This document shows, piece after piece, positions 1 through 64,000 of a stretch of 64,000 nucleotides of DNA. The stretch spans positions 62,001-126,000 of the forward strand of contig CALAJN010000004.1 in assembly GCA_937922675.1 (NCBI GenBank). Direction: 5' to 3'. This stretch comes from an uncultured Granulosicoccaceae bacterium (lineage in GTDB: Bacteria; Pseudomonadota; Gammaproteobacteria; Granulosicoccales; Granulosicoccaceae). The stretch's first letter is position 1, and each line of letters opens with the position of its first letter. Both the position numbers and the translations under genes were made by a program. The notes under the pieces were generated by a model that was given only the letters and a program-made list of their open reading frames with translations, made no database searches and was not told the origin of the DNA.

Positions 1-216
1 GTCCGCTGCGAGTCTCGTGTGGGAGCGCGCTACACGGCCGAGACCGGCTTTTTCCACGCGGACTGCTCGCCCGTCAAGGCAACAGGGCAGGTTGAGTGGC
101 GCGTTATTGGTCGTGAATACGAAGCGCTCGACGAGGGCGGCTTCTGGTTGCTGCGATCGCGCAATGCCGAAGGAGAAGAAACCTGGCTTGTATTACCTTG
201 GCACGACTGGGTCTGA
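1..216 (+). CDS. hypothetical protein, C-terminal part (5' end outside window)
   Basis: An open frame enters from the left edge and ends with a stop at 216, giving about 71 C-terminal residues. It could also start at the in-window GTG at 19. The end is rich in Trp and acidic residues and closes with PWHDWV. I do not recognise a family. It lies 10 bp upstream of the glutaredoxin-Rof gene on the same strand, so the two may share a transcript. The true start and any N-terminal domain are not visible. Confidence 0.5.
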   Translation, partial: VRCESRVGARYTAETGFFHADCSPVKATGQVEWRVIGREYEALDEGGFWLLRSRNAEGEETWLVLPWHDWV

Positions 217-226
217 TTGACGGTCA

Positions 227-733
227 ATGACTACTCTAGACGCACACGCATCTAACCGACAGGTCGAGATCTACACACGGTTTCTCTGCCCGTTCTGCAT
301 CCGAGCTAGGCGATTGCTCAAGGCGCGCGGTATCGCCTATCAAGAGATCAATATAAGCCTTGATAGTGAAGCTGATGCCCGTATGGTCGAACTGAGCGGT
401 CGTACCTCTGTTCCGCAAATATTTGTCGGTACGCACCATGTCGGCGGATGCGACGATCTGATAGCAGCGGATGCGTCGGGTGAACTTGCGCAACTTGTCA
501 AGCCGTATGAGCCGGAGGCTTACGAGCCTATCGCCTGCTCGACCTATGACGAACTGGAACTCGCCTGCGTGCGGCGGATCAATATCTCGGTGGCGACGGA
601 CGACGGAGTGCTCACAGGAATCGCGCACACCTTGCGTACTCATAACCGTGCCGAAGTGCTGGTACTTGATGAGGGCGGGGAGGGTATGCGCGTTGTAAGG
701 CTCGATCAAATCCGTAATTGGCAGATCATGTGA
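227..733 (+). CDS. glutaredoxin fused to a Rof (Rho-inhibitor)-like domain
   Basis: The 168-aa protein has two parts. Residues about 10-92 are a dithiol glutaredoxin: active site CPFC at 21-24, the cis-Pro loop TSVPQIF at 60-66, and the GGCDDL glutathione-binding turn at 73-78. Residues about 98-168 read like Rof/YaeO, the small protein that binds Rho and blocks Rho-dependent termination. YEPIACSTYDELELAC (99-114) matches the E. coli Rof pattern Y-x-P-I-x-C-x-x-Y-D-x-L-E-L-A-C, and VVRLDQI near the end matches its RELRLDKI strand. The frame is uninterrupted, so this looks like a true fusion. Glutaredoxin activity is a family expectation; redox control of Rho is only inference. The gene sits just upstream of tmm, with 102 bp between them. 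Confidence 0.85.
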   Translation: MTTLDAHASNRQVEIYTRFLCPFCIRARRLLKARGIAYQEINISLDSEADARMVELSGRTSVPQIFVGTHHVGGCDDLIAADASGELAQLVKPYEPEAYEPIACSTYDELELACVRRINISVATDDGVLTGIAHTLRTHNRAEVLVLDEGGEGMRVVRLDQIRNWQIM

Positions 734-772
734 ATCGGCTTGGGATGGTTCCGGTGGAAACGCGGGCAGCGG

Positions 773-801
773 TTGACAGGCGTCGAGGGAAGTCGTCTAC
801 T
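773..801 (+). promoter_or_regulatory. candidate sigma70 promoter for tmm
   Basis: A perfect -35 hexamer TTGACA (773-778) is followed after 17 bp by TCTACT (796-801, four of six matches to TATAAT). This would place the transcript start near 808, about 28 bp ahead of the tmm ATG. It is seen by eye and untested. Confidence 0.45.
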
Positions 802-835
802 GCTATGCAACATCGTTTCTCAAAGGTAAATACGG

Positions 836-2182
836 ATGGCTTCCAAGCGTGTTGCAGTCATCGGTGCGGGGCCCTCGGGTCTTGCCCAGTTGCGTGCCTT
901 TCAGAGCCTTGCGCAGTCGGGCGTTGAGGTGCCGGAAGTGGTCTGCTTCGAGAAGCAGGCTGATTGGGGTGGGCTGTGGAATTACACATGGCGAACGGGT
1001 CTTGATGAGTACGGTGAGCCCGTACACGGCTCGATGTACCGCTATCTGTGGTCCAACGGACCCAAGGAGGGTCTCGAATTTGCGGACTACTCCTTTGAAG
1101 AGCACTTCGGCAAACAGATCGCTTCCTACCCGCCGCGTGCGGTGCTGTTCGACTACATCGAAGGACGTGTCAAAAAGGCTGGTGTGCGGGATCAGGTGCG
1201 CTTCCGTACACCGATACGACAGGTGGACTGGAATGAATCAACACAGCAGTTCAGCGTGCGCTCCCACGATCTGATCAGGGACGTCGAGACCACCGAAGCC
1301 TTTGATCATGTTGTCGTTGCAAGCGGTCACTTCTCAACACCTAATGTGCCGCAGTTTGAGGGTTTGGATCGTTTCAATGGCCGGGTGTTGCATGCGCATG
1401 ATTTTCGCGATGCTGTAGAGTTTCGCGAAAAGGACATTCTGATCATAGGTACCAGTTACTCTGCTGAAGACATCGGCTCACAGTGCTGGAAGTATGGGGC
1501 CAAGTCGATAACAGTCAGCCACCGCACTGCGGCCATGGGATATGACTGGCCTGATAACTGGGTAGAGGTTCCTCTGCTGACATCGGTGATTGGCAATACG
1601 TGTACCTTCAAGGATGGCACCACCAAAGAGGTTGACGCGATCATCTTGTGCACCGGGTATCAGCATCATTTCCCGTTCATGTCAGAAGATCTGCGACTCA
1701 AGACGGCCAACCGACTTGCCACCGCAGATCTGTACAAGGGAGTGGCCTATGTACCTAATCCGAAGCTGTTCTATCTTGGCATGCAGGACCAGTGGTACAC
1801 CTTCAACATGTTTGACGCGCAAGCATGGTGGGCCCGTGATGTGATCATGGACAAGATTGAGGTTCCTGACGACACCGCCATGCAGGCGGATGTTGCTGAT
1901 CGCGTTATGCGAGAGGATGCCATTGGTGATGACTACGACGCCATTCGGTATCAGGGAGACTATGTCAAGGAACTGATTGCCGAGACGGACTACCCAAGCT
2001 TCGATGTTGACGGCGCCAATGAGGCGTTTTTTCAGTGGAAAAAGCACAAGAAGGTGAACATCATGACCTTCAGGGACAACGCATACAGGTCGGTGATTAC
2101 CGGCACCATGGCTCCGGTACATCACACACCTTGGAAAGACGCACTGGATGATTCCAAGGAGAGTTACCTGGCAAACGGCTAA
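836..2182 (+). CDS. tmm: trimethylamine monooxygenase (flavin-containing)
   Basis: Oxidises trimethylamine to TMAO using NADPH, FAD and O2 in the cytoplasm. The 448-aa length is that of bacterial Tmm. The FAD motif GAGPSG is at 10-15, the FMO signature [11 protein letters not shown] at 180-190, and the NADPH loop [10 protein letters not shown] at 205-214. The match to remembered Ruegeria and Methylocella Tmm runs over the whole protein, for example in [20 protein letters not shown] and in the C-terminal [14 protein letters not shown] lies 8 bp before the ATG. The neighbouring dmm, gmaS, mgs, tmo and tdm genes form the rest of the pathway, which makes Tmm far more likely than another FMO. The gene has its own candidate promoter and is followed by a transporter and a regulator. 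Confidence 0.95.
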
Positions 2183-2244
2183 TTGCTTCAGGTAATACCA
2201 ACGATAGATAGCGACTGTAGTTTGCGCATGGCATTCAGTCTGTA

Positions 2245-3081
2245 ATGGCATTGCTTCTCGGCGTTGTCGCGGCACTGTGCTGGGGACTGCACGATCTGTG
2301 CGTGCGGCGTATGAGTCAGCAATCAGATATTGCGGCCAGCATGACGGTTGTTTTGTCTGTCGGCTGCGTCAGCCTGTTGATAGCCAGTCTGGTATCAGGA
2401 TGCCTGGGCGGAACTGACCATCAACTGGTTGAGGAGGCCTTGGCCGGCATTTCGTTCGCGGTGGCAACCTATTGTTTGTGGCATGCCTTCGGTTGCGGAT
2501 CGGTACGGCTGGTCGCGCCTATCGTCGCGGCGTATCCGGTGGTGACCTTGTTGCTGGCGATGTCGAGTGGCGAGTCGATCGCCTGGATACAGTGGTTGAT
2601 GGTGCTGACTGTCATCGCAGGTGTTGGCATTGTTGCCCGCGGGGAATCGGACGCAGCCTCATCAGCGATCAAGCCTGCGATCCTCTGGTCTGTGTGTGCA
2701 GCGATCTCGTTTGCCCTGACATTCTGGCTTGGTCAGCAAGCAATGGTCGGAGGCGAGACCTGGCCAGTGCTACTGGTGACGCGTATGATCGCGGTGTTGA
2801 CGGTGGTGATCTTCATGTTACTCAGCGGCGGGCTTCGCTGGCCTGTGCGCGCAGATTTACCGGTACTGCTCGTGATGGGGATTCTCGATACGGTGGCATT
2901 GGCCGCTGTATTATTTGCCGGAAGACTACCCGGTGGGCTCTATGCGACCGTAACAGCTTCGCTGTTTGGCGTGGTAACCATCCTGTTGGCGTGGGCAGTA
3001 TTGAAAGAGCGACTGTTACCATTGCAGTGGATAGGTGTTGGTATCACCTTTGCTGCCATTGGTGTACTGAGTGCGACTTAG
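2245..3081 (+). CDS. EamA/DMT-family membrane transporter
   Basis: A 278-aa inner-membrane protein with about ten hydrophobic segments arranged as two repeated EamA halves, typical of the drug/metabolite transporter superfamily. It starts 62 bp after tmm on the same strand and its end lies 28 bp before the regulator start, so the three probably form one transcript. Substrate cannot be read from sequence. By position an amine, N-oxide or downstream metabolite is plausible, but that is inference. No clear ribosome binding site is seen before the chosen ATG. Confidence 0.85.
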   Translation: MALLLGVVAALCWGLHDLCVRRMSQQSDIAASMTVVLSVGCVSLLIASLVSGCLGGTDHQLVEEALAGISFAVATYCLWHAFGCGSVRLVAPIVAAYPVVTLLLAMSSGESIAWIQWLMVLTVIAGVGIVARGESDAASSAIKPAILWSVCAAISFALTFWLGQQAMVGGETWPVLLVTRMIAVLTVVIFMLLSGGLRWPVRADLPVLLVMGILDTVALAAVLFAGRLPGGLYATVTASLFGVVTILLAWAVLKERLLPLQWIGVGITFAAIGVLSAT

Positions 3082-3109
3082 AATACGCGCTATCGAGAAG
3101 GAGGCAGGC

Positions 3110-3790
3110 ATGGCGGTTCGACAGTCACTATCCGTTTCTCAAGCCGCAGCGCTGGCTGGCGATGTGACGCTCGATCAGGATCCACATGCGCTGCGCGGCA
3201 CCGGTGAGAAGAGACTCGAGGTCGCAATCGGCCTTGAGGTTCGCATGTTGCGTAAGCACGTGGATCTAACCGTCGCCGAGTTGGCGGACAAGTGTGGTGT
3301 ATCAGTCGGCATGTTGTCCAAGATCGAGAACGGGCTGACATCGCCGTCACTGACCAGCCTGCAGTCGATAGCACACGCGCTCGGAGTACCGATCTCGCAG
3401 TTGCTCAGGCGCTTTGAGCAGGAGCGTCATGCGCATCAGGTGAAGGCCGGCAAGGGCGTTGGCAAGGAACGTCGGGGCACGCGCGCAGGGCATCAATATC
3501 AGCTGTTGGGTTATCTTGGATCGAATCGCTCAGGCGTGATTGTTGAGCCGTACATGATTACGCTGACGGATGATTCTGATGTGTTTCCAGCCTTTCAACA
3601 TGAGGGGCTGGAGTATCTCTACATGATCGAAGGGCGTGTTGAATACCGACACGGCGATGATGTGTTTCTGATGGAGCCGGGCGATTCACTGTTCTTCGAT
3701 GCTGATGCGCCACACGGGCCAGAACGTCTCGTTGAATTGCCTGCGCGTTATCTATCCATTATTTCCTATCCGCAGGTGGGGCAGTCTTGA
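3110..3790 (+). CDS. XRE-family regulator with C-terminal cupin domain
   Basis: A 226-aa repressor/activator-type protein. A helix-turn-helix lies at about 43-97 (core VAELADKCGVSVGMLSKIENG) and a small cupin sensor fold at about 145-220 (EYLYMIEGRVEY, then MEPGDSLFF). The ATG at 3110 is chosen because AAGGAGG sits at 3098-3104. An in-frame ATG 39 bp upstream lacks such a site and overlaps the transporter. This class binds a small ligand in the cupin to control nearby catabolic genes. Its place right after tmm and the transporter suggests that it controls methylated-amine genes, which is inference. Its stop overlaps the start of the next gene. Confidence 0.88.
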   Translation: MAVRQSLSVSQAAALAGDVTLDQDPHALRGTGEKRLEVAIGLEVRMLRKHVDLTVAELADKCGVSVGMLSKIENGLTSPSLTSLQSIAHALGVPISQLLRRFEQERHAHQVKAGKGVGKERRGTRAGHQYQLLGYLGSNRSGVIVEPYMITLTDDSDVFPAFQHEGLEYLYMIEGRVEYRHGDDVFLMEPGDSLFFDADAPHGPERLVELPARYLSIISYPQVGQS

Positions 3791-4128
3791 CTGATAATCT
3801 GTTTGTCTACGGCACACTTGCGCCCGGGCAGATAAACCACGATGTCCTGTCGAGTCTGTCGGGCGTTTGGCAGCGCGCAACACTTAACGGGCGGCTGGTA
3901 GACGAGGGTTGGGGCTCCGGGCACGGGTGTCCGGGTATCATTCCCGCCAAAGACGCCCCGGAGGTCGAGGGGTTTGTCTTTACCTCAAGCGAACTCGCGG
4001 CACACTGGGAAAGATTGGATGCCTTCGAAGGTGGCGATTACCGGCGTGTACAAGTCGTTGTGCGACTCCCCGACGACGGTGTTGTCGATGCGCATGTCTA
4101 CGCCGTGCGCGACACTGATGCCTTGTAG
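3787..4128 (+). CDS. gamma-glutamylcyclotransferase (AIG2)-family protein
   Basis: A 113-aa protein with the family N-terminal motif FVYGTLAPGQ (6-15) and a conserved acidic position in LDAFEGGDY (Glu81), where the family has its catalytic glutamate. Members cleave gamma-glutamyl-amine bonds to give 5-oxoproline plus a free amine or amino acid. The start is a TTG overlapping the upstream TGA (TTGA), which implies translational coupling to the regulator. Because this locus makes gamma-glutamylmethylamide through GmaS, a hydrolase of gamma-glutamyl amines would be a fitting side enzyme; this link is speculative. Confidence 0.8.
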   Translation: MTDNLFVYGTLAPGQINHDVLSSLSGVWQRATLNGRLVDEGWGSGHGCPGIIPAKDAPEVEGFVFTSSELAAHWERLDAFEGGDYRRVQVVVRLPDDGVVDAHVYAVRDTDAL

Positions 4129-4236
4129 TCGTTGATGCGGCGCCTGAGTACGTGGTGTCAATGACGGTTTGCACCAGTCGTTTGTGTGTTCGCACGCTAT
4201 CCTCCTGCTCCCACCGCGCAAGTCCTGCAATAATCC

Positions 4237-6618
4237 GTGTCAGCATCTCAGCAAGCGAGCCTCCATCAACGTATTGCCGAAGGCGTCGGTGCGAATGTTG
4301 CGCAGGTGCGTGCAGCGGTTGACCTGCTCGATGGCGGCGCGACCGTGCCCTTTATCTCGCGCTATCGCAAAGAGGCTACTGGTGGTCTGAGCGATACGCA
4401 GCTGCGCTTGCTTGAAGAGCGGCTGGGCTACCTGCGCGAATTTGATGCGCGGCGCAACACCATCTTGGCGAGCATTGAGGAGCAAGGCAAGCTTGATGAG
4501 GCACTGCGTGCTCGGCTTGATGCTGCAACAACCAAGGCAGAGCTGGAGGATCTCTACCTGCCGTTCAAGAAGAAGCGCCGGACCAAGGGTCAGATTGCCC
4601 TTGAGGCGGGTCTGGGTGAGCTTGCTGATAGCTTGTGGCAGGACGCATCGCAAGTGCCAGATGATGTCGCCACAGATTTTGTCGATACCTCTCGTGGTGT
4701 TGCTGATTCCAAGGCGGCACTCGATGGTGCCCAGGCTATCCTGATGGAGCGCTTTGCCGAGGATGCAACACTGATGGCGCGGCTACGGGAGCGCCTTGGG
4801 AATGAGGGATATCTGTGTGCCGAGGTGGTTTCTGGAAAGGCTACCGAGGGCGCCAAGTTTGCAGACTACTTCGAGCATCAAGAGCTGCTGGCCAAGGTGC
4901 CGGGCCACCGCGCATTGGCGATGTTTCGAGGGCGCGCCGAGGGCGTCTTGTCCTTGAAGATCAAGCTGCGCCAGCCTGATGGTTTCAGTGATCAGGGGTG
5001 TGTGGACATGGTGGCATCTCACGTTGGCTTTGAGGATCGCAAGCGGCCTGCTGATGCATGGCGGGCCCGTGTTGTCAGCTGGACGTGGAAAGTCAAGTTG
5101 GCGACGCGTCTTGAGACCGAGTTGTTTCTCGGCCTGCGAGAGCGCGCGGATGCTGAAGCCATTGGCGTGTTCGCAGCAAACCTGCGTGATTTGCTGCTCG
5201 CAGCTCCTGCAGGCCCGCGTCCAACACTCGGGCTTGATCCGGGTTTTCGTACCGGTGTCAAGGTAACGGTGGTCGATGCCACCGGCAAGGTGGTTGATCA
5301 CACTGCGATTTTTCCCCATCAACCGCGCAATGACTGGAAAGGCTCGCTTGCCAGTTTGCGGCAGCTGTGTACCAGGCATGCGGTCGAGCTGATCGCCATT
5401 GGCAACGGCACCGCCAGCCGCGAGACCGAGCGTCTTGCTGACGCACTGATAGCGGAGCTACCAGGTCATGCGCTCACCAAGGTTGTGGTTTCCGAGGCGG
5501 GGGCGTCGGTGTACTCAGCCTCTGAGCTTGCCGAGAGCGAGTTTCCGGATCTCGATGTAACGATTCGGGGAGCCATCTCGATTGCCCGACGATTACAGGA
5601 CCCGCTGGCAGAGCTTGTGAAGATCGACCCAAAGGCAATAGGTGTTGGGCAATATCAACACGATGTCTCACAGACAGCCCTTGCGCGCAGTCTTGATGCC
5701 ACAGTAGAGGATTGTGTGAATCAGGTGGGGGTGGATCTCGGGACCGCCTCTGCGGCACTGCTGTCGCGTGTTGCGGGCCTGACCCCGACGCTTGCCGCCA
5801 ACGTGGTTGCCTACCGTGATGAACACGGCGCCTTCAAGACACGCAAATCACTCAAGAAAGTACCCAGGCTCGGCGAGAAGGCCTTTGAGCAAGCTGCGGG
5901 GTTTCTGCGTATTCCCGATGGCAGTGATCCGCTCGATGCCTCCGGGGTGCACCCGGAGAGTTATCCAGTGGTCGAGCGCATCGTGGCAGCGGCGGGCAAG
6001 CCCTTGGCGGGCATCATCGGCGACATAGCCTGGTTGCAAGCACAGGATGCTTCGCAGTTTACCGATGAACGCTTCGGTGAGCCTACCGTCAGGGACATTC
6101 TTGCAGAACTACAAAAACCAGGGCGTGATCCTCGACCTGAGTTCAAGACCGTTCAGTTTGCTGATGGGGTCGAGAAGATCGGCGATCTGATTGAAGATCA
6201 GGTTCTTGAAGGTCAGGTCACTAACGTGACCGCCTTCGGCGCCTTTGTTGATGTTGGCGTCCACCAGGATGGATTAGTGCATATTTCAGCGTTGTCCGAT
6301 ACCTTCGTGAAGGATCCGCGCGATGTGGTCAAGGCAGGCGATATCGTCAAGGTCAAGGTGATGAGCGTGGATGTCGAGCGCAAGCGTATTGGCTTGAGCA
6401 TGCGGATGGGTGATAGCGCTGCCGATGCCGATGGTGGCAGAGGTGCAAGAGGGTCTCGACCTGGAGGTGAGAGAAACAGATCGGGGAAAGAGAAGCCTCG
6501 CGGTAGCAACAAGGGGCAACACCGTGCAGGCTACCGCAGTCGCTCGCAAGGCAGTGCTGGAGAGCCAGTCTCTGCGCTGGCGGAATCACTCAAGGCGGCA
6601 TTGCGCGAAAAGGGCTGA
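4237..6618 (+). CDS. tex: Tex family RNA-binding transcription accessory protein
   Basis: A 793-aa protein with the full Tex layout: an N-terminal helical region ([17 protein letters not shown] is a family signature), a YqgF/RNase H-like domain at about 325-450 ([10 protein letters not shown]), helix-hairpin-helix repeats near 500-570 ([13 protein letters not shown]), and an S1 RNA-binding domain at about 655-725 ([21 protein letters not shown]). The tail after the S1 domain is Gly/Arg-rich and disordered. The start is GTG. Tex is a housekeeping nucleic-acid-binding protein. It converges on dmmC with only 16 bp between stops and is not obviously tied to amine metabolism. Confidence 0.95.
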
Positions 6619-6634
6619 CGCCTGAATCGGCCTG

Positions 6635-7690
6635 TCAGTCCGGAAATGGCCCGGCGGTTGTCTCCTGGCCATCATCAAATGCCGCAAGGTAGTCGATCGC
6701 TATTTCGCGATAGTGATCCAAACCCTTGTAACTTGCGATCTCGGGCGGCAGGGTCTTGAGCACTCGGTGCATGCGCGTGGCCCATTTGGGGACGGTTGTC
6801 AGATCGCGCATCGACAGGAAGTAGCAACGGATCGGGAACAGAAGTGCGTTGGAGCGAGGCAGGCGCCAGAAGCTTTGCAGCTCGATACGCAAGAACAGTT
6901 TGTCAGCCACATTCTCGGGTGTGATGTGTGTGTTCTCTGGTCCCCATTTGTGGTAATTCTCGGGACTGGTATCCAGACGCGGGTTGACAGTCATGGTCCA
7001 GTTGAGGCGACGTGCGGGGTTGGCTTGTTGCACGGACAGGAGGTACTTCAGGGCGCGTGTAAATACACCGCGCTCATGTGCAAGAGGCACCGGGGCGTGC
7101 CACTCGAAAAAATTCATGCCGATGTCAAAGTCGAGTGACCAGTCAGCCTGAGTAGTAACGATGCCTGCATCCATCCACAAGTTGCCTGCACGCTCATCGA
7201 GTACACAGAAATCCCCTTGCGCCTGGCGCGTGATGTATTCGAGCGGGCCGTAGGGCAGTGTGGTCTCGTCTCCGAAGGTAAAGGTATCGTCGATACCGAG
7301 CGGTCGATTGATCCAGTGCCAACGATCGCCGTCGCGTTCGAGTGAAAACCACTCGGGATAGCTCGCCGCCTTGCAGCTCATCAATAGTTCCAGTGTGTCC
7401 CAGCCTGCGAGCGTCATGTGTGGCAGGCTCTGGCAGCGCAGAGGATCTTCATCGAGTACCAGTGCGCGATCACGCATCTCGGAGACGTAGTGTTCGTCTA
7501 CATCGATGGGCTCCTCAAAGGCGGTACCAGCGCGACCATCCTTGTGCAGCTCCATGTTGACCGCGTACATGTAAGAGTCCTTGTCGAACGGGAAGGGCGC
7601 ACGTAGAACGGTCTGTGGAGAGTTCTTGAAAGTGAAGTCGTCGCGAAAGGTCTCATCGCGAAACGGTAGTTCTCTTGCAGGCGTTGCCAT
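6635..7690 (-). CDS. dmmC: dimethylamine monooxygenase, heme subunit (DUF3445/HODM alpha-like)
   Basis: A 351-aa member of the DUF3445 family, the heme-PAS catalytic subunit of oxidative N-demethylases. It would oxidise dimethylamine to methylamine and formaldehyde with electrons from DmmB. The family is recognised from blocks such as LPHMTLAGWDTLELL, WSLDFDIGMNFFEWHAPVP, and LFLRIELQSFWRLPRSNALLFPIRCYF (split by eye). Gene order dmmD-dmmA-dmmB-dmmC matches the described dmmDABC cluster exactly. AGGGAA lies 7 bp upstream of the ATG. It is the last gene of the leftward block; no terminator hairpin is seen before the converging tex gene. Confidence 0.9.
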   Translation of the reverse strand: MATPARELPFRDETFRDDFTFKNSPQTVLRAPFPFDKDSYMYAVNMELHKDGRAGTAFEEPIDVDEHYVSEMRDRALVLDEDPLRCQSLPHMTLAGWDTLELLMSCKAASYPEWFSLERDGDRWHWINRPLGIDDTFTFGDETTLPYGPLEYITRQAQGDFCVLDERAGNLWMDAGIVTTQADWSLDFDIGMNFFEWHAPVPLAHERGVFTRALKYLLSVQQANPARRLNWTMTVNPRLDTSPENYHKWGPENTHITPENVADKLFLRIELQSFWRLPRSNALLFPIRCYFLSMRDLTTVPKWATRMHRVLKTLPPEIASYKGLDHYREIAIDYLAAFDDGQETTAGPFPD

Positions 7691-7749
7691 CTTGAATTCC
7701 CTGTTCGTTTACGTGTCTTCAGCGCGTCACACGCAAGTCTTGATCTCGC

Positions 7750-8724
7750 TCAACGATCCAGCACCACTGTCCCGCGACACCGCGAGACACAGGGCATGAT
7801 TTTCTCGCCCGAGGCCTTCTCATCATCCTCAAGCCAGTGATCCTCGTGCAGTAGTTCTCCGTCCACTGACAGGACGCGTGTTTCACACTGACCGCAAGCG
7901 CCGCCACGACAGAGATAGGGGGCATCGACTCCTGCAGCTTCAATCGCCTCGAGCATGGATTGCTCAGCACCGACTTCGATGGTCTTTCCGGATGCGCGCA
8001 GCTCCACATTGAAGGGTTCTCCAGATGAGGCCTTGGCGAAGTGCTCGTAGTGCACGTGGTTGTCAGGCCAACCGTGCTCGGCAGATTTTCTTAGTACCAG
8101 ATCAATCATCGGTGAGGGGCCGCAGACGTAAAGATGCGTTCCTGCTGGCTGCGAACTGAGTAGACGGTCGTAGTCAATCTGTTCATTATCTTCATCGGCA
8201 TACACATGGAAGCGCGATCCTAGACGGCTGGCAAGTTCTTCCAGGTAGACACCGAGTTCGCGACTGCGCATGCCGTAGTGCAGTTCGGCGTGGACCCCTG
8301 GCATCTGCGCAAGCTGGGCAGTCTGCGACATGAAGGGTGTAATACCAATGCCCCCGGCCAGCATCAGATGGCGCGACGCACGCTTGTCGAGCGCGAACAT
8401 ATTGCTTGGGTGCGTGATGCTCATTTTCATACCCGGTTTGACCTCGCGGTGCAGGTACAGCGAGCCCCCACGGCCCTGGTCGTCCCGCCGTATGCTGACC
8501 TGATAGTCGCGGGTGTCGAGCGGCGAGCTGGACAGTGAATAAGGTGAGCCCCGGAGTGTGTCGCCGTCCTGCATCTGAATGATGATATGCGCGCCACCGG
8601 AGAACGCCGGCAGGGGTTTGCCATCCGGACGTGCGAAGTGAAAACGCTTGATCAGCGAATTCAATTCAACAACCTCGGTAACAACGACATCGATAGCGCC
8701 GTGTAGCCGGCCGCGGGCACTCAT
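7750..8724 (-). CDS. dmmB: dimethylamine monooxygenase reductase subunit
   Basis: A 324-aa phthalate-dioxygenase-reductase-type protein: a flavin-binding domain and an NAD-binding domain (about 10-230), then a C-terminal plant-type [2Fe-2S] ferredoxin. The cluster ligands are Cys272, Cys277, Cys280 and Cys312 (C-x4-C-x2-C-x31-C). The flavin motif RGSPYSLSSSP and the nucleotide-binding LAGGIGITPFMS are clear. It passes electrons from NAD(P)H to the heme subunit. Its ATG overlaps the dmmA stop (ATGA), so the two are translationally coupled. The order flavin-NAD-ferredoxin is typical of the VanB/PDR group. Confidence 0.92.
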   Translation of the reverse strand: MSARGRLHGAIDVVVTEVVELNSLIKRFHFARPDGKPLPAFSGGAHIIIQMQDGDTLRGSPYSLSSSPLDTRDYQVSIRRDDQGRGGSLYLHREVKPGMKMSITHPSNMFALDKRASRHLMLAGGIGITPFMSQTAQLAQMPGVHAELHYGMRSRELGVYLEELASRLGSRFHVYADEDNEQIDYDRLLSSQPAGTHLYVCGPSPMIDLVLRKSAEHGWPDNHVHYEHFAKASSGEPFNVELRASGKTIEVGAEQSMLEAIEAAGVDAPYLCRGGACGQCETRVLSVDGELLHEDHWLEDDEKASGEKIMPCVSRCRGTVVLDR

Positions 8725-9323
8725 GTGAAAACCTCTTCTTTAGGCGGTATGTCGCTTGGATCCTCAGCGTTGATATTGACGCCTTGAAAGGCAGCATAAC
8801 GTCGTGAGTAGTGATCGCGCACCAGTAACAGAAGCCCGCAGTGGGCGCACGTGACAGGTTGCGTTGTTACACCCTCGGTGATGCCCTTGCAGTGCACGCA
8901 CTGCACGCGCCGTGCGAGTGAACCACGGTGTTCTGTCTGGATGGCCTCGAAGTCGATATTGGCTTCCATCGCGGTTTTCATGGCAAGGCCTATCAAGGAT
9001 TCACTGCCTGCCAAATAGATCTGTGTACCCATGTGCATGCGCTCGAAAGTACGCTTGAGTCGCGGCAGCATCGCAGCGATGCTTGGACCGGTATAAAAAC
9101 GCGCGGCACCCAGTGCCTCCAAGGTCACCGAGTGGTCAGCCTTGCCTGGTATGTAACAGATTTCGGCGTTGGGCAGAAAGCTGGTTGGCGCAGCCGTGGC
9201 CAGATCGAGCACGGCCTTGCCGCCATCGGCATCCGCGATTATCAGATGCGCAGGTGCCGTGGCAGGCTTGAGGGTACCGTACACCGGTCGGCTCTTTATC
9301 GATGGCTCGATAGCGGAACTCAT
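8721..9323 (-). CDS. dmmA: dimethylamine monooxygenase subunit DmmA
   Basis: A 200-aa protein of the family that accompanies the heme and reductase subunits. The visible feature is a C-terminal zinc-ribbon- or rubredoxin-like knuckle, C142-x2-C145 and C159-x2-C162. The rest resembles a nucleotide-binding reductase fragment (IYLAGSESLIGLAMKTAMEA). It is needed for DMA oxidation in described systems, though its chemical role is less clear than that of its partners. It lies 36 bp after dmmD and overlaps dmmB by 4 bp. The ribosome binding site is weak, which fits coupling. Confidence 0.88.
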   Translation of the reverse strand: MSSAIEPSIKSRPVYGTLKPATAPAHLIIADADGGKAVLDLATAAPTSFLPNAEICYIPGKADHSVTLEALGAARFYTGPSIAAMLPRLKRTFERMHMGTQIYLAGSESLIGLAMKTAMEANIDFEAIQTEHRGSLARRVQCVHCKGITEGVTTQPVTCAHCGLLLLVRDHYSRRYAAFQGVNINAEDPSDIPPKEEVFT

Positions 9324-9359
9324 ACGTCAGTCTCGAATGGTGTGGGGGTCACTTCGGGC

Positions 9360-10493
9360 TTAGCCCTTGGCAGTACGGCGTTCCTTATCGACATCATAAA
9401 AGGGCATCGGTGCCGCCTCACAATCTATCAAGCCGGAGCCGTTCTTGACCTGAAGTTGAGTGCCGGGTCTGGCGCAGTCGACTGGCATGCGCGCAATGGC
9501 CACATTGTGCTTGTTGAGTGGTGAGTACATACCGATGGTGGCAACACCCACCTGTTTGCCACCCTGCATCAGCGGAGCACCTTCTTCGGCGGGTTCCTCG
9601 CCGACAAGCTTGAGCCCGTAGATCTTGAAACGCTCGCGTCCTTTCAGGCGATAGTGTTCTTCGGCGCCGCGGAAACCTGTCTTGCCCTCACTAACCGTAA
9701 AGTCCAGTCCCAACTCCCAGAGAGTGTCGCCAGTGACGTCATCGTCGAAGGGGTACATGTCGGAGTTGTCGTAGGGGTAGAACAAGAGGTAGCTTTCGGC
9801 TCGCAAGAGGTCGAGCGTAGTGAAGCGCGTAGGGATGATGCCCATGGACTTGCCCTCGGATTCCAGGGTGTCCCAGATGTTGACCGCATCCTGACCGCGA
9901 CAAAATATCTCATAGCCCCGTTCACCTGTGTATCCGGTGCGCGAGATGGTGACCGGGTGACCGAACAGGCGAGTTGGCATGTGAGCGAAGTAGGGTAGAT
10001 GGCGAATACCCTCGACGTGCTTTTCCAGAAAATCCACCGCGAGTGGCCCTTGCAGTGAAATGTCATGCAGGTTGTCATCAAAGCGGATTGATACGTCACG
10101 ACCCATAGCTGCTCGCGTCAGTTGCTCGTGGCCCTCTCCTGAGCCATGCACAACCATGAAACTGTTGGGGCCCATTCGATAGATCACGCAGTCATCGATG
10201 AACTTGCCCGCGTCATTGAGCATGCACGCGTAGCTGGCCCGCCCGGGAGAAATCTTCTCGACGTCGCGCGTGGTGGCGCGATCAATGACGTGTGAGGCAT
10301 GAGGTCCTGTGATGTGGACCTTCTTCAAGCCGGAGACATCCATGAAGCCTGCCTTGGTGCGGATTGCGAGGTATTCCTCGGTTTGATCCTTGTCATAGCT
10401 CCAGGCGGTACCCATGCCGCTCCAGTCCTCGAGCTCGGATCCCATGGCTCTATGGCGATCAGCGATAGTGGAAAAGCGCCAGCTGGCAGTCAT
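9360..10493 (-). CDS. dmmD: GcvT-like tetrahydrofolate-dependent aminomethyltransferase
   Basis: A 377-aa protein of the GcvT/T-protein fold. DVSGLKKVHITGPHA near the N-terminus and the middle SRTGYTGERGYEIFC are hallmark blocks. In the dmm cluster this subunit is thought to bind THF and capture formaldehyde released from dimethylamine as methylene-THF. GGGAGAT lies about 5 bp before the ATG. It is preceded by a GC-rich hairpin that separates it from the small membrane gene. Similar THF-binding folds occur at the C-termini of Tdm and of the SoxA-like protein in this window. Confidence 0.9.
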   Translation of the reverse strand: MTASWRFSTIADRHRAMGSELEDWSGMGTAWSYDKDQTEEYLAIRTKAGFMDVSGLKKVHITGPHASHVIDRATTRDVEKISPGRASYACMLNDAGKFIDDCVIYRMGPNSFMVVHGSGEGHEQLTRAAMGRDVSIRFDDNLHDISLQGPLAVDFLEKHVEGIRHLPYFAHMPTRLFGHPVTISRTGYTGERGYEIFCRGQDAVNIWDTLESEGKSMGIIPTRFTTLDLLRAESYLLFYPYDNSDMYPFDDDVTGDTLWELGLDFTVSEGKTGFRGAEEHYRLKGRERFKIYGLKLVGEEPAEEGAPLMQGGKQVGVATIGMYSPLNKHNVAIARMPVDCARPGTQLQVKNGSGLIDCEAAPMPFYDVDKERRTAKG

Positions 10494-10563
10494 TGGATAT
10501 CTCCCTGTAGATGGATTAAACGCTTGTGGCGTTCGGTGCTGCGGTATTCAATTGCAAATATGA

Positions 10564-10587
10564 CCCGCCCTTGTGTTATCGGGCGGG
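10564..10587 (-). terminator. intercistronic hairpin between small membrane gene and dmmD
   Basis: CCCGCCC (10564-10570) pairs with GGGCGGG (10581-10587) across a 10-nt loop. No U-tract follows on the transcribed strand, so it is more likely an RNA-stability or partial-attenuation element than a full terminator. It sits inside a co-directional gene block. Confidence 0.5.
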
Positions 10588-10608
10588 CCAGTATTTCATG
10601 TGATTTGA

Positions 10609-10794
10609 TCAGTAACGGCGCTCGCGTTCGGCACGCTTGTAGGCGTGGCGTTCGTGTGCGATTCCGACAACCAGTGCCAGTGCACAAAGCCCCATCGAGA
10701 CCAGCAACCAGATCGGCTCCCAGGTGCCGCCAGCACCGACGTAGTAAGCGCCTTCCACACCCGCCCAGCCGGCTTCGGATATTGGTGAACCCAT
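10609..10794 (-). CDS. 61-aa single-span membrane protein between amt and dmmD
   Basis: A small protein with a Gly/aromatic N-terminus (AGWAGVEGAYYVGAGGTWEP), one hydrophobic span at about 29-45 and a basic tail ending KRAERERRY. By the positive-inside rule the C-terminus should be cytoplasmic. A strong ribosome binding site (AGGAGAT, 5 bp before ATG) supports it as a real gene. It is 21 bp after amt, in the same orientation. I do not know a family. Position suggests an accessory subunit or regulator of the ammonium/methylammonium transporter or a membrane tether for the demethylase; both are inference. Confidence 0.75.
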   Translation of the reverse strand: MGSPISEAGWAGVEGAYYVGAGGTWEPIWLLVSMGLCALALVVGIAHERHAYKRAERERRY

Positions 10795-10815
10795 AGTTAT
10801 CTCCTGTGTTGTGCC

Positions 10816-12243
10816 TTATGCAGGTTGGTTATAAGCGCGCCCAGCGTCGGCTGAGGCGCCGACATTGGCATTCGGCAGGCTACCCATGCCTTCTGGATAG
10901 GCCACTGAAGGAACCTTGACGATGTCCAGTCCGGCGAGCTCTGCTGCCTCCGGAACACGGAGCATGCCGACGAGTCGAAATAGCAAGGACAAGACATAGC
11001 CCGGTACAAAGCCAAGCAGAAACATCACACCGAGCCCAATGGCCTGACCGGTGAGGCTGGTCAGTGCAACGGTGCCCGCGTCACCGTAAACGGCGGGATA
11101 ACCCGAGGCAAAAATACCTACAGCGATCACACCCCAGGCGCCGACGGTGCCGTGTACTGTCACAGCGCCAACAGCGTCATCGACACCGATCTTCTCGAAG
11201 AATCTTGCCGAGATCGGCATGATGCACGCACCGACAAAACCAATCGCGAAAGCCATTGGCGGCCACCATAAATCGAGCCCTGCCGCGCAGGCTATGATGC
11301 CTCCGAGCGCGCCAGACATCATCCAGAACGGATCACGTGTAGTCAGCCAGGCGCCTATGATGCCGCCTGCAAAGCCCATAAGGATGTTGAAGGCCATGGC
11401 CGAGAGCGTCATTGGCGTGCCATAGATCGTGGTGAATTCTGTCGCTGACCAGGACCAGGCCTCTCCCGGGTAGATCGCACAGGCCATCAAGAAGCCCCAG
11501 AAGCCCACGATAATGGTCATCAGACCAACCAGTGTCATCGGCATGCTGTGGCCGGCGATATGGTTAGACGATCCGTCGCGGTTGTATTTACCGATACGCG
11601 GTCCGAGGTTGATCAACACGCCAAGCGCAAAGAAGCCTGCGACCATATGTACAACACCAGCAGCGCCGAAGTCGTGATAGCCGTATTTCTGCACCAGCCA
11701 TCCGTCCGCATGCCAGCCCCAGGCGGCGGCAAAGACCCAGGCAAATGCCCCCAGTGCAATAGCGAGGACAATGAAGGCAAAAAGTCGTATGCGTTCGATA
11801 ACAGCGCCAGACATGATCGATGCTGTGGTCGCAGCAAACAGTGTGAATGCACCCCAGAACACACCGGTAGCGTTGTCTGCGAGGTTGGGTCCCATGACTT
11901 CACCTACCGGGTTGGCTGCTGCCATGGCGTAGTCAAAGCCTGAGATCTCGATCGGACCAACAGCCATATCGAGACCTGTCGGGAAAGCCCAGTACACAAA
12001 CCAGCCAGCGTAGTAGAAGGCCGGCACCAGAAAGGCGAACGCGAGGATGTTCTTGATCCCGGAGGCGAGCACGTTTTTCTGTCGGGACGCGCCCATCTCG
12101 TAGGCAAGAAATCCAACGTGAATGAGTACCATCAAGGGGATGGACAGGTAGTAGTAGGTTTCCGCTGCCATCGTATTTCCGACGGCGTTAGCTTCGCTCA
12201 GAGCGGCGAGTTCCGCTGTAAGCCGGGCGACTTCTTCTTCCAC
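10816..12243 (-). CDS. amt: ammonium transporter (Amt/MEP/Rh family)
   Basis: A 475-aa channel with eleven hydrophobic helices. The pore twin histidines are His199 (in AAGVVHMVAG) and His364 (in VGAVTVHGTVG), matching AmtB His168 and His318. The start is GTG with CGGAGGT 9 bp upstream, so the N-terminal extension is genuinely translated. That extension (MEEEVARLTAELAALSEANA) is a short acidic heptad-like helix instead of the usual signal peptide. No glnK is adjacent. It lies between gmaS and the dmm genes, so it may import ammonium or methylammonium or recapture what leaks out; the substrate preference is inference. Confidence 0.93.
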   Translation of the reverse strand: MEEEVARLTAELAALSEANAVGNTMAAETYYYLSIPLMVLIHVGFLAYEMGASRQKNVLASGIKNILAFAFLVPAFYYAGWFVYWAFPTGLDMAVGPIEISGFDYAMAAANPVGEVMGPNLADNATGVFWGAFTLFAATTASIMSGAVIERIRLFAFIVLAIALGAFAWVFAAAWGWHADGWLVQKYGYHDFGAAGVVHMVAGFFALGVLINLGPRIGKYNRDGSSNHIAGHSMPMTLVGLMTIIVGFWGFLMACAIYPGEAWSWSATEFTTIYGTPMTLSAMAFNILMGFAGGIIGAWLTTRDPFWMMSGALGGIIACAAGLDLWWPPMAFAIGFVGACIMPISARFFEKIGVDDAVGAVTVHGTVGAWGVIAVGIFASGYPAVYGDAGTVALTSLTGQAIGLGVMFLLGFVPGYVLSLLFRLVGMLRVPEAAELAGLDIVKVPSVAYPEGMGSLPNANVGASADAGRAYNQPA

Positions 12244-12304
12244 GTTCTGATTACCTCCGATGGGTTTGATTCAAGGGGCCGTTCAGACAATTTTTGTTTG
12301 AGAT

Positions 12305-12326
12305 GGCCCCTCGCACCGGAGGGGCC
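12305..12326 (-). terminator. intercistronic hairpin between gmaS and amt
   Basis: GGCCCCTC (12305-12312) pairs perfectly with GAGGGGCC (12319-12326) across a 6-nt loop, 13 bp beyond the gmaS stop. There is no U-tract directly after it on the transcribed strand. It could protect the gmaS 3' end or partly terminate, which would lower amt and dmm expression relative to gmaS. Confidence 0.55.
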
Positions 12327-12339
12327 GGTGAGGGGTCGT

Positions 12340-13647
12340 TCAGCAGTCGAGCGTGTTGTCACGCTCCCACTGCGTAAGGGACTGGGAGAACTTGTTCCAG
12401 TCGTTGTGTTTGAGCTTTAAATACGCCTGACTGAACTCTTCGCCGAGCGCTGCCCGCAGTCCAGAGTCGGCCTCGAAGTGTCGCAGTGCATCGAGCAGGT
12501 TTAGCGGGAGCTTCTTGGCATCAGTGACCGTATGCCCCTCTGTGTACATATCAATATCAAGCCTGTCCCCAGAGGGAATACTGTTGTCTACACCGTCCAT
12601 ACCTGCTGCAAGAATCACCGCCATGAGCAGATAGGGATTGGCCGCTCCATCGGGCAAGCGAAGCTCGATACGCCCATCGTCCGGGATACGGATCATGTGG
12701 GTCCGGTTGTTGCCTCCGAACGTGATCGAGCTGGGTGACCAGGTGGCGCCTGAGAGCGTGGGCGGGGCGTTGATGCGCTTGTAGGAGTTGACCGTGGGGT
12801 TGGTGATCGCGGCGAGCGCCTCACCATGAGCAAGCAGGCCTCCGATGAAGTGATAGGCCTCAGCCGACAGACCAAGTTCACCTGAGTCATCACCGAAGCG
12901 GTTGGTCTTGCCGTCGTTGCTCCACACCGACACGTGCACATGGCACCCGTTGCCGGTCAGATGACTGAAGGGCTTGGGCATGAAGGTCGCCCGCAAGCCA
13001 TGGTTCTCTGCAATGGACTTGACCATGAACTTGAAAAAGCTCAACTGATCAGCGATGGTCAGCGCGTCGTTGAAATCCCAATTGATCTCGAATTGCCCAT
13101 TGGCGTCTTCGTGGTCATTCTGGTAAGGCCCCCAACCAAGCTCTGTCATGGTTGAGCAGATCTCGGCAATGACATCGTAGCGACGCATAACAGCCGATTG
13201 GTCGTAACATGGCTTCTCCTGAGTATCGCGCTCGTCGGAGATATCACTGCCGTCTGCGTTGATCAGATGAAACTCCGGCTCCACACCCGATTTCATCAAC
13301 ATACCCTTGGCAGCGGATTGTTCCATCAGACGCTTTAATACGTTGCGTGGGCCTTGTGCTACTGGCTCGTCGTTCATCCATGGGTCACCGGCTACCCAAG
13401 CCACTTCCGGTTTCCAGGGGAGCTGGATGACGGATGCGGGGTCAGGCTTGACGAACATGTCAGGATGGGCAGGCGTGAAGTCCAGCCATGCGGCAAAGCC
13501 TGCAAAGCCTGCACCACTCTTTTGCATGCCGGACGCCGCTTCTGCAGGTACCAGTTTGGCACGTTGAGTGCCGAACAAATCGGTGAAGTTGAACAGGAAA
13601 TACTTGACGCCGCGTTCCTTCGCGTAGGTTCCGAGATCCTGTGTCAT
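12340..13647 (-). CDS. gmaS: gamma-glutamylmethylamide synthetase (glutamine synthetase family)
   Basis: Joins methylamine to glutamate with ATP to give gamma-glutamylmethylamide. The 435-aa protein has the glutamine-synthetase core: NDHEDANGQFEINW (metal/substrate glutamates), NGCHVHVSVW (ATP/metal His), and RIELRLPDGAANPYL near the C-terminus. Its first half closely follows remembered GmaS (FTDLFGTQRAKLVPA, GAGFAGFAAWLDFTPAHPD). It could be called GlnT in older annotation, but its place directly after mgsABC fits GmaS. AAGGCAGG precedes the ATG by 9 bp. Confidence 0.93.
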   Translation of the reverse strand: MTQDLGTYAKERGVKYFLFNFTDLFGTQRAKLVPAEAASGMQKSGAGFAGFAAWLDFTPAHPDMFVKPDPASVIQLPWKPEVAWVAGDPWMNDEPVAQGPRNVLKRLMEQSAAKGMLMKSGVEPEFHLINADGSDISDERDTQEKPCYDQSAVMRRYDVIAEICSTMTELGWGPYQNDHEDANGQFEINWDFNDALTIADQLSFFKFMVKSIAENHGLRATFMPKPFSHLTGNGCHVHVSVWSNDGKTNRFGDDSGELGLSAEAYHFIGGLLAHGEALAAITNPTVNSYKRINAPPTLSGATWSPSSITFGGNNRTHMIRIPDDGRIELRLPDGAANPYLLMAVILAAGMDGVDNSIPSGDRLDIDMYTEGHTVTDAKKLPLNLLDALRHFEADSGLRAALGEEFSQAYLKLKHNDWNKFSQSLTQWERDNTLDC

Positions 13648-13704
13648 GCTGTTTACCTGCCTTGAGCGTTGGTGTGAATCGTTTTAACGAGCTTTGGATT
13701 GTCT

Positions 13705-15045
13705 TTAGCTGACCGGAGTCCCCGGCACCCAGGCAGTACCCGCCAACGGGACCTTGGCCATCGCTGCCGCTTCTACTGTCAAAGCGCACAAGTCCTCGGG
13801 TTCAAGATTGTGCACATGGTTCTTGCCACAAGCTCTTGCTATGGTCTGCGCCTCCAGAGTCATGACTCCAAGATAATTGGCCAGTCGTTTTCCGGCAACC
13901 ACTGGATCCAGTCTACCGGCGAGTTCAGGGTCTTGTGTAGTGATTCCTGCTGGATCCCTGCCTTCGTGCCAGGCATCATAGGAACCGGCGGTTGTGCCAA
14001 GTGCGTTGTATTCGGATTCCCAGCGAGGATCGTTGTCACCCATGGCAACCAGAGCTGCGGTACCGATGGACACGGCATCCGCACCTAGCGCCATGGCCTT
14101 GGCGACATCGGCGCCATTACGAATGCCGCCCGAGACCACCAGCTGCACCTTTCGATGCATGTCGAGCTCCTGCAACGCTTGCACAGCAGGGCGAATGCAG
14201 GCAAGTGTAGGCATGCCGACGTGTTCTATGAACACGTTCTGCGTCGCGGCGGTCCCACCTTGCATACCGTCGAGAACAACAACGTCTGCCCCTGATTTAA
14301 CAGCGAGTGCTGTGTCGTAGTAGGGCCTTGATCCACCGATCTTGACGAAGATCGGTTTTTCCCCGCGTGTGATCTCGCGTAGCTCCAGGATTTTTATCTC
14401 CAGATCATCGGGGCCGGTCCAATCCGGGTGTCTGCACGCCGAGCGTTGATCAATACCTTCGGGTAGGGAGCGCATGCCAGCGACGCGTTTGTTGATCTTT
14501 TGCCCGAGCAGCATGCCGCCACCGCCGGGTTTGGCTCCTTGACCGACGACTATCTCGATAGCATCTGCCTTGCGCAGATCATCAGGATTCATGCCGTAGC
14601 GTGACGGCAGGTATTGGTAGACCAGCAGCTTGGAATGACCTCGCTCTTCCTGGGTCATGCCACCGTCGCCAGTCGTCGTTGACGTACCTGCCGCGTTGGC
14701 ACCACGCCCCAGCGCTTCCTTGGCCTGCCCGGAGAGTGAGCCAAAGCTCATGCCGGCAATGGTGATCGGGATTTTCAGTTGTAGTGGCTTGCTGGCAAAG
14801 CGATCGCCAAGGGTCACCTCGGTGCCGCAGCGTTCGCGGTAGCCTTCCAGGGGATAGCGTGAAATGGACGCGCCAAGAAACAACAGGTCGTCAAAATGCG
14901 GCAATGCGCGTTTGGCACCTGCACCTCTTATATCGTATATGCCGGTGCTGGCTGCACGACGGATTTCCGAGAGGGTGTATTCGTCGAAAGTGGCCGATGC
15001 GCGTGCGGCGGCTCTCGGTTGCGAGTTGTGCTTCTGCTCGGCCAT
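13705..15045 (-). CDS. mgsC: N-methylglutamate synthase subunit C (FMN-binding glutamate synthase domain)
   Basis: A 446-aa protein with the GltB-type TIM barrel that binds FMN: MSFGSLSGQAKEALGRGANA, a phosphate-binding GGIRNGADVAKAMALGADAV, and DGMQGGTAATQNVF. With MgsA and MgsB it moves the methylamino group from gamma-glutamylmethylamide to make N-methylglutamate. It starts 2 bp after the mgsB stop. The same trio is called GlxBCD in rhizobia, where the function is less defined; the gmaS-dmm-tdm context decides for Mgs. Confidence 0.92.
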   Translation of the reverse strand: MAEQKHNSQPRAAARASATFDEYTLSEIRRAASTGIYDIRGAGAKRALPHFDDLLFLGASISRYPLEGYRERCGTEVTLGDRFASKPLQLKIPITIAGMSFGSLSGQAKEALGRGANAAGTSTTTGDGGMTQEERGHSKLLVYQYLPSRYGMNPDDLRKADAIEIVVGQGAKPGGGGMLLGQKINKRVAGMRSLPEGIDQRSACRHPDWTGPDDLEIKILELREITRGEKPIFVKIGGSRPYYDTALAVKSGADVVVLDGMQGGTAATQNVFIEHVGMPTLACIRPAVQALQELDMHRKVQLVVSGGIRNGADVAKAMALGADAVSIGTAALVAMGDNDPRWESEYNALGTTAGSYDAWHEGRDPAGITTQDPELAGRLDPVVAGKRLANYLGVMTLEAQTIARACGKNHVHNLEPEDLCALTVEAAAMAKVPLAGTAWVPGTPVS

Positions 15046-15047
15046 GA

Positions 15048-15731
15048 TCAGTACGCGTCCGCCTTGTCGATGTCAAAGTGATAGAGCTGTCGAGCGGAGC
15101 CGTAGCGCTTGAAGCTTTTTGGGTCTGCGTCCATACCAGAGCGCTGCAGCAAATTAGTCAGCGTCGCGAGGTGTTCAGGCGTCATTTCCTTCTCGATACA
15201 ATCAGCGCCGAGACTGTCTACCGAACCTGCCACGTAGAGCTTGGCCTCATATATGGAGTCGCCCAGCGCATCTCCGGCATCGCCGCATACCACCAGATGT
15301 CCAAGCTGTGCCATGAAGCCTGACATGTGCCCGACCGAGCCGCCTACCACGATATCAATGCCCTTCATCGAGATGCCACAGCGCGATGAGGCATCGCCCT
15401 CTATAACCAGTAGCCCGCCGTGTCCGGTTGCGCCGGCTGACTGGCTGGCGTTGCCTGTGACACGTACGCTGCCGCTCATCATGTTTTCTGCAAGCCCGAC
15501 CCCTGCGTGACCATGTACGGTGATGTCTGCCTCCTTGTTCATTCCACCACAGTAAAAGCCGACATGCCCCAGTATGTCTACCGACATCGGTTTGTCGAGC
15601 CCGCAAGCAATCGCATGTTGCCCCATCGGATTGGTAACGGTCCAGGCGGTCTTGTTGCTCCCGTCCTCAAGGTCCTGCAACGTCGAATTGACGGCGCGCA
15701 GGCCAAGGGCTTGCAGGTCGAGTGTATTCAT
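15048..15731 (-). CDS. mgsB: N-methylglutamate synthase subunit B (GltB C-terminal beta-helix domain)
   Basis: A 227-aa protein built of G-x-x-G-x-G repeats (VHGHAGVGLAENMMSGSVRV, VVGGSVGHMSGFMAQLGHLV) that form the right-handed beta-helix of the glutamate synthase C-terminal domain. It is a structural subunit of the MgsABC complex. Its ATG overlaps the mgsA stop (ATGA), and mgsC follows after 2 bp, so the three subunits are tightly coupled. Confidence 0.92.
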   Translation of the reverse strand: MNTLDLQALGLRAVNSTLQDLEDGSNKTAWTVTNPMGQHAIACGLDKPMSVDILGHVGFYCGGMNKEADITVHGHAGVGLAENMMSGSVRVTGNASQSAGATGHGGLLVIEGDASSRCGISMKGIDIVVGGSVGHMSGFMAQLGHLVVCGDAGDALGDSIYEAKLYVAGSVDSLGADCIEKEMTPEHLATLTNLLQRSGMDADPKSFKRYGSARQLYHFDIDKADAY

Positions 15732-16675
15732 GCGGCACTCCCGGCAACTTGCGCGACGGGTGTATCAATGTTCATGTCGCCGCTGCCCCAGCTGTACACG
15801 GTGGCGGGCTTTGGCTCCCAGATCTCGGCATTGTCGCTACCGGGCAAGGTAGCGATGGCCCGAAACTCGGTTGCCATGGCAACCCAGTCATCGGTTTCGG
15901 CCAACACGGCATGCTTGCAGGCAATCGGATCGCGCACTACGGCAAAACCGTCACTTGTGCCGACACAGAAGGTGAAGAAACCGTCGAGGTCGTCGAGTGC
16001 ATCTTCGAGCGCCTGTTTCAGAGAAACGCCGTTGCGCAGCTTCCACGTCAGATAGGCAGCAGCGACTTCGCTATCGTTTTCACTACTGAAACTTACGCCC
16101 TGACGTATAAGCTCCTCGCGCAAGCGATTGTGATTGGACAGCGACCCGTTGTGCACAAGGCATAGGTCCGCACCGGTAGCGAAGGGGTGAGACCCTGCCG
16201 TTGTCACGGCGCTTTCGGTTGCCATCCGTGTGTGCCCGATCATGTGCCGCCCGGCAGCTGATTCGAGATCAAAGCGCGAGTAGACGTCCTCGGGCAATCC
16301 GGTTTCCTTGTAGATCTCCACGCTCAGTCCGCTGCCGACCAGCCGAACATCTGGCGCCTTCTCAGCCAGCCAGTGACCGACCGCAGCTTCGTCGGCGTTG
16401 GTGATCAGCAAGGCATGTGTGTCGCGCTGCGTAATGTTCGCATTAGCGTTCAGTGCCTTACCCAGGTCGTTGGCGAGTGTTGTCCAGTCATGCTCGGGAT
16501 CATCGTGAGCGAGTGAGAACTTCAGCTCCCCCGCGGCTACCGGGTCACGGTAGAGAGCAACACCTGCTGAGTCCGGTCCTCGGCTCGTCATCTCGACCAG
16601 CATGGGTTTGAACAGCCGCCCAAGTTCCGGGTATAGCGCTTCGTTTTTCAGGTAAAGCCCGACGATTCCGCACAT
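15728..16675 (-). CDS. mgsA: N-methylglutamate synthase subunit A (class II amidotransferase)
   Basis: A 315-aa Ntn-type glutamine amidotransferase domain. The ATG at 16675 is chosen because it gives MCGIVGLYLK, placing the catalytic Cys at position 2 as required after Met removal. An in-frame extension of 23 residues would bury that Cys. Other family blocks are ESAVTTAGSHPF and LCLVHNGSLSNHNRLR. It would release methylamine (or ammonia) from the gamma-glutamyl donor for use by MgsC. It is the first gene of a ten-gene leftward block and faces tmoX across a shared control region. Confidence 0.93.
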   Translation of the reverse strand: MCGIVGLYLKNEALYPELGRLFKPMLVEMTSRGPDSAGVALYRDPVAAGELKFSLAHDDPEHDWTTLANDLGKALNANANITQRDTHALLITNADEAAVGHWLAEKAPDVRLVGSGLSVEIYKETGLPEDVYSRFDLESAAGRHMIGHTRMATESAVTTAGSHPFATGADLCLVHNGSLSNHNRLREELIRQGVSFSSENDSEVAAAYLTWKLRNGVSLKQALEDALDDLDGFFTFCVGTSDGFAVVRDPIACKHAVLAETDDWVAMATEFRAIATLPGSDNAEIWEPKPATVYSWGSGDMNIDTPVAQVAGSAA

Positions 16676-17847
<1,172 letters not shown>

Positions 17848-17864
17848 TCCCGATCCATAAACCG

Positions 17865-17888
17865 GGCGGGGCACTCGTGCGCCCCGCC
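17865..17888 (+). terminator. hairpin after tmoX
   Basis: GGCGGGGC (17865-17872) pairs perfectly with GCCCCGCC (17881-17888) across an 8-nt loop, 17 bp after the tmoX stop. No U-tract follows. This is the classic position for a partial terminator or RNA stabiliser that makes the binding protein more abundant than its transporter. Confidence 0.6.
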
Positions 17889-17946
17889 GTGACCTTGGGG
17901 ATAGCGGCTATAGCTGCCCCCGGCAAATCTGATTGACCAGCCGCCC

Positions 17947-19008
17947 ATGCCTGTCGCCGCTCCCGACACAACGCCGCTGATTCGCTGCAGCAATCTGTGG
18001 AAACTCTTTGGAGTCGAGCCAGAGCAGTACCTTGCCGGTGCGCTCACCGGGAGCACACCGGCATTTGGGCAGCTGATGAGCGATGGCTACATCCCGGCGG
18101 TGCGCGATGTCTCTCTCGAGATTGCTCGCGGCGAGATGCTCGTCATTATGGGTCTGTCAGGGTCCGGCAAGTCCACCCTTGTGCGGTGTCTTTCTCGCTT
18201 ACTTGAATCCACCTCTGGTGAGATCCAGGTCGATGGGCAGGACCTTCGCGCGCTCGATACTCGCGGGCTGATCGAGCTGCGACGCAACAAGATGGGCATG
18301 GTCTTTCAGAACTTTGCGTTGTTGCCGAACCGCACCGTGTTGGACAATGTGGCTTTTCCGCTGCAGATGCGTGGGCAGGACCGACACACCCGGCGCGAAC
18401 GTGCGATGGAGGTGGTCAAGCTGGTAGGTCTCGAGGGTCGCGAGAACTATTTTCCGCGCGAGCTCTCCGGTGGCCAGCAACAACGTGTGGGCATTGCACG
18501 CAGCCTCGCGATCGAGCCTGATATCTGGTTTCTGGATGAGCCCTTTTCGGCGCTTGACCCGTTGATCAGGCGCGACATGCAGGACGAGTTTCTGCGCTTG
18601 CAGGACATGCTTGGCAAGACCATCGTCTTCATTACTCACGACTTCGATGAAGCATTACGACTCGCTGACCGTATCGCCATCATGAAGGACGGCGCTGTGG
18701 AACAGGTGGATACTCCCGACAAGATTGTGCTGCACCCTGCCACCGATTATGTCGCGCGTTTCACCGAGGCGGTTGAGCGCGCGCGAGTGGTGCATGCAGG
18801 TGCTTTGGTAGAGCCGCTGGGTGGTGCCGCAGACGCAGCCGTGCCGGACGGAGAGCCGGTGACCGCCGGCGCCTCGATTCACTCACTCGCGCGGCGTCTG
18901 GTCAACGATGCACGTGAGCAGTATGCCGTGGTCGATGACACGGGACAGTGTATTGGCCGGCTCAGTCGCTCGATCGCTCTTGACGTATTGCTGGGTGATG
19001 CGCCGTGA
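17947..19008 (+). CDS. tmoW: TMAO ABC transporter ATP-binding protein
   Basis: A 353-aa ProV/OpuAA-type ATPase that powers TMAO import. Walker A GLSGSGKST is at 69-77, the signature LSGGQQQR near 176, and Walker B IWFLDEPF near 195. An N-terminal KLFG..P....G segment is typical of the betaine-type ATPases. After about residue 270 there is a CBS-like C-terminal region ending in IGRLSRSIALDVLLG. Its stop overlaps the tmoV start by 4 bp. No clear ribosome binding site precedes the ATG. Confidence 0.92.
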   Translation: MPVAAPDTTPLIRCSNLWKLFGVEPEQYLAGALTGSTPAFGQLMSDGYIPAVRDVSLEIARGEMLVIMGLSGSGKSTLVRCLSRLLESTSGEIQVDGQDLRALDTRGLIELRRNKMGMVFQNFALLPNRTVLDNVAFPLQMRGQDRHTRRERAMEVVKLVGLEGRENYFPRELSGGQQQRVGIARSLAIEPDIWFLDEPFSALDPLIRRDMQDEFLRLQDMLGKTIVFITHDFDEALRLADRIAIMKDGAVEQVDTPDKIVLHPATDYVARFTEAVERARVVHAGALVEPLGGAADAAVPDGEPVTAGASIHSLARRLVNDAREQYAVVDDTGQCIGRLSRSIALDVLLGDAP

Positions 19009-20993
19009 ATACCGCCGTAGCCAGCGCTCACACTGTGGATTCACTGGTCGACCGCCTGGCGCAACCTGCGAACGCCAGAGCTTTTGGGCTTGTTTTGATT
19101 GCATTGGCTGTCGCGCTTGCCTTGCTCAAACCCTGGTTGCCCGAGGGCTTGATGCGTCTACCCGCATTGCTGGTGCTGCCTTTTTCCGATGGTTTGAACT
19201 GGCTATTCAATTTTATCAAAGACGATCTGGGCTTCATACATGTAACGCGAGCCTTTGCCTCAGGCATTGAGTGGTTACTCGATGTCACCGGCAATCTGTT
19301 GTACGGCAAGCGTCGCTGGCCCAGGCTTGAACCGATACCGTGGACAGTGATTGCGGTTAGTGCCGCTTGTCTTGGCTACTGGCTCGGCGGTTGGCGCCTT
19401 GCACTGTTGGGTGGGGCGACCTTTGTGTGGATTGCCCTGCTCGGGCAGTGGAAGTGGACCATGGAGACGCTGTCGGTCATCGTGGTGGCCGTGCCCTTGG
19501 CGGTACTACTCGGTTTGAGTCTGGGCGTGGCAGCCTGGAAAAGTCGGCGTGTGGAGGCCGTGCTCAATCCCCTGCTCAATATCGCTCAGTCGTTGCCGCA
19601 TTTCTCCTACATGATCCCTGTAGTCGTGTTCATCGGTGTGGGGCCAAAATCCGGGGCGATCGTCACGATCATCTTTGCGGTGCCGCCGATGATTCGCATG
19701 ACGCTTCTCGGCTTGCGCAAGGTTGCACCGGAAGTGGTTGAGAGTGGCGAGATGTGCGGCGCCACTCGCTGGCAGTTGTTGCGCTATGTGCGTCTGCCAA
19801 CTGCGCGCACCGAGATCCTTGTCGGTGTCAATCAAGTCATCATGCAATCGCTAGCCATGGTGGTGTTGGCAAGCTTTATTGGCATGCCCGGACTCGGTCA
19901 GAAGCTCTTGCAGTTGCTGCAGTCCTTGAAGATCGGACGCTCGATCGAGATCGGGATTACCATCGTGCTGCTTGCTGTGATGCTGGATCGGTTTTCCAAG
20001 GCGTGGGCGGTACGCCAGCCCGAGCACTTCGAGCGCGGCACATCCTGGGTGTCCCGGCACCAGGTGTTGTTGGTGTGGGTCGTATTGACAGCGGGTGTAT
20101 TCGCCTTGGCGCAGGTCTTCCCATTGGCTGCCGAGATTGGGCGTCGGCAGGCGTTTACCTTGTCTAAGGAGTTTGATGCTGTCGTTGGCTGGATGCTGGA
20201 ATTCATAGACCCGGTTACCCTTGCCATACGAGCCTTTCTGATTACGCAGGTATTGATCCCCTTGCGTGACGCCTATCTTTGGTTGCCATTCACGTCGGTT
20301 TTGATGTTGTTTGCCGGTATCGGTTGGCGCGTGGGTGGTTGGCGCAGTGCAGCAAGCTGTTTTGCCTACGTCGCTTTGATTGCGCTGAGTGGCTGGTGGG
20401 ATCGCGCCATGATTACCGCCTATATGGTGAGTTTTGCAGTGTTTCTGTCAGCGCTGATCGGATTGCCATTGGGTGTCTGGGCCGGACGCAAGGAGACACG
20501 GGCTCAACGCGTGCTGCTCGCTTGTGACACCATGCAAACCTTCCCAAGCTTCATTTACCTGATTCCGGTCATCATGTTGTTTGGTGTGAACGATGTGGCT
20601 GCGATTGCAGCAGTCATTGTGTTTGGCACCGTGCCGATGACCCGCTATACCATCGAGGGCTTGCGTGGCGTGCCTGAAAACCTGCTTGAAGCTGCCGATA
20701 TGAGTGGCGCCAGCGAAGGCCAGAAACTCTGGCGAGTATCCTTGCCGATGGCGGTTCCAACGATCATGGTGGGCTTGAATCAGACCGTCATGTTCTCCTT
20801 GTTCATGGTCATCATCGCGGCCTTCATAGGCACGCAGGATCTTGGACAGGAGATGCAACGTGCGTTGTCATCAACCGACGTAGGCAAGGGGCTGGTGCTT
20901 GGCCTGTGCGTAGCTTTCATGGGCTTGATGGTCGATCACCTGATCGGCAAGTGGGGCGCTGAACGCTCGCGTTTGTTGGGAATTACCTCATGA
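19005..20993 (+). CDS. tmoV: TMAO ABC transporter permease, duplicated (two fused permease cores)
   Basis: A 662-aa inner-membrane protein with two complete OpuAB-type permease cores in one chain. Each half has its own ATPase-contact loop: VVESGEMCGATRWQLLRYV near residue 245 and NLLEAADMSGASEGQKLWRV near residue 565. Because both cores are on one protein, one TmoV would dock two TmoW. Described TmoV is also a fused permease. The start is GTG, overlapping the tmoW stop, and the end overlaps tdm, so tmoW-tmoV-tdm are translationally linked. Confidence 0.93.
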   Translation: MNTAVASAHTVDSLVDRLAQPANARAFGLVLIALAVALALLKPWLPEGLMRLPALLVLPFSDGLNWLFNFIKDDLGFIHVTRAFASGIEWLLDVTGNLLYGKRRWPRLEPIPWTVIAVSAACLGYWLGGWRLALLGGATFVWIALLGQWKWTMETLSVIVVAVPLAVLLGLSLGVAAWKSRRVEAVLNPLLNIAQSLPHFSYMIPVVVFIGVGPKSGAIVTIIFAVPPMIRMTLLGLRKVAPEVVESGEMCGATRWQLLRYVRLPTARTEILVGVNQVIMQSLAMVVLASFIGMPGLGQKLLQLLQSLKIGRSIEIGITIVLLAVMLDRFSKAWAVRQPEHFERGTSWVSRHQVLLVWVVLTAGVFALAQVFPLAAEIGRRQAFTLSKEFDAVVGWMLEFIDPVTLAIRAFLITQVLIPLRDAYLWLPFTSVLMLFAGIGWRVGGWRSAASCFAYVALIALSGWWDRAMITAYMVSFAVFLSALIGLPLGVWAGRKETRAQRVLLACDTMQTFPSFIYLIPVIMLFGVNDVAAIAAVIVFGTVPMTRYTIEGLRGVPENLLEAADMSGASEGQKLWRVSLPMAVPTIMVGLNQTVMFSLFMVIIAAFIGTQDLGQEMQRALSSTDVGKGLVLGLCVAFMGLMVDHLIGKWGAERSRLLGITS

Positions 20994-23434
20994 TTGACAG
21001 TGATGCAGCAAGCCCTCGCTTTGAAACACCTTTTTTGCGTGCAGGTGTCAGTGTGCCGGGGATGCCGGTGTTGCCACCGAACGTCGAGCGCCACCCTGTG
21101 CCCGGGGGGGGATCTCGTGCAGTTGAGGTAGAGGCAGGAGACATCATCTCGATCATTGATGTGGAAGGCTTGCAACCAGTTGAATTGACGCTCTTCCGAC
21201 CTGACGGTCGCTCTGATGCTGCGGCATTGCTCACGACTTCAGGGGCTACCCGTTCTGCGACCTCAGGCGCAACTAAACACAGCAAGCGTGAGGACTCGCC
21301 TTCACTTGAATCCACACTGCGTAATGGCGGGGTGTCTGGTGCACGAGTACTCAGCGCACTGAAGGCCAGTGGCTTTGATGTGTCTACAGCAGAAGTGGTA
21401 CGCCTGTTTGGTGGCGACTCGGTTGCCGGCGAGCTTCGCTCGTTCACCGCAAGTGAAGGCGGGTTGTTAATCGTTGCGGCTGTTGCCTCGCCGATGAGTC
21501 CGCATGGTCAGAACACAGCCACTGAGCTCTTGTTGTACGTCGAACGTTTGCGTGGGCGGGATGAGTCGAACACGCTGGAGGCTGCAGCGCCTCTGGCGGA
21601 TGCGCTTGTTGATGTGAACATACAACCGGGCAATGCGTCTGCCTTTGAAGTACGCAAGGGTCAGTACATACAAATACTGGATGTACAAGGGCGTGAGTGT
21701 TCAGATTTTCAGGCCTTCAGTCAGCGCGCCCTGGACAAAGGGCTTGAGCGCGATATTGACCCGACGACCACACGTTCTCTTGGCGGATCGCTGTACCCGG
21801 CACCGGGTATCTATTCGAAGTACTTCAGCTCTGATCAGGAGGCGCTGGTTGAGATTGTGCAGGACACCTGTGGCCGTCACGACACCTTTGGACTTGCCTG
21901 CACCGCACGCTACTACGAGGATCTTGGCTATCCGGGTCATGTCAACTGCACCGACAACATGAATCTTGAGCTGGATCGCTTTGGCATCAGGCCACGTGGT
22001 GGGTGGCCAGCAATCAACTTCTTTTTCAACACTTTGCTCGACGACACAAACGCGATCCTGATGGATGATCCTTGGTCGCGGCCAGGTGACTATGTACTAC
22101 TGAGAGCATTGTCGGATCTGGTCTGTGTGTCCAGCGCTTGCCCCTGTGATGTGGATCCTGCCAACGGTTGGAACCCGACTGATATCCAGGTGCGTGTGTA
22201 CGGTAGTCAAGAACTCTTCAAGCGCTCGATCGGCTGGCGCAAGACCCCGGAGGCAGAGGTGAAAGATACACAGGAGACAGGATTTCACGCCTCGTTCGCG
22301 AAGCACACCAGAGATTTTGTCGAGTACAACGGATATTGGTTGCCGAATACGATGACTCAGCACGGCAGCGTCGCCGAATACTGGGCCTGTCGTGAAAAGG
22401 CGGCCATCATGGATCTCTCGCCGCTACGCAAATACGAGGTTACAGGCCCTGATGCAGAAGCCTTGATGCAGCTCGGTGTGACTCGTGACATGAAGAAGCT
22501 CGCCACAGGCCAGGTGGTGTACACCGCTATGTGTGCCGAAAACGGCGGCATGATCGATGACGGCACCGTATTCAGGCTCGGTGACAATAACTTCCGCTGG
22601 ATCGGCGGCAATGATGACTCCGGGCTTGCATTGCGAGAGCTGGCGGCAACTCGTGGACTCAATGCCTGGGTACGTGATTCGACCTCGCAGTTGTGCAATG
22701 TGGCTGTGCAGGGGCCGCGCTCCCGTGACGTCCTGCGCGATATCATCTGGACCCCGCCGACGCAGCCCAACATGGATGAGCTTGGCTGGTTTCGCTTTGC
22801 GGTTGCGCGTCTTCATGACTTTCATGGGCCAGCTGTGGTCGTCAGTCGCACGGGCTACTCTGGAGAGCTGGGATATGAAGTCTTTTGTCACCCCAAGGAT
22901 GCGAGCGAAGTGTTTGATGTCATTATGGCCGCTGGTGAGCCACATGGTCTGACGCCTCTTGGCCTAGCGGCGCTTGACTGGCTACGTGTCGAATCAGGTC
23001 TTATCTTTGCGGGCTATGAGTTCTCGGATCGTACCGATCCGTTTGAAGCAGGCATCGGTTTTACCGTGCCGCTCAAGAGCAAGACTGATGACTTCGTTGG
23101 TCGAACGGTGCTCGAAGATCGCAAGCTGCATCCGCAACGAAAGCTGGTGGGCCTGGATATCGAAGGTGGCGTGGTGCCGTCCAATGGCGACTGCGTGCGC
23201 GTTGGACGGGTGCAGGTGGGCGAGATCACGTCAGCGGTCAAATCGCCGATACTCGGCAAGACTATAGCGCTTGCGCGTGTCGATCTTGCGCATGCCGAGG
23301 TTGGCACGCCGATCGAAGTAGGGCAGCTTGACGGGTTGCAAAAGAGACTGGCAGCTACTGTTGTAGCCTTCCCGCATTTTGATCCGACCAAGGAACGGGT
23401 AAAGGGAAATTACGCTGATGCTGCGCTCGACTAG
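20990..23434 (+). CDS. tdm: TMAO demethylase (DUF1989 + GcvT-like)
   Basis: Converts TMAO to dimethylamine and formaldehyde. The 814-aa protein has a DUF1989 region in its first half (about 200-420, with Cys/His-rich DTCGRHDTFGLACT and SSACPCD suited to the zinc site) and a GcvT-type THF-binding domain in the second half (about 430-800; SRTGYSGELGYEVF). The first 170 residues look like a degenerate copy of the DUF1989 fold (VPGGGSRAVEVEAGDIISI). This layout is that of Methylocella Tdm. The ATG overlaps the tmoV stop. Its TAG stop and the convergent puuE TAG share the same CTAG. Confidence 0.93.
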   Translation: MIDSDAASPRFETPFLRAGVSVPGMPVLPPNVERHPVPGGGSRAVEVEAGDIISIIDVEGLQPVELTLFRPDGRSDAAALLTTSGATRSATSGATKHSKREDSPSLESTLRNGGVSGARVLSALKASGFDVSTAEVVRLFGGDSVAGELRSFTASEGGLLIVAAVASPMSPHGQNTATELLLYVERLRGRDESNTLEAAAPLADALVDVNIQPGNASAFEVRKGQYIQILDVQGRECSDFQAFSQRALDKGLERDIDPTTTRSLGGSLYPAPGIYSKYFSSDQEALVEIVQDTCGRHDTFGLACTARYYEDLGYPGHVNCTDNMNLELDRFGIRPRGGWPAINFFFNTLLDDTNAILMDDPWSRPGDYVLLRALSDLVCVSSACPCDVDPANGWNPTDIQVRVYGSQELFKRSIGWRKTPEAEVKDTQETGFHASFAKHTRDFVEYNGYWLPNTMTQHGSVAEYWACREKAAIMDLSPLRKYEVTGPDAEALMQLGVTRDMKKLATGQVVYTAMCAENGGMIDDGTVFRLGDNNFRWIGGNDDSGLALRELAATRGLNAWVRDSTSQLCNVAVQGPRSRDVLRDIIWTPPTQPNMDELGWFRFAVARLHDFHGPAVVVSRTGYSGELGYEVFCHPKDASEVFDVIMAAGEPHGLTPLGLAALDWLRVESGLIFAGYEFSDRTDPFEAGIGFTVPLKSKTDDFVGRTVLEDRKLHPQRKLVGLDIEGGVVPSNGDCVRVGRVQVGEITSAVKSPILGKTIALARVDLAHAEVGTPIEVGQLDGLQKRLAATVVAFPHFDPTKERVKGNYADAALD

Positions 23435-24348
23435 CTGACTGCAGGATGCACATCGCGCCAATGACGCGCAATATCGATGCGGCGCGCCACCCAGGCACGT
23501 TCGCTTGTCTGAACATGGTCAAGAAAGCGTGCGAGTGACGCTGCACGACCTGGTCTGCCCACCAGCCGTGAGTGCAAGCCTATCGACATCATTTTGGGGG
23601 CGCCAGCGGTGCCTTCTGCGAGTAGCAGATCGAAGCTGTCGCGCAGATAGTTGAAAAATTGATCTCCTGCGTTGAAACCCTGCGGTGTGGCAAAACGCAT
23701 GTCGTTTGCATCCAGCGTATAGGGCACCATCAGCTGAGTACCGTGTGGGGTTGTTCGCCAGTAGGGCAACTCATCTGCATAGCTATCGGCGGAGTATTCC
23801 AGGTGCTGGTAGGCGGCACAGAGATCCTGTGTGTGTTCCGAGGTGCGGCCGATGTATACGCCTGCAGGTTTCTCACCGACAACACGCTCGTGCAAGGCGA
23901 TTGCCTGCGACAGGTGATCAGACTCGGCGTCGGGCGTAAAGTCCTTGTAGTCAATCCATTTGAGACCGTGCGTCGCGATTTCCCAGCCAGCCGACTTCAT
24001 GGCGGCGACGGCTTCGGGAACTCGCTCCAAAGCCGTGGCAACGCCAAAAACGGTGACCGGCATATCGCGCTCGACAAACATTCGATGGAGTCGCCAGAAG
24101 CCGGCGCGAGACCCGTATTCGTAGATCGACTCCATGTTCATGTGGCGTTGTCCGGGCCAGGCCGCTGCACCGACGATCTCTGACAAGAAGGCCTCTGACG
24201 CGGCATCACCGTGCAGAATGTTGTTCTCGCCACCTTCCTCGACGTTGATGACGAACTGCACCGCAATCGCGGCCTCGTTCGGCCATTGCGGATCAGGTGG
24301 CGCGCTGCCATAGCCAACCATGTCGCGGGGGTAGGTGTCAGTGCTCAT
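23431..24348 (-). CDS. puuE: allantoinase, polysaccharide-deacetylase type
   Basis: A 305-aa PuuE-type allantoinase, which hydrolyses allantoin to allantoate without the metal-amidohydrolase fold. Diagnostic segments are MVGYGSAPPDPQWPN, VQFVINVEEGGENN, YEYGSRAGFWRLHR and EIATHGLKWIDY. It is the last gene of the leftward arm uraH-puuD-allA-puuE, 18 bp after allA. Its tail overlaps the end of tdm by 4 bp on the opposite strand. Confidence 0.93.
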   Translation of the reverse strand: MSTDTYPRDMVGYGSAPPDPQWPNEAAIAVQFVINVEEGGENNILHGDAASEAFLSEIVGAAAWPGQRHMNMESIYEYGSRAGFWRLHRMFVERDMPVTVFGVATALERVPEAVAAMKSAGWEIATHGLKWIDYKDFTPDAESDHLSQAIALHERVVGEKPAGVYIGRTSEHTQDLCAAYQHLEYSADSYADELPYWRTTPHGTQLMVPYTLDANDMRFATPQGFNAGDQFFNYLRDSFDLLLAEGTAGAPKMMSIGLHSRLVGRPGRAASLARFLDHVQTSERAWVARRIDIARHWRDVHPAVS

Positions 24349-24366
24349 GCGCTGTTCTCGTGTGGC

Positions 24367-24897
24367 TCACGTGTGATCTGCTTTGATCAGTCCTTGTCGA
24401 TCGACCACTGTCCACGGAATGTCAAAGAAGTGCTCCTCAAGATTGTTGCCGCCACCAATGCGATCAACCACCGCAAAGAGGGCAGGTCGTTTGATGGGTG
24501 TCAGAACACCATGCCACGTGTTGCGATGGTAGTTGACGCCCTGTCGTCCATCGCTTATCCAGCAGCGCGGCTTGTCGGGAATTCCGTTTTTGTCTGCGGC
24601 CGTGATGACCAGAAAGGGATCTGAGCTCATCGGTAGAAAGGCCTGGCTGCCCAGAGGGTGGCGCTCGACCAGATCCAGCGACAGCGGTAGCGAGTAGGGA
24701 GTGCCATCGAACAGACTGATACCGGCCTTGCCGTCGCTGAAGTCGAGAGTGGCAAGGTCGTGGTGGCGTGCGCACAGTCCGCGGTTGATGAGCATACCTG
24801 GCTCAGCCTGTAACTCGATAACATCACCGAAGGCTGCGAATGTTTCCGCACTCAGTGGTTCGACAACGATCTCATCCCCAATGTGTTGAGAAGTCAT
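24367..24897 (-). CDS. allA: ureidoglycolate lyase
   Basis: A 176-aa AllA-type cupin enzyme that splits ureidoglycolate into glyoxylate and urea. Family blocks are VEPLSAETFAAFGDVIE, LVERHPLGSQAFLPMS and YHRNTWHGVLTPI, the last containing the conserved His and Trp. Its ATG overlaps the puuD stop (ATGA). It closes the urate pathway, yielding urea and usable carbon. Confidence 0.92.
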   Translation of the reverse strand: MTSQHIGDEIVVEPLSAETFAAFGDVIELQAEPGMLINRGLCARHHDLATLDFSDGKAGISLFDGTPYSLPLSLDLVERHPLGSQAFLPMSSDPFLVITAADKNGIPDKPRCWISDGRQGVNYHRNTWHGVLTPIKRPALFAVVDRIGGGNNLEEHFFDIPWTVVDRQGLIKADHT

Positions 24898-26090
24898 GGG
24901 TCCACTCTACTTGCACGGAACCACTGATCGAGGGCAGCGCGTTCCTCATCGAGCATGCCGGTGAGGTTACCAATGGGCATGGCGCGGGTCAGCACAGCTT
25001 GCTGATGGATCACGTTGGCTTGCGCGAGCGTCTGTTCAGCGGTGTCAAAAACGATACCTTTGGGCGCTGCACTGAAACCCGTATGGGAGGGTTCGCTGGC
25101 ATGACAGGCCGCGCAGCGCGATACCACGATGGCATGTGCCCGCTCCAGCGTGACTGTGGCTGTTGTATCCAGTTGAGTCTGCGGCCGGGGCATGATCGCG
25201 AAGATGACGCCGCCGAGCAAAACAGCGGCTACTGATGCCGGGATCGGCGAGGGCTTGCCGAAGTGCGCTTGCACGAAGTGCACGCGGACCAGCGCACCGG
25301 CGATTGACATCGCTATCAAGATCAGCCAGTTGTACTCGTGGCTCCACGTCATCGCGTAATGGTTGCTGATCATGACAAACAGCACCGGCAGAGTGAAGTA
25401 GGTGTTGTGGACCGAGCGCTGTTTGGCGCGTTTGCCGTGTATGGGGTCCGGTTGTTCACCCGCTGTGCATGAGGCAACCATGGCACGCTGACCCGGCATG
25501 ATCACAAAGAAGACGTTGGCAACCATGATCGTGCCGAGCATGGCCCCATAGTGCATGAAGGCGCCGCGGCCGCTGAATACCTGGCAAAGAGCCCAGGCGA
25601 TCACGGTCAGCGCGACGATCAGCACACCTGCCATGAGGTTCTCCCGTTCGCCGAGGGATGACCTGCAAAGCAAGTCGTAACCGAGCCACCCGCCGAGTAA
25701 GGTGAAAACACCAATCAGGATTGCCACGGGTTTGGACAAGGCCATGACCGATGGGTCAATGGTGTAGATCTCGGCCTGGTACCAATACATCAGCGCAAGC
25801 AGAAAGACCCCGGTGATCAGCGTGGTGTATGCCTCCCACTTGAACCAGTGCAGCCGCTCGGGAATCTTGGGCACGCCATTGGTGTACTTCTGGGCGTTGT
25901 AGAAGCCGCCACCGTGCACCGCCCAGAGCTCGCCGCCAACACCGCGTTGTCTGGCGACTTCTTCAGCTGGTTGCTCAAGGTGATTGTCCAGCCAGATGAA
26001 GTAGAAGGACGCACCAATCCAGGCAATACCCACGATCAAGTGGGTCATGCGCCCAATGAGGTTGAGCCATTCGAGAATGTAGCCTTCCAC
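24894..26090 (-). CDS. puuD: urate hydroxylase PuuD with C-terminal cytochrome c
   Basis: A 398-aa membrane urate oxidase that makes 5-hydroxyisourate and sends electrons to the respiratory chain rather than to O2 directly. It has about eight hydrophobic helices, with GRMTHLIVGIAWIGASFYF at the N-terminus, and then a soluble c-type heme domain with CAACH near residue 332. It replaces cofactor-free uricase. It starts 3 bp after uraH and overlaps allA. Confidence 0.93.
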   Translation of the reverse strand: MEGYILEWLNLIGRMTHLIVGIAWIGASFYFIWLDNHLEQPAEEVARQRGVGGELWAVHGGGFYNAQKYTNGVPKIPERLHWFKWEAYTTLITGVFLLALMYWYQAEIYTIDPSVMALSKPVAILIGVFTLLGGWLGYDLLCRSSLGERENLMAGVLIVALTVIAWALCQVFSGRGAFMHYGAMLGTIMVANVFFVIMPGQRAMVASCTAGEQPDPIHGKRAKQRSVHNTYFTLPVLFVMISNHYAMTWSHEYNWLILIAMSIAGALVRVHFVQAHFGKPSPIPASVAAVLLGGVIFAIMPRPQTQLDTTATVTLERAHAIVVSRCAACHASEPSHTGFSAAPKGIVFDTAEQTLAQANVIHQQAVLTRAMPIGNLTGMLDEERAALDQWFRASRVDP

Positions 26091-26093
26091 AGC

Positions 26094-26453
26094 TCAGCTT
26101 CCGCGATAGGTTGAGTAGGCAAAAGGCGACACGAGCAGCGGCACATGATAGTGCTCGTCGGCGTTGCTGACTCCAAAGCGCAGCACCACAGTGTCCAGAA
26201 AGCGCGGGCCCGAGGCGGGCTCTGCCATGTCGTTCGCGACGAGATAGGCGCCAACGGAGAAGTGCATCTCGTATTCACCGACACGCAAATCAGCCCCCTC
26301 CAGCAAAGCGGAGTCACAACGCCCATCGGCGTTGGTGATGGCGCTGGCCACCAGCTCTCTTTGATCACCTTCCAGGCGCTCAACCTGAATGGCGATTCCA
26401 GCACCGGGTTTGCCACGTGCGGTGTCCAGCACGTGAGTTGTCAGTTTGCCCAT
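26094..26453 (-). CDS. uraH: 5-hydroxyisourate hydrolase
   Basis: A 119-aa transthyretin-like enzyme that opens 5-hydroxyisourate to OHCU. The N-terminal LTTHVLDTARGKP carries the catalytic His7 and the protein ends in the diagnostic YRGS. It is the first gene of the leftward urate arm. It faces uraD across about 156 bp. No strong ribosome binding site is seen. Confidence 0.95.
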   Translation of the reverse strand: MGKLTTHVLDTARGKPGAGIAIQVERLEGDQRELVASAITNADGRCDSALLEGADLRVGEYEMHFSVGAYLVANDMAEPASGPRFLDTVVLRFGVSNADEHYHVPLLVSPFAYSTYRGS

Positions 26454-26609
26454 GTTCGATAAAAAGTCTTTGGATTGCGCGATGACCGTGGCCTGTGGTG
26501 CGCGGCGAATATGTGCGAAAAATCAACAACGTGCCGACGTACTCCTTGCCTGTGATCGAAGATACAGCAATACTCGCGCAGCAGACTTGCCGCTTTGGGG
26601 AAGTCACTG

Positions 26610-27158
26610 ATGACTGGCATGAAACGCACAGCTGACATTGATTCTCTCGTTGCCCGATACGGAGGTGTTTATGAGCATTCCCCGTGGATTGCGCGCCAGA
26701 CCTTCGAGGCAGGGACACTACCCGCAGACCCATTCGTTTCGCGCGAACAGGCGCAGGCTCTGGCCGGCGCGATGGCCAGGACCTTGATGCAGGCGTCTGA
26801 TCAAAAGAAGCTCGCCCTCATTCGCGCCCATCCGGACCTTGTCGGTCGTGCAGCCCTCGCGGGAGAGCTGACCACGGAGTCCACCGACGAGCAGGCAAGT
26901 GCAGGGCTTGATCACTGCTCGGCCGATGAGCTCACCCGTTTTCAGGCAGCGAATCTGGCCTATCACGAGCGCTTCGGGTTTCCCTTTGTGCTCGCGGTGC
27001 GCGGGCGCGATCGAGCGGCCATTCTGGACGTGTTCGAGCAGCGTCTGAAAAACGATGTGCAGACCGAGTTCAACACAGCCTTGGACGAGATCAACAAGAT
27101 CGCGTTGCTGAGACTGGAAATGCTGGTTTCGGTCAACAATCGGAGCGTGAGCCATTGA
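26610..27158 (+). CDS. uraD: OHCU decarboxylase
   Basis: A 182-aa enzyme that decarboxylates OHCU to S-allantoin. Hallmarks are the catalytic-His segment IRAHPDLVGRAA and the late FGFPFVLAVRGR. The ATG at 26610 is chosen because GGGGAAG ends 6 bp before it; TTG at 26595 and ATG at 26619 are alternatives. Its stop overlaps the allE start (TTGA), so the pair are coupled. Confidence 0.93.
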   Translation: MTGMKRTADIDSLVARYGGVYEHSPWIARQTFEAGTLPADPFVSREQAQALAGAMARTLMQASDQKKLALIRAHPDLVGRAALAGELTTESTDEQASAGLDHCSADELTRFQAANLAYHERFGFPFVLAVRGRDRAAILDVFEQRLKNDVQTEFNTALDEINKIALLRLEMLVSVNNRSVSH

Positions 27159-27973
27159 ACGAATACTACGTACCTGAAGGCGGACTTCCCGGGCAGCATG
27201 AGTTGCTGACCGGGCGAGCCGTGACCACCGAGAGTTACGCAGTCATTCCTCGTGGGGTCCAGACCGACATTGTCACAAGTTTTCTGCCGCATTGGAGCGC
27301 AACGCGGCTTTGGGTTCTTGCGCGACCGATGTCGGGATTCTCGACTACGTTTTCTCACTACCTCATGGACGTTGAGCCTGGCGGAGGCTCAACTGAGCCC
27401 GAGCCAGACGAAAAAGCTGAAGCCGTTGTCTTTGTTGTCGACGGATCGGCTCAGCTCAGACTCGACGGGCAATCACACACCTTGATAGCAGGAAGCTATG
27501 TCTGGCTTGCACCTGGCTCGCAATGGATGCTCTCTAACTCGGGAGCAGAGAGGCTGCGCTTTCACTGGATTCGCAAGCATTATCAGCGAGTCGGTGGCGT
27601 TGAGGTGCCTGCATCCTTTGTGACCAGCGAGGCCGACACACGGGCCTTGGCCATGCCGGGCACCGATGGGGCCTGGACCACGACGCGTTTTGTCGACCCC
27701 GCTGACACACGCCACGACATGCACGTGAACATCGTCAGCTTCCTGCCGGGCGCGAGCATTCCGTTTGCCGAGACGCACGTGATGGAGCACGGTCTCTACA
27801 TTCTCGAAGGCAAGGCGGTCTATCGCCTCAATCAAGACTGGGTAGAAGTTGAAGCAGGCGATTTTCTATGGCTGCGAGCGTTTTGCCCGCAAGCCTGCTA
27901 CGCCGGTGGCCCCGGACGATTCCGTTATCTGTTGTACAAGGATGTCAATCGGCATATGCCCCTGACGGTGTAG
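27155..27973 (+). CDS. allE: (S)-ureidoglycine aminohydrolase
   Basis: A 272-aa double-cupin protein of the AllE/YlbA family that converts ureidoglycine to ureidoglycolate and releases ammonia. The N-terminal half carries the cupin VFVVDGSAQLRLDG and the C-terminal half carries ETHVMEHGLYILEGKAVYRL, where His and Glu should bind Mn. The start is TTG, overlapping the uraD stop, with GGAG 9 bp before it. The preceding step (allantoate amidohydrolase) is not encoded in this window. Confidence 0.92.
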   Translation: MNEYYVPEGGLPGQHELLTGRAVTTESYAVIPRGVQTDIVTSFLPHWSATRLWVLARPMSGFSTTFSHYLMDVEPGGGSTEPEPDEKAEAVVFVVDGSAQLRLDGQSHTLIAGSYVWLAPGSQWMLSNSGAERLRFHWIRKHYQRVGGVEVPASFVTSEADTRALAMPGTDGAWTTTRFVDPADTRHDMHVNIVSFLPGASIPFAETHVMEHGLYILEGKAVYRLNQDWVEVEAGDFLWLRAFCPQACYAGGPGRFRYLLYKDVNRHMPLTV

Positions 27974-28062
27974 CGGGGACGACTTTGCCGCGCCTCATTG
28001 TAGGCGCCGTCATGCAATAGCGCCGCCAGGCGCATTTCTGTCCGCCATGTCTGACAGGCTGA

Positions 28063-28689
28063 TCAGACAATCGTCCCGACCGTTGCCGCACGCAGCTCGT
28101 CCTCGGTAACCCCTTCTGCAAGCTCCACGATCTTGAGCCCGCCTTCGACTACGTCGAGCACGCCGAGGTTGGTGATGATGCGATCCACGACGCCCTTGCC
28201 GGTCAGCGGCAGGGTGCAGTCTTTGAGGATCTTGCTGTCGCCGTGCTTGTTGGCGTGATCCATGATGACCACCACGCGGCCAACACCTGCGACCAGGTCC
28301 ATGGCACCGCCCATACCCTTGACCAGCTTGCCGGGTATCATCCAGTTGGCAAGATCTCCGTTGTCGGCCACCTCCATAGCGCCGAGAATAGCCATGGCGA
28401 TCTTGCCGCCACGAATCATCCCGAAGGACTGCGAAGAGTCGAAATAGGCGGTTTGCGGAAGTTCGGTGATCGTCTGCTTGCCGGCATTGATCAGGTCCGG
28501 GTCAATCTCGTCTTCCGTTGGGAAGGGGCCCATGCCGAGCATGCCGTTCTCTGACTGCAGAGTGACTTCCACACCCTCGGGAATGTAGTTGGATACCAGG
28601 GTGGGTATGCCGATCCCGAGGTTGACGTACCAACCGTCCTGCAGTTCACGGCCAGCGCGTTCGGCCATCTGGTTTCTATCCCATGCCAT
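28063..28689 (-). CDS. scoB: 3-oxoacid CoA-transferase subunit B
   Basis: A 208-aa subunit of succinyl-CoA:3-ketoacid CoA-transferase, which activates acetoacetate. The catalytic glutamate lies in [14 protein letters not shown], and [20 protein letters not shown] is a family block. It begins 3 bp after scoA. The closely related PcaIJ is an alternative, but no protocatechuate genes are nearby, so ketone-body use or polyhydroxybutyrate turnover is more likely. Confidence 0.92.
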
Positions 28690-28692
28690 GAC

Positions 28693-29388
28693 TCAGGCCT
28701 CCCTCAAGGTGCGTTGTTCGATACGTTTTTCATGCTCGCCCTGAATCAGGCGATGCACATAGATTCCCGGCAAATGAATACCGTCAGGGTCCAGTGAACC
28801 TGTCTCGACGATTTCCTCTACCTCGACCACACACACCTTGCCGCACATGGCTGCTGGCGGATTGAAGTTGCGGGCTGTTTTTCTGAACACCAGATTGCCG
28901 GTGGGGTCTGCTTTCCATGCCTTGACGATTGAGAGGTCTGCAAAGATGCCTTCCTCCAGGATATAGGTCTCGCCGTTGAACTCCTTGTGCTCCTTGCCCT
29001 CGGCGATCACGGTACCGACACCTGTGCGTGTGTAGAAGCCGGGGATGCCGCAGCCTGCGGATCGCATACGTTCAGCCAACGTCCCTTGCGGGTTGAACTC
29101 AAGCTCAAGCTCGCCTGCAAGATACTGACGCATGAACTCCGCGTTCTCGCCCACATAAGAGCTCATCATCTTTTTGACCTGACGCGTTTGCAACAGCATG
29201 CCGATACCGAAGTCATCGACCCCTGCATTGTTGGAGACGAAGGTCAGATCCTGGGTGCCCGCCTCCTTGATCCCCTGGAGCAGGAGTTCGGGGATACCGC
29301 ATAAACCGAAGCCGCCGGCCGCGATGAGCATGCCGTCATGCAGCAAGCCGTCAAGCGCTTGCGTTGCATTGTCAAAGACCTTGTTCAT
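28693..29388 (-). CDS. scoA: 3-oxoacid CoA-transferase subunit A
   Basis: A 231-aa partner of scoB. The CoA-binding GGFGLCGIPELL is at about 25-36, and TFVSNNAGVDDFGIGMLL and CGIPGFYTRTGVGT are typical of the alpha subunit. The two genes form their own leftward unit between the urate genes and the divergent ABC exporter. The ribosome binding site is weak. Confidence 0.92.
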   Translation of the reverse strand: MNKVFDNATQALDGLLHDGMLIAAGGFGLCGIPELLLQGIKEAGTQDLTFVSNNAGVDDFGIGMLLQTRQVKKMMSSYVGENAEFMRQYLAGELELEFNPQGTLAERMRSAGCGIPGFYTRTGVGTVIAEGKEHKEFNGETYILEEGIFADLSIVKAWKADPTGNLVFRKTARNFNPPAAMCGKVCVVEVEEIVETGSLDPDGIHLPGIYVHRLIQGEHEKRIEQRTLREA

Positions 29389-29529
29389 GAAAAGGTTGCC
29401 GCAGCCATGGATTCATGGCGGGATTATAACCGGTCTCTGTTTTGAGAATTATCGACACACGGATGCAGCCGCTCCTGTCGTGTCACCCTAGTAGGATCAT
29501 TGAGTCGAGGCGCGGGGGCAGGTACAGGC

Positions 29530-31407
29530 ATGAGAGGGCTTTTCCGTTATTTCACATCAGCTGCCTTGAATCTCGCTCGTCCGTATGCCGGCGAGGGGCC
29601 AGCTCCATCAGCACAAGTCTTTCGATACTTGTCGGCGCATGTTGAGCCACTGAAACGCGTATTGGGAATGAGCCTGATCGTGACGGTTTGTGCTGCTGCG
29701 ATCGATGTGTGGCTCATCAGCTACATCGGTAGACTGATCGATGTACTGGCTGCAAGTTCTGTTGATACCTTCTGGGAGGTGCACAGCACTTCTCTGCTTG
29801 CTGCTGCAGGCATGCTGCTGGTCCTGAAGCCCCTGTCGCAACTGGCACGTCACGCTGTCAATGACATTGGATTGCAGTGCAACGCAGCAACATTGGTCCG
29901 TTGGCGTGCTCATGATCACCTGTCAAAACAATCCGTTGGTTGGTTTCAGGAAGATCTCACGGGTCGTACTGCGAGTCGCCTCGTTGACATTGGCAACTAC
30001 GCTGGCGATGTCCTGTATCAGTTCGTCAACGCTATAGCGTTTGCCTGTGTGTACGTTATCGGCATTGTCGCCTTGATGTCGGATACCGATGTTCGCCTGG
30101 CTTTGCCATTGTTTGTCTGGTTCTTGATGTATTCAGGTGTACTCGCTTTGTTTATCCCGCGCATGATCAAGGCCCAGCAAGCCTTTCAAGGTGCAAAATC
30201 GGCTTTGACGGGCACGGTTGTGGATGGGTTTTCCAACATGGACACACTCAAGTTGTTCACAGACAGAGAGTTCATGGTCAGTGAGCACCGCGAGAAGCTT
30301 GAGAACACGCGCCAGGCCTTGTTCCGTACACGTCAGATAGGGGTGGCTCTTCGCAGCATTCTGTCGCTGCTGGAGGGCATCATGATGGTGGGCTTTGTGG
30401 GTTACGCCTTGTATTTATGGTCGAGTGGATCCACCACGATCGGTTTGATCGGCGCCTCGATCGCCTTGAGCCTGCGAATCACCACCATGGCAGAGTGGAT
30501 TTTCGATTCCCTGTGGGTGATCTTTTTGCGCGTAGGCAGTTTGCGGGAAGCCTTGAAAACCGTCGCTCAGCCGCTCGCGATCGCACATGATTCAACAGCG
30601 CCGAAGCTAGCAGTCAGCCAAGGCAAGATAGAGTTCAGGAATGTGAGCCATCACTACGGTATTCGCAGCGGAGGGCTTGAGCAGTTATCGCTGACTATCG
30701 AGCCGGGCGAAAAAGTGGGCCTGGTGGGCCGCTCCGGGGCTGGAAAGTCAACCTTGGTGAATCTGTTGTTGCGATTCTATGATGCTGAACAAGGCGAGAT
30801 AGCGATCGACGGTCAGGATATTCGGGAGGTGGACCAGGACAGCCTCCGTGCGGTCATCGGCATGGTCAGCCAACAGGCAGCTCTTCTGAATCGCTCGGTA
30901 CGTGACAATATAGCCTTGGGTCGTGAAGGCGTCGCGCAGCAAGACATCGAACGCGCAGCGCGCGAAGCCAGGGCACATGATTTCATCATGGGTTTGCAAG
31001 ACAACGCGGGCAGATGCGGATATGACGCCCATGTCGGTGAGCGCGGTATCAAGTTGTCAGGTGGTCAGCGTCAGCGTATCGCCTTGTCACGTGTGGTACT
31101 CAAGGGCGCGCCTCTGCTGATTCTGGATGAGGCGACCAGCGCGCTGGACAGTGAAGTAGAGGCTGAGATACAGCAGGCACTCGAAGGGGTCATGCAAGAC
31201 AAAACCGTCATCGCCATTGCCCATCGTCTATCCACGATTTCCAGAATGGACCGTATCGTGGTGATGGAAGGCGGGCGCATTGCCGAGCAGGGCCGCCATG
31301 AAGACCTGCTCAGACAGGATGGCTTGTACGCGCGTCTGTGGCAGCGACAGTCCGGCGGGTTTATCGGAGGTAGCGAGAGCCCCGATAAACCGCCCACGAC
31401 AGATTAA
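29530..31407 (+). CDS. ABC exporter, membrane domain fused to ATPase
   Basis: A 625-aa half-transporter of the MsbA/multidrug type, expected to work as a homodimer. Six helices occupy about 45-330. The ATPase follows: Walker A GRSGAGKST near 405, signature LSGGQRQR near 510, Walker B LLILDEATSALDSE near 530. ATG at 29530 is used; a TTG at 29500 with AGGA upstream would add ten residues. The substrate cannot be read from sequence. It is not in an obvious operon. Confidence 0.88.
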   Translation: MRGLFRYFTSAALNLARPYAGEGPAPSAQVFRYLSAHVEPLKRVLGMSLIVTVCAAAIDVWLISYIGRLIDVLAASSVDTFWEVHSTSLLAAAGMLLVLKPLSQLARHAVNDIGLQCNAATLVRWRAHDHLSKQSVGWFQEDLTGRTASRLVDIGNYAGDVLYQFVNAIAFACVYVIGIVALMSDTDVRLALPLFVWFLMYSGVLALFIPRMIKAQQAFQGAKSALTGTVVDGFSNMDTLKLFTDREFMVSEHREKLENTRQALFRTRQIGVALRSILSLLEGIMMVGFVGYALYLWSSGSTTIGLIGASIALSLRITTMAEWIFDSLWVIFLRVGSLREALKTVAQPLAIAHDSTAPKLAVSQGKIEFRNVSHHYGIRSGGLEQLSLTIEPGEKVGLVGRSGAGKSTLVNLLLRFYDAEQGEIAIDGQDIREVDQDSLRAVIGMVSQQAALLNRSVRDNIALGREGVAQQDIERAAREARAHDFIMGLQDNAGRCGYDAHVGERGIKLSGGQRQRIALSRVVLKGAPLLILDEATSALDSEVEAEIQQALEGVMQDKTVIAIAHRLSTISRMDRIVVMEGGRIAEQGRHEDLLRQDGLYARLWQRQSGGFIGGSESPDKPPTTD

Positions 31408-31458
31408 TGCGTAGAGACTGAAGCTCGGCATCTGACGCGCTGAGGCATCGCACATCCG

Positions 31459-33231
31459 TCACGCCTGACTCTCGTCCAGGGAGACCTGTTGATGCGTGCC
31501 TTGCCTTATGCGTATGTCATCTCTGACGAGCGCCTTGATTAGCGAGACGCCCATCAGGATCATCATGAAGGAAAACGGGATGGCCCCAATGATCATCGCT
31601 GACTGAATGGCGCTCAAGCCACCGGCCAGTAGCAGCGCTGCAATCACAGCGGTCAGAATCAGGCCCCACATGATGATGTGGTGCTTTGTGGCAGCAGACT
31701 GGGAGCCCCCGGCATTGATGGTGTTGACAACCAGTACCGCGGAGTCTGCAGAGGTAACGAGATAGGTCAGTAACAGCACAACGATCAGTACGGAGATGAT
31801 GCTTGCGGCTGCCGGCATCAGCACGTTGATGGTCTGGTAAAGCTGTGCGGTAAGACTCATGGCAAAGATACTGCCATCTGCCGAACCGTTCAATTCCAGA
31901 TCGATGGCGGTTCCTCCGAGAAGGGCAAACCACAGAAAGCACATCAACGACGGGGCGACTATCGAGCCGAGCACAAACTCCCTGATGCTTCGGTTTCTGG
32001 AAATACGCGCCAGAAAGATGCCAACAAATGGCGCAAAGGCAATCCACCAGGCCCAATAGAAAATGGACCACCAACCTTGCCACTCACCGGGGCTGCCTGC
32101 ACCGTCCGCAGGAAACACCTGAAACGTGATTGCCGGCAGGTGTATGAGGTAGTCAAACACACCGTAGCCAAGTATTTTCAGTGCAAACACGGTCGAGCCG
32201 AATATCGCGAAGAAGGCAAGCAGCGCAAACGAGAGCACCATATTGATATTGCTGAGCCACTTGATTCCCTTGCCGACACCAGACAAGGCAGACAGTGTGG
32301 AGCACACCATCACAACAGCCAATGCGACCAACATCGACGCTGTCGACGGTACCTGAGTACCCTCGGCATCGGTTGTCATCAGCCATTCGGCTCCGGTGAT
32401 GTTGAACAGTCCGGCAGAGAAGGAATCCAGGCCCAGCCCTATGGTCTGGCTTATTCCGAGAATGGTGGCGACCACTGCGGTTATGTCAACAAGGTGGCCT
32501 ATCGGTCCGGACAGGGTGCGTCCGAACAAGGGTGCAAGCGTCGAGCGAATGGTCAGTGGAAGACCGCGTGAGTAGGCGAAAAAGGCGAGCGATATTCCAA
32601 CTAGCGAGTAGCATGCCCACGCCCCCAGGCCCCAGTGCAAAAAGGAATACCGGTAGGTTGACGTAATCGCCGCCTCGGTGTTGGGTGCGATCAGGTCGGG
32701 AATCTCGGCCAGCGTCCCGGCGGCGACCTGTGCGTCATAGGTTGCCCATACCGTGCTGCCTTCGGCGATGGCAATGCCTGCAGCATCAAGGGTTGCCTGC
32801 AGCTCTGCAGCGCTCATCCTTATCATCGGGTTATCGCCGATGTGCCACATGGGCTCCCCGGTGGCGTAGCCAAGCATGCCGATGCCGATGCCGGCACCAA
32901 ACATCATCGAGAACCACGAAAAGTTGGAGAACTCGGGTTTGCCTCCATCACCGAGGACAATTTTGCCCCAGCGCGGATGCAGAGCAATGACGGCGCACAC
33001 CACGATAAAGAAGGCGACAGCGTACGTGTAGTAGTAGTTGAGGTTGTTGAATGACCAGGTCTTCATGGCGCCTAGCGCCTCACCGGCTCGCTCTGGAAAG
33101 AGCCCAGCCCAGACCACCACGCAGGCGATCGCGATTTTTGACACAAGCGCAACGATGCGATTGAAGTTGGTATAGAAGCCGCGGTCAGCGGTTTCGATCG
33201 CCAGCTCTTGCAGAGGTGGTTGAATAGCCAT
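31459..33231 (-). CDS. BCCT-family transporter (betaine/choline/carnitine or related)
   Basis: A 590-aa secondary transporter with about twelve hydrophobic helices. The family glycine-rich stretch FGAGIGIGMLGYATGEPMWH lies near 110-130 and the Trp-rich WWSIFYWAWWIAFAPFVGIF near 385-405. BCCT proteins bring in quaternary ammonium or sulfonium compounds using Na+ or H+. Choline, betaine, carnitine or DMSP are all possible. In a methylated-amine region, import of a TMA precursor would fit, but this is inference. An insert of about 60 residues between the first helices contains GTLAEIPDLIAPN. Confidence 0.88.
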   Translation of the reverse strand: MAIQPPLQELAIETADRGFYTNFNRIVALVSKIAIACVVVWAGLFPERAGEALGAMKTWSFNNLNYYYTYAVAFFIVVCAVIALHPRWGKIVLGDGGKPEFSNFSWFSMMFGAGIGIGMLGYATGEPMWHIGDNPMIRMSAAELQATLDAAGIAIAEGSTVWATYDAQVAAGTLAEIPDLIAPNTEAAITSTYRYSFLHWGLGAWACYSLVGISLAFFAYSRGLPLTIRSTLAPLFGRTLSGPIGHLVDITAVVATILGISQTIGLGLDSFSAGLFNITGAEWLMTTDAEGTQVPSTASMLVALAVVMVCSTLSALSGVGKGIKWLSNINMVLSFALLAFFAIFGSTVFALKILGYGVFDYLIHLPAITFQVFPADGAGSPGEWQGWWSIFYWAWWIAFAPFVGIFLARISRNRSIREFVLGSIVAPSLMCFLWFALLGGTAIDLELNGSADGSIFAMSLTAQLYQTINVLMPAAASIISVLIVVLLLTYLVTSADSAVLVVNTINAGGSQSAATKHHIIMWGLILTAVIAALLLAGGLSAIQSAMIIGAIPFSFMMILMGVSLIKALVRDDIRIRQGTHQQVSLDESQA

Positions 33232-33414
33232 CGGACTGATTCCCAGGTTGTCTATCGGACAGCAGTCAACTGCAACAGTGGTCTTATCGCCTTGCTTTCA
33301 CAGTAGACCTGCAATCTGGTCAGTATGTCAATGGGCTGGTAACAACCGTCGCCAAACCGAGAACAGCAGGCACTGTCCACGGCTACAACTGCGCTGCCCG
33401 GTTTGCGTAGCTAC

Positions 33415-34122
33415 TCAGCTTACAGTGACGTGCAAATCACCGACGCCGGCTACATGGCCGTGTAGTCGGTCACCCCGAGTTACCGGGCCCACACCGGATG
33501 GTGTGCCCGTCAGGATAACGTCCCCAGCCTGCAAGGTGAAAAGACGTGAGAGGATCGAGATCATTTCAGGCGTCTTCCAGATCATCTGATTCAGGTTGCC
33601 ACTCTGTTTGACCTCGTCATTGATCTTGAGCCAGATATCACCATCGTCCGGGTGTCCTACTTGCGATACCGGCATTATTGCTCCCGACGGTGCAGACATT
33701 TCGAAGGCCTTGCCAATCTCCCAGGGACGACCCAGCTTCTTCATCTCGCTCTGCAGATCTCGCCTTGTCATGTCCAGCGACACTCCGTAGCCGTAGACGC
33801 AATCCAGAGCGTCCTCGACAGCGATGTCCTCGCCGCCTGATTTGAGCGCTACCAATAGCTCGATCTCGTGATGAACATCCTGGCTCGCCTTGGGATAGGG
33901 AAACTCACTGGCGTCAGCGACAAGATTATCGGGGTTTTTCTGAAAGAAGAAGGGCGGTTCCTTGTCAGGATCATGCCCCATTTCAACTGCATGAGCTGCG
34001 TAGTTACGCCCGACGCAATAGACGCGATGAACGGGGAATAGCTCTGCCGTACCTGCCACGGACAAAGTGGCCTGAGCGGGTGGCGTCAATACATAGCCTT
34101 CAGCATCAGTACGGGCTGTCAT
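33415..34122 (-). CDS. fumarylacetoacetate hydrolase family protein (fumarylpyruvate hydrolase-like)
   Basis: A 235-aa FAH-fold enzyme. VHRVYCVGRNYAAHAVEMG near the N-terminus, HHEIELLVAL (metal-binding acids) and VILTGTPSGVGPVTRGD near the C-terminus are family motifs. The ATG at 34122 is chosen because AGGAGAGG lies 5 bp upstream; an upstream in-frame start lacks this. The short form resembles fumarylpyruvate or acylpyruvate hydrolases. A second FAH-family gene lies upstream on the same strand. The substrate is unknown. Confidence 0.87.
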   Translation of the reverse strand: MTARTDAEGYVLTPPAQATLSVAGTAELFPVHRVYCVGRNYAAHAVEMGHDPDKEPPFFFQKNPDNLVADASEFPYPKASQDVHHEIELLVALKSGGEDIAVEDALDCVYGYGVSLDMTRRDLQSEMKKLGRPWEIGKAFEMSAPSGAIMPVSQVGHPDDGDIWLKINDEVKQSGNLNQMIWKTPEMISILSRLFTLQAGDVILTGTPSGVGPVTRGDRLHGHVAGVGDLHVTVS

Positions 34123-34237
34123 CAGTGCCTCTCCTGTAGTTTTGGTGACGAATCCGAGCAGAATCAATTACTAGATCAATGCAGTGAATATCGCGTTTGC
34201 AATCCGATCAACAAAAGACACGTCGGGGTAGACATCC

Positions 34238-34387
34238 TCAAAACCTGCGCTTGCGCAGGATCAGGATGACATCCTGCAGCGCTACCACCTGGTTGCGCGC
34301 CTGGGTCTTGCCAACACCACCGAGTTGATCGACCGGCTCACGGCTTTCAGCGGCAGGACTTTCACTTGTGTTGGCTAGCGCTGTCAC
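34238..34387 (-). CDS. possible 49-aa small protein coupled to the FAH-family gene
   Basis: A short frame begins at a GTG that overlaps the upstream stop codon (GTGA) and ends in ILRKRRF. The final codons lie inside a terminator-like hairpin, so gene end and transcript end coincide. The N-terminal half is polar (TSESPAAESREPVD) and the C-terminal half is a possible amphipathic helix. I recognise no family. The stop-start overlap and the terminator position are the only support; it may be untranslated 3' sequence. Confidence 0.3.
   Translation of the reverse strand: MTALANTSESPAAESREPVDQLGGVGKTQARNQVVALQDVILILRKRRF
34240..34259 (-). terminator. candidate intrinsic terminator of the FAH-family gene
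   Basis: On the transcribed strand CCTGCGC-AA-GCGCAGG is followed by TTTT (34243 down to 34240). The stem has 7 perfect pairs with a very short loop. It lies 125 bp past the FAH-family stop and overlaps the end of the possible small ORF. Confidence 0.5.
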
Positions 34388-35331
34388 GACGCACCAACCG
34401 CTCGCCTGACAGTATTTTCGAGACTGCCGATGTTCTGTACCTCGCACACAACACGGTCTCCGTCTGCAAGAAAGCGAGGTGGATCCATTGCGTATCCGAC
34501 TCCAGACGGTGTGCCGGTTGCGATCATATCGCCAGCTTCAAGCGTAAGCCCCTCAGACAACGAAGCGATCAGGGTAGGGATGTCAAAGATCATGGCGTTG
34601 GTGTTGCCATCCTGGCGCCACTCCCCGTTGACTGACAAGCGAATCGACAATTCATGTGGATCGGGTATGGCATCAGCTGTGACCAGCCAGGGGCCTGTTG
34701 GGCAAGATCCATCGAGACTTTTGCCCTTGAAATACTGGCCGCCGTGTCGGCGCTGAATGTCGCGTGCAGTCACATCGTTGATGATGGTGTAGCCAAAGAC
34801 GTGATTCATGGCTTCGGACTTGGCGATGTTGCGCCCCGCCTTGCCGATTACAACGGTCAGCTCCACTTCGTAGTCGATTGACTCGGAGACCTCCGGAAAC
34901 AAGGGAATGTCTGCGCCGTGGCCTATAACGGCAGTAGGAGGCTTGGTGAAGTACACCGGATATTCAGTCACACCGACCTTCTGCTTCTGTGCTCGATCCC
35001 CCTCGGCTATGTGCTCAGCATAGTTGCGCCCAACACAAAAGACGTTCTTGTTCGGGTTTGGCAAAGGCGCTAGAAAGGTGGCGTTGGCCAGAGAGTGTCT
35101 CGCACTGCCTGGTGTGTCTGTGCCAGAGTTGGCATTTTCGATGAGCGCCTGAACTGCCTCGACGGCAGTCTGGCCGCAAGCCACAATAGAGTGTAGTGAG
35201 TTGCTGCGCAGAGCGTCTCCAGCTTCTCCTGCCACGTTTGCCGCTGCTGCCGCTATATCGAGAACCGATCCATCTTCAAGTCGAACAACAGCTGTTGGAT
35301 TGCCGTTGACGACGATAGTGCCAAGATGCAT
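34384..35331 (-). CDS. fumarylacetoacetate hydrolase family protein
   Basis: A 315-aa FAH-fold enzyme with a longer N-terminal domain than its neighbour. Motifs are NVFCVGRNYAEHIAEGD, SIDYEVELTVVIGKAGRNI (metal acids), YTIINDVTARDIQRRHGGQ and MIATGTPSGVGYAMDPP. Relatives include 2-hydroxyhepta-2,4-diene-1,7-dioate isomerases and ureidoglycolate-lyase-like FAH proteins. AGGAG lies 10 bp before the ATG and a candidate promoter lies about 70 bp upstream. With the other FAH gene and the BCCT transporter it may serve breakdown of an imported compound; the substrate is not evident. Confidence 0.87.
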   Translation of the reverse strand: MHLGTIVVNGNPTAVVRLEDGSVLDIAAAAANVAGEAGDALRSNSLHSIVACGQTAVEAVQALIENANSGTDTPGSARHSLANATFLAPLPNPNKNVFCVGRNYAEHIAEGDRAQKQKVGVTEYPVYFTKPPTAVIGHGADIPLFPEVSESIDYEVELTVVIGKAGRNIAKSEAMNHVFGYTIINDVTARDIQRRHGGQYFKGKSLDGSCPTGPWLVTADAIPDPHELSIRLSVNGEWRQDGNTNAMIFDIPTLIASLSEGLTLEAGDMIATGTPSGVGYAMDPPRFLADGDRVVCEVQNIGSLENTVRRAVGAS

Positions 35332-35797
35332 GGGGTGTAGTCTCCTGACGGGGCGTTGATGTGATCACTGTTGTCGATGTTCGCGGCGGTTGTCTTTTCA
35401 CAACTATACTTCTCGCAAGATCAATAAAGCAACGCTCGATGATTTCACCTCATTGAGTACGAGTGCACCCAAATTGGCTTGATGTTGCACTGCGGTGATG
35501 CCCTCGCGTTAGCGTTCGGCATGACGGTTGAGTGCGTTGAGCGAGGGTGTGCATCCGTCGGTAGCTATGCGCCGGGGTGATTGCATGACCAACAGAGCGA
35601 AGTGCCCACAGAACGCTCTTGCCGACGCGGCGGCGCAAGCCTCTGATGGACATGCTTGCATAACAAGAGGTGATGCCTGCCCTTGCGGCGCGGTGAATAG
35701 CAAAATAGCTCGGACTGCGTCAGTGACTCTCAAGGTTTCGAGAATCTGTGGACGGCCCCCGAGCTATCATGTGGCGTCCACTTACGTCGAGCTACCC
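35332..35797. other. 466-bp intergenic region between FAH-family and GST-like genes
   Basis: This gap separates divergent genes. It holds a minus-strand promoter candidate at 35403-35432 and a long-range inverted repeat (CCCTCGC at 35501-35507 and GCGAGGG at 35541-35547, 33-nt loop). An open frame upstream of and continuous with the GST gene spans 35528-35797, but its Cys/Arg-rich translation looks non-coding. I see no other gene here. Confidence 0.5.
35403..35432 (-). promoter_or_regulatory. candidate promoter for the FAH-family gene
   Basis: Reading leftwards, TTGCTT (35432-35427), an 18-bp spacer, then TATAGT (35408-35403; five of six matches to the -10 consensus). The leader would be about 65 nt. 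Seen by eye only. Confidence 0.4.
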
Positions 35798-36730
35798 ATG
35801 ACAGACCTGATTCTGCACCACTACCCCCCGTCTCCTGTGTCCGAGAAGATTCGCGCAACCTTGGGCGTCAAGGGCCTCGCATGGCACTCGGTTGAGCAAA
35901 ACCGCCTACCGGATCGCCCGGAACTATTCGCCATGACAGGCGGCTACCGGCGCATACCGGTACTGCAATCGGGGGCGGACATCTACTGTGATACGCAGCT
36001 GATCTTCCGCGAGCTCGAGGTGCGAGCGCCGCAGCCGAGCCTGTTTCCGCCGGAGCATGCCGGACTGGGTTTTGCCTTGTCCCGCTGGATTGATGGGGAG
36101 TTGTTTGAACTGTGTGTCCGTGTCGCGTTTGCGCCGGTTGCGGATCAACTCCCCGCGGCATTGATAGCTGATCGGACGCGCTTGTACTTCGGGCCTGATG
36201 GCGACATGGCCAGGGAGGCCGCTGATCTGCCTCACACCCTGTCGCAGCTGCGCACTCAGCTGGGTTGGCTCGAGCAGCGTCTGGTAGCCGGTGGTAGCGA
36301 CTTTCTCCTGGGCCCCAAGGTCGGGCATGCGGATCTGCTCGCGTGGTATTGCTATTGGTTTGTGCGCGGTCGCTACGGCGACAGTGATGCCTTTCTTGCC
36401 CCGTTCCCGGCACTTGCTGCCTGGGCGGGACGGATGGAGGCGTTTGGTCACGGTGACAGTGCCGACATGACGCCGGCTGATGCCTTGGCGGTGGCAAAGG
36501 GGGCGGAGCCTGAGTCTGCCTGCGATGTGGACTCGACTGATCCGCTTGGCCTTGAGGCGGGAGCCGAGGTATCGGTCATTCCGATGTCAAAAAACGATGT
36601 CGAAAAACCCGTGCGCGGAGTGCTGCGAGGCTTGAGCGCAGAGCGAGTATCGGTGGCGCGTGAGGATCAGGCCTGCGGTGAGGTTATGGTGCATTTTCCG
36701 AGAGTGGGCTACCGGGTTTCTGCTGCCTGA
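35798..36730 (+). CDS. glutathione S-transferase-like protein with C-terminal extension
   Basis: A 310-aa protein starting MTDLILHHYPPSPVSEKIR, the thioredoxin-fold N-terminus of GSTs with Ser in the active-site position. The GST helical domain runs to about 220 (GPKVGHADLLAWYCYWFV). About 80 more residues follow, with EVSVIPMSKNDVEKPVRGVLRG; this segment resembles no GST part that I know and is absent from ordinary 200-220-aa GSTs. The ATG is chosen because conserved sequence begins there. The gene stands alone and ends in a strong hairpin shared with the convergent gene. Confidence 0.8.
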   Translation: MTDLILHHYPPSPVSEKIRATLGVKGLAWHSVEQNRLPDRPELFAMTGGYRRIPVLQSGADIYCDTQLIFRELEVRAPQPSLFPPEHAGLGFALSRWIDGELFELCVRVAFAPVADQLPAALIADRTRLYFGPDGDMAREAADLPHTLSQLRTQLGWLEQRLVAGGSDFLLGPKVGHADLLAWYCYWFVRGRYGDSDAFLAPFPALAAWAGRMEAFGHGDSADMTPADALAVAKGAEPESACDVDSTDPLGLEAGAEVSVIPMSKNDVEKPVRGVLRGLSAERVSVAREDQACGEVMVHFPRVGYRVSAA

Positions 36731-36757
36731 CCCGCAGCGCCTGTGTTTTCTGATCGT

Positions 36758-36788
36758 GACCGACCCGGGCACACTCCCCGGGTCGGTC
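36758..36788. terminator. strong bidirectional hairpin between convergent genes
   Basis: GACCGACCCGGG (36758-36769) pairs perfectly with CCCGGGTCGGTC (36777-36788) across a 7-nt loop. Twelve GC-rich pairs lie 27 bp past one stop and 14 bp past the other. There is no U-tract, so full intrinsic termination is uncertain, but placement fits a shared 3' end. Confidence 0.65.
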
Positions 36789-36802
36789 GTGAGTCAGTGG
36801 TC

Positions 36803-37933
36803 TCAGCCGCGTAGCAAGGTGCCGGCTACCTGATTGGGAAAATAGTCCTCGCAGGTGCCCTCGCGATACACGTCCCCGGTGGCGCAATGCAGTCCGCCCC
36901 CGAAAGGATAGGCGTCCCGGAACGGCACCGGTATGACGTTCATGCCTAGCTTGTCCATCTGGTCCTGCTGATAAACCTCACTGGCCTCCACAACCACCGT
37001 CTTGTGATCGATGATCAGGCAGTTCATGGACAGCCAGATGCTGGAGTAGCAGAGCGGTGGCGGCTGATTATGAGAGGGGGGCGCTGCGTCAATGATCTCC
37101 CAGTCGTTGGCCTCGAATATCTTGCGCTGCGACTCCGGCAACTTGCGATTGGGATTGTTGATGATAAGGCCCGGGCGCAGAGGTACAAAGGTCGCATCAA
37201 TATGGATCGGGTAGGGGTCACCGGGGAAGTTCACTGCATGTACACGGTGATCAGGAAAGTGACGTTGCAACCACTCCATGCCGCGGCGGTTGGTGGTCAG
37301 ACCGTGCTGCACAAACAAGTCCTTGCCAAGGCGGCACACATCGGCAGCGTCGAACAAGGGCTCGTGTTCTGTGGTGACAAAATCGAGCGCTGCCGTGCGC
37401 CGCAGGCGCTCATCGATGCTTATCTCGTCAAAGTAGCCCGCCTGGTAGGACCGCTCATCGAGACGAGGCCTCGGCGCCTGCTCCCATCTGAAGTTGGGAT
37501 CCTCATCAAAATAGCGTTGCATCAGGTCGTGATACGCAAGGTACTCGAAGTAGCGACATCTGAACGACATCGGTGCTGACAGAATCTCGCTGCCGATGGT
37601 GAGCAGCACATCGCGCGGCGGCATGCAGCCAAACTGACTTGCGGTAGAAAAATCCGGCGTATTGACCGCCTGGTTCCACTGTATCGGTGTGGGCCGGTCG
37701 ACAGTGATCCCGCGCTCTTCAAGCGTCTTGGCCAGATGGTCCAGCTGCTGGTTAGCCTTCTCCACGGTCTCGAGTGGGCGCGGACCCCACATGCCTCGCA
37801 TGTCGCTGTCTTCGGGTACCTTGGCCTCTGTTGCTGGCTCACTGGGTGGAATACAGGTGTGGTCAGCTCGGCCGACGATGACGTGTTTCAGTGGATCAAA
37901 TTCATTCCACGAATTGACGATGGTCTTGCTCAT
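36803..37933 (-). CDS. glycine amidinotransferase-like protein (AGAT/StrB family)
   Basis: Such enzymes move the amidino group from arginine to an amine such as glycine. The 376-aa sequence follows vertebrate AGAT closely: LFDAADVCRLGKDLFVQ (catalytic-type Asp198), PIHIDATFVPLRPGLI (His244, Asp246), SSIWLSMNCLIIDHKTVVVE, and FGGGLHCATGDVYREG (catalytic Cys350). All three catalytic residues are present, so it should be active. The acceptor could be glycine (guanidinoacetate), serine, or a secondary-metabolite amine; no biosynthetic cluster is adjacent. Its ATG overlaps the ygiQ stop by one base (TAATG), so it is translated in tandem with ygiQ. Confidence 0.88.
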   Translation of the reverse strand: MSKTIVNSWNEFDPLKHVIVGRADHTCIPPSEPATEAKVPEDSDMRGMWGPRPLETVEKANQQLDHLAKTLEERGITVDRPTPIQWNQAVNTPDFSTASQFGCMPPRDVLLTIGSEILSAPMSFRCRYFEYLAYHDLMQRYFDEDPNFRWEQAPRPRLDERSYQAGYFDEISIDERLRRTAALDFVTTEHEPLFDAADVCRLGKDLFVQHGLTTNRRGMEWLQRHFPDHRVHAVNFPGDPYPIHIDATFVPLRPGLIINNPNRKLPESQRKIFEANDWEIIDAAPPSHNQPPPLCYSSIWLSMNCLIIDHKTVVVEASEVYQQDQMDKLGMNVIPVPFRDAYPFGGGLHCATGDVYREGTCEDYFPNQVAGTLLRG

Positions 37934-40383
37934 TAACGTGTTTTTGTTCGCGTTCTAGTGTTGTTGCGGCCTGTCTGGCGGGTGTCATTCGACCTCGGCT
38001 TGCTTGTTTTTGCCTGTGACCTGGCCCGTGACCTGGCCCGTGACCTGGCCTGTGACCTGGCCTGTGTCTTCGCGCGCGTCCTGGCCCCTGTCTTGTGCGC
38101 CGCTTGCGTGCCTTCTCTCGGGGGTAAGCCGGTGTGTTGCGTGAGTATCTCACCCTCACGCGGCTGACGGCCTGGCCCGCGGCGTCGGGTGGTCGCAGAA
38201 CCGCTGGTCTTCCTGGTCGCTTCCGGGCGTGGTTGGTGTGCCGGTATCAGTTGTTGCTTGCCGCTACCGATCAGGTCCTCACGGCCCATCTCGCGTAGTG
38301 CGTCTCTGAGTAGCGGCCAGTTGTCTGGATCGTGGTATCGCAAAAACGCCTTGTGCAAGCGGCGTTGTCGCTCGCCACGCACCACAGGCACTTCCTCGCT
38401 GTCACTCTTGACACGCTTCAGGGGGTTCTTGCCCGTGTGATACATCGCGGTCGCTGTTGCCATCGGTGAGGGGTAGAAGGTCTGTACCTGATCAGCCTTG
38501 AAACCGTTGGTCTTGAGCCACAATGCAAGATTCATCATGTCCTCCTCCGTGGTGCCTGGATGCGCAGCGATAAAGTAGGGAATCAGGTATTGCTTCTTGC
38601 CTGCCTTGGCGCTGAACTCCTCGAACAGTTGCTTGAAACGATCATAGCTACCGATACCAGGCTTCATCATGTGATCCAGTGGCCCGCGTTCGGTATGTTC
38701 GGGCGCGATCTTGAGGTAACCGCCAACGTGATGAGTGACCAACTCTTCAACGTACTCGGGTGATTTGATCGCAAGGTCGTAACGCAAGCCCGAGGCAATC
38801 AGTACCTTCTTGATTCCCGGCAGCTCGCGCGCGCGCCTGTAGAGCTTGATCAACGAGGAATGATCGGTATTGAGGTTGCCGCACACATCCGGGTAGACAC
38901 AAGAGGGCAGACGGCAGTTCTTTTCAATCTCCGGTGACTTGCAGGCAAGGCGATACATATTCGCTGTAGGCCCTCCAAGATCAGAGACAACACCGGTAAA
39001 GCCTGGCACCTCATCGCGTATCGCTTCTATCTCGTTGATGATGGACTCTTCCGAGCGGCTCTGTATCTGACGTCCTTCATGTTCTGTGATGGAGCAAAAG
39101 GTGCAGCCGCCAAAACAGCCGCGCATGATGTTCACTGAAAACCGGATCATCTCGTAGGCAGGCAGTTTGCGACCCTCGTACTTGGGATGAGGCACACGAG
39201 CAAAGGGCTGATCGAAGACGTAGTCCATCTCCTCGGTCGTCAGTGGGATCGGCGGCGGGTTGAGCCAGAGTTTGCGCCCCCCCTGGTTTTGCACCAGAGC
39301 GCGAGCGTTGCCAGGGTTGGTCTCCAGATGCAGCACGCGATTGGCGTGTGCGTACAATACGAGGTCGTGCGATACCACGTCATGAGAGGGCAGTCGCAGT
39401 ACGGTTTTCTCTCGCACGGCCCGCGCAAGGTTGCGACGCTCCTCACGAGTCATGAAGGTGATTACCTGACCATCGCTGTCTTCAGACACAACCGAACTAT
39501 TGGGTGATGTAGCTTCGCAACTGCCATCGTCAACCGGCTTGCCGGTCTGTGCGTCGTAGCCGGGTACAACATAGGGGTTGGCCGGCGCTTCGATGCGACC
39601 GGGTTTATCGACACGGGTGGAATCAATGACGGTCCAGTCGGCTGGCAGATCGTCGACAAAATAGGCCGTGCCGCGCAGGTCTCTGATCTCGTTGATGCGA
39701 TCACCGCGAGCAAGGCGGTGAGAGATATCGACGATGGCTCGCTCACCATTGCCATAGATCAGCATGTCGGCCTTGGCGTCCGAAAGGATCGATCGACGAA
39801 CCTTGTCCTGCCAATAGTCATAGTGCGCGATGCGCCTCAGTGACGCTTCGATGCCGCCGATAACGATAGGCACGTCCGAGAAGGCCTCCCGGCACCGTTG
39901 GGCGTAAACGATCGAGGCGCGGTCCGGGCGCTGGCCACCGACATCGTCAGGGGAGTAGGCGTCGTCCCGCCGTACCTTTCTGTCGGCGGTGTATCGATTG
40001 ATCATCGAGTCCATGTTGCCGGCCGTCACGCCGAAGAACAGATTGGGAGCACCGAGTTCTTCAAAAGCGCTGCAGTCCTGCCAACCAGGCTGGTCGATGA
40101 TGCCGACACGAAAGCCGTGCGCCTCCAGCAAGCGCCCGACAATGGCCATGCCGAAGCTGGGATGGTCCACGTAGGCGTCCCCGGTGACGATGATCACATC
40201 GCAGCTATCCCAGCCAAGAGCGTCCATCTCGGCGCGAGTCGTTGGCAAGAATGACGCGCGACCATAGCATTCGGCCCAGTAGGGCTCATACTCGTTCAGT
40301 GGACGTGCCGCAGGCCGCACACCCGGCCCGGTCAGGCCTCGCGGTGCGGTGGCCTCGTCGGTCACGTTCGTCTGATGGTCCAT
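37933..40383 (-). CDS. ygiQ: YgiQ family radical SAM protein
   Basis: An 816-aa radical SAM protein of the YgiQ/UPF0313 family. The [4Fe-4S] motif lies in [12 protein letters not shown] (C-x3-C-x2-C) near residue 392. The N-terminus has [16 protein letters not shown] and a B12-like fold. The biochemical role is not established for the family. The last 90 residues are disordered and Arg/Thr/Gln/Ser-rich, with tandem (R/Q)ARS units encoded by 12-bp DNA repeats. It begins divergently from the RND operon. Confidence 0.93.
38016..38063 (-). repeat. four 12-bp tandem repeats in the ygiQ tail
   Basis: GTGACCTGGCCC (plus strand) occurs four times in direct succession, the last two copies ending in T. 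On the coding strand each unit encodes four residues of the (R/Q)-A-R-S type. Copy number could vary by slippage without shifting the frame. Confidence 0.85.
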
Positions 40384-40473
40384 TCGTCTTGTTGCATCCG
40401 GTCAGCGCGCAGTGCCCTATGGTAACCGTCTGGCGCCAGAGTCTTGTGTGAACCGCGTGTCCGGGTGAGTCAT

Positions 40474-40492
40474 TGACCACCGGCCGTGGTCA
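40474..40492. promoter_or_regulatory. palindromic operator candidate upstream of the RND pump
   Basis: TGACCAC-5-GTGGTCA is a perfect 7+7 inverted repeat, 32 bp before the RND adaptor ATG and about 90 bp upstream of the divergent ygiQ. The size fits a TetR- or MarR-type dimer site. No regulator gene is adjacent. Confidence 0.45.
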
Positions 40493-40524
40493 TAGGGGCT
40501 GAGAAGGAGAGTCCGAACTTGCCT

Positions 40525-41793
40525 ATGAAGTCTGTTGCAAAGACCGTCGCCCAGGTGGCGCTTCCGATCCTGGTCCTGGCCGGTGCCTACGCGGGCACTC
40601 AAGCGGTCAAGAACTCGGCCCCCCAGGCGCAACGCCGAGATGCACCACCGAGTATGCTGGCGGTTGAGGCAGTCACACTCGCACCCACCGACTACCCGGT
40701 TGTTCTGCTCAGTCAGGGCACCGTCAAGCCAACCACCGAGACCACGCTGGTCAGCGAAGTCACGGGTGCTGTCACTGAATTGAGCGAGCGATTCGAGGTC
40801 GGTAGCGAGTTCGACGCAGGTGAGGTGCTTGTGCAGCTTGATCGCCGCGACTACCAAATCGCCCTCACTGGCGCACTCGCCAACGTGGCTCAGGCAGAGG
40901 CCACGCTTGAGCAGGAGCGCGCTCAGGGCACCCAGGCTGCAGCCGATTGGCAGCAACTTGGCAGACGCGGCACGCCGTCCTCACTGACCTTGCGCGAGCC
41001 GCAAATGGCCGCGGCAGAGGCAGCGCTGGATGCCGCACGAGCCGAGGTCGAGCGCGCGCGGCTGGATCTGCAGCGGACGCGCATCGTCGCGCCCTATGCA
41101 GGCCGGGTGCTCACTACCGCTGTCTCCAATGGACAGTTCGTCAACCGCGGTGCAACGATCGGCTCGATTTACGCGATGGACTCGGTCGATGTGAGCCTTC
41201 CTCTGACCAGTCGGCAACGTGAGTACATCGACTTGCCGGCGATCGAACAAACCGGCCCTGACTCTCTTGCACCGGCGGTCGAGCTGGAAACCCGCCTCGG
41301 TACGACCACGCGCAGCTGGTCCGGGCGGATTGTGCGAACCGAGGGTATCGATGCTGCCACTCAGCAACTCAACATGTTGGCCCGCGTAGAGCAACCCTTC
41401 GCATCAGCCGCCAGTCCGCTGCGTGTCGGCCAATACGTCGATGCGAGGATCAGTGGTCGTGTGCTTGAGAATGTGTTTGTCGTGCCAAGAGCTGCAGTGC
41501 GTGACGGCAATGAGGTGCTTTTGCTGGATGGCGAGAGCCGCGTGTTGCGGCGCTCGGTAGTGACGGTGTGGGCGGACGAGGACATCATCGCTATTGGTGA
41601 GGGGCTCGCTGAGGGGGATGTGCTGGTCACCACCCCTGTAGCAACTATCGCCGATGGTACGCCGGTGCGCGCCATCGTTGACGGTGTCGAGCCTGCACCA
41701 CAGCGACGCGGCGAGGCCGGTGGCGGGAACTTGCAGCGCCCCGCAACCGATGCCGAAGCCGCGGGCGGTCAAGGCCGACGATCAGAATCTTGA
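40525..41793 (+). CDS. RND efflux periplasmic adaptor (membrane fusion protein)
   Basis: A 422-aa HlyD/AcrA-type adaptor. An N-terminal hydrophobic segment (VAQVALPILVLAGAYAG) anchors or exports it. The lipoyl/hairpin region runs about 55-180 with Ala/Glu-rich helices, including RRGTPSSLTLREPQ, followed by beta-barrel and membrane-proximal domains. It links the permease to an outer-membrane channel, which is not encoded here. ATG at 40525 is used; TTG at 40519 is better spaced from AAGGAGA and is possible. It begins the pair with the permease, 11 bp apart. Confidence 0.9.
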   Translation: MKSVAKTVAQVALPILVLAGAYAGTQAVKNSAPQAQRRDAPPSMLAVEAVTLAPTDYPVVLLSQGTVKPTTETTLVSEVTGAVTELSERFEVGSEFDAGEVLVQLDRRDYQIALTGALANVAQAEATLEQERAQGTQAAADWQQLGRRGTPSSLTLREPQMAAAEAALDAARAEVERARLDLQRTRIVAPYAGRVLTTAVSNGQFVNRGATIGSIYAMDSVDVSLPLTSRQREYIDLPAIEQTGPDSLAPAVELETRLGTTTRSWSGRIVRTEGIDAATQQLNMLARVEQPFASAASPLRVGQYVDARISGRVLENVFVVPRAAVRDGNEVLLLDGESRVLRRSVVTVWADEDIIAIGEGLAEGDVLVTTPVATIADGTPVRAIVDGVEPAPQRRGEAGGGNLQRPATDAEAAGGQGRRSES

Positions 41794-41804
41794 GAGGGTA
41801 AATC

Positions 41805-44800
41805 ATGCACGGTTTGATCAACTGGTTTGCCCGTAATTCGGTTGCCGCCAACCTGCTGATGGTGTTCATCATCGCGTGGGGCCTGGTGACGCTTGCCTCG
41901 CGTCTGCCACTGGAGGTGTTTCCAACCTTTGAACTCGAGAGAATCAACATCAGTGTGCCCTACCGCGGCGCGACCCCGAGTGAGGTCGAGTCCGGTGTCA
42001 CGATAAAGATCGAGGAGGCCATTCAGGATCTGAGTGGCGTGTCCCAGTTGACATCACGCGCCTCAGAGGGGTTGGGCAGTGTGTCGGTGGAAGCGGAAAA
42101 GGGTGCTGATCTGCGAGTGCTCAAGGATGAAATCGAACAGCGCGTGGCCAGCATCGGCAATCTGCCACTTGAGGCCGAGGCACCGACGATCAGTATTCCA
42201 GCACGCAATCGAGAAGTGATCAGTGTCATTGTCTCCGGTGCCTTGCCCGAGCGTGAATTGCGGGTGCTCGCATCGCGTGTGCGTGATGAGCTTGAAGCGC
42301 TGCCAGACGTCACACAAGTGGAGCTTTCCGGTGTGCGCGACTACGAGCTTGCCATCGAGATCAAACCCGAGACGCTACAACGTTATGGCCTGACGCTCTC
42401 GGACGTGGCCCAGGCCATCGAAACGACTTCGCTTGACCTTGCAGCAGGTTCGGTGCAAACAGCCGGTGGCGAGGTGTTGTTGCGTACCGTGGGTCAGGCC
42501 TACAGCGCCAGTGACTATGCAAACGTGGTGGTACTGGCACGAGCGGACGGTACGCGCGTCACGCTCGGTGAGATTGCCGATATCAGTGACGGCTTTGAAG
42601 AAGACCTGCTGCAGCAAAGGTGGAATGGTCTGAGTGCGATAGAGATTGATGTTTACCGCACGGGTTTGCAGAGCGCGATTGCCGTGTCCAATACAGTCAA
42701 GGAGTATCTGAATGATGCGCAGGCACGTATGCCGCACGGCGTAAGCCTCGGTTACTGGCGTGACTCTGCCCGCATTGTGAAGGCGCGTTTGTCCACCTTG
42801 ATGAACAGCGCGATACAAGGCGGCATCCTGATCATTGTCCTGTTGACCTTGTTTCTGCGGTTTTGGGTGGCGGCCTGGGTTTTTATCGGGGTGCCGGTTT
42901 CCATCCTGGGCGGCATCGCCTTGATGCCTTTTTTGGGTGTGTCGTTGAATCTGATCAGCCTGTTTGCCTTCATTCTGGTGCTGGGGATCGTCGTGGACGA
43001 TGCCATTGTCACAGGCGAGAATATCTACTCGCACATGCGGCGCAATCCCGATCGGTTGCAGGCGGCTATCGACGGGACCCATGAAGTAGCCGTGCCTGTC
43101 ACCTTTGGTGTGCTTACGACCGTAGCTGCCTTCCTGCCCCTGTTGTTGATAGAGGGTGCACGTGGGCAGATCTTTGCCCAGATACCGATGATCGTCATAC
43201 CGGTGTTGCTGTTCTCCATTGTTGAATCAAAGTTCGTACTGCCGTCGCATATGAGCCATCTCAATTTCCACTCCGAGAACAAGCCCAATGTGTTTGCCCG
43301 TGTACAGCACCGTATTGCAGACGGCTTTGAATGGTCGGTCGAGCATGCCTATCAGCCGGTGCTCAAGTTCGCGCTGGCCAATCGTTACCTGGTGTTATCG
43401 GTCTTTGTTGGTGGGGCGATGATTGTGTTTGCCATGGTGTCCTCGGGGCATGTGAGATTCATCTTCTTTCCCCGCGTTCAAAGCGAGGTCGCACGTGCCA
43501 ACCTGGTGATGCCTGCCGGCACCCCGTTTGAAATTACGCAAGGGCATATCGACCGAATGAAAGAAGCGGTCTACACCCTTCAGGCCAAGTACGTAGATCC
43601 CGACACCAACGAGAGTGTCATAGAGGGAATCATGTCAACCGCAGGGTCTTCCGGTGGGCGTGCCCTGGGTAGCAATGTCGGTCGTGTGGTCTTCGAGATA
43701 ACCCCTCCAGAAGACCGAACGCTCAACATCAGCAGTCGAGAGCTGGTCACGGAGTGGCGACGATTGATCGGCTCGATACCGGGTGCGGAGAGTCTTTCCT
43801 ACCGCGCTGAAATCGGGCGGGGTGGTAGCCCTGTGGAAGTCGAGATTTCCGGGCGTGACTTTGACGAGCTGCGCGAAGTGGCAGGCCTGGTGCGCAACGA
43901 GCTATCAAATTTTCCGAGCGTCACCGAAGTCAGCGACTCCTTTGAAGGAGGCAAGGAAGAGATACAGCTGGGTTTGCTGCCTGCAGGCAGGCAACTGGGT
44001 GTCACCTTGGCAGATATTGCAAGTCAGGTTAGAACCGCCTTTTTGGGTGCACAGGTTCAAAGTATTCAAAGGGATCGCGACGAGGTTGATGTCATCGTGC
44101 GATACCCCGCCGAGGACAGGGATTCGATCTCCGGACTACGCCGTTTGAACATCCGCACTGCCAGCGGTGTGGACGTGCCGCTATCCACGGTTGCCAGTAT
44201 CGAGACCGGCCGCGGACTCTCATCAATCAATCGTGTTGACCGGCGGCGTGTCGTCAGCGTCGAAGCTGATGTGGACAAATCAACCGCCAATATCGAGGGT
44301 ATCAAGGCAGATCTGACAGCCTTCGCCGAGCAGATTCAGGTGCAGTACCCCGACATTCGTATGTCGCTGGAGGGAGAGGCTCGAGAGCAGCGGCAGAGTT
44401 TTGCCAGCTTGCGCGTGGGGCTGTTGTTTGTGCTGCTGGTGATCTACGCCTTGTTGGCCATACCTTTTCGCAGCTACCTGCAGCCATTTCTTGTCATGGC
44501 GGTTATCCCCTTTGGTGTCGTCGGTGGCGTGCTGGGGCACATGGTCATGGGTATGTCACTCTCGATCATGAGCTATATGGGCATGCTTGCCTTGTGTGGT
44601 GTCGTCGTGAACGATTCGCTGGTATTGGTGGACTGGGTCAATCGCAAACGACGGGAGGGCATGTCGCTGATAGATGCGGTCAGGTCTTCTGGCATGGCGC
44701 GATTCCGGGCAGTCATCCTGACATCGCTGACGACGTTCCTCGGGTTGCTACCGCTGATATTCGAGAGCAGCACCCAGGCTCAATTCCTGATTCCGATGGC

Positions 44801-44978
44801 GGTATCGCTTGGCTACGGCATCATCTTCGCAACCGTGGTGACTTTGATACTGATTCCTGTCAACTACCTTGTGCTTGAGGACATCAGGGCCCTGTTCCGA
44901 TCGCTGTATGGCTCGTCTGCGAAACCTGCGGGTCAGGCGTCTTCCTCAAACACGCGGCGGTTGCGAAATTCGGGATAA
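41805..44978 (+). CDS. RND efflux transporter permease
   Basis: A 1057-aa inner-membrane pump with the normal RND length and double architecture: a helix at the N-terminus (NSVAANLLMVFIIAWGL), two large periplasmic loops, and two bundles of helices. The proton-relay segment LGIVVDDAIVTGENIYSHM in the first bundle has the paired Asp. GAGGG lies before the ATG. Substrate range is unknown; relatives of this group are often poorly characterised. Its last 46 bp overlap the convergent HTTM-DCC gene. Confidence 0.93.
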   Translation: MHGLINWFARNSVAANLLMVFIIAWGLVTLASRLPLEVFPTFELERINISVPYRGATPSEVESGVTIKIEEAIQDLSGVSQLTSRASEGLGSVSVEAEKGADLRVLKDEIEQRVASIGNLPLEAEAPTISIPARNREVISVIVSGALPERELRVLASRVRDELEALPDVTQVELSGVRDYELAIEIKPETLQRYGLTLSDVAQAIETTSLDLAAGSVQTAGGEVLLRTVGQAYSASDYANVVVLARADGTRVTLGEIADISDGFEEDLLQQRWNGLSAIEIDVYRTGLQSAIAVSNTVKEYLNDAQARMPHGVSLGYWRDSARIVKARLSTLMNSAIQGGILIIVLLTLFLRFWVAAWVFIGVPVSILGGIALMPFLGVSLNLISLFAFILVLGIVVDDAIVTGENIYSHMRRNPDRLQAAIDGTHEVAVPVTFGVLTTVAAFLPLLLIEGARGQIFAQIPMIVIPVLLFSIVESKFVLPSHMSHLNFHSENKPNVFARVQHRIADGFEWSVEHAYQPVLKFALANRYLVLSVFVGGAMIVFAMVSSGHVRFIFFPRVQSEVARANLVMPAGTPFEITQGHIDRMKEAVYTLQAKYVDPDTNESVIEGIMSTAGSSGGRALGSNVGRVVFEITPPEDRTLNISSRELVTEWRRLIGSIPGAESLSYRAEIGRGGSPVEVEISGRDFDELREVAGLVRNELSNFPSVTEVSDSFEGGKEEIQLGLLPAGRQLGVTLADIASQVRTAFLGAQVQSIQRDRDEVDVIVRYPAEDRDSISGLRRLNIRTASGVDVPLSTVASIETGRGLSSINRVDRRRVVSVEADVDKSTANIEGIKADLTAFAEQIQVQYPDIRMSLEGEAREQRQSFASLRVGLLFVLLVIYALLAIPFRSYLQPFLVMAVIPFGVVGGVLGHMVMGMSLSIMSYMGMLALCGVVVNDSLVLVDWVNRKRREGMSLIDAVRSSGMARFRAVILTSLTTFLGLLPLIFESSTQAQFLIPMAVSLGYGIIFATVVTLILIPVNYLVLEDIRALFRSLYGSSAKPAGQASSSNTRRLRNSG

Positions 44979-46876
44979 CACCAGTGGCGCCAGGCCATGC
45001 GCTCGGTTCTTTCTTTTGGGGCGCCGCTGGTATTTGTGCGCAGTTTTACGAAACGCACCTCGAGTACACCGAGTTGCTGCTCACGGTGCTCGGGCGGCTC
45101 AAGCGTGTTCCAGGTGCGGCATACCCATGAGCCGTACCCGCTTTTGACGGCATTGTTGCTGTGTGAGTCCACGCGTCCCATGTATTTGCGCGTGCGATAG
45201 TCACCGTACAGTGAAAAAAAGCGTGAGGGTGGCTGCCAGTCGGGGTCGCTGGAGGTTGTTTCAAACAGCTCTACACGTTTACCGTTGCGCAGCAAGCCTG
45301 TCACCACGGGGTAGCTCGATGTGGTCAAGGGGTAGGGCGCAAACATGTCCCAACGCTGATTGATGCGGGCAACACGCGCAGGATGCTCCACGTGGGCGGG
45401 CATTTGTCCGCGCAGGCCCGGCATCTCCCAGATGTTGTATGCGGTCACGATGTAAAACCAGTACAGCGCAAACAGGCTGCCAAGGACAGTGGGCGAGAAC
45501 GTTTGTTTACGCCACGGCAGCCAGTACGCTGAGAACCGGCTGGCACTATCGCGGTTTTCGGCGATGGCTCGATAGACCTTGTGGCCGATCCAGGGCAATG
45601 GGGGAATGCTGAGGAGCCAATACACTGGGCGCCAGCCGATTCGCTGACGAAAAAGCAGTCGCATGGCATCCCAATGGATATGCGGCCTGCCGTCTGTATC
45701 AGTGACGACCCAGGAGTTTTCGCGTTCAAGAATCTGCGCGATAACAGGATCGTGCTGTGCCGGTTTGATCTTTGCGTGGCCCGGAAGAAGAAACTCGCGC
45801 AGGATAAGGCACATCTTCAGACAGAACCCACAATCCACGTCGTAATGCAGCGTGAGGGTATCGGGTGGGCTTGTGTGCTCGTGTCCACGCCGGGTAATGA
45901 ACGCCCACACAAACCCGGGTATGAGCAGGCTCAGTGACATGAAGTCGATCAACGGGAACAAGCCTATATGCAGCATCAGGATAAATGCAGCGTGCAGCGA
46001 CCCGAGCAGCGCAAGACCGACAAGTCGAGTGCTTTTGAAGATGGGGTCGAACTTGCTGTGCCCTATCGCCAGAATAGCGCCAAGGACCAGAAATGGCCCG
46101 ACAAACTCTACCGCCAGCACAAAAAAAGTTGCGCCTTTGAGCAACCAGGGAAAGCCCGCTGCAAACTCGCCGACAGGCGTTGCGAAGTGCTGCAGGCTCA
46201 CCGCATAGAAGGCGGCATCAAAGGTCTTTGTCCAGGCACTTCCCGTTTTCAGCAGGGCCGTAAAAAAATACAAGTAGAGCACCTGAAACGTCACAGCGAC
46301 CGTGGCGATGGACAGGTATGGCTCGTTGCGTATGCGTGTTGCGTTGGGGTTGTCGCGCAGTTGCGGTTGCAAGGCAGCATCAATCGAAAAGCGCATGCCA
46401 AGCGGCAGAAACAGTCCCCAGAAACACATCACGACCAACAACTGATCGCCGCCTTGCAACAACAGACCGTTGCGATTCATCAGCGAGGCAAGCAGGACCA
46501 GGGACACAAAGTTTGCCAGTCGCGTGCGGTAACCCACCGTCAGGGCAAGCGCTGCAACTGCGGCAATGAGAAAGAGTATGATTTGCCACCATAGTTCTCC
46601 GCTGGCGGCGTGCAGCGATAGACTCCAGCGGTGAGTGATGTCTGCCCAGGCATCGCGCGGGAGTACACCCTGGTCGGTGTAGTAGCGACTGATGTGCCGA
46701 CTGCGCAGAATCAGATCTGCCAGGATCAGCAGGCCAAGCATCACCCTGAACAGAGCCATGGAGCGCGGGTCAAAGCCAAAAACGAGCTTCAAACGCTCCA
46801 GCCAGCCGGTTGTGCCGCTGCTCACGTGCGTGTTCAGCGGTTTCTCAGTGTGTGATGGCAAGGGCGGTGAGGGCAA
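44933..46876 (-). CDS. HTTM domain protein fused to DCC (DUF393) thiol-oxidoreductase-like domain
   Basis: A roughly 647-aa membrane protein. The N-terminal part (about 30-320) is an HTTM domain, the membrane fold of vitamin-K-dependent gamma-carboxylase relatives (RVMLGLLILADLILRSRHISRYYTDQGVLPR is shown in two pieces by its ends RVMLGLLILADL and YYTDQGVLP). A DCC-type thioredoxin-like domain follows from about 345, with DVDCGFC bearing the CxxC-like pair. The last 200 residues are mostly soluble. The start is uncertain: the longest form uses TTG, and GTG at 46825 is an alternative. Function is unknown; oxidative modification of exported proteins is a guess. Confidence 0.8.
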   Translation of the reverse strand: MPSPPLPSHTEKPLNTHVSSGTTGWLERLKLVFGFDPRSMALFRVMLGLLILADLILRSRHISRYYTDQGVLPRDAWADITHRWSLSLHAASGELWWQIILFLIAAVAALALTVGYRTRLANFVSLVLLASLMNRNGLLLQGGDQLLVVMCFWGLFLPLGMRFSIDAALQPQLRDNPNATRIRNEPYLSIATVAVTFQVLYLYFFTALLKTGSAWTKTFDAAFYAVSLQHFATPVGEFAAGFPWLLKGATFFVLAVEFVGPFLVLGAILAIGHSKFDPIFKSTRLVGLALLGSLHAAFILMLHIGLFPLIDFMSLSLLIPGFVWAFITRRGHEHTSPPDTLTLHYDVDCGFCLKMCLILREFLLPGHAKIKPAQHDPVIAQILERENSWVVTDTDGRPHIHWDAMRLLFRQRIGWRPVYWLLSIPPLPWIGHKVYRAIAENRDSASRFSAYWLPWRKQTFSPTVLGSLFALYWFYIVTAYNIWEMPGLRGQMPAHVEHPARVARINQRWDMFAPYPLTTSSYPVVTGLLRNGKRVELFETTSSDPDWQPPSRFFSLYGDYRTRKYMGRVDSHSNNAVKSGYGSWVCRTWNTLEPPEHREQQLGVLEVRFVKLRTNTSGAPKERTERMAWRHWCYPEFRNRRVFEEDA

Positions 46877-46908
46877 AAGGCGTAGAGACGCGATTGAGAG
46901 AACACCAC

Positions 46909-47610
46909 CTAGTGTGCACTGCTTGCCCCCGCGGCGGCAAGGTCACGAAAGCCGACCCAGACGGGCAACAACTCACCAGGCACATCAATCAGAGCTCGTC
47001 CTTCGATATGGTCGGCGTCGATGATCGTTCCGGCCGCGTTGGTGTGCTCGCCTGCAACGATTCGCACCTTGACGCCGGCAGCCATGACCGGCCGCCGGTG
47101 GCGTCGTGCCACTGATTTGGCTTGACGCTGATTGGCAGCGTCCAGCATCGATTTAAGCCGCGCTCGGCGAGCTGATTCTGTTTTTGTAGAAGACGCCGTC
47201 GCCGTCGAATGGGTGCTCATGCGGCCTGTCGCCTCTACCGAGTCGGGTTCACGCGATGAGGGCGCGTCGGTCGTGCTCGGCGCCGCTTTGGCTCGACGGC
47301 TGACAATACGGCTGGGTGGCGTTTTGGGTCGCGCGAGCGGGTTGGCATCTGCGGGAGTCACGACTGGCGCCTCTGGTGGCGGCACCTGCGAAGCCTCTTT
47401 GCCTGTATCCGGTGCGCTGGTGGTCAACCGGGACGCTTGGCGTCGTTCGGAGACGCGACGCTCTGTCATCAAGGCGCGCCAGAACCGACGGTCCTCGGCG
47501 CTGCGCCGTCGATCCCCGGTGCGGCGTTCACCGACGCCGTCAGAGCCTTGCGGCGTCGTGCTACGCCCCTTTTGTGACTCGGTTTTCACTGATGTTTCGA
47601 TGGCATGCAC
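46909..47610 (-). CDS. hypothetical protein with Arg-rich N-terminus and KOW-like C-terminus
   Basis: A 233-aa protein I cannot assign. The N-terminus has repeated Arg pairs (ERRTGDRRRSAEDRR, then TERRVSERRQ). The middle 100 residues are Pro/Ser/Thr/Ala-rich and likely disordered. The last 55 residues form a compact segment, GVKVRIVAGEHTNAAGTIID, that resembles a KOW or SH3-like barrel used to bind RNA or ribosomes. The start is GTG. It lies 32 bp ahead of the HTTM gene on the same strand, so the two may be cotranscribed. Confidence 0.6.
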   Translation of the reverse strand: MHAIETSVKTESQKGRSTTPQGSDGVGERRTGDRRRSAEDRRFWRALMTERRVSERRQASRLTTSAPDTGKEASQVPPPEAPVVTPADANPLARPKTPPSRIVSRRAKAAPSTTDAPSSREPDSVEATGRMSTHSTATASSTKTESARRARLKSMLDAANQRQAKSVARRHRRPVMAAGVKVRIVAGEHTNAAGTIIDADHIEGRALIDVPGELLPVWVGFRDLAAAGASSAH

Positions 47611-47751
47611 CGTGCCAGATGTCCATAACAGAGATGTGTGCCGATGCGCAGTTCACAATGTGTCGGCAGGGGGCAATTCTAGCGCGCCAGACAGACGCTA
47701 AACGCGTGCGCTGTCACGCCTGAATAGGTCCGGGGATTGCAATGCCCGGGC

Positions 47752-49215
47752 ATGTCTCTCATTTTTGCAGCTTCGTCGCGCAGGACCCGTATTCGCACTG
47801 CACCGGGCAGGTCGGCCACGGCGCTTGTGCTGGCAGGAGCGCTGACAAGCGTGATCGGCTTCGGTGCCGGTGCTTCCGAGACGCCACTGAACACCTCGGA
47901 TGATCAGTTTTCCGACGCTGATGTGCAGCGTCGAGGACTGGCCTTTGAAGGCGCCAGGCTCTGGGACCATGGAGTCATCCCGGTATGGATCGACGCCAAC
48001 CTGGGCCGTTCTACGGTCTCGGCCGCCCGCGCGGCGATGAACGTCTGGAACACCGTTGCCGGGATCACCTTTGTGGAAGTCACCAGTGGGTCGCCACCCT
48101 CATACGATCATGTGCATCTGCAGCCCGGGGAAGGCTGTGCCTCTTGGGTGGGTCGTCGTGGCGGCGGTCAGGCCTTGTGGGCATCGCCTGAATGCAACAG
48201 CGGTACGTTGATTCATGAACTGGGGCATGTGATTGGCCTTGAGCATGAACATACCCGGGTTGACCGCGACGCCTGGATTCGAATCAACACCGAGAACGTC
48301 CGTGCCGACAAGTTGCACAACTTTGATGTTGCCCCCGCAGGCTCCCGATTGTTGGGGGAATATGACTATGCGTCGATCATGCATTACGGGCCTGACTATT
48401 TCAGCATCGATGGCTCACCGACGATAGAGCCTCTGCGAGTGGGTGCCGTGATCGGCCAGCGAATAGCGCCCAGTGACGGCGATATTGCAGCCGTGGCAGA
48501 GCTATACGGCACTGACATGGCCGTTGATGCAAAACTGTTTCGGGTGGGCGTTTCGGATCAGCAGAGCACTGTCCATGACATCGAGGTGATCGTATCCAAT
48601 GACGGGCCAAACGGCAGTCACGGCATTGAGCTTGACCTGAGCCTGCCCGGTCCCTGGTCTGTGTTGCCGCGGGCTACCTCCCTGGATGAATGGACTTGCA
48701 GCCCACTGGCGCAGGCCAAGATTGCGCTCGGTGAGTTCGTATCACTGCGTTGTCGACTCGACAAGCTCGCCCCGGGAGTACAGTCGGCACTCACACTGGC
48801 TGTGACGCATTCCGGTCCTGAAGCCAGCACTATCGGGCTGTCCGAGTCCTTGCATGCCGGCCAACCGCGATTGGCGCTGCGTGCGACAACTGACGATCTG
48901 AACATCGGCAACAACAAGGACGTGATCAGCGATGTCGAGCGCGTCGATACCGGCGTAGAGCGTGTGAGTGGTGCAGGCAGCGCCAGCAGTGGGCCGCTCG
49001 ATGATATCAACCGTTACTCGGAGGCCGAGGCAGACAAGGATGCTGACATCTTGCTACAGGACGCCGTTGCGACCGGCGACGTCCTGGTTGGAGGCGGCAG
49101 TGCCTTGAATCCAGGTTGGGCTCTGCTGTCGTTGATGTTGATGATCAGACGCCGCAGGCGCCGTCAAATGACTGTCAGCAAGGCTACTGCGACTGTCCCT
49201 GATTGTCGGCGCTAA
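47752..49215 (+). CDS. astacin-family (M12A) zinc metalloprotease, surface-anchored
   Basis: A 487-aa secreted protease. A signal peptide spans about residues 1-40. The full astacin zinc motif HELGHVIGLEHEHTRVDRD begins at His155, and the Met-turn SIMHY is at 208-212. A DUF11-like beta domain follows (about 255-385; VSNDGPNGSHGIELDLSLPG). The C-terminus has GGGSALNPGWALLSLMLMI then six Arg, the pattern of GlyGly-CTERM/rhombosortase anchors, but 16 residues continue beyond the Arg cluster. ATG at 47752 is used; a TTG lies 15 bp earlier. The last 32 bp overlap the convergent STN gene. Confidence 0.85.
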   Translation: MSLIFAASSRRTRIRTAPGRSATALVLAGALTSVIGFGAGASETPLNTSDDQFSDADVQRRGLAFEGARLWDHGVIPVWIDANLGRSTVSAARAAMNVWNTVAGITFVEVTSGSPPSYDHVHLQPGEGCASWVGRRGGGQALWASPECNSGTLIHELGHVIGLEHEHTRVDRDAWIRINTENVRADKLHNFDVAPAGSRLLGEYDYASIMHYGPDYFSIDGSPTIEPLRVGAVIGQRIAPSDGDIAAVAELYGTDMAVDAKLFRVGVSDQQSTVHDIEVIVSNDGPNGSHGIELDLSLPGPWSVLPRATSLDEWTCSPLAQAKIALGEFVSLRCRLDKLAPGVQSALTLAVTHSGPEASTIGLSESLHAGQPRLALRATTDDLNIGNNKDVISDVERVDTGVERVSGAGSASSGPLDDINRYSEAEADKDADILLQDAVATGDVLVGGGSALNPGWALLSLMLMIRRRRRRQMTVSKATATVPDCRR

Positions 49216-49870
49216 CGGCCGCTGCGGGCAGCGTATTGTCGGCAGGAAGGTCGGTTGCGATGTTCAGTTGTGCGGCCCCCGTGGGGTCCGGTTGCACCAT
49301 CACATCCGATACCAGATTGCCGTCTGCATCCAGGAGTGCCCCTTCTGCGCCTGAGCTGATGTCGTCGGGCATCACGCCGTCGGCAGGCTCGCCAGTGGGC
49401 AGAAACTGTGTATCACCGGCAACACCGCCTTCCGGATCCGGCATCATCAGAACGACTTCTACAATCTCGGCATCAGATGCAGCGCTCTCACGCACCAGCA
49501 TGTGGCTGGGGGCGAGCAGGGCAATAGCCTTCTCCAGCGGCACGTCGACAATCTCTGCGCTGAGTTTGGTCGTTTGCTCGCCGTGTACGACCACGGAGAC
49601 TCCCGTGGCATCTCCCAAAGCGTTAGCGACTTCCGCAGCACTTGCGGCATTCGCAAAAATGGACACCAATCCGTCACGCGAACTGACATCCCAGCGCGGT
49701 TGGGCCATCGCCTGGGTCGCAGCCAGACCGAGACCTGCAGCGATGGTTATCGCAACGGCAACTCTGCTTGGCACGTAGCGACGGGGCCTTGAGCGAACAG
49801 CGACGATGACTGCAGCCTCTGCTGACGGTGCGTGGGGCGAGAAATCGAACCTCGATGCAGTGTTCGGCAT
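49184..49870 (-). CDS. exported protein with STN/secretin-N-like domain
   Basis: A 228-aa protein. After a 35-residue polar leader comes a hydrophobic signal or anchor (VAVAITIAAGLGLAATQAMA), then about 60 residues resembling the short STN/secretin N-terminal fold: SIFANAASAAEVANALGDAT followed by VDVPLEKAIALLAPSHML. The rest is acidic and disordered. No secretin or TonB receptor is attached. It lies tail to tail with the astacin gene. Role unknown; an inhibitor or partner of the protease is possible but unsupported. Confidence 0.65.
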   Translation of the reverse strand: MPNTASRFDFSPHAPSAEAAVIVAVRSRPRRYVPSRVAVAITIAAGLGLAATQAMAQPRWDVSSRDGLVSIFANAASAAEVANALGDATGVSVVVHGEQTTKLSAEIVDVPLEKAIALLAPSHMLVRESAASDAEIVEVVLMMPDPEGGVAGDTQFLPTGEPADGVMPDDISSGAEGALLDADGNLVSDVMVQPDPTGAAQLNIATDLPADNTLPAAAVSADNQGQSQ

Positions 49871-50105
49871 GAGCTAACCCGGGCTGCGACAGAGCCTCGA
49901 GTGTAGCGTTTTCAGCTCCGTACTGGCGCTACCGGAACTTACGAGTTGGTTGTTTATTGACGTGCGTCTCGCAGCGATAGTCGCCCTGACAAGCCCGGCA
50001 AGCGGCACAATACGCAGTCAAGATCGTGCGGGCTCGGCGTGGCTATCCTGCTTGAGCTGCCCGCGTGTCGTGCAAATCCTCGTACTGTCCTGAACTCGTG
50101 TGCTC

Positions 50106-51377
50106 ATGAGCGTTTTCCCCAAAAAGCGTCGCTTCTCAGGTCTTGGGCTGGTCAAACAGGCCCTCAAGCATCAGGAAGGCTGGCAACGCATGTGGCGCAG
50201 CCCCGCGCCCAGGGAGCACTACGACATCATCGTCGTTGGTGCTGGAGGTCATGGGCTGGCGACGGCACATTATCTGGCAAGCGTGCACTCACAGGCCAAG
50301 GTCGCGGTACTGGAGAAGGGCTGGCTGGGAGGTGGCAATACGGGCCGCAACACCACCATCGTGCGCTCGAATTATCTCTGGGACGAGGCTGCCCGGCTCT
50401 ATGAGCACGCCATGAAGCTTTGGGAGGGTCTGTCGCAGGATCTCAACTACAACGTCATGTTCAGTCAGCGCGGTGTCATGAACCTTGGGCACACCCTGCA
50501 GGACATGCGCGACATTCAAAGACGCGTCAATGCCAATCGGCTCAACGGTATCGACGGTGAAGTTCTCAATGCGCGCCAGTGCAAGCAGATCGTGCCGATC
50601 ATGGATACCAGCGGCCGTACGCGCTATCCGGTCTTGGGCGCTAGCTGGCAGCCACGTGCGGGTGTAGCGCGGCATGATGCGGTGGCCTGGGGTTATGCGC
50701 GTGCAGCCGATGCCCGCGGTGTCGATATCATCCAGCAGTGCGAGGTGATCGATATCGTGGTTGAGAACGGCTGCGCTGTGGGTGTTGAGACTCGTCAGCA
50801 CGGACGTATTCGCGCCGATCGCATCGGCTGCGTGGCTGCTGGCAACTCCGGTGTGTTGGCGAGCATGGCAGGGATCGAGCTGCCCATCGAATCCCATCCC
50901 TTGCAGGCATTTGTGTCAGAACCGATCAAGCCGATTCTGGACACGGTTGTCATGTCCAATGCCGTGCATGGGTACATGAGTCAGTCCGACAAGGGAGATC
51001 TTGTGATTGGTGCTGGTATCGATAGCTATGTCGGTTATGGACAACGCGGCAGCTACCCGGTCATCGAGCACACCATGCAGGCGATCCTCGAGCTTTTTCC
51101 CTGTGTGTCACGCGTGCACATGAACCGGCAATGGGGAGGCATCGTTGACACCACGCCAGATGCCTGCCCGATCATCTCCAAGACTCCGATCGAGAACCTC
51201 TTTTTCAATTGCGGTTGGGGCACTGGCGGTTTCAAGGCAACACCTGGCTCCGGGCATGTATTTGCGGACCTGTTAGCCAACGGTGAGCCTAATGAATTGA
51301 CCGCACCGTTTGCACTGGATCGGTTTCACTCCGGTGCGCTGATCGACGAGCACGGCGCTGCAGGCGTTGCCCATTGA
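50106..51377 (+). CDS. soxB: sarcosine oxidase beta-like / N-methylglutamate dehydrogenase subunit A
   Basis: A 423-aa FAD-dependent amine oxidase subunit. The FAD motif is VVGAGGHGLATAHYLA. GWLGGGNTGRNTTIVRSNYL marks the covalent-flavin region of SoxB, and NCGWGTGGFKATPGSG is the C-terminal block. It could oxidise sarcosine, or N-methylglutamate as MgdA. The window otherwise holds a full route to N-methylglutamate but no other Mgd, which favours MgdA; sequence alone does not decide. The GTG at 50100 is an alternative start. It is first of four genes. Confidence 0.9.
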   Translation: MSVFPKKRRFSGLGLVKQALKHQEGWQRMWRSPAPREHYDIIVVGAGGHGLATAHYLASVHSQAKVAVLEKGWLGGGNTGRNTTIVRSNYLWDEAARLYEHAMKLWEGLSQDLNYNVMFSQRGVMNLGHTLQDMRDIQRRVNANRLNGIDGEVLNARQCKQIVPIMDTSGRTRYPVLGASWQPRAGVARHDAVAWGYARAADARGVDIIQQCEVIDIVVENGCAVGVETRQHGRIRADRIGCVAAGNSGVLASMAGIELPIESHPLQAFVSEPIKPILDTVVMSNAVHGYMSQSDKGDLVIGAGIDSYVGYGQRGSYPVIEHTMQAILELFPCVSRVHMNRQWGGIVDTTPDACPIISKTPIENLFFNCGWGTGGFKATPGSGHVFADLLANGEPNELTAPFALDRFHSGALIDEHGAAGVAH

Positions 51378-51466
51378 TGCCCGCAACCAAGAGCTGGTAT
51401 GCGTGCTCATCTTCCTACATCATCGCTGCGTGCATTCATGCAGCCTGTACAAGGTGCTGACCTGAC

Positions 51467-51769
51467 GTGTTTTTGATTCATTGCCCCTACTGCGGTGAGG
51501 ACCGTGAAGAGGAAGAGTTTCATGCAGCGGGTGAGGCACATATTGCCCGGCCGCTGGATCCAGATGCTTGTAGCGACGAGGAGTGGGGTAACTACTTGTA
51601 TTTTCGGCGCAACCCTCGCGGTCTGCATCGTGAGCTCTGGGTCCATGTCGCAGGGTGTGGCAAATACTTCAATATTGCCCGCGATACGGCTAGCTACCAG
51701 ATTCATGGTAGCTATCGGATAGGTGAGCGTTTTACCTGGTCGGACGCCGAAGATTCAGCAGCACCGTGA
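51467..51769 (+). CDS. soxD: sarcosine oxidase delta-like / MgdB subunit
   Basis: A 100-aa zinc-binding subunit. IHCPYCGEDREEEEF at the N-terminus carries CxxC, and HVAGCGKYFNIARDT holds the later Cys, typical of SoxD. The start is GTG with AAGGTG upstream. Its stop overlaps the next start (GTGA). It gives structural support to the heterotetramer. Confidence 0.93.
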   Translation: MFLIHCPYCGEDREEEEFHAAGEAHIARPLDPDACSDEEWGNYLYFRRNPRGLHRELWVHVAGCGKYFNIARDTASYQIHGSYRIGERFTWSDAEDSAAP

Positions 51770-54700
51770 GCATTGATCCGAATTACCTGCGCGCCAACCA
51801 GGGTTTTCGGCTGGCAGATGGCGGGCGTATCGACCGCGGCGATCCACTGATCTTCAGCTTTGCCGGGCGACGCCTGATGGGCTATCGCGGCGATACCCTG
51901 GCTTCTGCACTGCTTGCCAATGGCGTGCGTATTGTCGGGCGCAGTTTCAAGTACGCACGCCCCCGTGGCATTGTGTGTGCTGGCGTAGAAGAGCCCAATG
52001 CCATCCTGCAGATCGGTGGTCGCGAAGAGACGCAAACGCCGAACGTCCGTGCAACCGAGCAGCCACTGATTGATGGCATGGTTACTCGGCCGGTCAACGG
52101 CTGGCCGAATGCCGATGCGGATCTGATGAGTATTTTCGGCTCCCTGGGTGGTGCCCTGATGACCCCCGGTTTCTACTACAAGACCTTCATGTTTCCAGCC
52201 TCACGCTGGGAGAGCTATGAGTGGTTTATCCGGCGGGCAGCAGGGCTGGGCAAAAGCTCAAAGCTGCCGGACCCTGATCGTTATGACCACATGAATCACC
52301 ACGTCGATGTGCTTGTCGTGGGAGCCGGTCCGACAGGGCTTGCGGCTGCGCTCGCAGCGAGTGAAAGCGGCAAGCGAGTTCTATTGATCGATGAGCGCAG
52401 CGAAGCCGGCGGCTCACTGCTGTGGTCCGGTGATGCAGACAAGTACGCATGGGGTGAGGCCATTGACGCGATGTTGCCAATGCAGTGGGTTGCCAATGCT
52501 GTGAGGCGTCTTGATGCCAATCCACAGGTGGCGCGACTGACCCACACAACGGTCACGGGCTATCACGATCACAACTTCCTGACCGCCTGGGAACGACGCG
52601 ATGATACCTGTGCATTTTCAGGCAGCGACACTGTGCCTGGTACGCGACAACGCCTGCACAAGATTCGAGCGGCCTCCGTCGTGCTTGCGACCGGCGCGCA
52701 CGAGCGTCCTCTGGTCTTTGCCAACAATGATCTGCCTGGCTGCATGACGGCGTCCGCGGTGTCTGAATACATTCGTCGTTACGCTGTCATACCCGGTAAC
52801 AGACTTGTAGTAATGACTGCCAATGATGGGGGCTATCGTGCAGCATTTGACTGGAAGCAGGCAGGGCGTGAGGTGGTTGCCGTCATAGACCCTCGCCATG
52901 ACCCGGATTCAAGCGCAATACAACAGGCGCGAGAGGCGGGCATTACCGTGTTAACAGGCTCTGCGCTGGTCGAAGCTCGCGGACGTAAGGGGGTAACCGG
53001 CGCGCTGGTCGCACCGATAAACAAGCTTGCTACGTTTGTGACCGGGGATACCCGCTTGCTCGCCTGTGACACCATTGCAACCAGCGGCGGCTGGAGCCCC
53101 GCGGTTCATTTGTCGTGTCACACCGGAAGCAGACCGGTTTGGGATGACGCGGCGATAGGCTTTGTGCCGGGGCCTACCACCGAGCGACGCTATGCCGGTG
53201 GCAGCTTGTTGGGTCATCACGCCTTGGCCCAGTGTCTTGCAGATGGCACCGAGATCGGCGCTCAAGCCTGCAGTGTGTATTCAGATGAACAGCGAGAAGG
53301 ATCGATCGCGGCTTCGGTGCCGCAGGTACAAAGCAGCAACACGACTGAAGCTGCGCCGATGGCGTTATTTGCCGTGCCTCATCCCAAACCGTCCAGCCGC
53401 GCACCCAAGCAGTTCGTCGACTTTCAAAACGATGTAACGGCGGCCGGGATTGAGCAGTCAACCCGTGAAGGATTTGAATCGATAGAACACGTCAAGCGCT
53501 ACAACGCGCTTGGCTTTGGGACGGATCAAGGCAAGACCGGCAACGTCAATGGCATGGCCATTGTCGCGCGCGCTTTGGGCAAGACATTGCCCGAGGTGGG
53601 CACAACGGTATTCAGGCCCAACTACACACCGGTCACGATGGGGGCTGTTGGTGGCGCCCATGTGCGTGAGCTCTTTGATCCTGAACGCTATACGCCGATG
53701 CACCGTTGGCACGTCAAGGCTGGGGCCGAGTTTGAGAACGTGGGTCAATGGAAGCGACCCTGGTATTACCCGCAGGGAAATGAAAGCATGAGTGAAGCTA
53801 TCGCCCGCGAACAGTTGGCGACGCGCAATGGTGTCGGCATCCTGGATGCGTCAACACTCGGCAAGATCGACATTCGTGGACCCGATGCCCGTGAGTTTCT
53901 TGCCCGTGTGTACACGAACAGTTGGGCAAAGCTTGCACCGGGCCGATGTCGCTACGGTTTGATGTGCGGCGAGGACGGCATGGTGATGGACGATGGAGTT
54001 ACCGCCTGCCTTGCTGATGATCACTTCCACATGACAACCACCACCGGGGGAGCTGCACATGTATTGTCCTGGCTTGAACTGTGGCAACAGACTGAGTGGC
54101 CTGAACTTGATATCTTTTTTACCAGCGTCACCGATCAGTGGGCAACCATCAGTATTGCAGGGCCCAACAGCCGTGCCCTGCTCGATGAGCTGACCGACGA
54201 CATCGACTTGTCAGCCGAGGCGTTCGGCTTCATGGACTTTCGCACAGGACACGTGGCAGGCATTGCTGCTCGCGTGTTTCGTATCTCGTTCACAGGAGAT
54301 CTCTCCTACGAGATCAACGTGCCAGCGCATCACGGTCAAACGGTATGGGACGCCTTGTTCAATTGCGGGGAGCGCTATGGTTTAACACCTTATGGCACAG
54401 AAACCATGCATGTACTGCGCGCTGAAAAGGGCTTCATCATCGTCGGTCAGGACACCGACGGCTCTGTCACGCCCTATGATCTTGATCACGGATGGGCCGT
54501 CGCTGGCAACAAGCCGTTCAGCTTTATCGGCAAGCGCGGCATGCAGCGCAGTGACTGTACGCGAGAGGAGCGTAAGCAACTGGTAGGGCTCAAGTGTTCA
54601 GATCCGAATACAGTGATACCCGAAGGCGCGCAGGCTGTCCGTGACCCTGCGCAGCCGATTCCGATGAGCATGGTCGGTCATGTCACGTCCAGCTATTACA

Positions 54701-54861
54701 GCGCCTTTCTCGGTCGGTCCATCGCGATGGGTGTGATCAAGGGCGGCCTGAAGCGCAAGGGTGAAAAGGTCTACTTTCCCCTGGCTGATGGACGCACGCT
54801 GGAGGCGACACTGTGCGACCCGGTATTTCTGGATCCCGAAGGTGCGAGGGGTAAGGTGTGA
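51766..54861 (+). CDS. soxA: sarcosine oxidase alpha-like / MgdC subunit
   Basis: A 1031-aa subunit with three parts: a ferredoxin-like N-terminus (about 20-100; GYRGDTLASALLANG), an FAD/NAD-binding domain (from about 180; VDVLVVGAGPTGLAAALAAS), and a C-terminal GcvT-type THF-binding domain (about 640-1015; DASTLGKIDIRGPDAREFL). Channelling of the removed methyl group to THF as methylene-THF is established for sarcosine oxidase. The start GTG overlaps soxD and the stop overlaps soxG. Confidence 0.95.
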   Translation: MSIDPNYLRANQGFRLADGGRIDRGDPLIFSFAGRRLMGYRGDTLASALLANGVRIVGRSFKYARPRGIVCAGVEEPNAILQIGGREETQTPNVRATEQPLIDGMVTRPVNGWPNADADLMSIFGSLGGALMTPGFYYKTFMFPASRWESYEWFIRRAAGLGKSSKLPDPDRYDHMNHHVDVLVVGAGPTGLAAALAASESGKRVLLIDERSEAGGSLLWSGDADKYAWGEAIDAMLPMQWVANAVRRLDANPQVARLTHTTVTGYHDHNFLTAWERRDDTCAFSGSDTVPGTRQRLHKIRAASVVLATGAHERPLVFANNDLPGCMTASAVSEYIRRYAVIPGNRLVVMTANDGGYRAAFDWKQAGREVVAVIDPRHDPDSSAIQQAREAGITVLTGSALVEARGRKGVTGALVAPINKLATFVTGDTRLLACDTIATSGGWSPAVHLSCHTGSRPVWDDAAIGFVPGPTTERRYAGGSLLGHHALAQCLADGTEIGAQACSVYSDEQREGSIAASVPQVQSSNTTEAAPMALFAVPHPKPSSRAPKQFVDFQNDVTAAGIEQSTREGFESIEHVKRYNALGFGTDQGKTGNVNGMAIVARALGKTLPEVGTTVFRPNYTPVTMGAVGGAHVRELFDPERYTPMHRWHVKAGAEFENVGQWKRPWYYPQGNESMSEAIAREQLATRNGVGILDASTLGKIDIRGPDAREFLARVYTNSWAKLAPGRCRYGLMCGEDGMVMDDGVTACLADDHFHMTTTTGGAAHVLSWLELWQQTEWPELDIFFTSVTDQWATISIAGPNSRALLDELTDDIDLSAEAFGFMDFRTGHVAGIAARVFRISFTGDLSYEINVPAHHGQTVWDALFNCGERYGLTPYGTETMHVLRAEKGFIIVGQDTDGSVTPYDLDHGWAVAGNKPFSFIGKRGMQRSDCTREERKQLVGLKCSDPNTVIPEGAQAVRDPAQPIPMSMVGHVTSSYYSAFLGRSIAMGVIKGGLKRKGEKVYFPLADGRTLEATLCDPVFLDPEGARGKV

Positions 54862-55460
54862 GCATGACAACAACTGCACGACCGCCCCTTGCACACAACG
54901 CACTCGGGCGTACGGCAAGTGCCGAGAACGCTGGACTCACGATAACCGACCATGGCGTGACGGGGCTGTTGGTCCTTCGGGTAAAGCCCGAGCGAGTCGA
55001 ATTGGTCAAGGCGGTCGAGACAGTTCTCGGTGTGGCCTTGCCAGGTGCTCTGCAATCGGCGACAGTTGATCTTGCCGTCGTGCGGTGGATGTCGCCGGAT
55101 GCCTGGTTGATTTCTCTGGAGATGACCGAACGTGAGCGCATCGAGGCGGCGCTTGTACAAGCACTGGATGGGCATGGTGCGGTAGTCGATGTCAGCGGTG
55201 GCTATGCGCACATTGAACTGTCCGGACCCTCGGTGCTTGAGGTGCTCAAGACGAGCACGGCCTACGATGTGCACCCCGACAATTTTGTGCCAGGCAAGGT
55301 TGTCGGTACCACCTTTGCCAAGGCGACGGTACTTCTGCGTGCCCTGGGTGGCGGCAGTTGTGAGGTATTGGTGCGCCGTAGCCTCGCCGACTATGTGTTG
55401 CTATGGCTTGACAAGGCGACCACAGACGTTGGCATGCGCTATGTCAACAACAGCGAGTGA
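54858..55460 (+). CDS. soxG: sarcosine oxidase gamma-like / MgdD subunit
   Basis: A 200-aa subunit with a shortened GcvT-like fold (MSPDAWLISLE, YAHIELSGPSVLEVLK, VLVRRSLADYVLLWL). GTG at 54858 overlaps the soxA stop; ATG at 54864 is possible. It completes the heterotetramer. The folate genes purU, glyA and folD that often flank sarcosine oxidase operons are absent on both sides. Confidence 0.92.
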   Translation: MSMTTTARPPLAHNALGRTASAENAGLTITDHGVTGLLVLRVKPERVELVKAVETVLGVALPGALQSATVDLAVVRWMSPDAWLISLEMTERERIEAALVQALDGHGAVVDVSGGYAHIELSGPSVLEVLKTSTAYDVHPDNFVPGKVVGTTFAKATVLLRALGGGSCEVLVRRSLADYVLLWLDKATTDVGMRYVNNSE

Positions 55461-55494
55461 AGGCTTCAATCCCATCAGTCAACCTCACTCCGAC

Positions 55495-56568
55495 ATGCGC
55501 CTGCAACGACTGACCCTGTTATTGCCCGCTCCTCAGGGCGACCCAGGCATACCGGTGCAAGCATCGGATGGTATCGAGCCGACAACTGCACGGCAGGCGA
55601 TACCGTGGCAGCTCGGTCTGCTGCGTTGTCTGGGTATCGATCAGTCTGTCACAGCGTTTTCACTACCGGTCGGCACGGCTCTGGCGTTTGAGCCCAACAG
55701 AATCGACTCGGCGGAGCATCCGGTCTTGCGCGCAGATCCCGTGTGTATGGTGCCCAATCGTGACCGGGCAGTCCTGATACCCACCGAGAGTCTCGCCTTG
55801 CAGGATGCAGAAGTCTCCGCCTTGGCAGATGACCTCAACCGGTTTCTGGCAGAGGATGGTTTGACACTGCATGTGGCGCACCCGCATCGTTGGTACCTGA
55901 TCGGAGAGGGCTTGTGCTCGATGCATCAGCTACCACCAGAGCAGCTGGCCTTTACCGATGTTGGCGTCGATACTGACGACCAGGAAGAGCCGCCTCCATC
56001 GAGTGAGCTTGTCGCCGCGCGCCGGCGCTTGCGAGGTCTTGTCAGCGAGATAGAGATGTTTCTGTACACCCACCCGGTCAATGAGGCGCGGCGTGAACGC
56101 TCTCAGCCAGCCGTATCAGGTTTGTATTTGTGGGGCGCAACACACTCGCAAAGTCATGGGGTGGAGCCAGTGGTCAATGCGAGCGCATCCGAGCACGCAG
56201 CCATTGCGGGTGTTGTCGGGGACGATCCCTGGGTGCGCAGTGCGGCATCGGTAGCGCAAGTACCTGTGATTGCAGCGACAGGTTTTGACGGGCTGCGTGA
56301 AAGTCTTGCGGCTATTGACGATGCTACGACCGGTGTAGTGGTGGTGGCGCAAGAAGAGCGCACGCACTGGTTAGCCTCCGATGCCGAACGCGCCGCCAAT
56401 GCGCGTGAGCAGTTTGCTATCGCGTGGATTCAAGCTGCGCAAGCGGCCTTGCGCTCAGGCGAGCTGCAAGAGATTCATTACCACTTCGACGACGGCTCGC
56501 ACAGCCTTGAAACAGCCCCGAATGGCGGCGTATGGTCGCGTTTGATAAAGCGTCTTTTGCCGCGCTAG
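55495..56568 (+). CDS. COG4255-type protein (phosphoglycerate-mutase-related)
   Basis: A 357-aa protein of the type usually found beside recJ in gammaproteobacteria and labelled as phosphoglycerate-mutase-related. Recognisable blocks are RLTLLLPAP at the start, LHVAHPHRWYLI, the conserved GLYLWGATHSQS and the late YHFDDGSHSLE. Its activity is not established. ATG at 55495 is used; ATG at 55441 would overlap soxG. recJ itself does not follow here. Confidence 0.72.
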   Translation: MRLQRLTLLLPAPQGDPGIPVQASDGIEPTTARQAIPWQLGLLRCLGIDQSVTAFSLPVGTALAFEPNRIDSAEHPVLRADPVCMVPNRDRAVLIPTESLALQDAEVSALADDLNRFLAEDGLTLHVAHPHRWYLIGEGLCSMHQLPPEQLAFTDVGVDTDDQEEPPPSSELVAARRRLRGLVSEIEMFLYTHPVNEARRERSQPAVSGLYLWGATHSQSHGVEPVVNASASEHAAIAGVVGDDPWVRSAASVAQVPVIAATGFDGLRESLAAIDDATTGVVVVAQEERTHWLASDAERAANAREQFAIAWIQAAQAALRSGELQEIHYHFDDGSHSLETAPNGGVWSRLIKRLLPR

Positions 56569-56627
56569 GGCATGACTCGCCCCAAGCGTCAATCGTCGAA
56601 CAACGACTCGTCCAGGTTCATCAAGGG

Positions 56628-57920
56628 TTACTCGCTGAGAGGAAAGCGAAACTTGATGGTGACGTCATAACCTACCCAGGTGTCATCGGGCTGACTTTCG
56701 TCGCCGAGCTGAAAGGCTCGCCGGTCAACAATGAACTCACCGGTGGCAAAGCGCTCGTCATCCCCGGATTCAATAGCGAGCGGGAACTGCACCTCCAGAT
56801 CAATACCCTTGATGCTCAGTATGCCGTTGACTTGCAGGATCTGCGGGTCGTCTGTTGGCTCAATCAGACTCGAGACAAATTGCGCCTCGGGATGGTTTTC
56901 AATATCAAACCAGTCAGCGTCTCGTATGGATCCATCGACACCACTGTCAGTGCTGGTCACAGAGGCGGTTACCACGGTCGCTTCCAGTTGGCTTTGCGCA
57001 GGATCTGCGATGTCTATGAGTGCCGAGACGTTGGCATCAGCGAAGACACCCGGTGTAGCTGCACTGGTGATGTCGGCAATGAAGCTGACCTCGGCGTTGC
57101 CGGCCGCCACAATGGCTGCCTGGCGATCATTCCACTTGTAGCCCACCAGTACTGCAGCGATCGCGAAAACCCCTGCAACAGAGCCTATAAATTTGGCGCG
57201 CCAGGCGCGAGACTGCCAATCAGGTGCCATGCGCAGCAGTACGCCATCGCGATCAATCAGGTGGTGCTTCAGTGCTGCTCCGATGTGCAGCAACAACATT
57301 GCGATCAATATGTGTCCAGACTGTTCGTGCAAGGTATGAAACAGATGTGCAACTGACTCGCGGCTGTCCAGCGTGGGAAGCACCGGCAGGTGCGGCCACG
57401 GAATCACGCCAAAGAGGACCGTATCAATGTTCAGCGGGGAGGCGGATACCATTACCCATCCGGTGATCGGCAAGGCGAACATCAACAGATAGAGCAGGCC
57501 GTGGGTGACACTCGCCGCAAGGCGCTGCCATACGGGCCCGTCAACCGGGGTCGCTGGCGGTGTGTGCGCCATGCGCCAGACAATGCGCAACACCGCCAAT
57601 AGCAGCACGGTGATACCGAAACTCTTGTGCAGCTGGATGAAGCTCACGTAGGTCGCACTAGTCTCGTCAAGCGAGGCAGTGAACTTGCCGAAGCCGAGCA
57701 GGCTGATGATCAGTATCGCCATTGACCAATGCAGCAACATCGCAACGTCGCCGTAACGTGGCAGCGCGCGTCGTGCCGATAGAGATTGTCCGGATGACGC
57801 GCTGGGCGTTGGGGTATTGGTGCTGGTCAACTTGCGAGAGTAGGGAAAGTGGCTGCTGGGTGTGTCGTGGGTACGTCTTCGAACGTGTGTGTTGAGAGTT
57901 CGGCGGGACTGTATGCCCAC
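56628..57920 (-). CDS. cytochrome b561 fused to YceI domain
   Basis: A 430-aa inner-membrane protein. Four helices at about 60-240 form a cytochrome b561: candidate heme histidines are in MLLHWSMAI, QLHKSFGI and in SGHILIAMLLLHIG. From about 270 a YceI-type lipocalin-like domain follows (ADWFDIENHPEAQFVSS, ILSIKGIDLEVQFPL), expected in the periplasm where it may bind an isoprenoid quinone. The first 50 residues are polar and the GTG start is uncertain. It lies 45 bp after the separate yceI gene. Confidence 0.88.
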   Translation of the reverse strand: MGIQSRRTLNTHVRRRTHDTPSSHFPYSRKLTSTNTPTPSASSGQSLSARRALPRYGDVAMLLHWSMAILIISLLGFGKFTASLDETSATYVSFIQLHKSFGITVLLLAVLRIVWRMAHTPPATPVDGPVWQRLAASVTHGLLYLLMFALPITGWVMVSASPLNIDTVLFGVIPWPHLPVLPTLDSRESVAHLFHTLHEQSGHILIAMLLLHIGAALKHHLIDRDGVLLRMAPDWQSRAWRAKFIGSVAGVFAIAAVLVGYKWNDRQAAIVAAGNAEVSFIADITSAATPGVFADANVSALIDIADPAQSQLEATVVTASVTSTDSGVDGSIRDADWFDIENHPEAQFVSSLIEPTDDPQILQVNGILSIKGIDLEVQFPLAIESGDDERFATGEFIVDRRAFQLGDESQPDDTWVGYDVTIKFRFPLSE

Positions 57921-57965
57921 CGAACGTTCACAACGAGGAAGTGGTGCCGTCTTTTCAGAGCAGTA

Positions 57966-58571
57966 CTACTTGTTTTCAAGCTCGGCTGTGACTTCGATAG
58001 CCACTTCGTCGCCAACTGCCGGAGCTGCGGCACCCATGCCGAAGTCAGAGCGCAGCACTTCAGTGGTGGCGCTGATGCCGAGCATCGGCACGCCGCTGCG
58101 CGGATGTGGCATAGCGCCATTGATGTTGACGTCCAGTACCACTGGCTGGCTGGTTCCCTTGATGGTCAGATCACCCATCACCTTGAGCGCGCCAGCATCA
58201 CCTGCTTCAACCGAGGTAGACGCAAAAGTGATTTCAGGATGTGCAGCTACATCAAACCACTTGTCGCCGGTCAGATGCTCTTTCCAGATGTCCGAACCTG
58301 CGACAACGCTGGCAGGGTCAATGGTTACAGCAATGGTGGATTGGGTCGGGTCATCGACGTCGAGTTCTACGGTGATGTCAAAGTCATCAAATGCGAGGGT
58401 GGGGTTGGACAACCCCAGGTGGTTGTAGCTGAAATTGATATAGGCGTGGGTCGGGTCGACCACGTAGGTGCCCGAGGGAATCGCGGAGAGATCCTGTGCG
58501 ACTACGGACGAAGTGACCAAAGCACTGCCTACAAGCATTGAGGCGGCAACAGATTGACGTAAAAAGCGCAT
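57966..58571 (-). CDS. YceI family periplasmic protein
   Basis: A 201-aa secreted protein. A signal peptide (MRFLRQSVAASMLVGSALV..., cleaved after VVA near 25) is followed by the YceI fold: YVVDPTHAYINFSYNHLGLS, TGDKWFDVAAHPEITFAST and DLTIKGTSQPVVLDV. YceI proteins bind polyisoprenoids such as quinones. The ATG at 58571 is chosen because it begins the signal peptide; longer frames run through the tRNA. It forms a unit with the b561-YceI gene. Confidence 0.93.
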   Translation of the reverse strand: MRFLRQSVAASMLVGSALVTSSVVAQDLSAIPSGTYVVDPTHAYINFSYNHLGLSNPTLAFDDFDITVELDVDDPTQSTIAVTIDPASVVAGSDIWKEHLTGDKWFDVAAHPEITFASTSVEAGDAGALKVMGDLTIKGTSQPVVLDVNINGAMPHPRSGVPMLGISATTEVLRSDFGMGAAAPAVGDEVAIEVTAELENK

Positions 58572-58641
58572 TGCAAGGATTCCATTAGCAAGTGAGGAGC
58601 GGTATCTACAGGATACCAACATGTCTTTGCTTGGATTGTTC

Positions 58642-58671
58642 ATGACGAAAATGGTTTCACCCCTGTATGAT
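58642..58671 (+). promoter_or_regulatory. candidate promoter for tRNA-Arg
   Basis: ATGACG (58642-58647), an 18-bp spacer, then TATGAT (58666-58671; five of six -10 matches). A GC-rich discriminator follows. It lies about 65 bp upstream of the mature tRNA. Confidence 0.4.
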
Positions 58672-58736
58672 TCGCAATTCTTCGGGGGGCGAATGCGCTT
58701 CGAAGCGATGGGGCTCCCTGCCGAGCCTTTGGCTGC

Positions 58737-58813
58737 GCGCCCGTAGCTCAGTTGGATAGAGCACCTGGCTTCGAACCAGGTGGTCGGAGGTTCGAGTCCT
58801 TCCGGGCGCGCCA
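58737..58813 (+). tRNA. tRNA-Arg, anticodon TCG
   Basis: A 77-nt tRNA with encoded CCA. Acceptor stem GCGCCCG/CGGGCGC with discriminator G, D-arm TAGCTCAGTTGGATAGAG, anticodon stem CCTGG/CCAGG with loop CTTCGAA (anticodon TCG), and T-arm GTTCGAGTC. It reads CGA codons. TTTTTT follows the CCA directly and may end the transcript. Confidence 0.96.
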
Positions 58814-58838
58814 TTTTTTGCCTGCATGTGATGTGCGA

Positions 58839-59993
58839 TCAGCCCCTCCCCGGCAACGGGAGCTGCGACAAACAGCTACGACGGATCACATCCAGCGCTC
58901 CCTCGACACTGTTATTGGCCCACCGTGCGGACTCCGGTGTAAATGCCAGACACAAGGCCTGCGACGCGCGCCTGCGCGTGGGCGAGTGTTCTGGCAAGTG
59001 GTGATAGGCTCGATTTTCACGTCGTAGCGCAGAGAGGACGTTGAGCGGTCCGACGGTGCCAACCTCGACACAGAGGTAGACATAGTGTTTGTCGTGAGCG
59101 CGCTGCGTGCACCACCGCGCCAGACTGCCGCGCGCCTCATAGGGGTTGCCGGGCCGGTCATCAGCGACACAAGGCAGGCCGTAGTGTTGTTGCACGCGCT
59201 GTTCGAGCGTCGTGGCAGGTGTGGATGCACGCGTCGACAAGGGCTGACTGGCGCCGTCTGTCTGCGCTGCTGTACTCGCAGCAGCGATCAAGGTGATCTT
59301 CCCTGACCGGCCCAGCCCGCTGTGGATGTCCAGATGCGTGATCGCGGGCGAGTCATCAATCAGCTGGCTGAGTATCCCTTGTAGCCGGTGCGAACTCACC
59401 GACAACGATGACCCGCCGAAGAACAGGCCTTTCGGGTGGGTGTATTGACCCTGTGCGATAGCAGCGGCGAGTCGTTTCGTGCCCCTGTCGAGCACGATCT
59501 TGCGCAGCGACGCCAACCTGAACTGAAGCTCATCGGTGAGCCCTTGCGTGCCAGCCGGATTGATCAAGCGATCGAGCGACGGGTAGGCCGGGTGTGTTTC
59601 CGGTAGCGCTGATGCTGAGTCAATGAAGTTGCGATTCAAATCAACATTGTTGGCATCAACGCGCCGCGAGTAAACAAAGCCCCACGGGTTGACAGCGTGA
59701 ATCATCACAACGCCAACGCCCGGAGGCAGGCCCGTGATGGCTAGTCGGCGCAAGGCCTCGGTTTGTACGACGCTACCGAACTTTCCTTCGACACCGTGCA
59801 CGCCACTGGTGACTACCACCAGGTGATCAGCGTTCCGGGCACCGAGGGTTGCAACATCTATTGACAGGTATTCGCCACCGAGGCGTTTTTTCGGGATGGG
59901 GTGTCTCGACTGCCGAGCATCGCATGCCAAAGCCCAACCCGTAAAATTCAGCCGAGCTTCTGTGTAGCTAACCGGCCAGCTGTGGTGGTACAT
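58839..59993 (-). CDS. DUF2817 family protein (M14-like peptidase fold)
   Basis: A 384-aa protein of the DUF2817 family, a branch of the M14 carboxypeptidase clan. VVTSGVHGVEGKFGS (metal His/Glu), HAVNPWGFVYSRRVDANNVDLNRNF (given by its parts HAVNPWGF and DANNVDLNRNF) and THLDIHSGLG (second metal His) are visible. No signal peptide is seen, so it may act in the cytoplasm. Substrate unknown. It lies between tRNA-Arg and crtB, 13 bp from the crtB stop, on the same strand as the bch-crt genes. Confidence 0.85.
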   Translation of the reverse strand: MYHHSWPVSYTEARLNFTGWALACDARQSRHPIPKKRLGGEYLSIDVATLGARNADHLVVVTSGVHGVEGKFGSVVQTEALRRLAITGLPPGVGVVMIHAVNPWGFVYSRRVDANNVDLNRNFIDSASALPETHPAYPSLDRLINPAGTQGLTDELQFRLASLRKIVLDRGTKRLAAAIAQGQYTHPKGLFFGGSSLSVSSHRLQGILSQLIDDSPAITHLDIHSGLGRSGKITLIAAASTAAQTDGASQPLSTRASTPATTLEQRVQQHYGLPCVADDRPGNPYEARGSLARWCTQRAHDKHYVYLCVEVGTVGPLNVLSALRRENRAYHHLPEHSPTRRRASQALCLAFTPESARWANNSVEGALDVIRRSCLSQLPLPGRG

Positions 59994-60006
59994 CTCGCCG
60001 TAGGCA

Positions 60007-61041
60007 CTAACCAGTCACTCGATGCGACTGCCGGGAGCCCAATAACGTAAACAGGCGTTCAACAGTGGGCTGATAAGGAGTGGAGTCGATATCTTGCAAC
60101 AGGTAGCGCGTCTCTGCCAAGGGTGGCCAGGCGAGGGTATCGCGGCGCGCGTGCGTGTCGCGGCACGGAAAGCTGAGCATCGCCTTACCCAGCAGGCCTG
60201 CCTTGCGACTGCGCGGCACGATGGCACGTTGGGTCACCGTGTCATACCCTTGCTGCGCGATCTGATCACCGATCGAGGAATAGATCAGTCTCGCTGCGCG
60301 TATGGCAGGTCGGCAGCGCAGCGGCAATAATACAAGTCCTGAATCCGCTCGCTGATACAGAATGTCGGCGTAGCTCAGCAGGCGTTTGCACATGGCGGTA
60401 ATGCACGGGTTCGGTTGAGGGTCTGTCAGCCATTGTTCGGCATCGAGGCCGCACTCGTTGAACCACTGTCTCGGCAAATAGAGTCTGCCCATGCCTGCGT
60501 CTTCTCCGATGTCGCGAGCGATGTTGGTCAGTTGCATGGCAACACCGAGGTCGCAGGCGCGGGCAACAGCGCGTTCGTCCGAGCTGCCCATGATCAAGGA
60601 CATCATGATACCGACGCAGCCAGCAACTCTTGCGGCGTAGTCGTAAAGCTCCGACAAGGTCTCATAAGAGCGTCCGCTGGCGTCCCAGGCAAGTCCTTCG
60701 ATCAAGGCTGCCGGTAGCGCTCGTGGAATATCAAAGCGCCTGACGACCTCGGCTAGTGCTCGATCCTCCGGGTTCGCTTCTGGCGTTCCGGCGTGAATCA
60801 GATCCAGTCGTCGGTAAAGGTCTGCTATCGCCTCATCACCGGCATCATCGGCATCAATCAGGTCGTCTGCGATACGGCAAAATGCATACAAACCGATCGC
60901 AGGGGTGGCGATATCGCGCGGCAACAGCCACGAGGCCATATGAAAGGAATGCGATCCATTACGAATCAACTCGCGACAGGCAGCGAGTTCATCAGTGGTT
61001 GAGCGATACGAATTACGTTCAGGCGCGTGCAGCTGTGGCAT
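60007..61041 (-). CDS. crtB: phytoene synthase
   Basis: A 344-aa squalene/phytoene synthase-family enzyme that condenses two geranylgeranyl diphosphates. The two Asp-rich motifs are YAFCRIADDLIDADD near 52-66 and LTNIARDIGEDAGMGRLYLP near 175. The phytoene reading comes from the GEDAGMGRLYLP form and the bch neighbours. It overlaps the bchO end by 23 bp. It would supply carotenoid to the photosystem. Squalene synthase (HpnC/D) is the alternative. Confidence 0.88.
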   Translation of the reverse strand: MPQLHAPERNSYRSTTDELAACRELIRNGSHSFHMASWLLPRDIATPAIGLYAFCRIADDLIDADDAGDEAIADLYRRLDLIHAGTPEANPEDRALAEVVRRFDIPRALPAALIEGLAWDASGRSYETLSELYDYAARVAGCVGIMMSLIMGSSDERAVARACDLGVAMQLTNIARDIGEDAGMGRLYLPRQWFNECGLDAEQWLTDPQPNPCITAMCKRLLSYADILYQRADSGLVLLPLRCRPAIRAARLIYSSIGDQIAQQGYDTVTQRAIVPRSRKAGLLGKAMLSFPCRDTHARRDTLAWPPLAETRYLLQDIDSTPYQPTVERLFTLLGSRQSHRVTG

Positions 61042-61891
61042 GGACGTCTTCCTCGGTCTGGTGAGTGGTGGGTGCGTCTTGCTCGCTCGTGCTGTACCTC
61101 AGTATCAGTCTGGCGATAGCGTCGGGTACTTCTTCATGTGCCAGGTGGCCGACCTTGTCGACAATGTCGAGCGTGGAGCCCGCAATGTGCGCTTGTAGTC
61201 GATAGGCATCACGCGGTGGAATCATCCGATCTTTGGCGGCGGCGATAAAATGTACCGGTATGTCGAGCCGGGGCAGGTCGGGGTAGAGGTTCTCGAGACG
61301 CCATGCGGCCATCATCTGTAGCGCTCCGGAGACATGCTGTGCATCCGAGCCGAGTGACTGGTAGGCATCGATGCCAGCGGTGTCGAGTGTGGAGCCGGTC
61401 TGGCGCAACAGACGCTCGAGCACTGCTGGATTCTGGACTCGCCTGGCAAACAGCGAACTCAGGAACGGTGCGCGAGCACTCGCGCGAGCGAGGGGTGAGA
61501 AGGTCAGCCGCGCGAGGCCGTTAAGAGGCACCAGCGCACCATTCAGGCTGATCAATCGAGTCAGGCACCCGGGCCTCCGCAGTGCCATCTGCGCAAGAAT
61601 GGCGGCGCCTGCAGAGTGGCCTACCCCTGTGACAGGTCCTGGTGGAATGTCAAGCTGATCCAGCAATCCAAGTATGGCGTTCGCCATCGCGGGCAGTGAT
61701 AGATCAGCCTGCTTCGTGCTGCGCGTTCGTGCATGGCCAGGCAGGTCCAGAGAGACAACGGTGTGCTGTGTTGCGAGCAGTGGGATCAGTTGCTGCCAAG
61801 AGTGTGCTGAGGCGCCGGTACCGTGCAATAACAAGCACAAGGGGCCAGTGCCTGTGCGCTCCAGGTGCCATTGGTAACCGCCGATGTTCAT
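61019..61891 (-). CDS. bchO: alpha/beta hydrolase, magnesium chelatase accessory protein BchO
   Basis: A 290-aa alpha/beta hydrolase. The oxyanion segment is LLLHGTGASAHSW near 19-31 and the nucleophile is the Ser in GHSAGAA near 96. The order bchI-bchD-bchO is typical of purple bacterial photosynthesis clusters, where BchO accompanies the chelatase although its reaction is not firmly known. Its ATG overlaps the bchD stop (ATGA). Confidence 0.92.
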   Translation of the reverse strand: MNIGGYQWHLERTGTGPLCLLLHGTGASAHSWQQLIPLLATQHTVVSLDLPGHARTRSTKQADLSLPAMANAILGLLDQLDIPPGPVTGVGHSAGAAILAQMALRRPGCLTRLISLNGALVPLNGLARLTFSPLARASARAPFLSSLFARRVQNPAVLERLLRQTGSTLDTAGIDAYQSLGSDAQHVSGALQMMAAWRLENLYPDLPRLDIPVHFIAAAKDRMIPPRDAYRLQAHIAGSTLDIVDKVGHLAHEEVPDAIARLILRYSTSEQDAPTTHQTEEDVHATAARA

Positions 61892-63798
61892 GCGCGACCC
61901 ATGACAATGTCGGGAAGCGCTGTGATACCGGAGCGTGGCAGGGCCAGATACCGAGCCTGCATCAAGCCCGCGAGTTGCCGGGCAGGCTCGCTGGGCCGAG
62001 GTGCAGTATCAATGAACAACAGGCGTGCATTTAGCGAGGCTAGCCTGCGTGCCTGTTGCTCAGCATCGCTTCGCGCTTCTGATCGCTTGTGGCTGCCGCC
62101 GAGCGCGACGTTGCCACGACCGTCTGTCATGAAGACACAAACCGGGAATTCTCCCGCTTGTTGCAGGTTTTTCACCAACTGTTCTGCTGCCTGCAGGCCC
62201 GCCGCCAGGGGTGTACTGCCGCCTCCTGGCAGGCCTTGCAAGCTGCGGCGGGCACGCGTCAGAGAGCGTGTCGGTGGCAGAGCAAGCAAGGCATTGTTGC
62301 CTTTGAAAGTGATTAGTGCCACTCGATCACGGCGGATGTAGCACTCGGCGAGCATCAGCTGTGCTGCACCCTTGGCCTCGGCAAGGCGATGCATGGCTGC
62401 CGAGCCTGAGGCATCGACGACAAACACCGTGGTGTTGCGTGGCGACTGGCGATAGCGGGTAACGCGAAGATCAGAACAGCGCAGGGCAAGTCGTGGGCGT
62501 ATTGCAGCAGAGTTGCAATCAGTAGAGGGCGCCTTCTGGCGTCGTAGTGTCTGGTAGGGGATTGCTGCCTTGAGTGTCTCCAGAACATTGAGTCTGCAAG
62601 CGCGCTGACCACGACGCAGTGGTCGAACACCGGCTGGACGACCGCGAGGCCCGCCGATGACTGACAGGCCGCGGTCCTTGCCGGTGACGGTTATCGGTCT
62701 TGCACTACCGCGAGCCGCTTGGCGTCGTGTCGACAAGCTGTCAAGCGTTTGCGGTGGTAAAACGGCTCGCGCGGCCTCGATCAATTGCTCCTGCAGATTG
62801 TCGCTACTGCAGCTGGTGTCGTCTGTGTTTTCAAGCTGCTCGGATTCAGGTGAAGCCGCTTCCTCGATCTGATCCTCGATCTGATCCTCATTGGCGTTTG
62901 CATCTGTCGCATCTTGTTCATCCCGGGGCGTGTCCGCTGCCGGGTTATCCGACGTGGTGTCATTTGCGGCTTCAGTGTCGTCGGACAGGTCGGTTACCGA
63001 GATTGGCGCACGGGGTGCGAGAGCCAGCTGCACGCCGATGACAACATCCTGATCGGCAATCATGGGCCGATCGTGCAGCCAGGCGTGTGCACGAGCGACG
63101 CGCAGACAGGCGTGCATCGCGTGCATGGAGTCGATGCCAAGAGACATCGACAGCTCGGTCAGATCTTGCAGTATGCGCTCTGGCAAAGTGACATTGACGG
63201 GAAAGGCTGTGGTGTCCGAGCGTGCAATGGATTGTGCAGGCGGTGCACACTCTTGAAGTACTGCATCCAGTTCAGCGAGCGGCAGTGTTGGCAAGGTCAG
63301 GTGAATGGCAAGACGTTCGGCGAGCGCGCTGTCAGCCACGCCCGGTTCATCGTCCAGACTTTCATCGAAGGCAATGATCGCTGGAAACAGTTGCTGGTGT
63401 GTAGTTGCGGCCACTGCCTGTTTGTCAATCGCGCTCTTGTCCATTTCAATGGCCAAGCCGTGTGTCACTGCAGTGGGGAGTCGCTCGGCTGCAGTCAGCA
63501 GTAGCGCGTTGTCTCGGGCACGCGCCACGAGGCCATCGATATACATGGGTGTACCTGTAGCCAGAGTCTGCGCGGTGTCCAATCCGCCGAACAGGTGCTC
63601 GACTGAGGTGGTCGGGGCCACACGGTGCAACTCAAGTGAATGCTCAAGGCGTGCTTGAACAGCATCGCGAACAGGGCCGGGTGCTGCCTTTATGAGTATT
63701 CCACGCACAAAGCCAGGTCGTGCACTCAGTAAATTGATTGCGGTCAGCGCGAGCTGTAATTGGAAGCGAGCGTGCGCTATTGCAGTGTCAGCAGTCAT
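61888..63798 (-). CDS. bchD: magnesium chelatase subunit D
   Basis: A 636-aa subunit of the ATP-driven enzyme that inserts Mg into protoporphyrin IX. It has a degenerate AAA+ domain (about 1-260), an acidic linker (about 275-345, with DQIEDQIEEAASPE), and a VWA domain (about 440-630) with the metal site DASGSAAMHRL. GGGSTPLAAGL and MTDGRGN complete the VWA motifs. It commits the cell to bacteriochlorophyll. It lies 56 bp after bchI. Confidence 0.94.
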   Translation of the reverse strand: MTADTAIAHARFQLQLALTAINLLSARPGFVRGILIKAAPGPVRDAVQARLEHSLELHRVAPTTSVEHLFGGLDTAQTLATGTPMYIDGLVARARDNALLLTAAERLPTAVTHGLAIEMDKSAIDKQAVAATTHQQLFPAIIAFDESLDDEPGVADSALAERLAIHLTLPTLPLAELDAVLQECAPPAQSIARSDTTAFPVNVTLPERILQDLTELSMSLGIDSMHAMHACLRVARAHAWLHDRPMIADQDVVIGVQLALAPRAPISVTDLSDDTEAANDTTSDNPAADTPRDEQDATDANANEDQIEDQIEEAASPESEQLENTDDTSCSSDNLQEQLIEAARAVLPPQTLDSLSTRRQAARGSARPITVTGKDRGLSVIGGPRGRPAGVRPLRRGQRACRLNVLETLKAAIPYQTLRRQKAPSTDCNSAAIRPRLALRCSDLRVTRYRQSPRNTTVFVVDASGSAAMHRLAEAKGAAQLMLAECYIRRDRVALITFKGNNALLALPPTRSLTRARRSLQGLPGGGSTPLAAGLQAAEQLVKNLQQAGEFPVCVFMTDGRGNVALGGSHKRSEARSDAEQQARRLASLNARLLFIDTAPRPSEPARQLAGLMQARYLALPRSGITALPDIVMGRA

Positions 63799-63854
63799 GT
63801 TGGCTCATGCAATCACCGGGGCATCGAACCAGCGCTTGGTGGCTCGTCGCCAGC

Positions 63855-64000
63855 TCATGCAGCGAGGCCGATTGCGTCCAGTGCACGCTGCACACGGGCG
63901 CCAGAGCCTGTGTCATCCAGTGGGTCGCGTCGTAGACGGTGAGACAAAGCCATGTTCGCAACACGAGCAATATGCGCCTCGGTAACCGCCTCGGCTCCGT
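63855..64000 (-). CDS. bchI: magnesium chelatase subunit I, C-terminal fragment (continues outside window)
   Basis: About 48 C-terminal codons of the AAA+ chelatase subunit are visible, ending at the TGA (63857-63855). The reading AEAVTEAHIARVANMALSHR followed by LRRDPLDDTGSGARVQRAL matches the BchI end, where MALRHRLRRDPLDE is typical. The rest of the gene, and probably the photosynthesis cluster, extends to the right. Confidence 0.88.
   Translation of the reverse strand, partial: GAEAVTEAHIARVANMALSHRLRRDPLDDTGSGARVQRALDAIGLAA

Follow-up and report, generated by a model that had tools for sequence, protein, structure and literature searches.

A dithiol glutaredoxin (Grx) and a homologue of the Rho inhibitor Rof are joined here in one protein. 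Its open reading frame lies at 227..733 on the + strand of the window, the 64,000-nucleotide stretch of DNA that we analyzed, and runs in a single frame from an ATG start to a TGA stop (168 aa). The first-pass annotation had read this frame as such a fusion and had considered it undescribed. Both domains score over their Pfam cut-offs, and the literature searched contained no description of a Grx-Rof protein. The grx-rof gene has a new domain architecture made from two known families, and its function is one that we infer. We imagine, tentatively and at somewhat less than even likelihood, that the Grx domain acts on Cys104, a cysteine in the Rof half, by maintaining or sensing its thiol state, and so gates Rho inhibition by Rof. 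Redox control of termination, as originally suggested for this gene, is plausible.

The Grx half (residues 13-92; 263..502, + strand) is of the GrxC/Grx3 type, as indicated by Pfam, GRX_bact, and comparison of a model with 3grx. It matches Pfam Glutaredoxin (PF00462) over residues 13-72 with 70.2 bits (cut-off 22.9; E 1.7e-19) and passes the NCBIfam equivalog GRX_bact (TIGR02181, glutaredoxin 3) over residues 13-90 with 100.8 bits, the cut-off being 90. In an alignment of 37 rows, the fusion plus 36 relatives, Cys21 and Cys24 of the CPFC active site (287..298, +) are invariant, as are Pro63 of TSVP (residues 60-63; 404..415, +), which we take to be the cis-proline motif of the Grx fold, and G73, G74, and D76 of the glutathione-binding loop GGCDD (residues 73-77; 443..457, +). 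With every invariant Grx residue present, this half looks intact, at least as judged from sequence. An AlphaFold model built from the Grx alignment has a pLDDT of at least 96 over residues 11-90 and superimposes on E. coli Grx3 (3grx) with TM 0.93 on the target and an rmsd of 1.0. The host genome carries a separate canonical grxC, flanked by rhodanese and secB genes, plus a Grx4-type gene, and thus the Grx of the fusion is not the housekeeping copy.

The Rof domain (residues 99-168; 521..730, +) consists of an N-terminal helix and an Sm-like barrel, as supported by Pfam, a PDB match, and a model. Residues 101-164 match Pfam ROF (PF07073) with 44.9 bits (E 1.3e-11) against a gathering score of 27.6, so that the doubt initially raised, that a profile search might give no ROF match, falls away. 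The score for PRK11625, Rho-binding antiterminator (NF008636 equivalog), is 41 bits, under the cut-off of 117, and from these scores we would call this half a Rof homologue that is not assignable as an equivalog of E. coli Rof. Searched alone against PDB sequences, the C-terminal part finds E. coli Rof (8w8d/1sg5/8ptm, E ~1e-7) and also Vibrio cholerae YaeO (6jie). The Grx and Rof domains were modeled separately, each from its own alignment; a mixed Grx+Rof alignment misplaced Rof rows on the Grx part and was left unused. In the AlphaFold model from the Rof alignment, residues 100-168 have pLDDT values of 92-98 and form a helix (104-115) and, after it, the Sm-like barrel. This model matches Rho-bound Rof 8w8d_d with Z 10.2 (71 residues, 1.7 A), V. 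cholerae YaeO 6jie_A with Z 10.3 (62 residues, 1.4 A), and many Hfq chains, which share the fold, with Z ~9. One can envision from the Sm/Hfq-like fold, and from differences in the beta3-beta4 loop and the tail, that the domain has been repurposed to bind, for example, RNA or another protein and acts with Grx away from Rho. However, the residues that have been retained are the Rho-contact ones, and we consider such repurposing very unlikely.

Cryo-EM has shown that Rof I8, C10, Y13, D14, E17, and E50 contact Rho (PMC11018626, PMC11018607), and all six residues are retained in the fusion, as I102, C104, Y107, D108, E111, and E143, respectively. In E. coli Rof, Y13A and D14A abolish Rho binding, C10 contacts Rho Q85, and C10S halves toxicity (PMC11018626). 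The essential Tyr13-Asp14 pair aligns with Tyr107-Asp108 (545..550, +). C10, E17, and E50 are invariant across 114 Rof sequences; their counterparts are Cys104 (536..538, +; Cys in 114/114), Glu111 (557..559, +; 114/114), and Glu143, which lies in the beta3-beta4 loop region (641..655, +). That loop has His139-Asn140-Arg141 for Rof R46-K47-N48, and the Rof positions N9, D11, and D12 are also altered. On the other side of the interface, the host Rho retains S82, S84, Q85, R87, R88, F89, K105, K115, and R128, and carries the substitutions E19 to Gln, E125 to Gln, K100 to Arg, and L114 to Val.

A second cysteine, Cys114 (566..568, +), corresponds to Rof Cys20 and is Cys in 96/114 Rofs. Cys104 and Cys114 had been pointed out by the first-pass annotation as residues that could be glutathionylated or paired with the CPFC site; the comparison shows them to be the ancestral Rof C10 and C20. 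Because the thiol of Cys104 is invariant and lies at the Rho interface, redox control becomes a more interesting idea, and one that is not peculiar to this fusion. Separately, we rejected a Cys104-Cys114 disulfide in the folded state; with both residues on one predicted helix (104-115) and about 10 residues apart, their pairing in the folded protein would be unlikely.

Is the join genuine? The Grx domain ends at about residue 92 and Rof starts at about residues 97-99, with no intergenic remnant between them. The short linker PYEPEA (residues 93-98; 503..520, +) holds no in-frame start codon, and pLDDT is low at residues 90-94. In fact, in-frame ATG, GTG, and TTG are absent all the way from Met53, inside the Grx core, to Val115, past the Rho-binding helix. 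This leaves no start codon for separate translation of the Rof half, so that one frameshift is not enough to account for the join; more than one indel would be required to split the frame into two working genes. This argues against the frameshift alternative that had accompanied the original reading of the gene. An assembly or sequencing artifact merging neighboring grx and rof genes would suit a fusion known from a single genome, but it would have to account for the missing Rof start codon and for a junction that holds no intergenic remnant, and in none of the relatives do grx and rof genes of such a kind lie side by side. We therefore regard an artifact as extremely improbable.

Listing the genomes that share the fusion had been proposed at the outset, and in the sets searched it is confined to its host genome. 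ROF was found in 22 of the 48 family genomes searched and was fused to Grx in the host only (0/47 relatives). The ROF search sets, which overlap, comprised 48 genomes for the family and order, 369 for the class, and 398 for the phylum; further overlapping sets comprised 24 genomes of the order of G264 and 148 and 391 genomes of the family and order, respectively, of G459, a genome whose family appears to be Pseudomonas-type. No second Grx-Rof fusion was found across these searches of the family, order, class, phylum, G264, and G459 groups. Long frames over rof were also scanned, most of them with few exceptions (e.g., in G855, G892, and G930), and none of those scanned had an in-frame Grx; most long rof-spanning frames arose from chance read-through and contained the start of rof itself. 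Among plasmid and phage records, no match reached 80% coverage of the fusion. With no second case in these wider searches, the fusion is rare and probably recent.

That leaves the question of whether a fusion of this kind does anything to Rho. The main rival to our proposal is a recent neutral or near-neutral event, which would have left the protein with one function, that of a second GrxC-type glutaredoxin, the N-terminal domain blocking Rof so that Rho is no longer inhibited. Occurrence in one genome is in keeping with this, as is the long branch of the fusion (1.11) in a Rof-domain tree built from too few columns. The fusion also ends about 10 residues short of the E. coli Rof tail and so has lost it, and early ends are found in many PF07073 members as well (profile 1-67 matches). 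In E. coli, this C-terminal tail contacts Rho K100/K115, the Rof N-terminus occupies a cavity in Rho, and an N-terminal His tag abolishes Rof activity (PMC11018626). The fusion has no free Rof N-terminus, Grx directly preceding Rof, and by analogy with the tag, the Grx domain probably either gates Rof, in a reversible way, or inactivates it. Furthermore, about half of the family genomes are without Rof, and its loss must be tolerated. Nevertheless, C10, Y13, D14, E17, and E50 and the Sm fold have been kept, with no disabling stop or indel, and we find neutrality somewhat unlikely.

In the thiol-controlled Rho inhibitor that we favor, the C-terminal Rof domain, if active within the fusion, would behave like E. 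coli Rof and bind Rho on its RNA-binding face. The contact thiol of Cys104, presumably open to modification, would lose its function through glutathionylation or formation of another mixed disulfide, and the fused Grx would strip this modification in cis, keeping or restoring the reduced thiol. Alternatively, a change of state at the CPFC site may cause Grx to move away from the Rof N-terminus. The outcome, with the switch running in the direction that we envision, would be Rho inhibition that tracks the glutathione/thiol state.

The observations from which this proposal starts are the fusion, both predicted folds, and the conserved residues in Rof and host Rho. Retention of the invariant Grx residues together with Rof C10, Y13, D14, E17, and E50 and the host Rho surface would be expected of such a switch, as would models that match Grx3 and Rho-bound Rof. 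The fusion is the only ROF in the 3.63-Mb, 100% complete host genome, and it may be telling that this sole Rof sits behind a non-housekeeping Grx. The contact of Cys10 with Rho, the halved toxicity of C10S, and the presence of Cys in 114/114 Rofs would all fit a thiol switch at this position. Of five termination-factor genes in E. coli, rof alone is induced by thiol-reactive mercurials (PMC5769350), an induction that may likewise point to thiol control; nothing directly linking Rho and redox was found in the literature searched. Against thiol control, Grx may simply block binding, as the His tag could suggest, the absent tail and the altered R46-K47-N48 contacts might weaken the interaction with Rho, and the fusion is confined to one genome, with 0/47 relatives sharing it.

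The joint conservation of the Rho-binding residues and the catalytic Grx site could also be explained by targeting, with Rof as an address label that docks Grx on Rho for thiol repair on Rho or the transcription complex and with Rho inhibition secondary. However, no thiol substrate is evident on Rho, free Grx at its cellular concentration would normally be enough, and a thiol-repair role does not suit the cupin and DUF2470 fusions described below. We think targeting quite unlikely.

Thiol control of Rof, our preferred reading, may draw some support from other genomes. Cupin-Rof proteins of 196-241 aa are conserved in 3 genomes of 2 genera (L200:1470-2195, L201:1327-1917, and L202:1958-2572); in L202, Pfam Cupin_2 is over its cut-off with 31.6 bits and ROF is under, with 26.0 against 27.6. 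Here Rof has been joined independently to a domain of small-molecule type. A relative from the same genus, G011, has an in-frame DUF2470-Rof (L124:1153-1761) with both Pfam domains over cut-off. Rof is C-terminal in all of these proteins, and the existence of three kinds of N-terminal domain on natural Rofs is a mild argument that such an arrangement can be kept. Elsewhere, a Rof at L128:1309-1734 (- strand) has a Ser/Thr/Pro-rich insertion of about 40 residues within the barrel.

In the Pseudomonas-type family (148 genomes), a CPVC thioredoxin-fold gene of 74-77 aa is present in 37 genomes and, in 34 of these, precedes rof on the same strand at a distance of 22-1038 bp (for example, at L188:1038-1262 on the - strand, at L185:1245-1469, and in L203, L207, L209, and others). 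The two genes occur together: rof is in 35/37 genomes with the CPVC gene and in 17/111 without it (Fisher p ~1e-18, with genomes counted as independent). This position upstream of rof would agree with thiol control; against that, the gene represents a different thioredoxin-fold family, its Pfam matches to Thioredoxin_3/4 and Glutaredoxin being weak. A divergent MarR-type regulator lies beside the CPVC-rof pair in L185 and L188, and a DUF2024 gene lies between the CPVC gene and rof in L174. In another genome (G719), a 76-aa glutaredoxin-like gene (KCPHCK; L163:1258-1488; Pfam Glutaredoxin, 43.4 bits) is tail to tail with rof (1489-1737). No report of cupin-Rof, DUF2470-Rof, or the CPVC-rof pairing was found in the literature searched.

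Cupin-Rof, DUF2470-Rof, and the CPVC gene upstream of rof suggest that a redox or small-molecule link to Rof is more general. In its broadest form, Rof Cys10 would be a general thiol switch on Rho inhibition, with redox partners in cis (Grx-Rof) or in trans (the CPVC gene), and N-terminal Grx, cupin, or DUF2470 domains would gate Rof; so wide a claim we regard as rather unlikely.

A predicted lipoprotein gene (119 aa, no Pfam match) starts before the window, with its C-terminal part at 1..216 (+), and stops 10 bp short of the fusion, so that the two genes are likely cotranscribed and could be operon partners. Downstream, at 836-2182 of the window, is a flavin monooxygenase (Pfam FMO-like), presumably resembling trimethylamine monooxygenase. 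Genes further upstream (L149:1820-8820) resemble, as we read them, sarcosine oxidase subunits, formate dehydrogenase, and a GlxA-type regulator, and the neighborhood is perhaps a methylated-amine region.

When cells need Rof and how Rof is controlled are stated open questions (PMC11018626). The fusion, together with a redox gene beside rof elsewhere, names a testable signal, the glutathione/thiol state on Rof Cys10, and if true, redox state would be connected directly to transcription termination on a global scale. Gating by N-terminal domains, if it holds, would define a class of signal-controlled Rho inhibitors. What makes the fusion interesting is that it allows one to ask by experiment whether Cys10 of Rof acts as a redox switch on Rho.

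Compared with known systems, the fusion has in common with Rof/YaeO (PF07073, E. coli) the Rof fold and contacts I8, C10, Y13, D14, E17, and E50; it differs from E. coli Rof in having Grx in front with a linker of about 6 residues, no C-terminal tail, and altered beta3-beta4 contacts, and its identity to the aligned Rofs is 22-39%. With GrxC and E. coli Grx3 it shares CPxC, TSVP, GGCDD, and the fold, and it adds a C-terminal Rof domain. The cupin-Rof proteins (L200, L201, and L202) likewise have Rof C-terminal behind a small N-terminal domain, but that domain is a cupin and not a redox enzyme. In the hybrid Prx5-glutaredoxin of Haemophilus influenzae (HI0572, 1nm3), as here, Grx is covalently linked to a protein with a thiol that it can serve in cis; there, however, the partner is a peroxiredoxin and Grx is C-terminal, whereas here the partner is a Rho inhibitor and Grx is N-terminal.

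Follow-up and report, generated by a model that had tools for sequence, protein, structure and literature searches.

The window is the whole stretch of 64,000 nucleotides analysed here. Positions 10609 to 10794 of its minus strand hold an ATG-started open reading frame that encodes a protein of 61 amino acids, MGSPISEAGWAGVEGAYYVGAGGTWEPIWLLVSMGLCALALVVGIAHERHAYKRAERERRY. Read on the plus strand, the interval does not give this protein; the earlier note on this DNA, which placed a membrane protein here, had given no strand. The minus-strand sequence directly 5' of the ATG is GCACAACACAGGAGATAACT. The features that surround and make up the small gene are the following.

6635 to 9323, minus strand: DmmA, a DmmB-type reductase and an HODM-like DmmC; local context only.
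9360 to 10493, minus strand: DmmD-type GcvT protein; the next gene here, not a constant neighbour.
10564 to 10587, minus strand: hairpin between the small gene and dmmD, with a 7-bp CCCGCCC/GGGCGGG stem; terminator-like, with a poor T tract.
10609 to 10794, minus strand: small gene for a 61-aa one-span membrane protein, identified by its translation, its homologues and purifying selection in the family.
10657 to 10713, minus strand: predicted membrane span, residues 28-46, from hydropathy.
10726 to 10767, minus strand: N-terminal motif W-x-G-V-E-G-A-Y-Y-V-G-A-G-G, from conserved columns; predicted to be periplasmic by charge bias.
10801 to 10805, minus strand: Shine-Dalgarno sequence AGGAG, 6 nt from the ATG, read from the sequence.
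10816 to 12243, minus strand: Amt of the branch that bears small genes, 475 aa, with a GTG start; the partner gene, assigned by PF00909, tree and residues.
12340 to 16744, minus strand: type III glutamine synthetase (GmaS-type) and MgsABC-like glutamate-synthase-type genes, for which we take the gmaS and mgs names to apply; local context only.

The small gene starts 21 nt after the end of amt and ends 115 nt before the start of dmmD, with all three genes on the same strand. This is the placement between ammonium channel and demethylase that the earlier note had described, and the ribosome site bears out its strong binding site. The single membrane span and basic tail are likewise as it proposed. 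Residues 28-46 form the only hydrophobic span of the protein (Kyte-Doolittle mean 2.5 in a 19-residue window), with no Lys or Arg before it and six after it.

The protein belongs to no Pfam, NCBIfam or PHROG family at the curated cut-off or at E <0.001, and as far as Pfam and NCBIfam go its description as an undescribed protein stands. Variants of it from other genomes (10+5 searched against Pfam, 10+2 against NCBIfam) gave no match, or weak matches under every cut-off. A PDB sequence search with the small protein returned nothing credible.

Searches that start from the small protein find few relatives. Five of 369 genomes of the same class match it at E <= 0.01, the window's own included. The real relatives besides that one are in G051 and G295 (47% and 52% identity), where the small gene adjoins amt directly, downstream; the other two matches (G055 and G195, E 0.006) are located in unrelated frames and were set aside as chance. 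The loci of the two relatives contain tmm, a TMAO-demethylase-type gene, a GmaS-type synthetase and glutamate-synthase-type genes, with no adjoining dmmD. Single-sequence searches with the small protein gave two loci only in genome contigs and no relative in viral contigs, and tblastn against plasmids gave no match. A peptide-pattern scan of the genome contigs added a Hyphomicrobiaceae contig with the amt-small pair and zero methylamine markers in its 10 kb.

Because the small protein is short and diverges fast, its relatives were sought by way of Amt instead. Across the phylum, the Amt of the window matches 14 of 398 genomes with E <= 1e-70; with E <= 1e-60 it matches 34 of 148 genomes in the order of G662 and 10 of 99 in the family of G541. 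These genome matches, together with plasmid records (11 found, 7 opened) and the loci of the first relatives, supplied a set of 57 distinct Amts that score at least 294 bits against the window Amt.

Every one of the 57 is followed on the same strand, after 2-114 nt, by a reading frame of 54-71 aa with one hydrophobic span. An extended set gave the same result, with a small gene just downstream of all 67 branch Amts (66 regions). The extension consists of larger regions, including five Amts initially without loci, and of Amts met in the short-form profile search described below. A motif filter caught 63 of the 67 small genes, and the remaining four (L077 and L157-L159) had been established in the examination of the 57 (as L077 and L107-L109). 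From the 57 only identical Amt ends were removed, and from the 67 nothing; close relatives were kept, so the pairings are not all independent events.

In the seven plasmid records that were opened, the small gene is annotated every time and always as "hypothetical protein". The earlier note had called it short enough to be missed in annotation, which is only partly right; in these records the gene has not been overlooked, and its name says nothing of what it is. One of the plasmid loci, L077 (LT969519.1, the 555-kb plasmid of Pseudomonas aeruginosa RW109), has the amt-small pair with dmm-type genes nearby on the opposite strand.

Classical Amts from the same organisms provide a control. Fifteen genomes with branch Amts also hold classical Amts (27 paralogous reading frames), and 21 of these 27 were testable, with at least 160 nt of sequence downstream. 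A lenient filter, which accepts any frame of 45-90 aa with some hydrophobicity, was positive behind 2 of the 21 as against 24 of 24 branch Amts. Both frames behind classical Amts lack a ribosome site and any likeness to the small protein, which leaves zero likely small-gene homologues downstream of the 21 testable paralogues.

At least three of these 21 classical Amts have a PII gene at the position in question, and a fourth (L043) was recognised by eye. In the branch the small gene occupies that place, and instead of a subunit it might encode a switch: a membrane-bound analogue of GlnK or sP36 that binds Amt only under some nitrogen state, to block the channel or release it. The accessible text of PMC10714827 also describes a 61-aa Amt inhibitor in Methanosarcina mazei. 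We consider such a switch rather unlikely, however: with a gene that always shares a unit with amt, a conditional inhibitor fits less well than a constant partner, and a soluble domain or modification site is not evident in the small protein.

The small proteins come in two forms. The short form, to which the window protein belongs, has 54-68 aa and mostly ends in (H)E...Y/basic, and the long form has 58-83 aa and mostly carries W-A-V-D-L-x-x-[IV]-G-x-[IV]-Y-P. Common to both are an N-terminal W, G-A-x-[YF], glycines, an acidic residue, the span and a Glu after the span, which is invariant in the alignments of the two forms (29 and 17 rows). One locus, L137 (G794:C2:2214500-2233500), has tandem branch Amts with the short form behind one and the long form behind the other.

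The two forms did not match in the first profile comparison (probability 0.7%), for which the long-form set was narrower. Once that set was broadened, they matched over 49 columns (probability 86%, P 5e-6), and against the 29-row set P was 4.6e-5. The 49-column match counters the view that the long form, seen at 70-71 aa, is unrelated to the short one. On these alignments the two forms are likely, not certainly, one family, since membrane spans inflate profile scores. If they are two families, the pairing of the type seen in the window holds for all 43 Amts in the half of the tree that includes the window Amt.

The search can also be run in reverse, from small-protein profiles to their genomic neighbours. 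The short-form profile was run against 289 alphaproteobacterial genomes and the long-form profile against 289 genomes of that same class. The short form gave matches in 10 genomes, and all seven with E <= 7e-8 lie directly behind a branch Amt. The other three (L125-L127, E >= 2e-4) fall within long, unrelated frames that have no Amt beside them and were rejected.

The long form gave matches in 28 genomes. Of the 26 with E <= 5.2e-6, 25 lie behind a branch Amt, and the 26th (L174) is at a contig end, so that the figure becomes 25 of 25 among testable matches; L197-L198, at E ~5e-4, are spurious matches inside long unrelated frames with no Amt. Neither profile search found a credible, testable homologue away from amt. 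A lack of homologues near amt or dmm genes in other genomes would have refuted the earlier note; it is not refuted on this count, as every credible, testable homologue adjoins amt.

Two of the profile-matched genomes, G1134 and G977, consist of a single contig each (1.2 and 1.4 Mb); genomes of this size occur in streamlined marine bacteria. A contig that is classified as viral ends in another amt-small pair (L117:5007-6668, IMGVR_UViG_3300032134_000127). The neighbours of the pair by eye are an integrase-like frame and a TrmH-type host gene, and the pair may be the host flank of a prophage.

The small gene is a real gene. It is under purifying selection, with Ka/Ks of 0.05-0.52 in close pairs (18 of 19 computable), and a Shine-Dalgarno-like motif lies 5' of 56 of the 57 small genes. 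A spurious frame, or a hydrophobic toxin-like peptide that lies there by chance, would be short and hydrophobic with a basic tail, as this one is. That explanation deserves hardly any credence against purifying selection, homologues at a fixed position across alpha- and gammaproteobacteria, and an RNA family search of window positions 9000-13800 that gave no match.

Lys and Arg are more numerous after the span than before it in 55 of the 57 small proteins (mean 4.2 vs 0.3). By the positive-inside rule, the predicted topology is therefore N-out/C-in. An AlphaFold model of a read-through chain of Amt and small protein, built from four sequences, reaches a mean pLDDT of 54, which is too weak for an interface; in the same weak model, residues 26-60 of the small protein form one helix.

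The Amts that bear a small gene also stand apart from other Amts. In a tree of 85 Amts, comprising the 57 and 28 without a small gene (the 27 paralogues and E. coli AmtB), the branch that parts the two groups has support of 100/100 and a length of 2.5. The presence of the small gene maps on the tree as one change, at a place where, as the program warns, long branches meet.

The window Amt reaches 194.6 bits against PF00909, above the cut-off of 23.2. It remains below the cut-offs of NCBIfam TIGR00836 amt (199.7 vs 343.3) and TIGR03644 marine amt (164.5 vs 514), and four of four further branch Amts likewise fall below the NCBIfam Amt cut-offs (five of five with the window Amt). The nearest solved structures by sequence are 6eu6 and 8qj3/8qpf.

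Pore residues are given here in what we take to be AmtB mature numbering, with presumed roles as the Phe gates (F107 and F215), W148, D160, the twin His (H168 and H318) and the recruitment site Ser219. F107, W148, D160, F215, H168 and H318 are kept in all 57 branch Amts. Ser219 is typical of classical Amts, though not required for the superfamily; it is Cys in all 57, while the classical paralogues have Ser in 26 of 27 and Thr in one. The position of Asn216 holds Leu (43) or Tyr (14) in the 57, and that of Trp212 is Phe throughout. Judged by these sequence characters, the Amts with a small gene are an unnamed Amt subfamily, found mostly in methylamine loci.

The genome of the window also encodes an Amt fused to a long C-terminal part (L047, G000:C10:336737-337885), with similar proteins in G509 and G741. 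The tail of this part is EAL-like by eye, and these are possible sensor Amts.

The methylamine linkage is frequent and not constant. At least one of ten methylamine markers flanks the pair in 55 of 66 regions and none in 11, where flanks of about 1 to 10 kb mean that absence is not proof. The small gene is followed by dmmD in 16 of 66 regions only. This speaks against the earlier note's assignment of the gene to an amine block and against a dmm operon gene defined by a conserved amt-small gene-dmmD order, which that note had proposed to check.

In 26 of 57 cases a terminator-like hairpin occurs in the 130 nt that follow the small gene, as against 0 of 57 in the amt-small gap and 1 of 57 in sequence put through a simple mononucleotide shuffle. 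The contrast with the gap is favoured by its being shorter than the downstream stretch. In the window, the hairpin at 10564-10587 is possibly a partial terminator that separates amt-small from dmmDABC.

The same counts bear on whether the small protein could be a membrane anchor of methylamine enzymes (Dmm or GmaS), with amt as a bystander. The marker in 55 of 66 flanks is what such an anchor would lead one to expect; beyond this, nothing was found in favour of the anchor that the earlier note had listed. This reading is highly improbable: amt and the small gene stay together in the 11 regions without a marker, dmmD is next in only 16 of 66, and zero credible, testable homologues lie away from amt.

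Since the small gene lies directly behind a branch Amt wherever examined, its product has probably gone unrecognised as a subunit or regulator of one Amt branch. The "channel subunit or small regulator" of the earlier note is thus the part of its proposal that fits best, with a specific Amt branch as the constant neighbour. A dedicated accessory subunit of this one branch of ammonium channels has, in our estimate, a probability of about 65%. In full, it is best read as an accessory subunit, N-out/C-in and obligate, of an Amt subfamily with a link to methylamine. A translation-coupled regulator would equally give constant adjacency to amt, and no natural Amt-small fusions occur among the 57 Amts examined.

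As an accessory subunit, the small protein would be expressed from the second gene of an amt-small unit, presumably co-transcribed, with translation from a strong ribosome site of its own. It would insert as a single helix, with the W-x-G-x-x-G-A-x-Y-x-G-x-G segment in the periplasm and the (H)E...Y/basic tail in the cytoplasm. Most likely it would then bind Amt and pack on the outside of the trimer. There it might set the stability, gating or substrate preference of Amt, as AcrZ does on AcrB. Substrate tuning is our favoured guess, because pore changes are fixed in the branch and the branch is linked to methylamine genes.

Another model is that the small protein only aids folding or insertion of Amt, or its escape from proteolysis, as an assembly or anti-FtsH factor like MgtU or MgtS. 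The position directly after amt would suit this, and the accessible text of PMC10710835 gives precedents among transporters. Still, the conserved periplasmic motif and the invariant Glu after the span suggest a more specific contact, and we regard a pure assembly factor as quite improbable.

An accessory subunit allows a wider proposal, which is offered tentatively and which we think doubtful as a whole. An Amt subfamily that is large, unnamed and present in marine and other proteobacteria would be a two-subunit channel, with three Amt and one to three small subunits. The small subunit, along with the pore changes Ser219Cys and Asn216Leu/Tyr, would tune it for the methylated ammonium of trimethylamine and dimethylamine catabolism. 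It would be the first Amt/MEP/Rh channel known to have an accessory subunit that is integral. Few membrane proteins have been studied as well as Amt channels, which to our knowledge are regarded as homotrimers under the control of soluble PII proteins. If the branch needs a second integral subunit, transport assays and complementation tests with such an Amt alone would have dealt with half the machine. The tie to methylamine genes in 55 of 66 regions gives the branch a bearing on how marine bacteria take up, retain and release ammonium and methylamine.

The literature within reach, which excludes most subscription papers and supplements, holds no description of an amt-linked small gene. In the accessible parts of two papers on dmm genes, amtB is named in a cluster legend (PMC5520151) and amt is a recurrent neighbour (PMC7574528); the small gene is not mentioned with amt in those parts of either.

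The known system closest in size is sP36 of Methanosarcina mazei. According to the accessible text of PMC10714827, this 61-aa protein binds AmtB1 and GlnK1 and is proposed to inhibit AmtB1 by mediating the AmtB1-GlnK1 interaction. Under nitrogen limitation it is found in the cytoplasm, and an upshift sends it to the membrane. Both proteins have 61 residues and are tied to an ammonium transporter, and the match in length is a coincidence as far as known. As described there, sP36 is set apart from the small protein, which has a membrane span and a gene fixed behind amt.

The small protein is comparable in kind with short partners of other transporters. AcrZ (49 aa) on AcrB and MgtS/MgtU on MgtA/MgtB bind their transporters and alter specificity or stability, and AcrZ lies as a single helix against its transporter, like the single membrane helix from a short reading frame seen here; in the accessible text of PMC10710835, no such partner is described for an Amt.

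GlnK, a PII protein, is likewise small and encoded next to amt, and it controls AmtB. It is soluble and has about 112 aa, whereas in the studied branch a small membrane gene takes that place.

A final comparison is with Rh proteins, which have an extra N-terminal helix (M0) beside 11 Amt-like helices. If the small protein packs on Amt, both would place an additional helix beside the common fold. The helix of Rh proteins is part of the same chain, whereas the small protein would supply it in trans.
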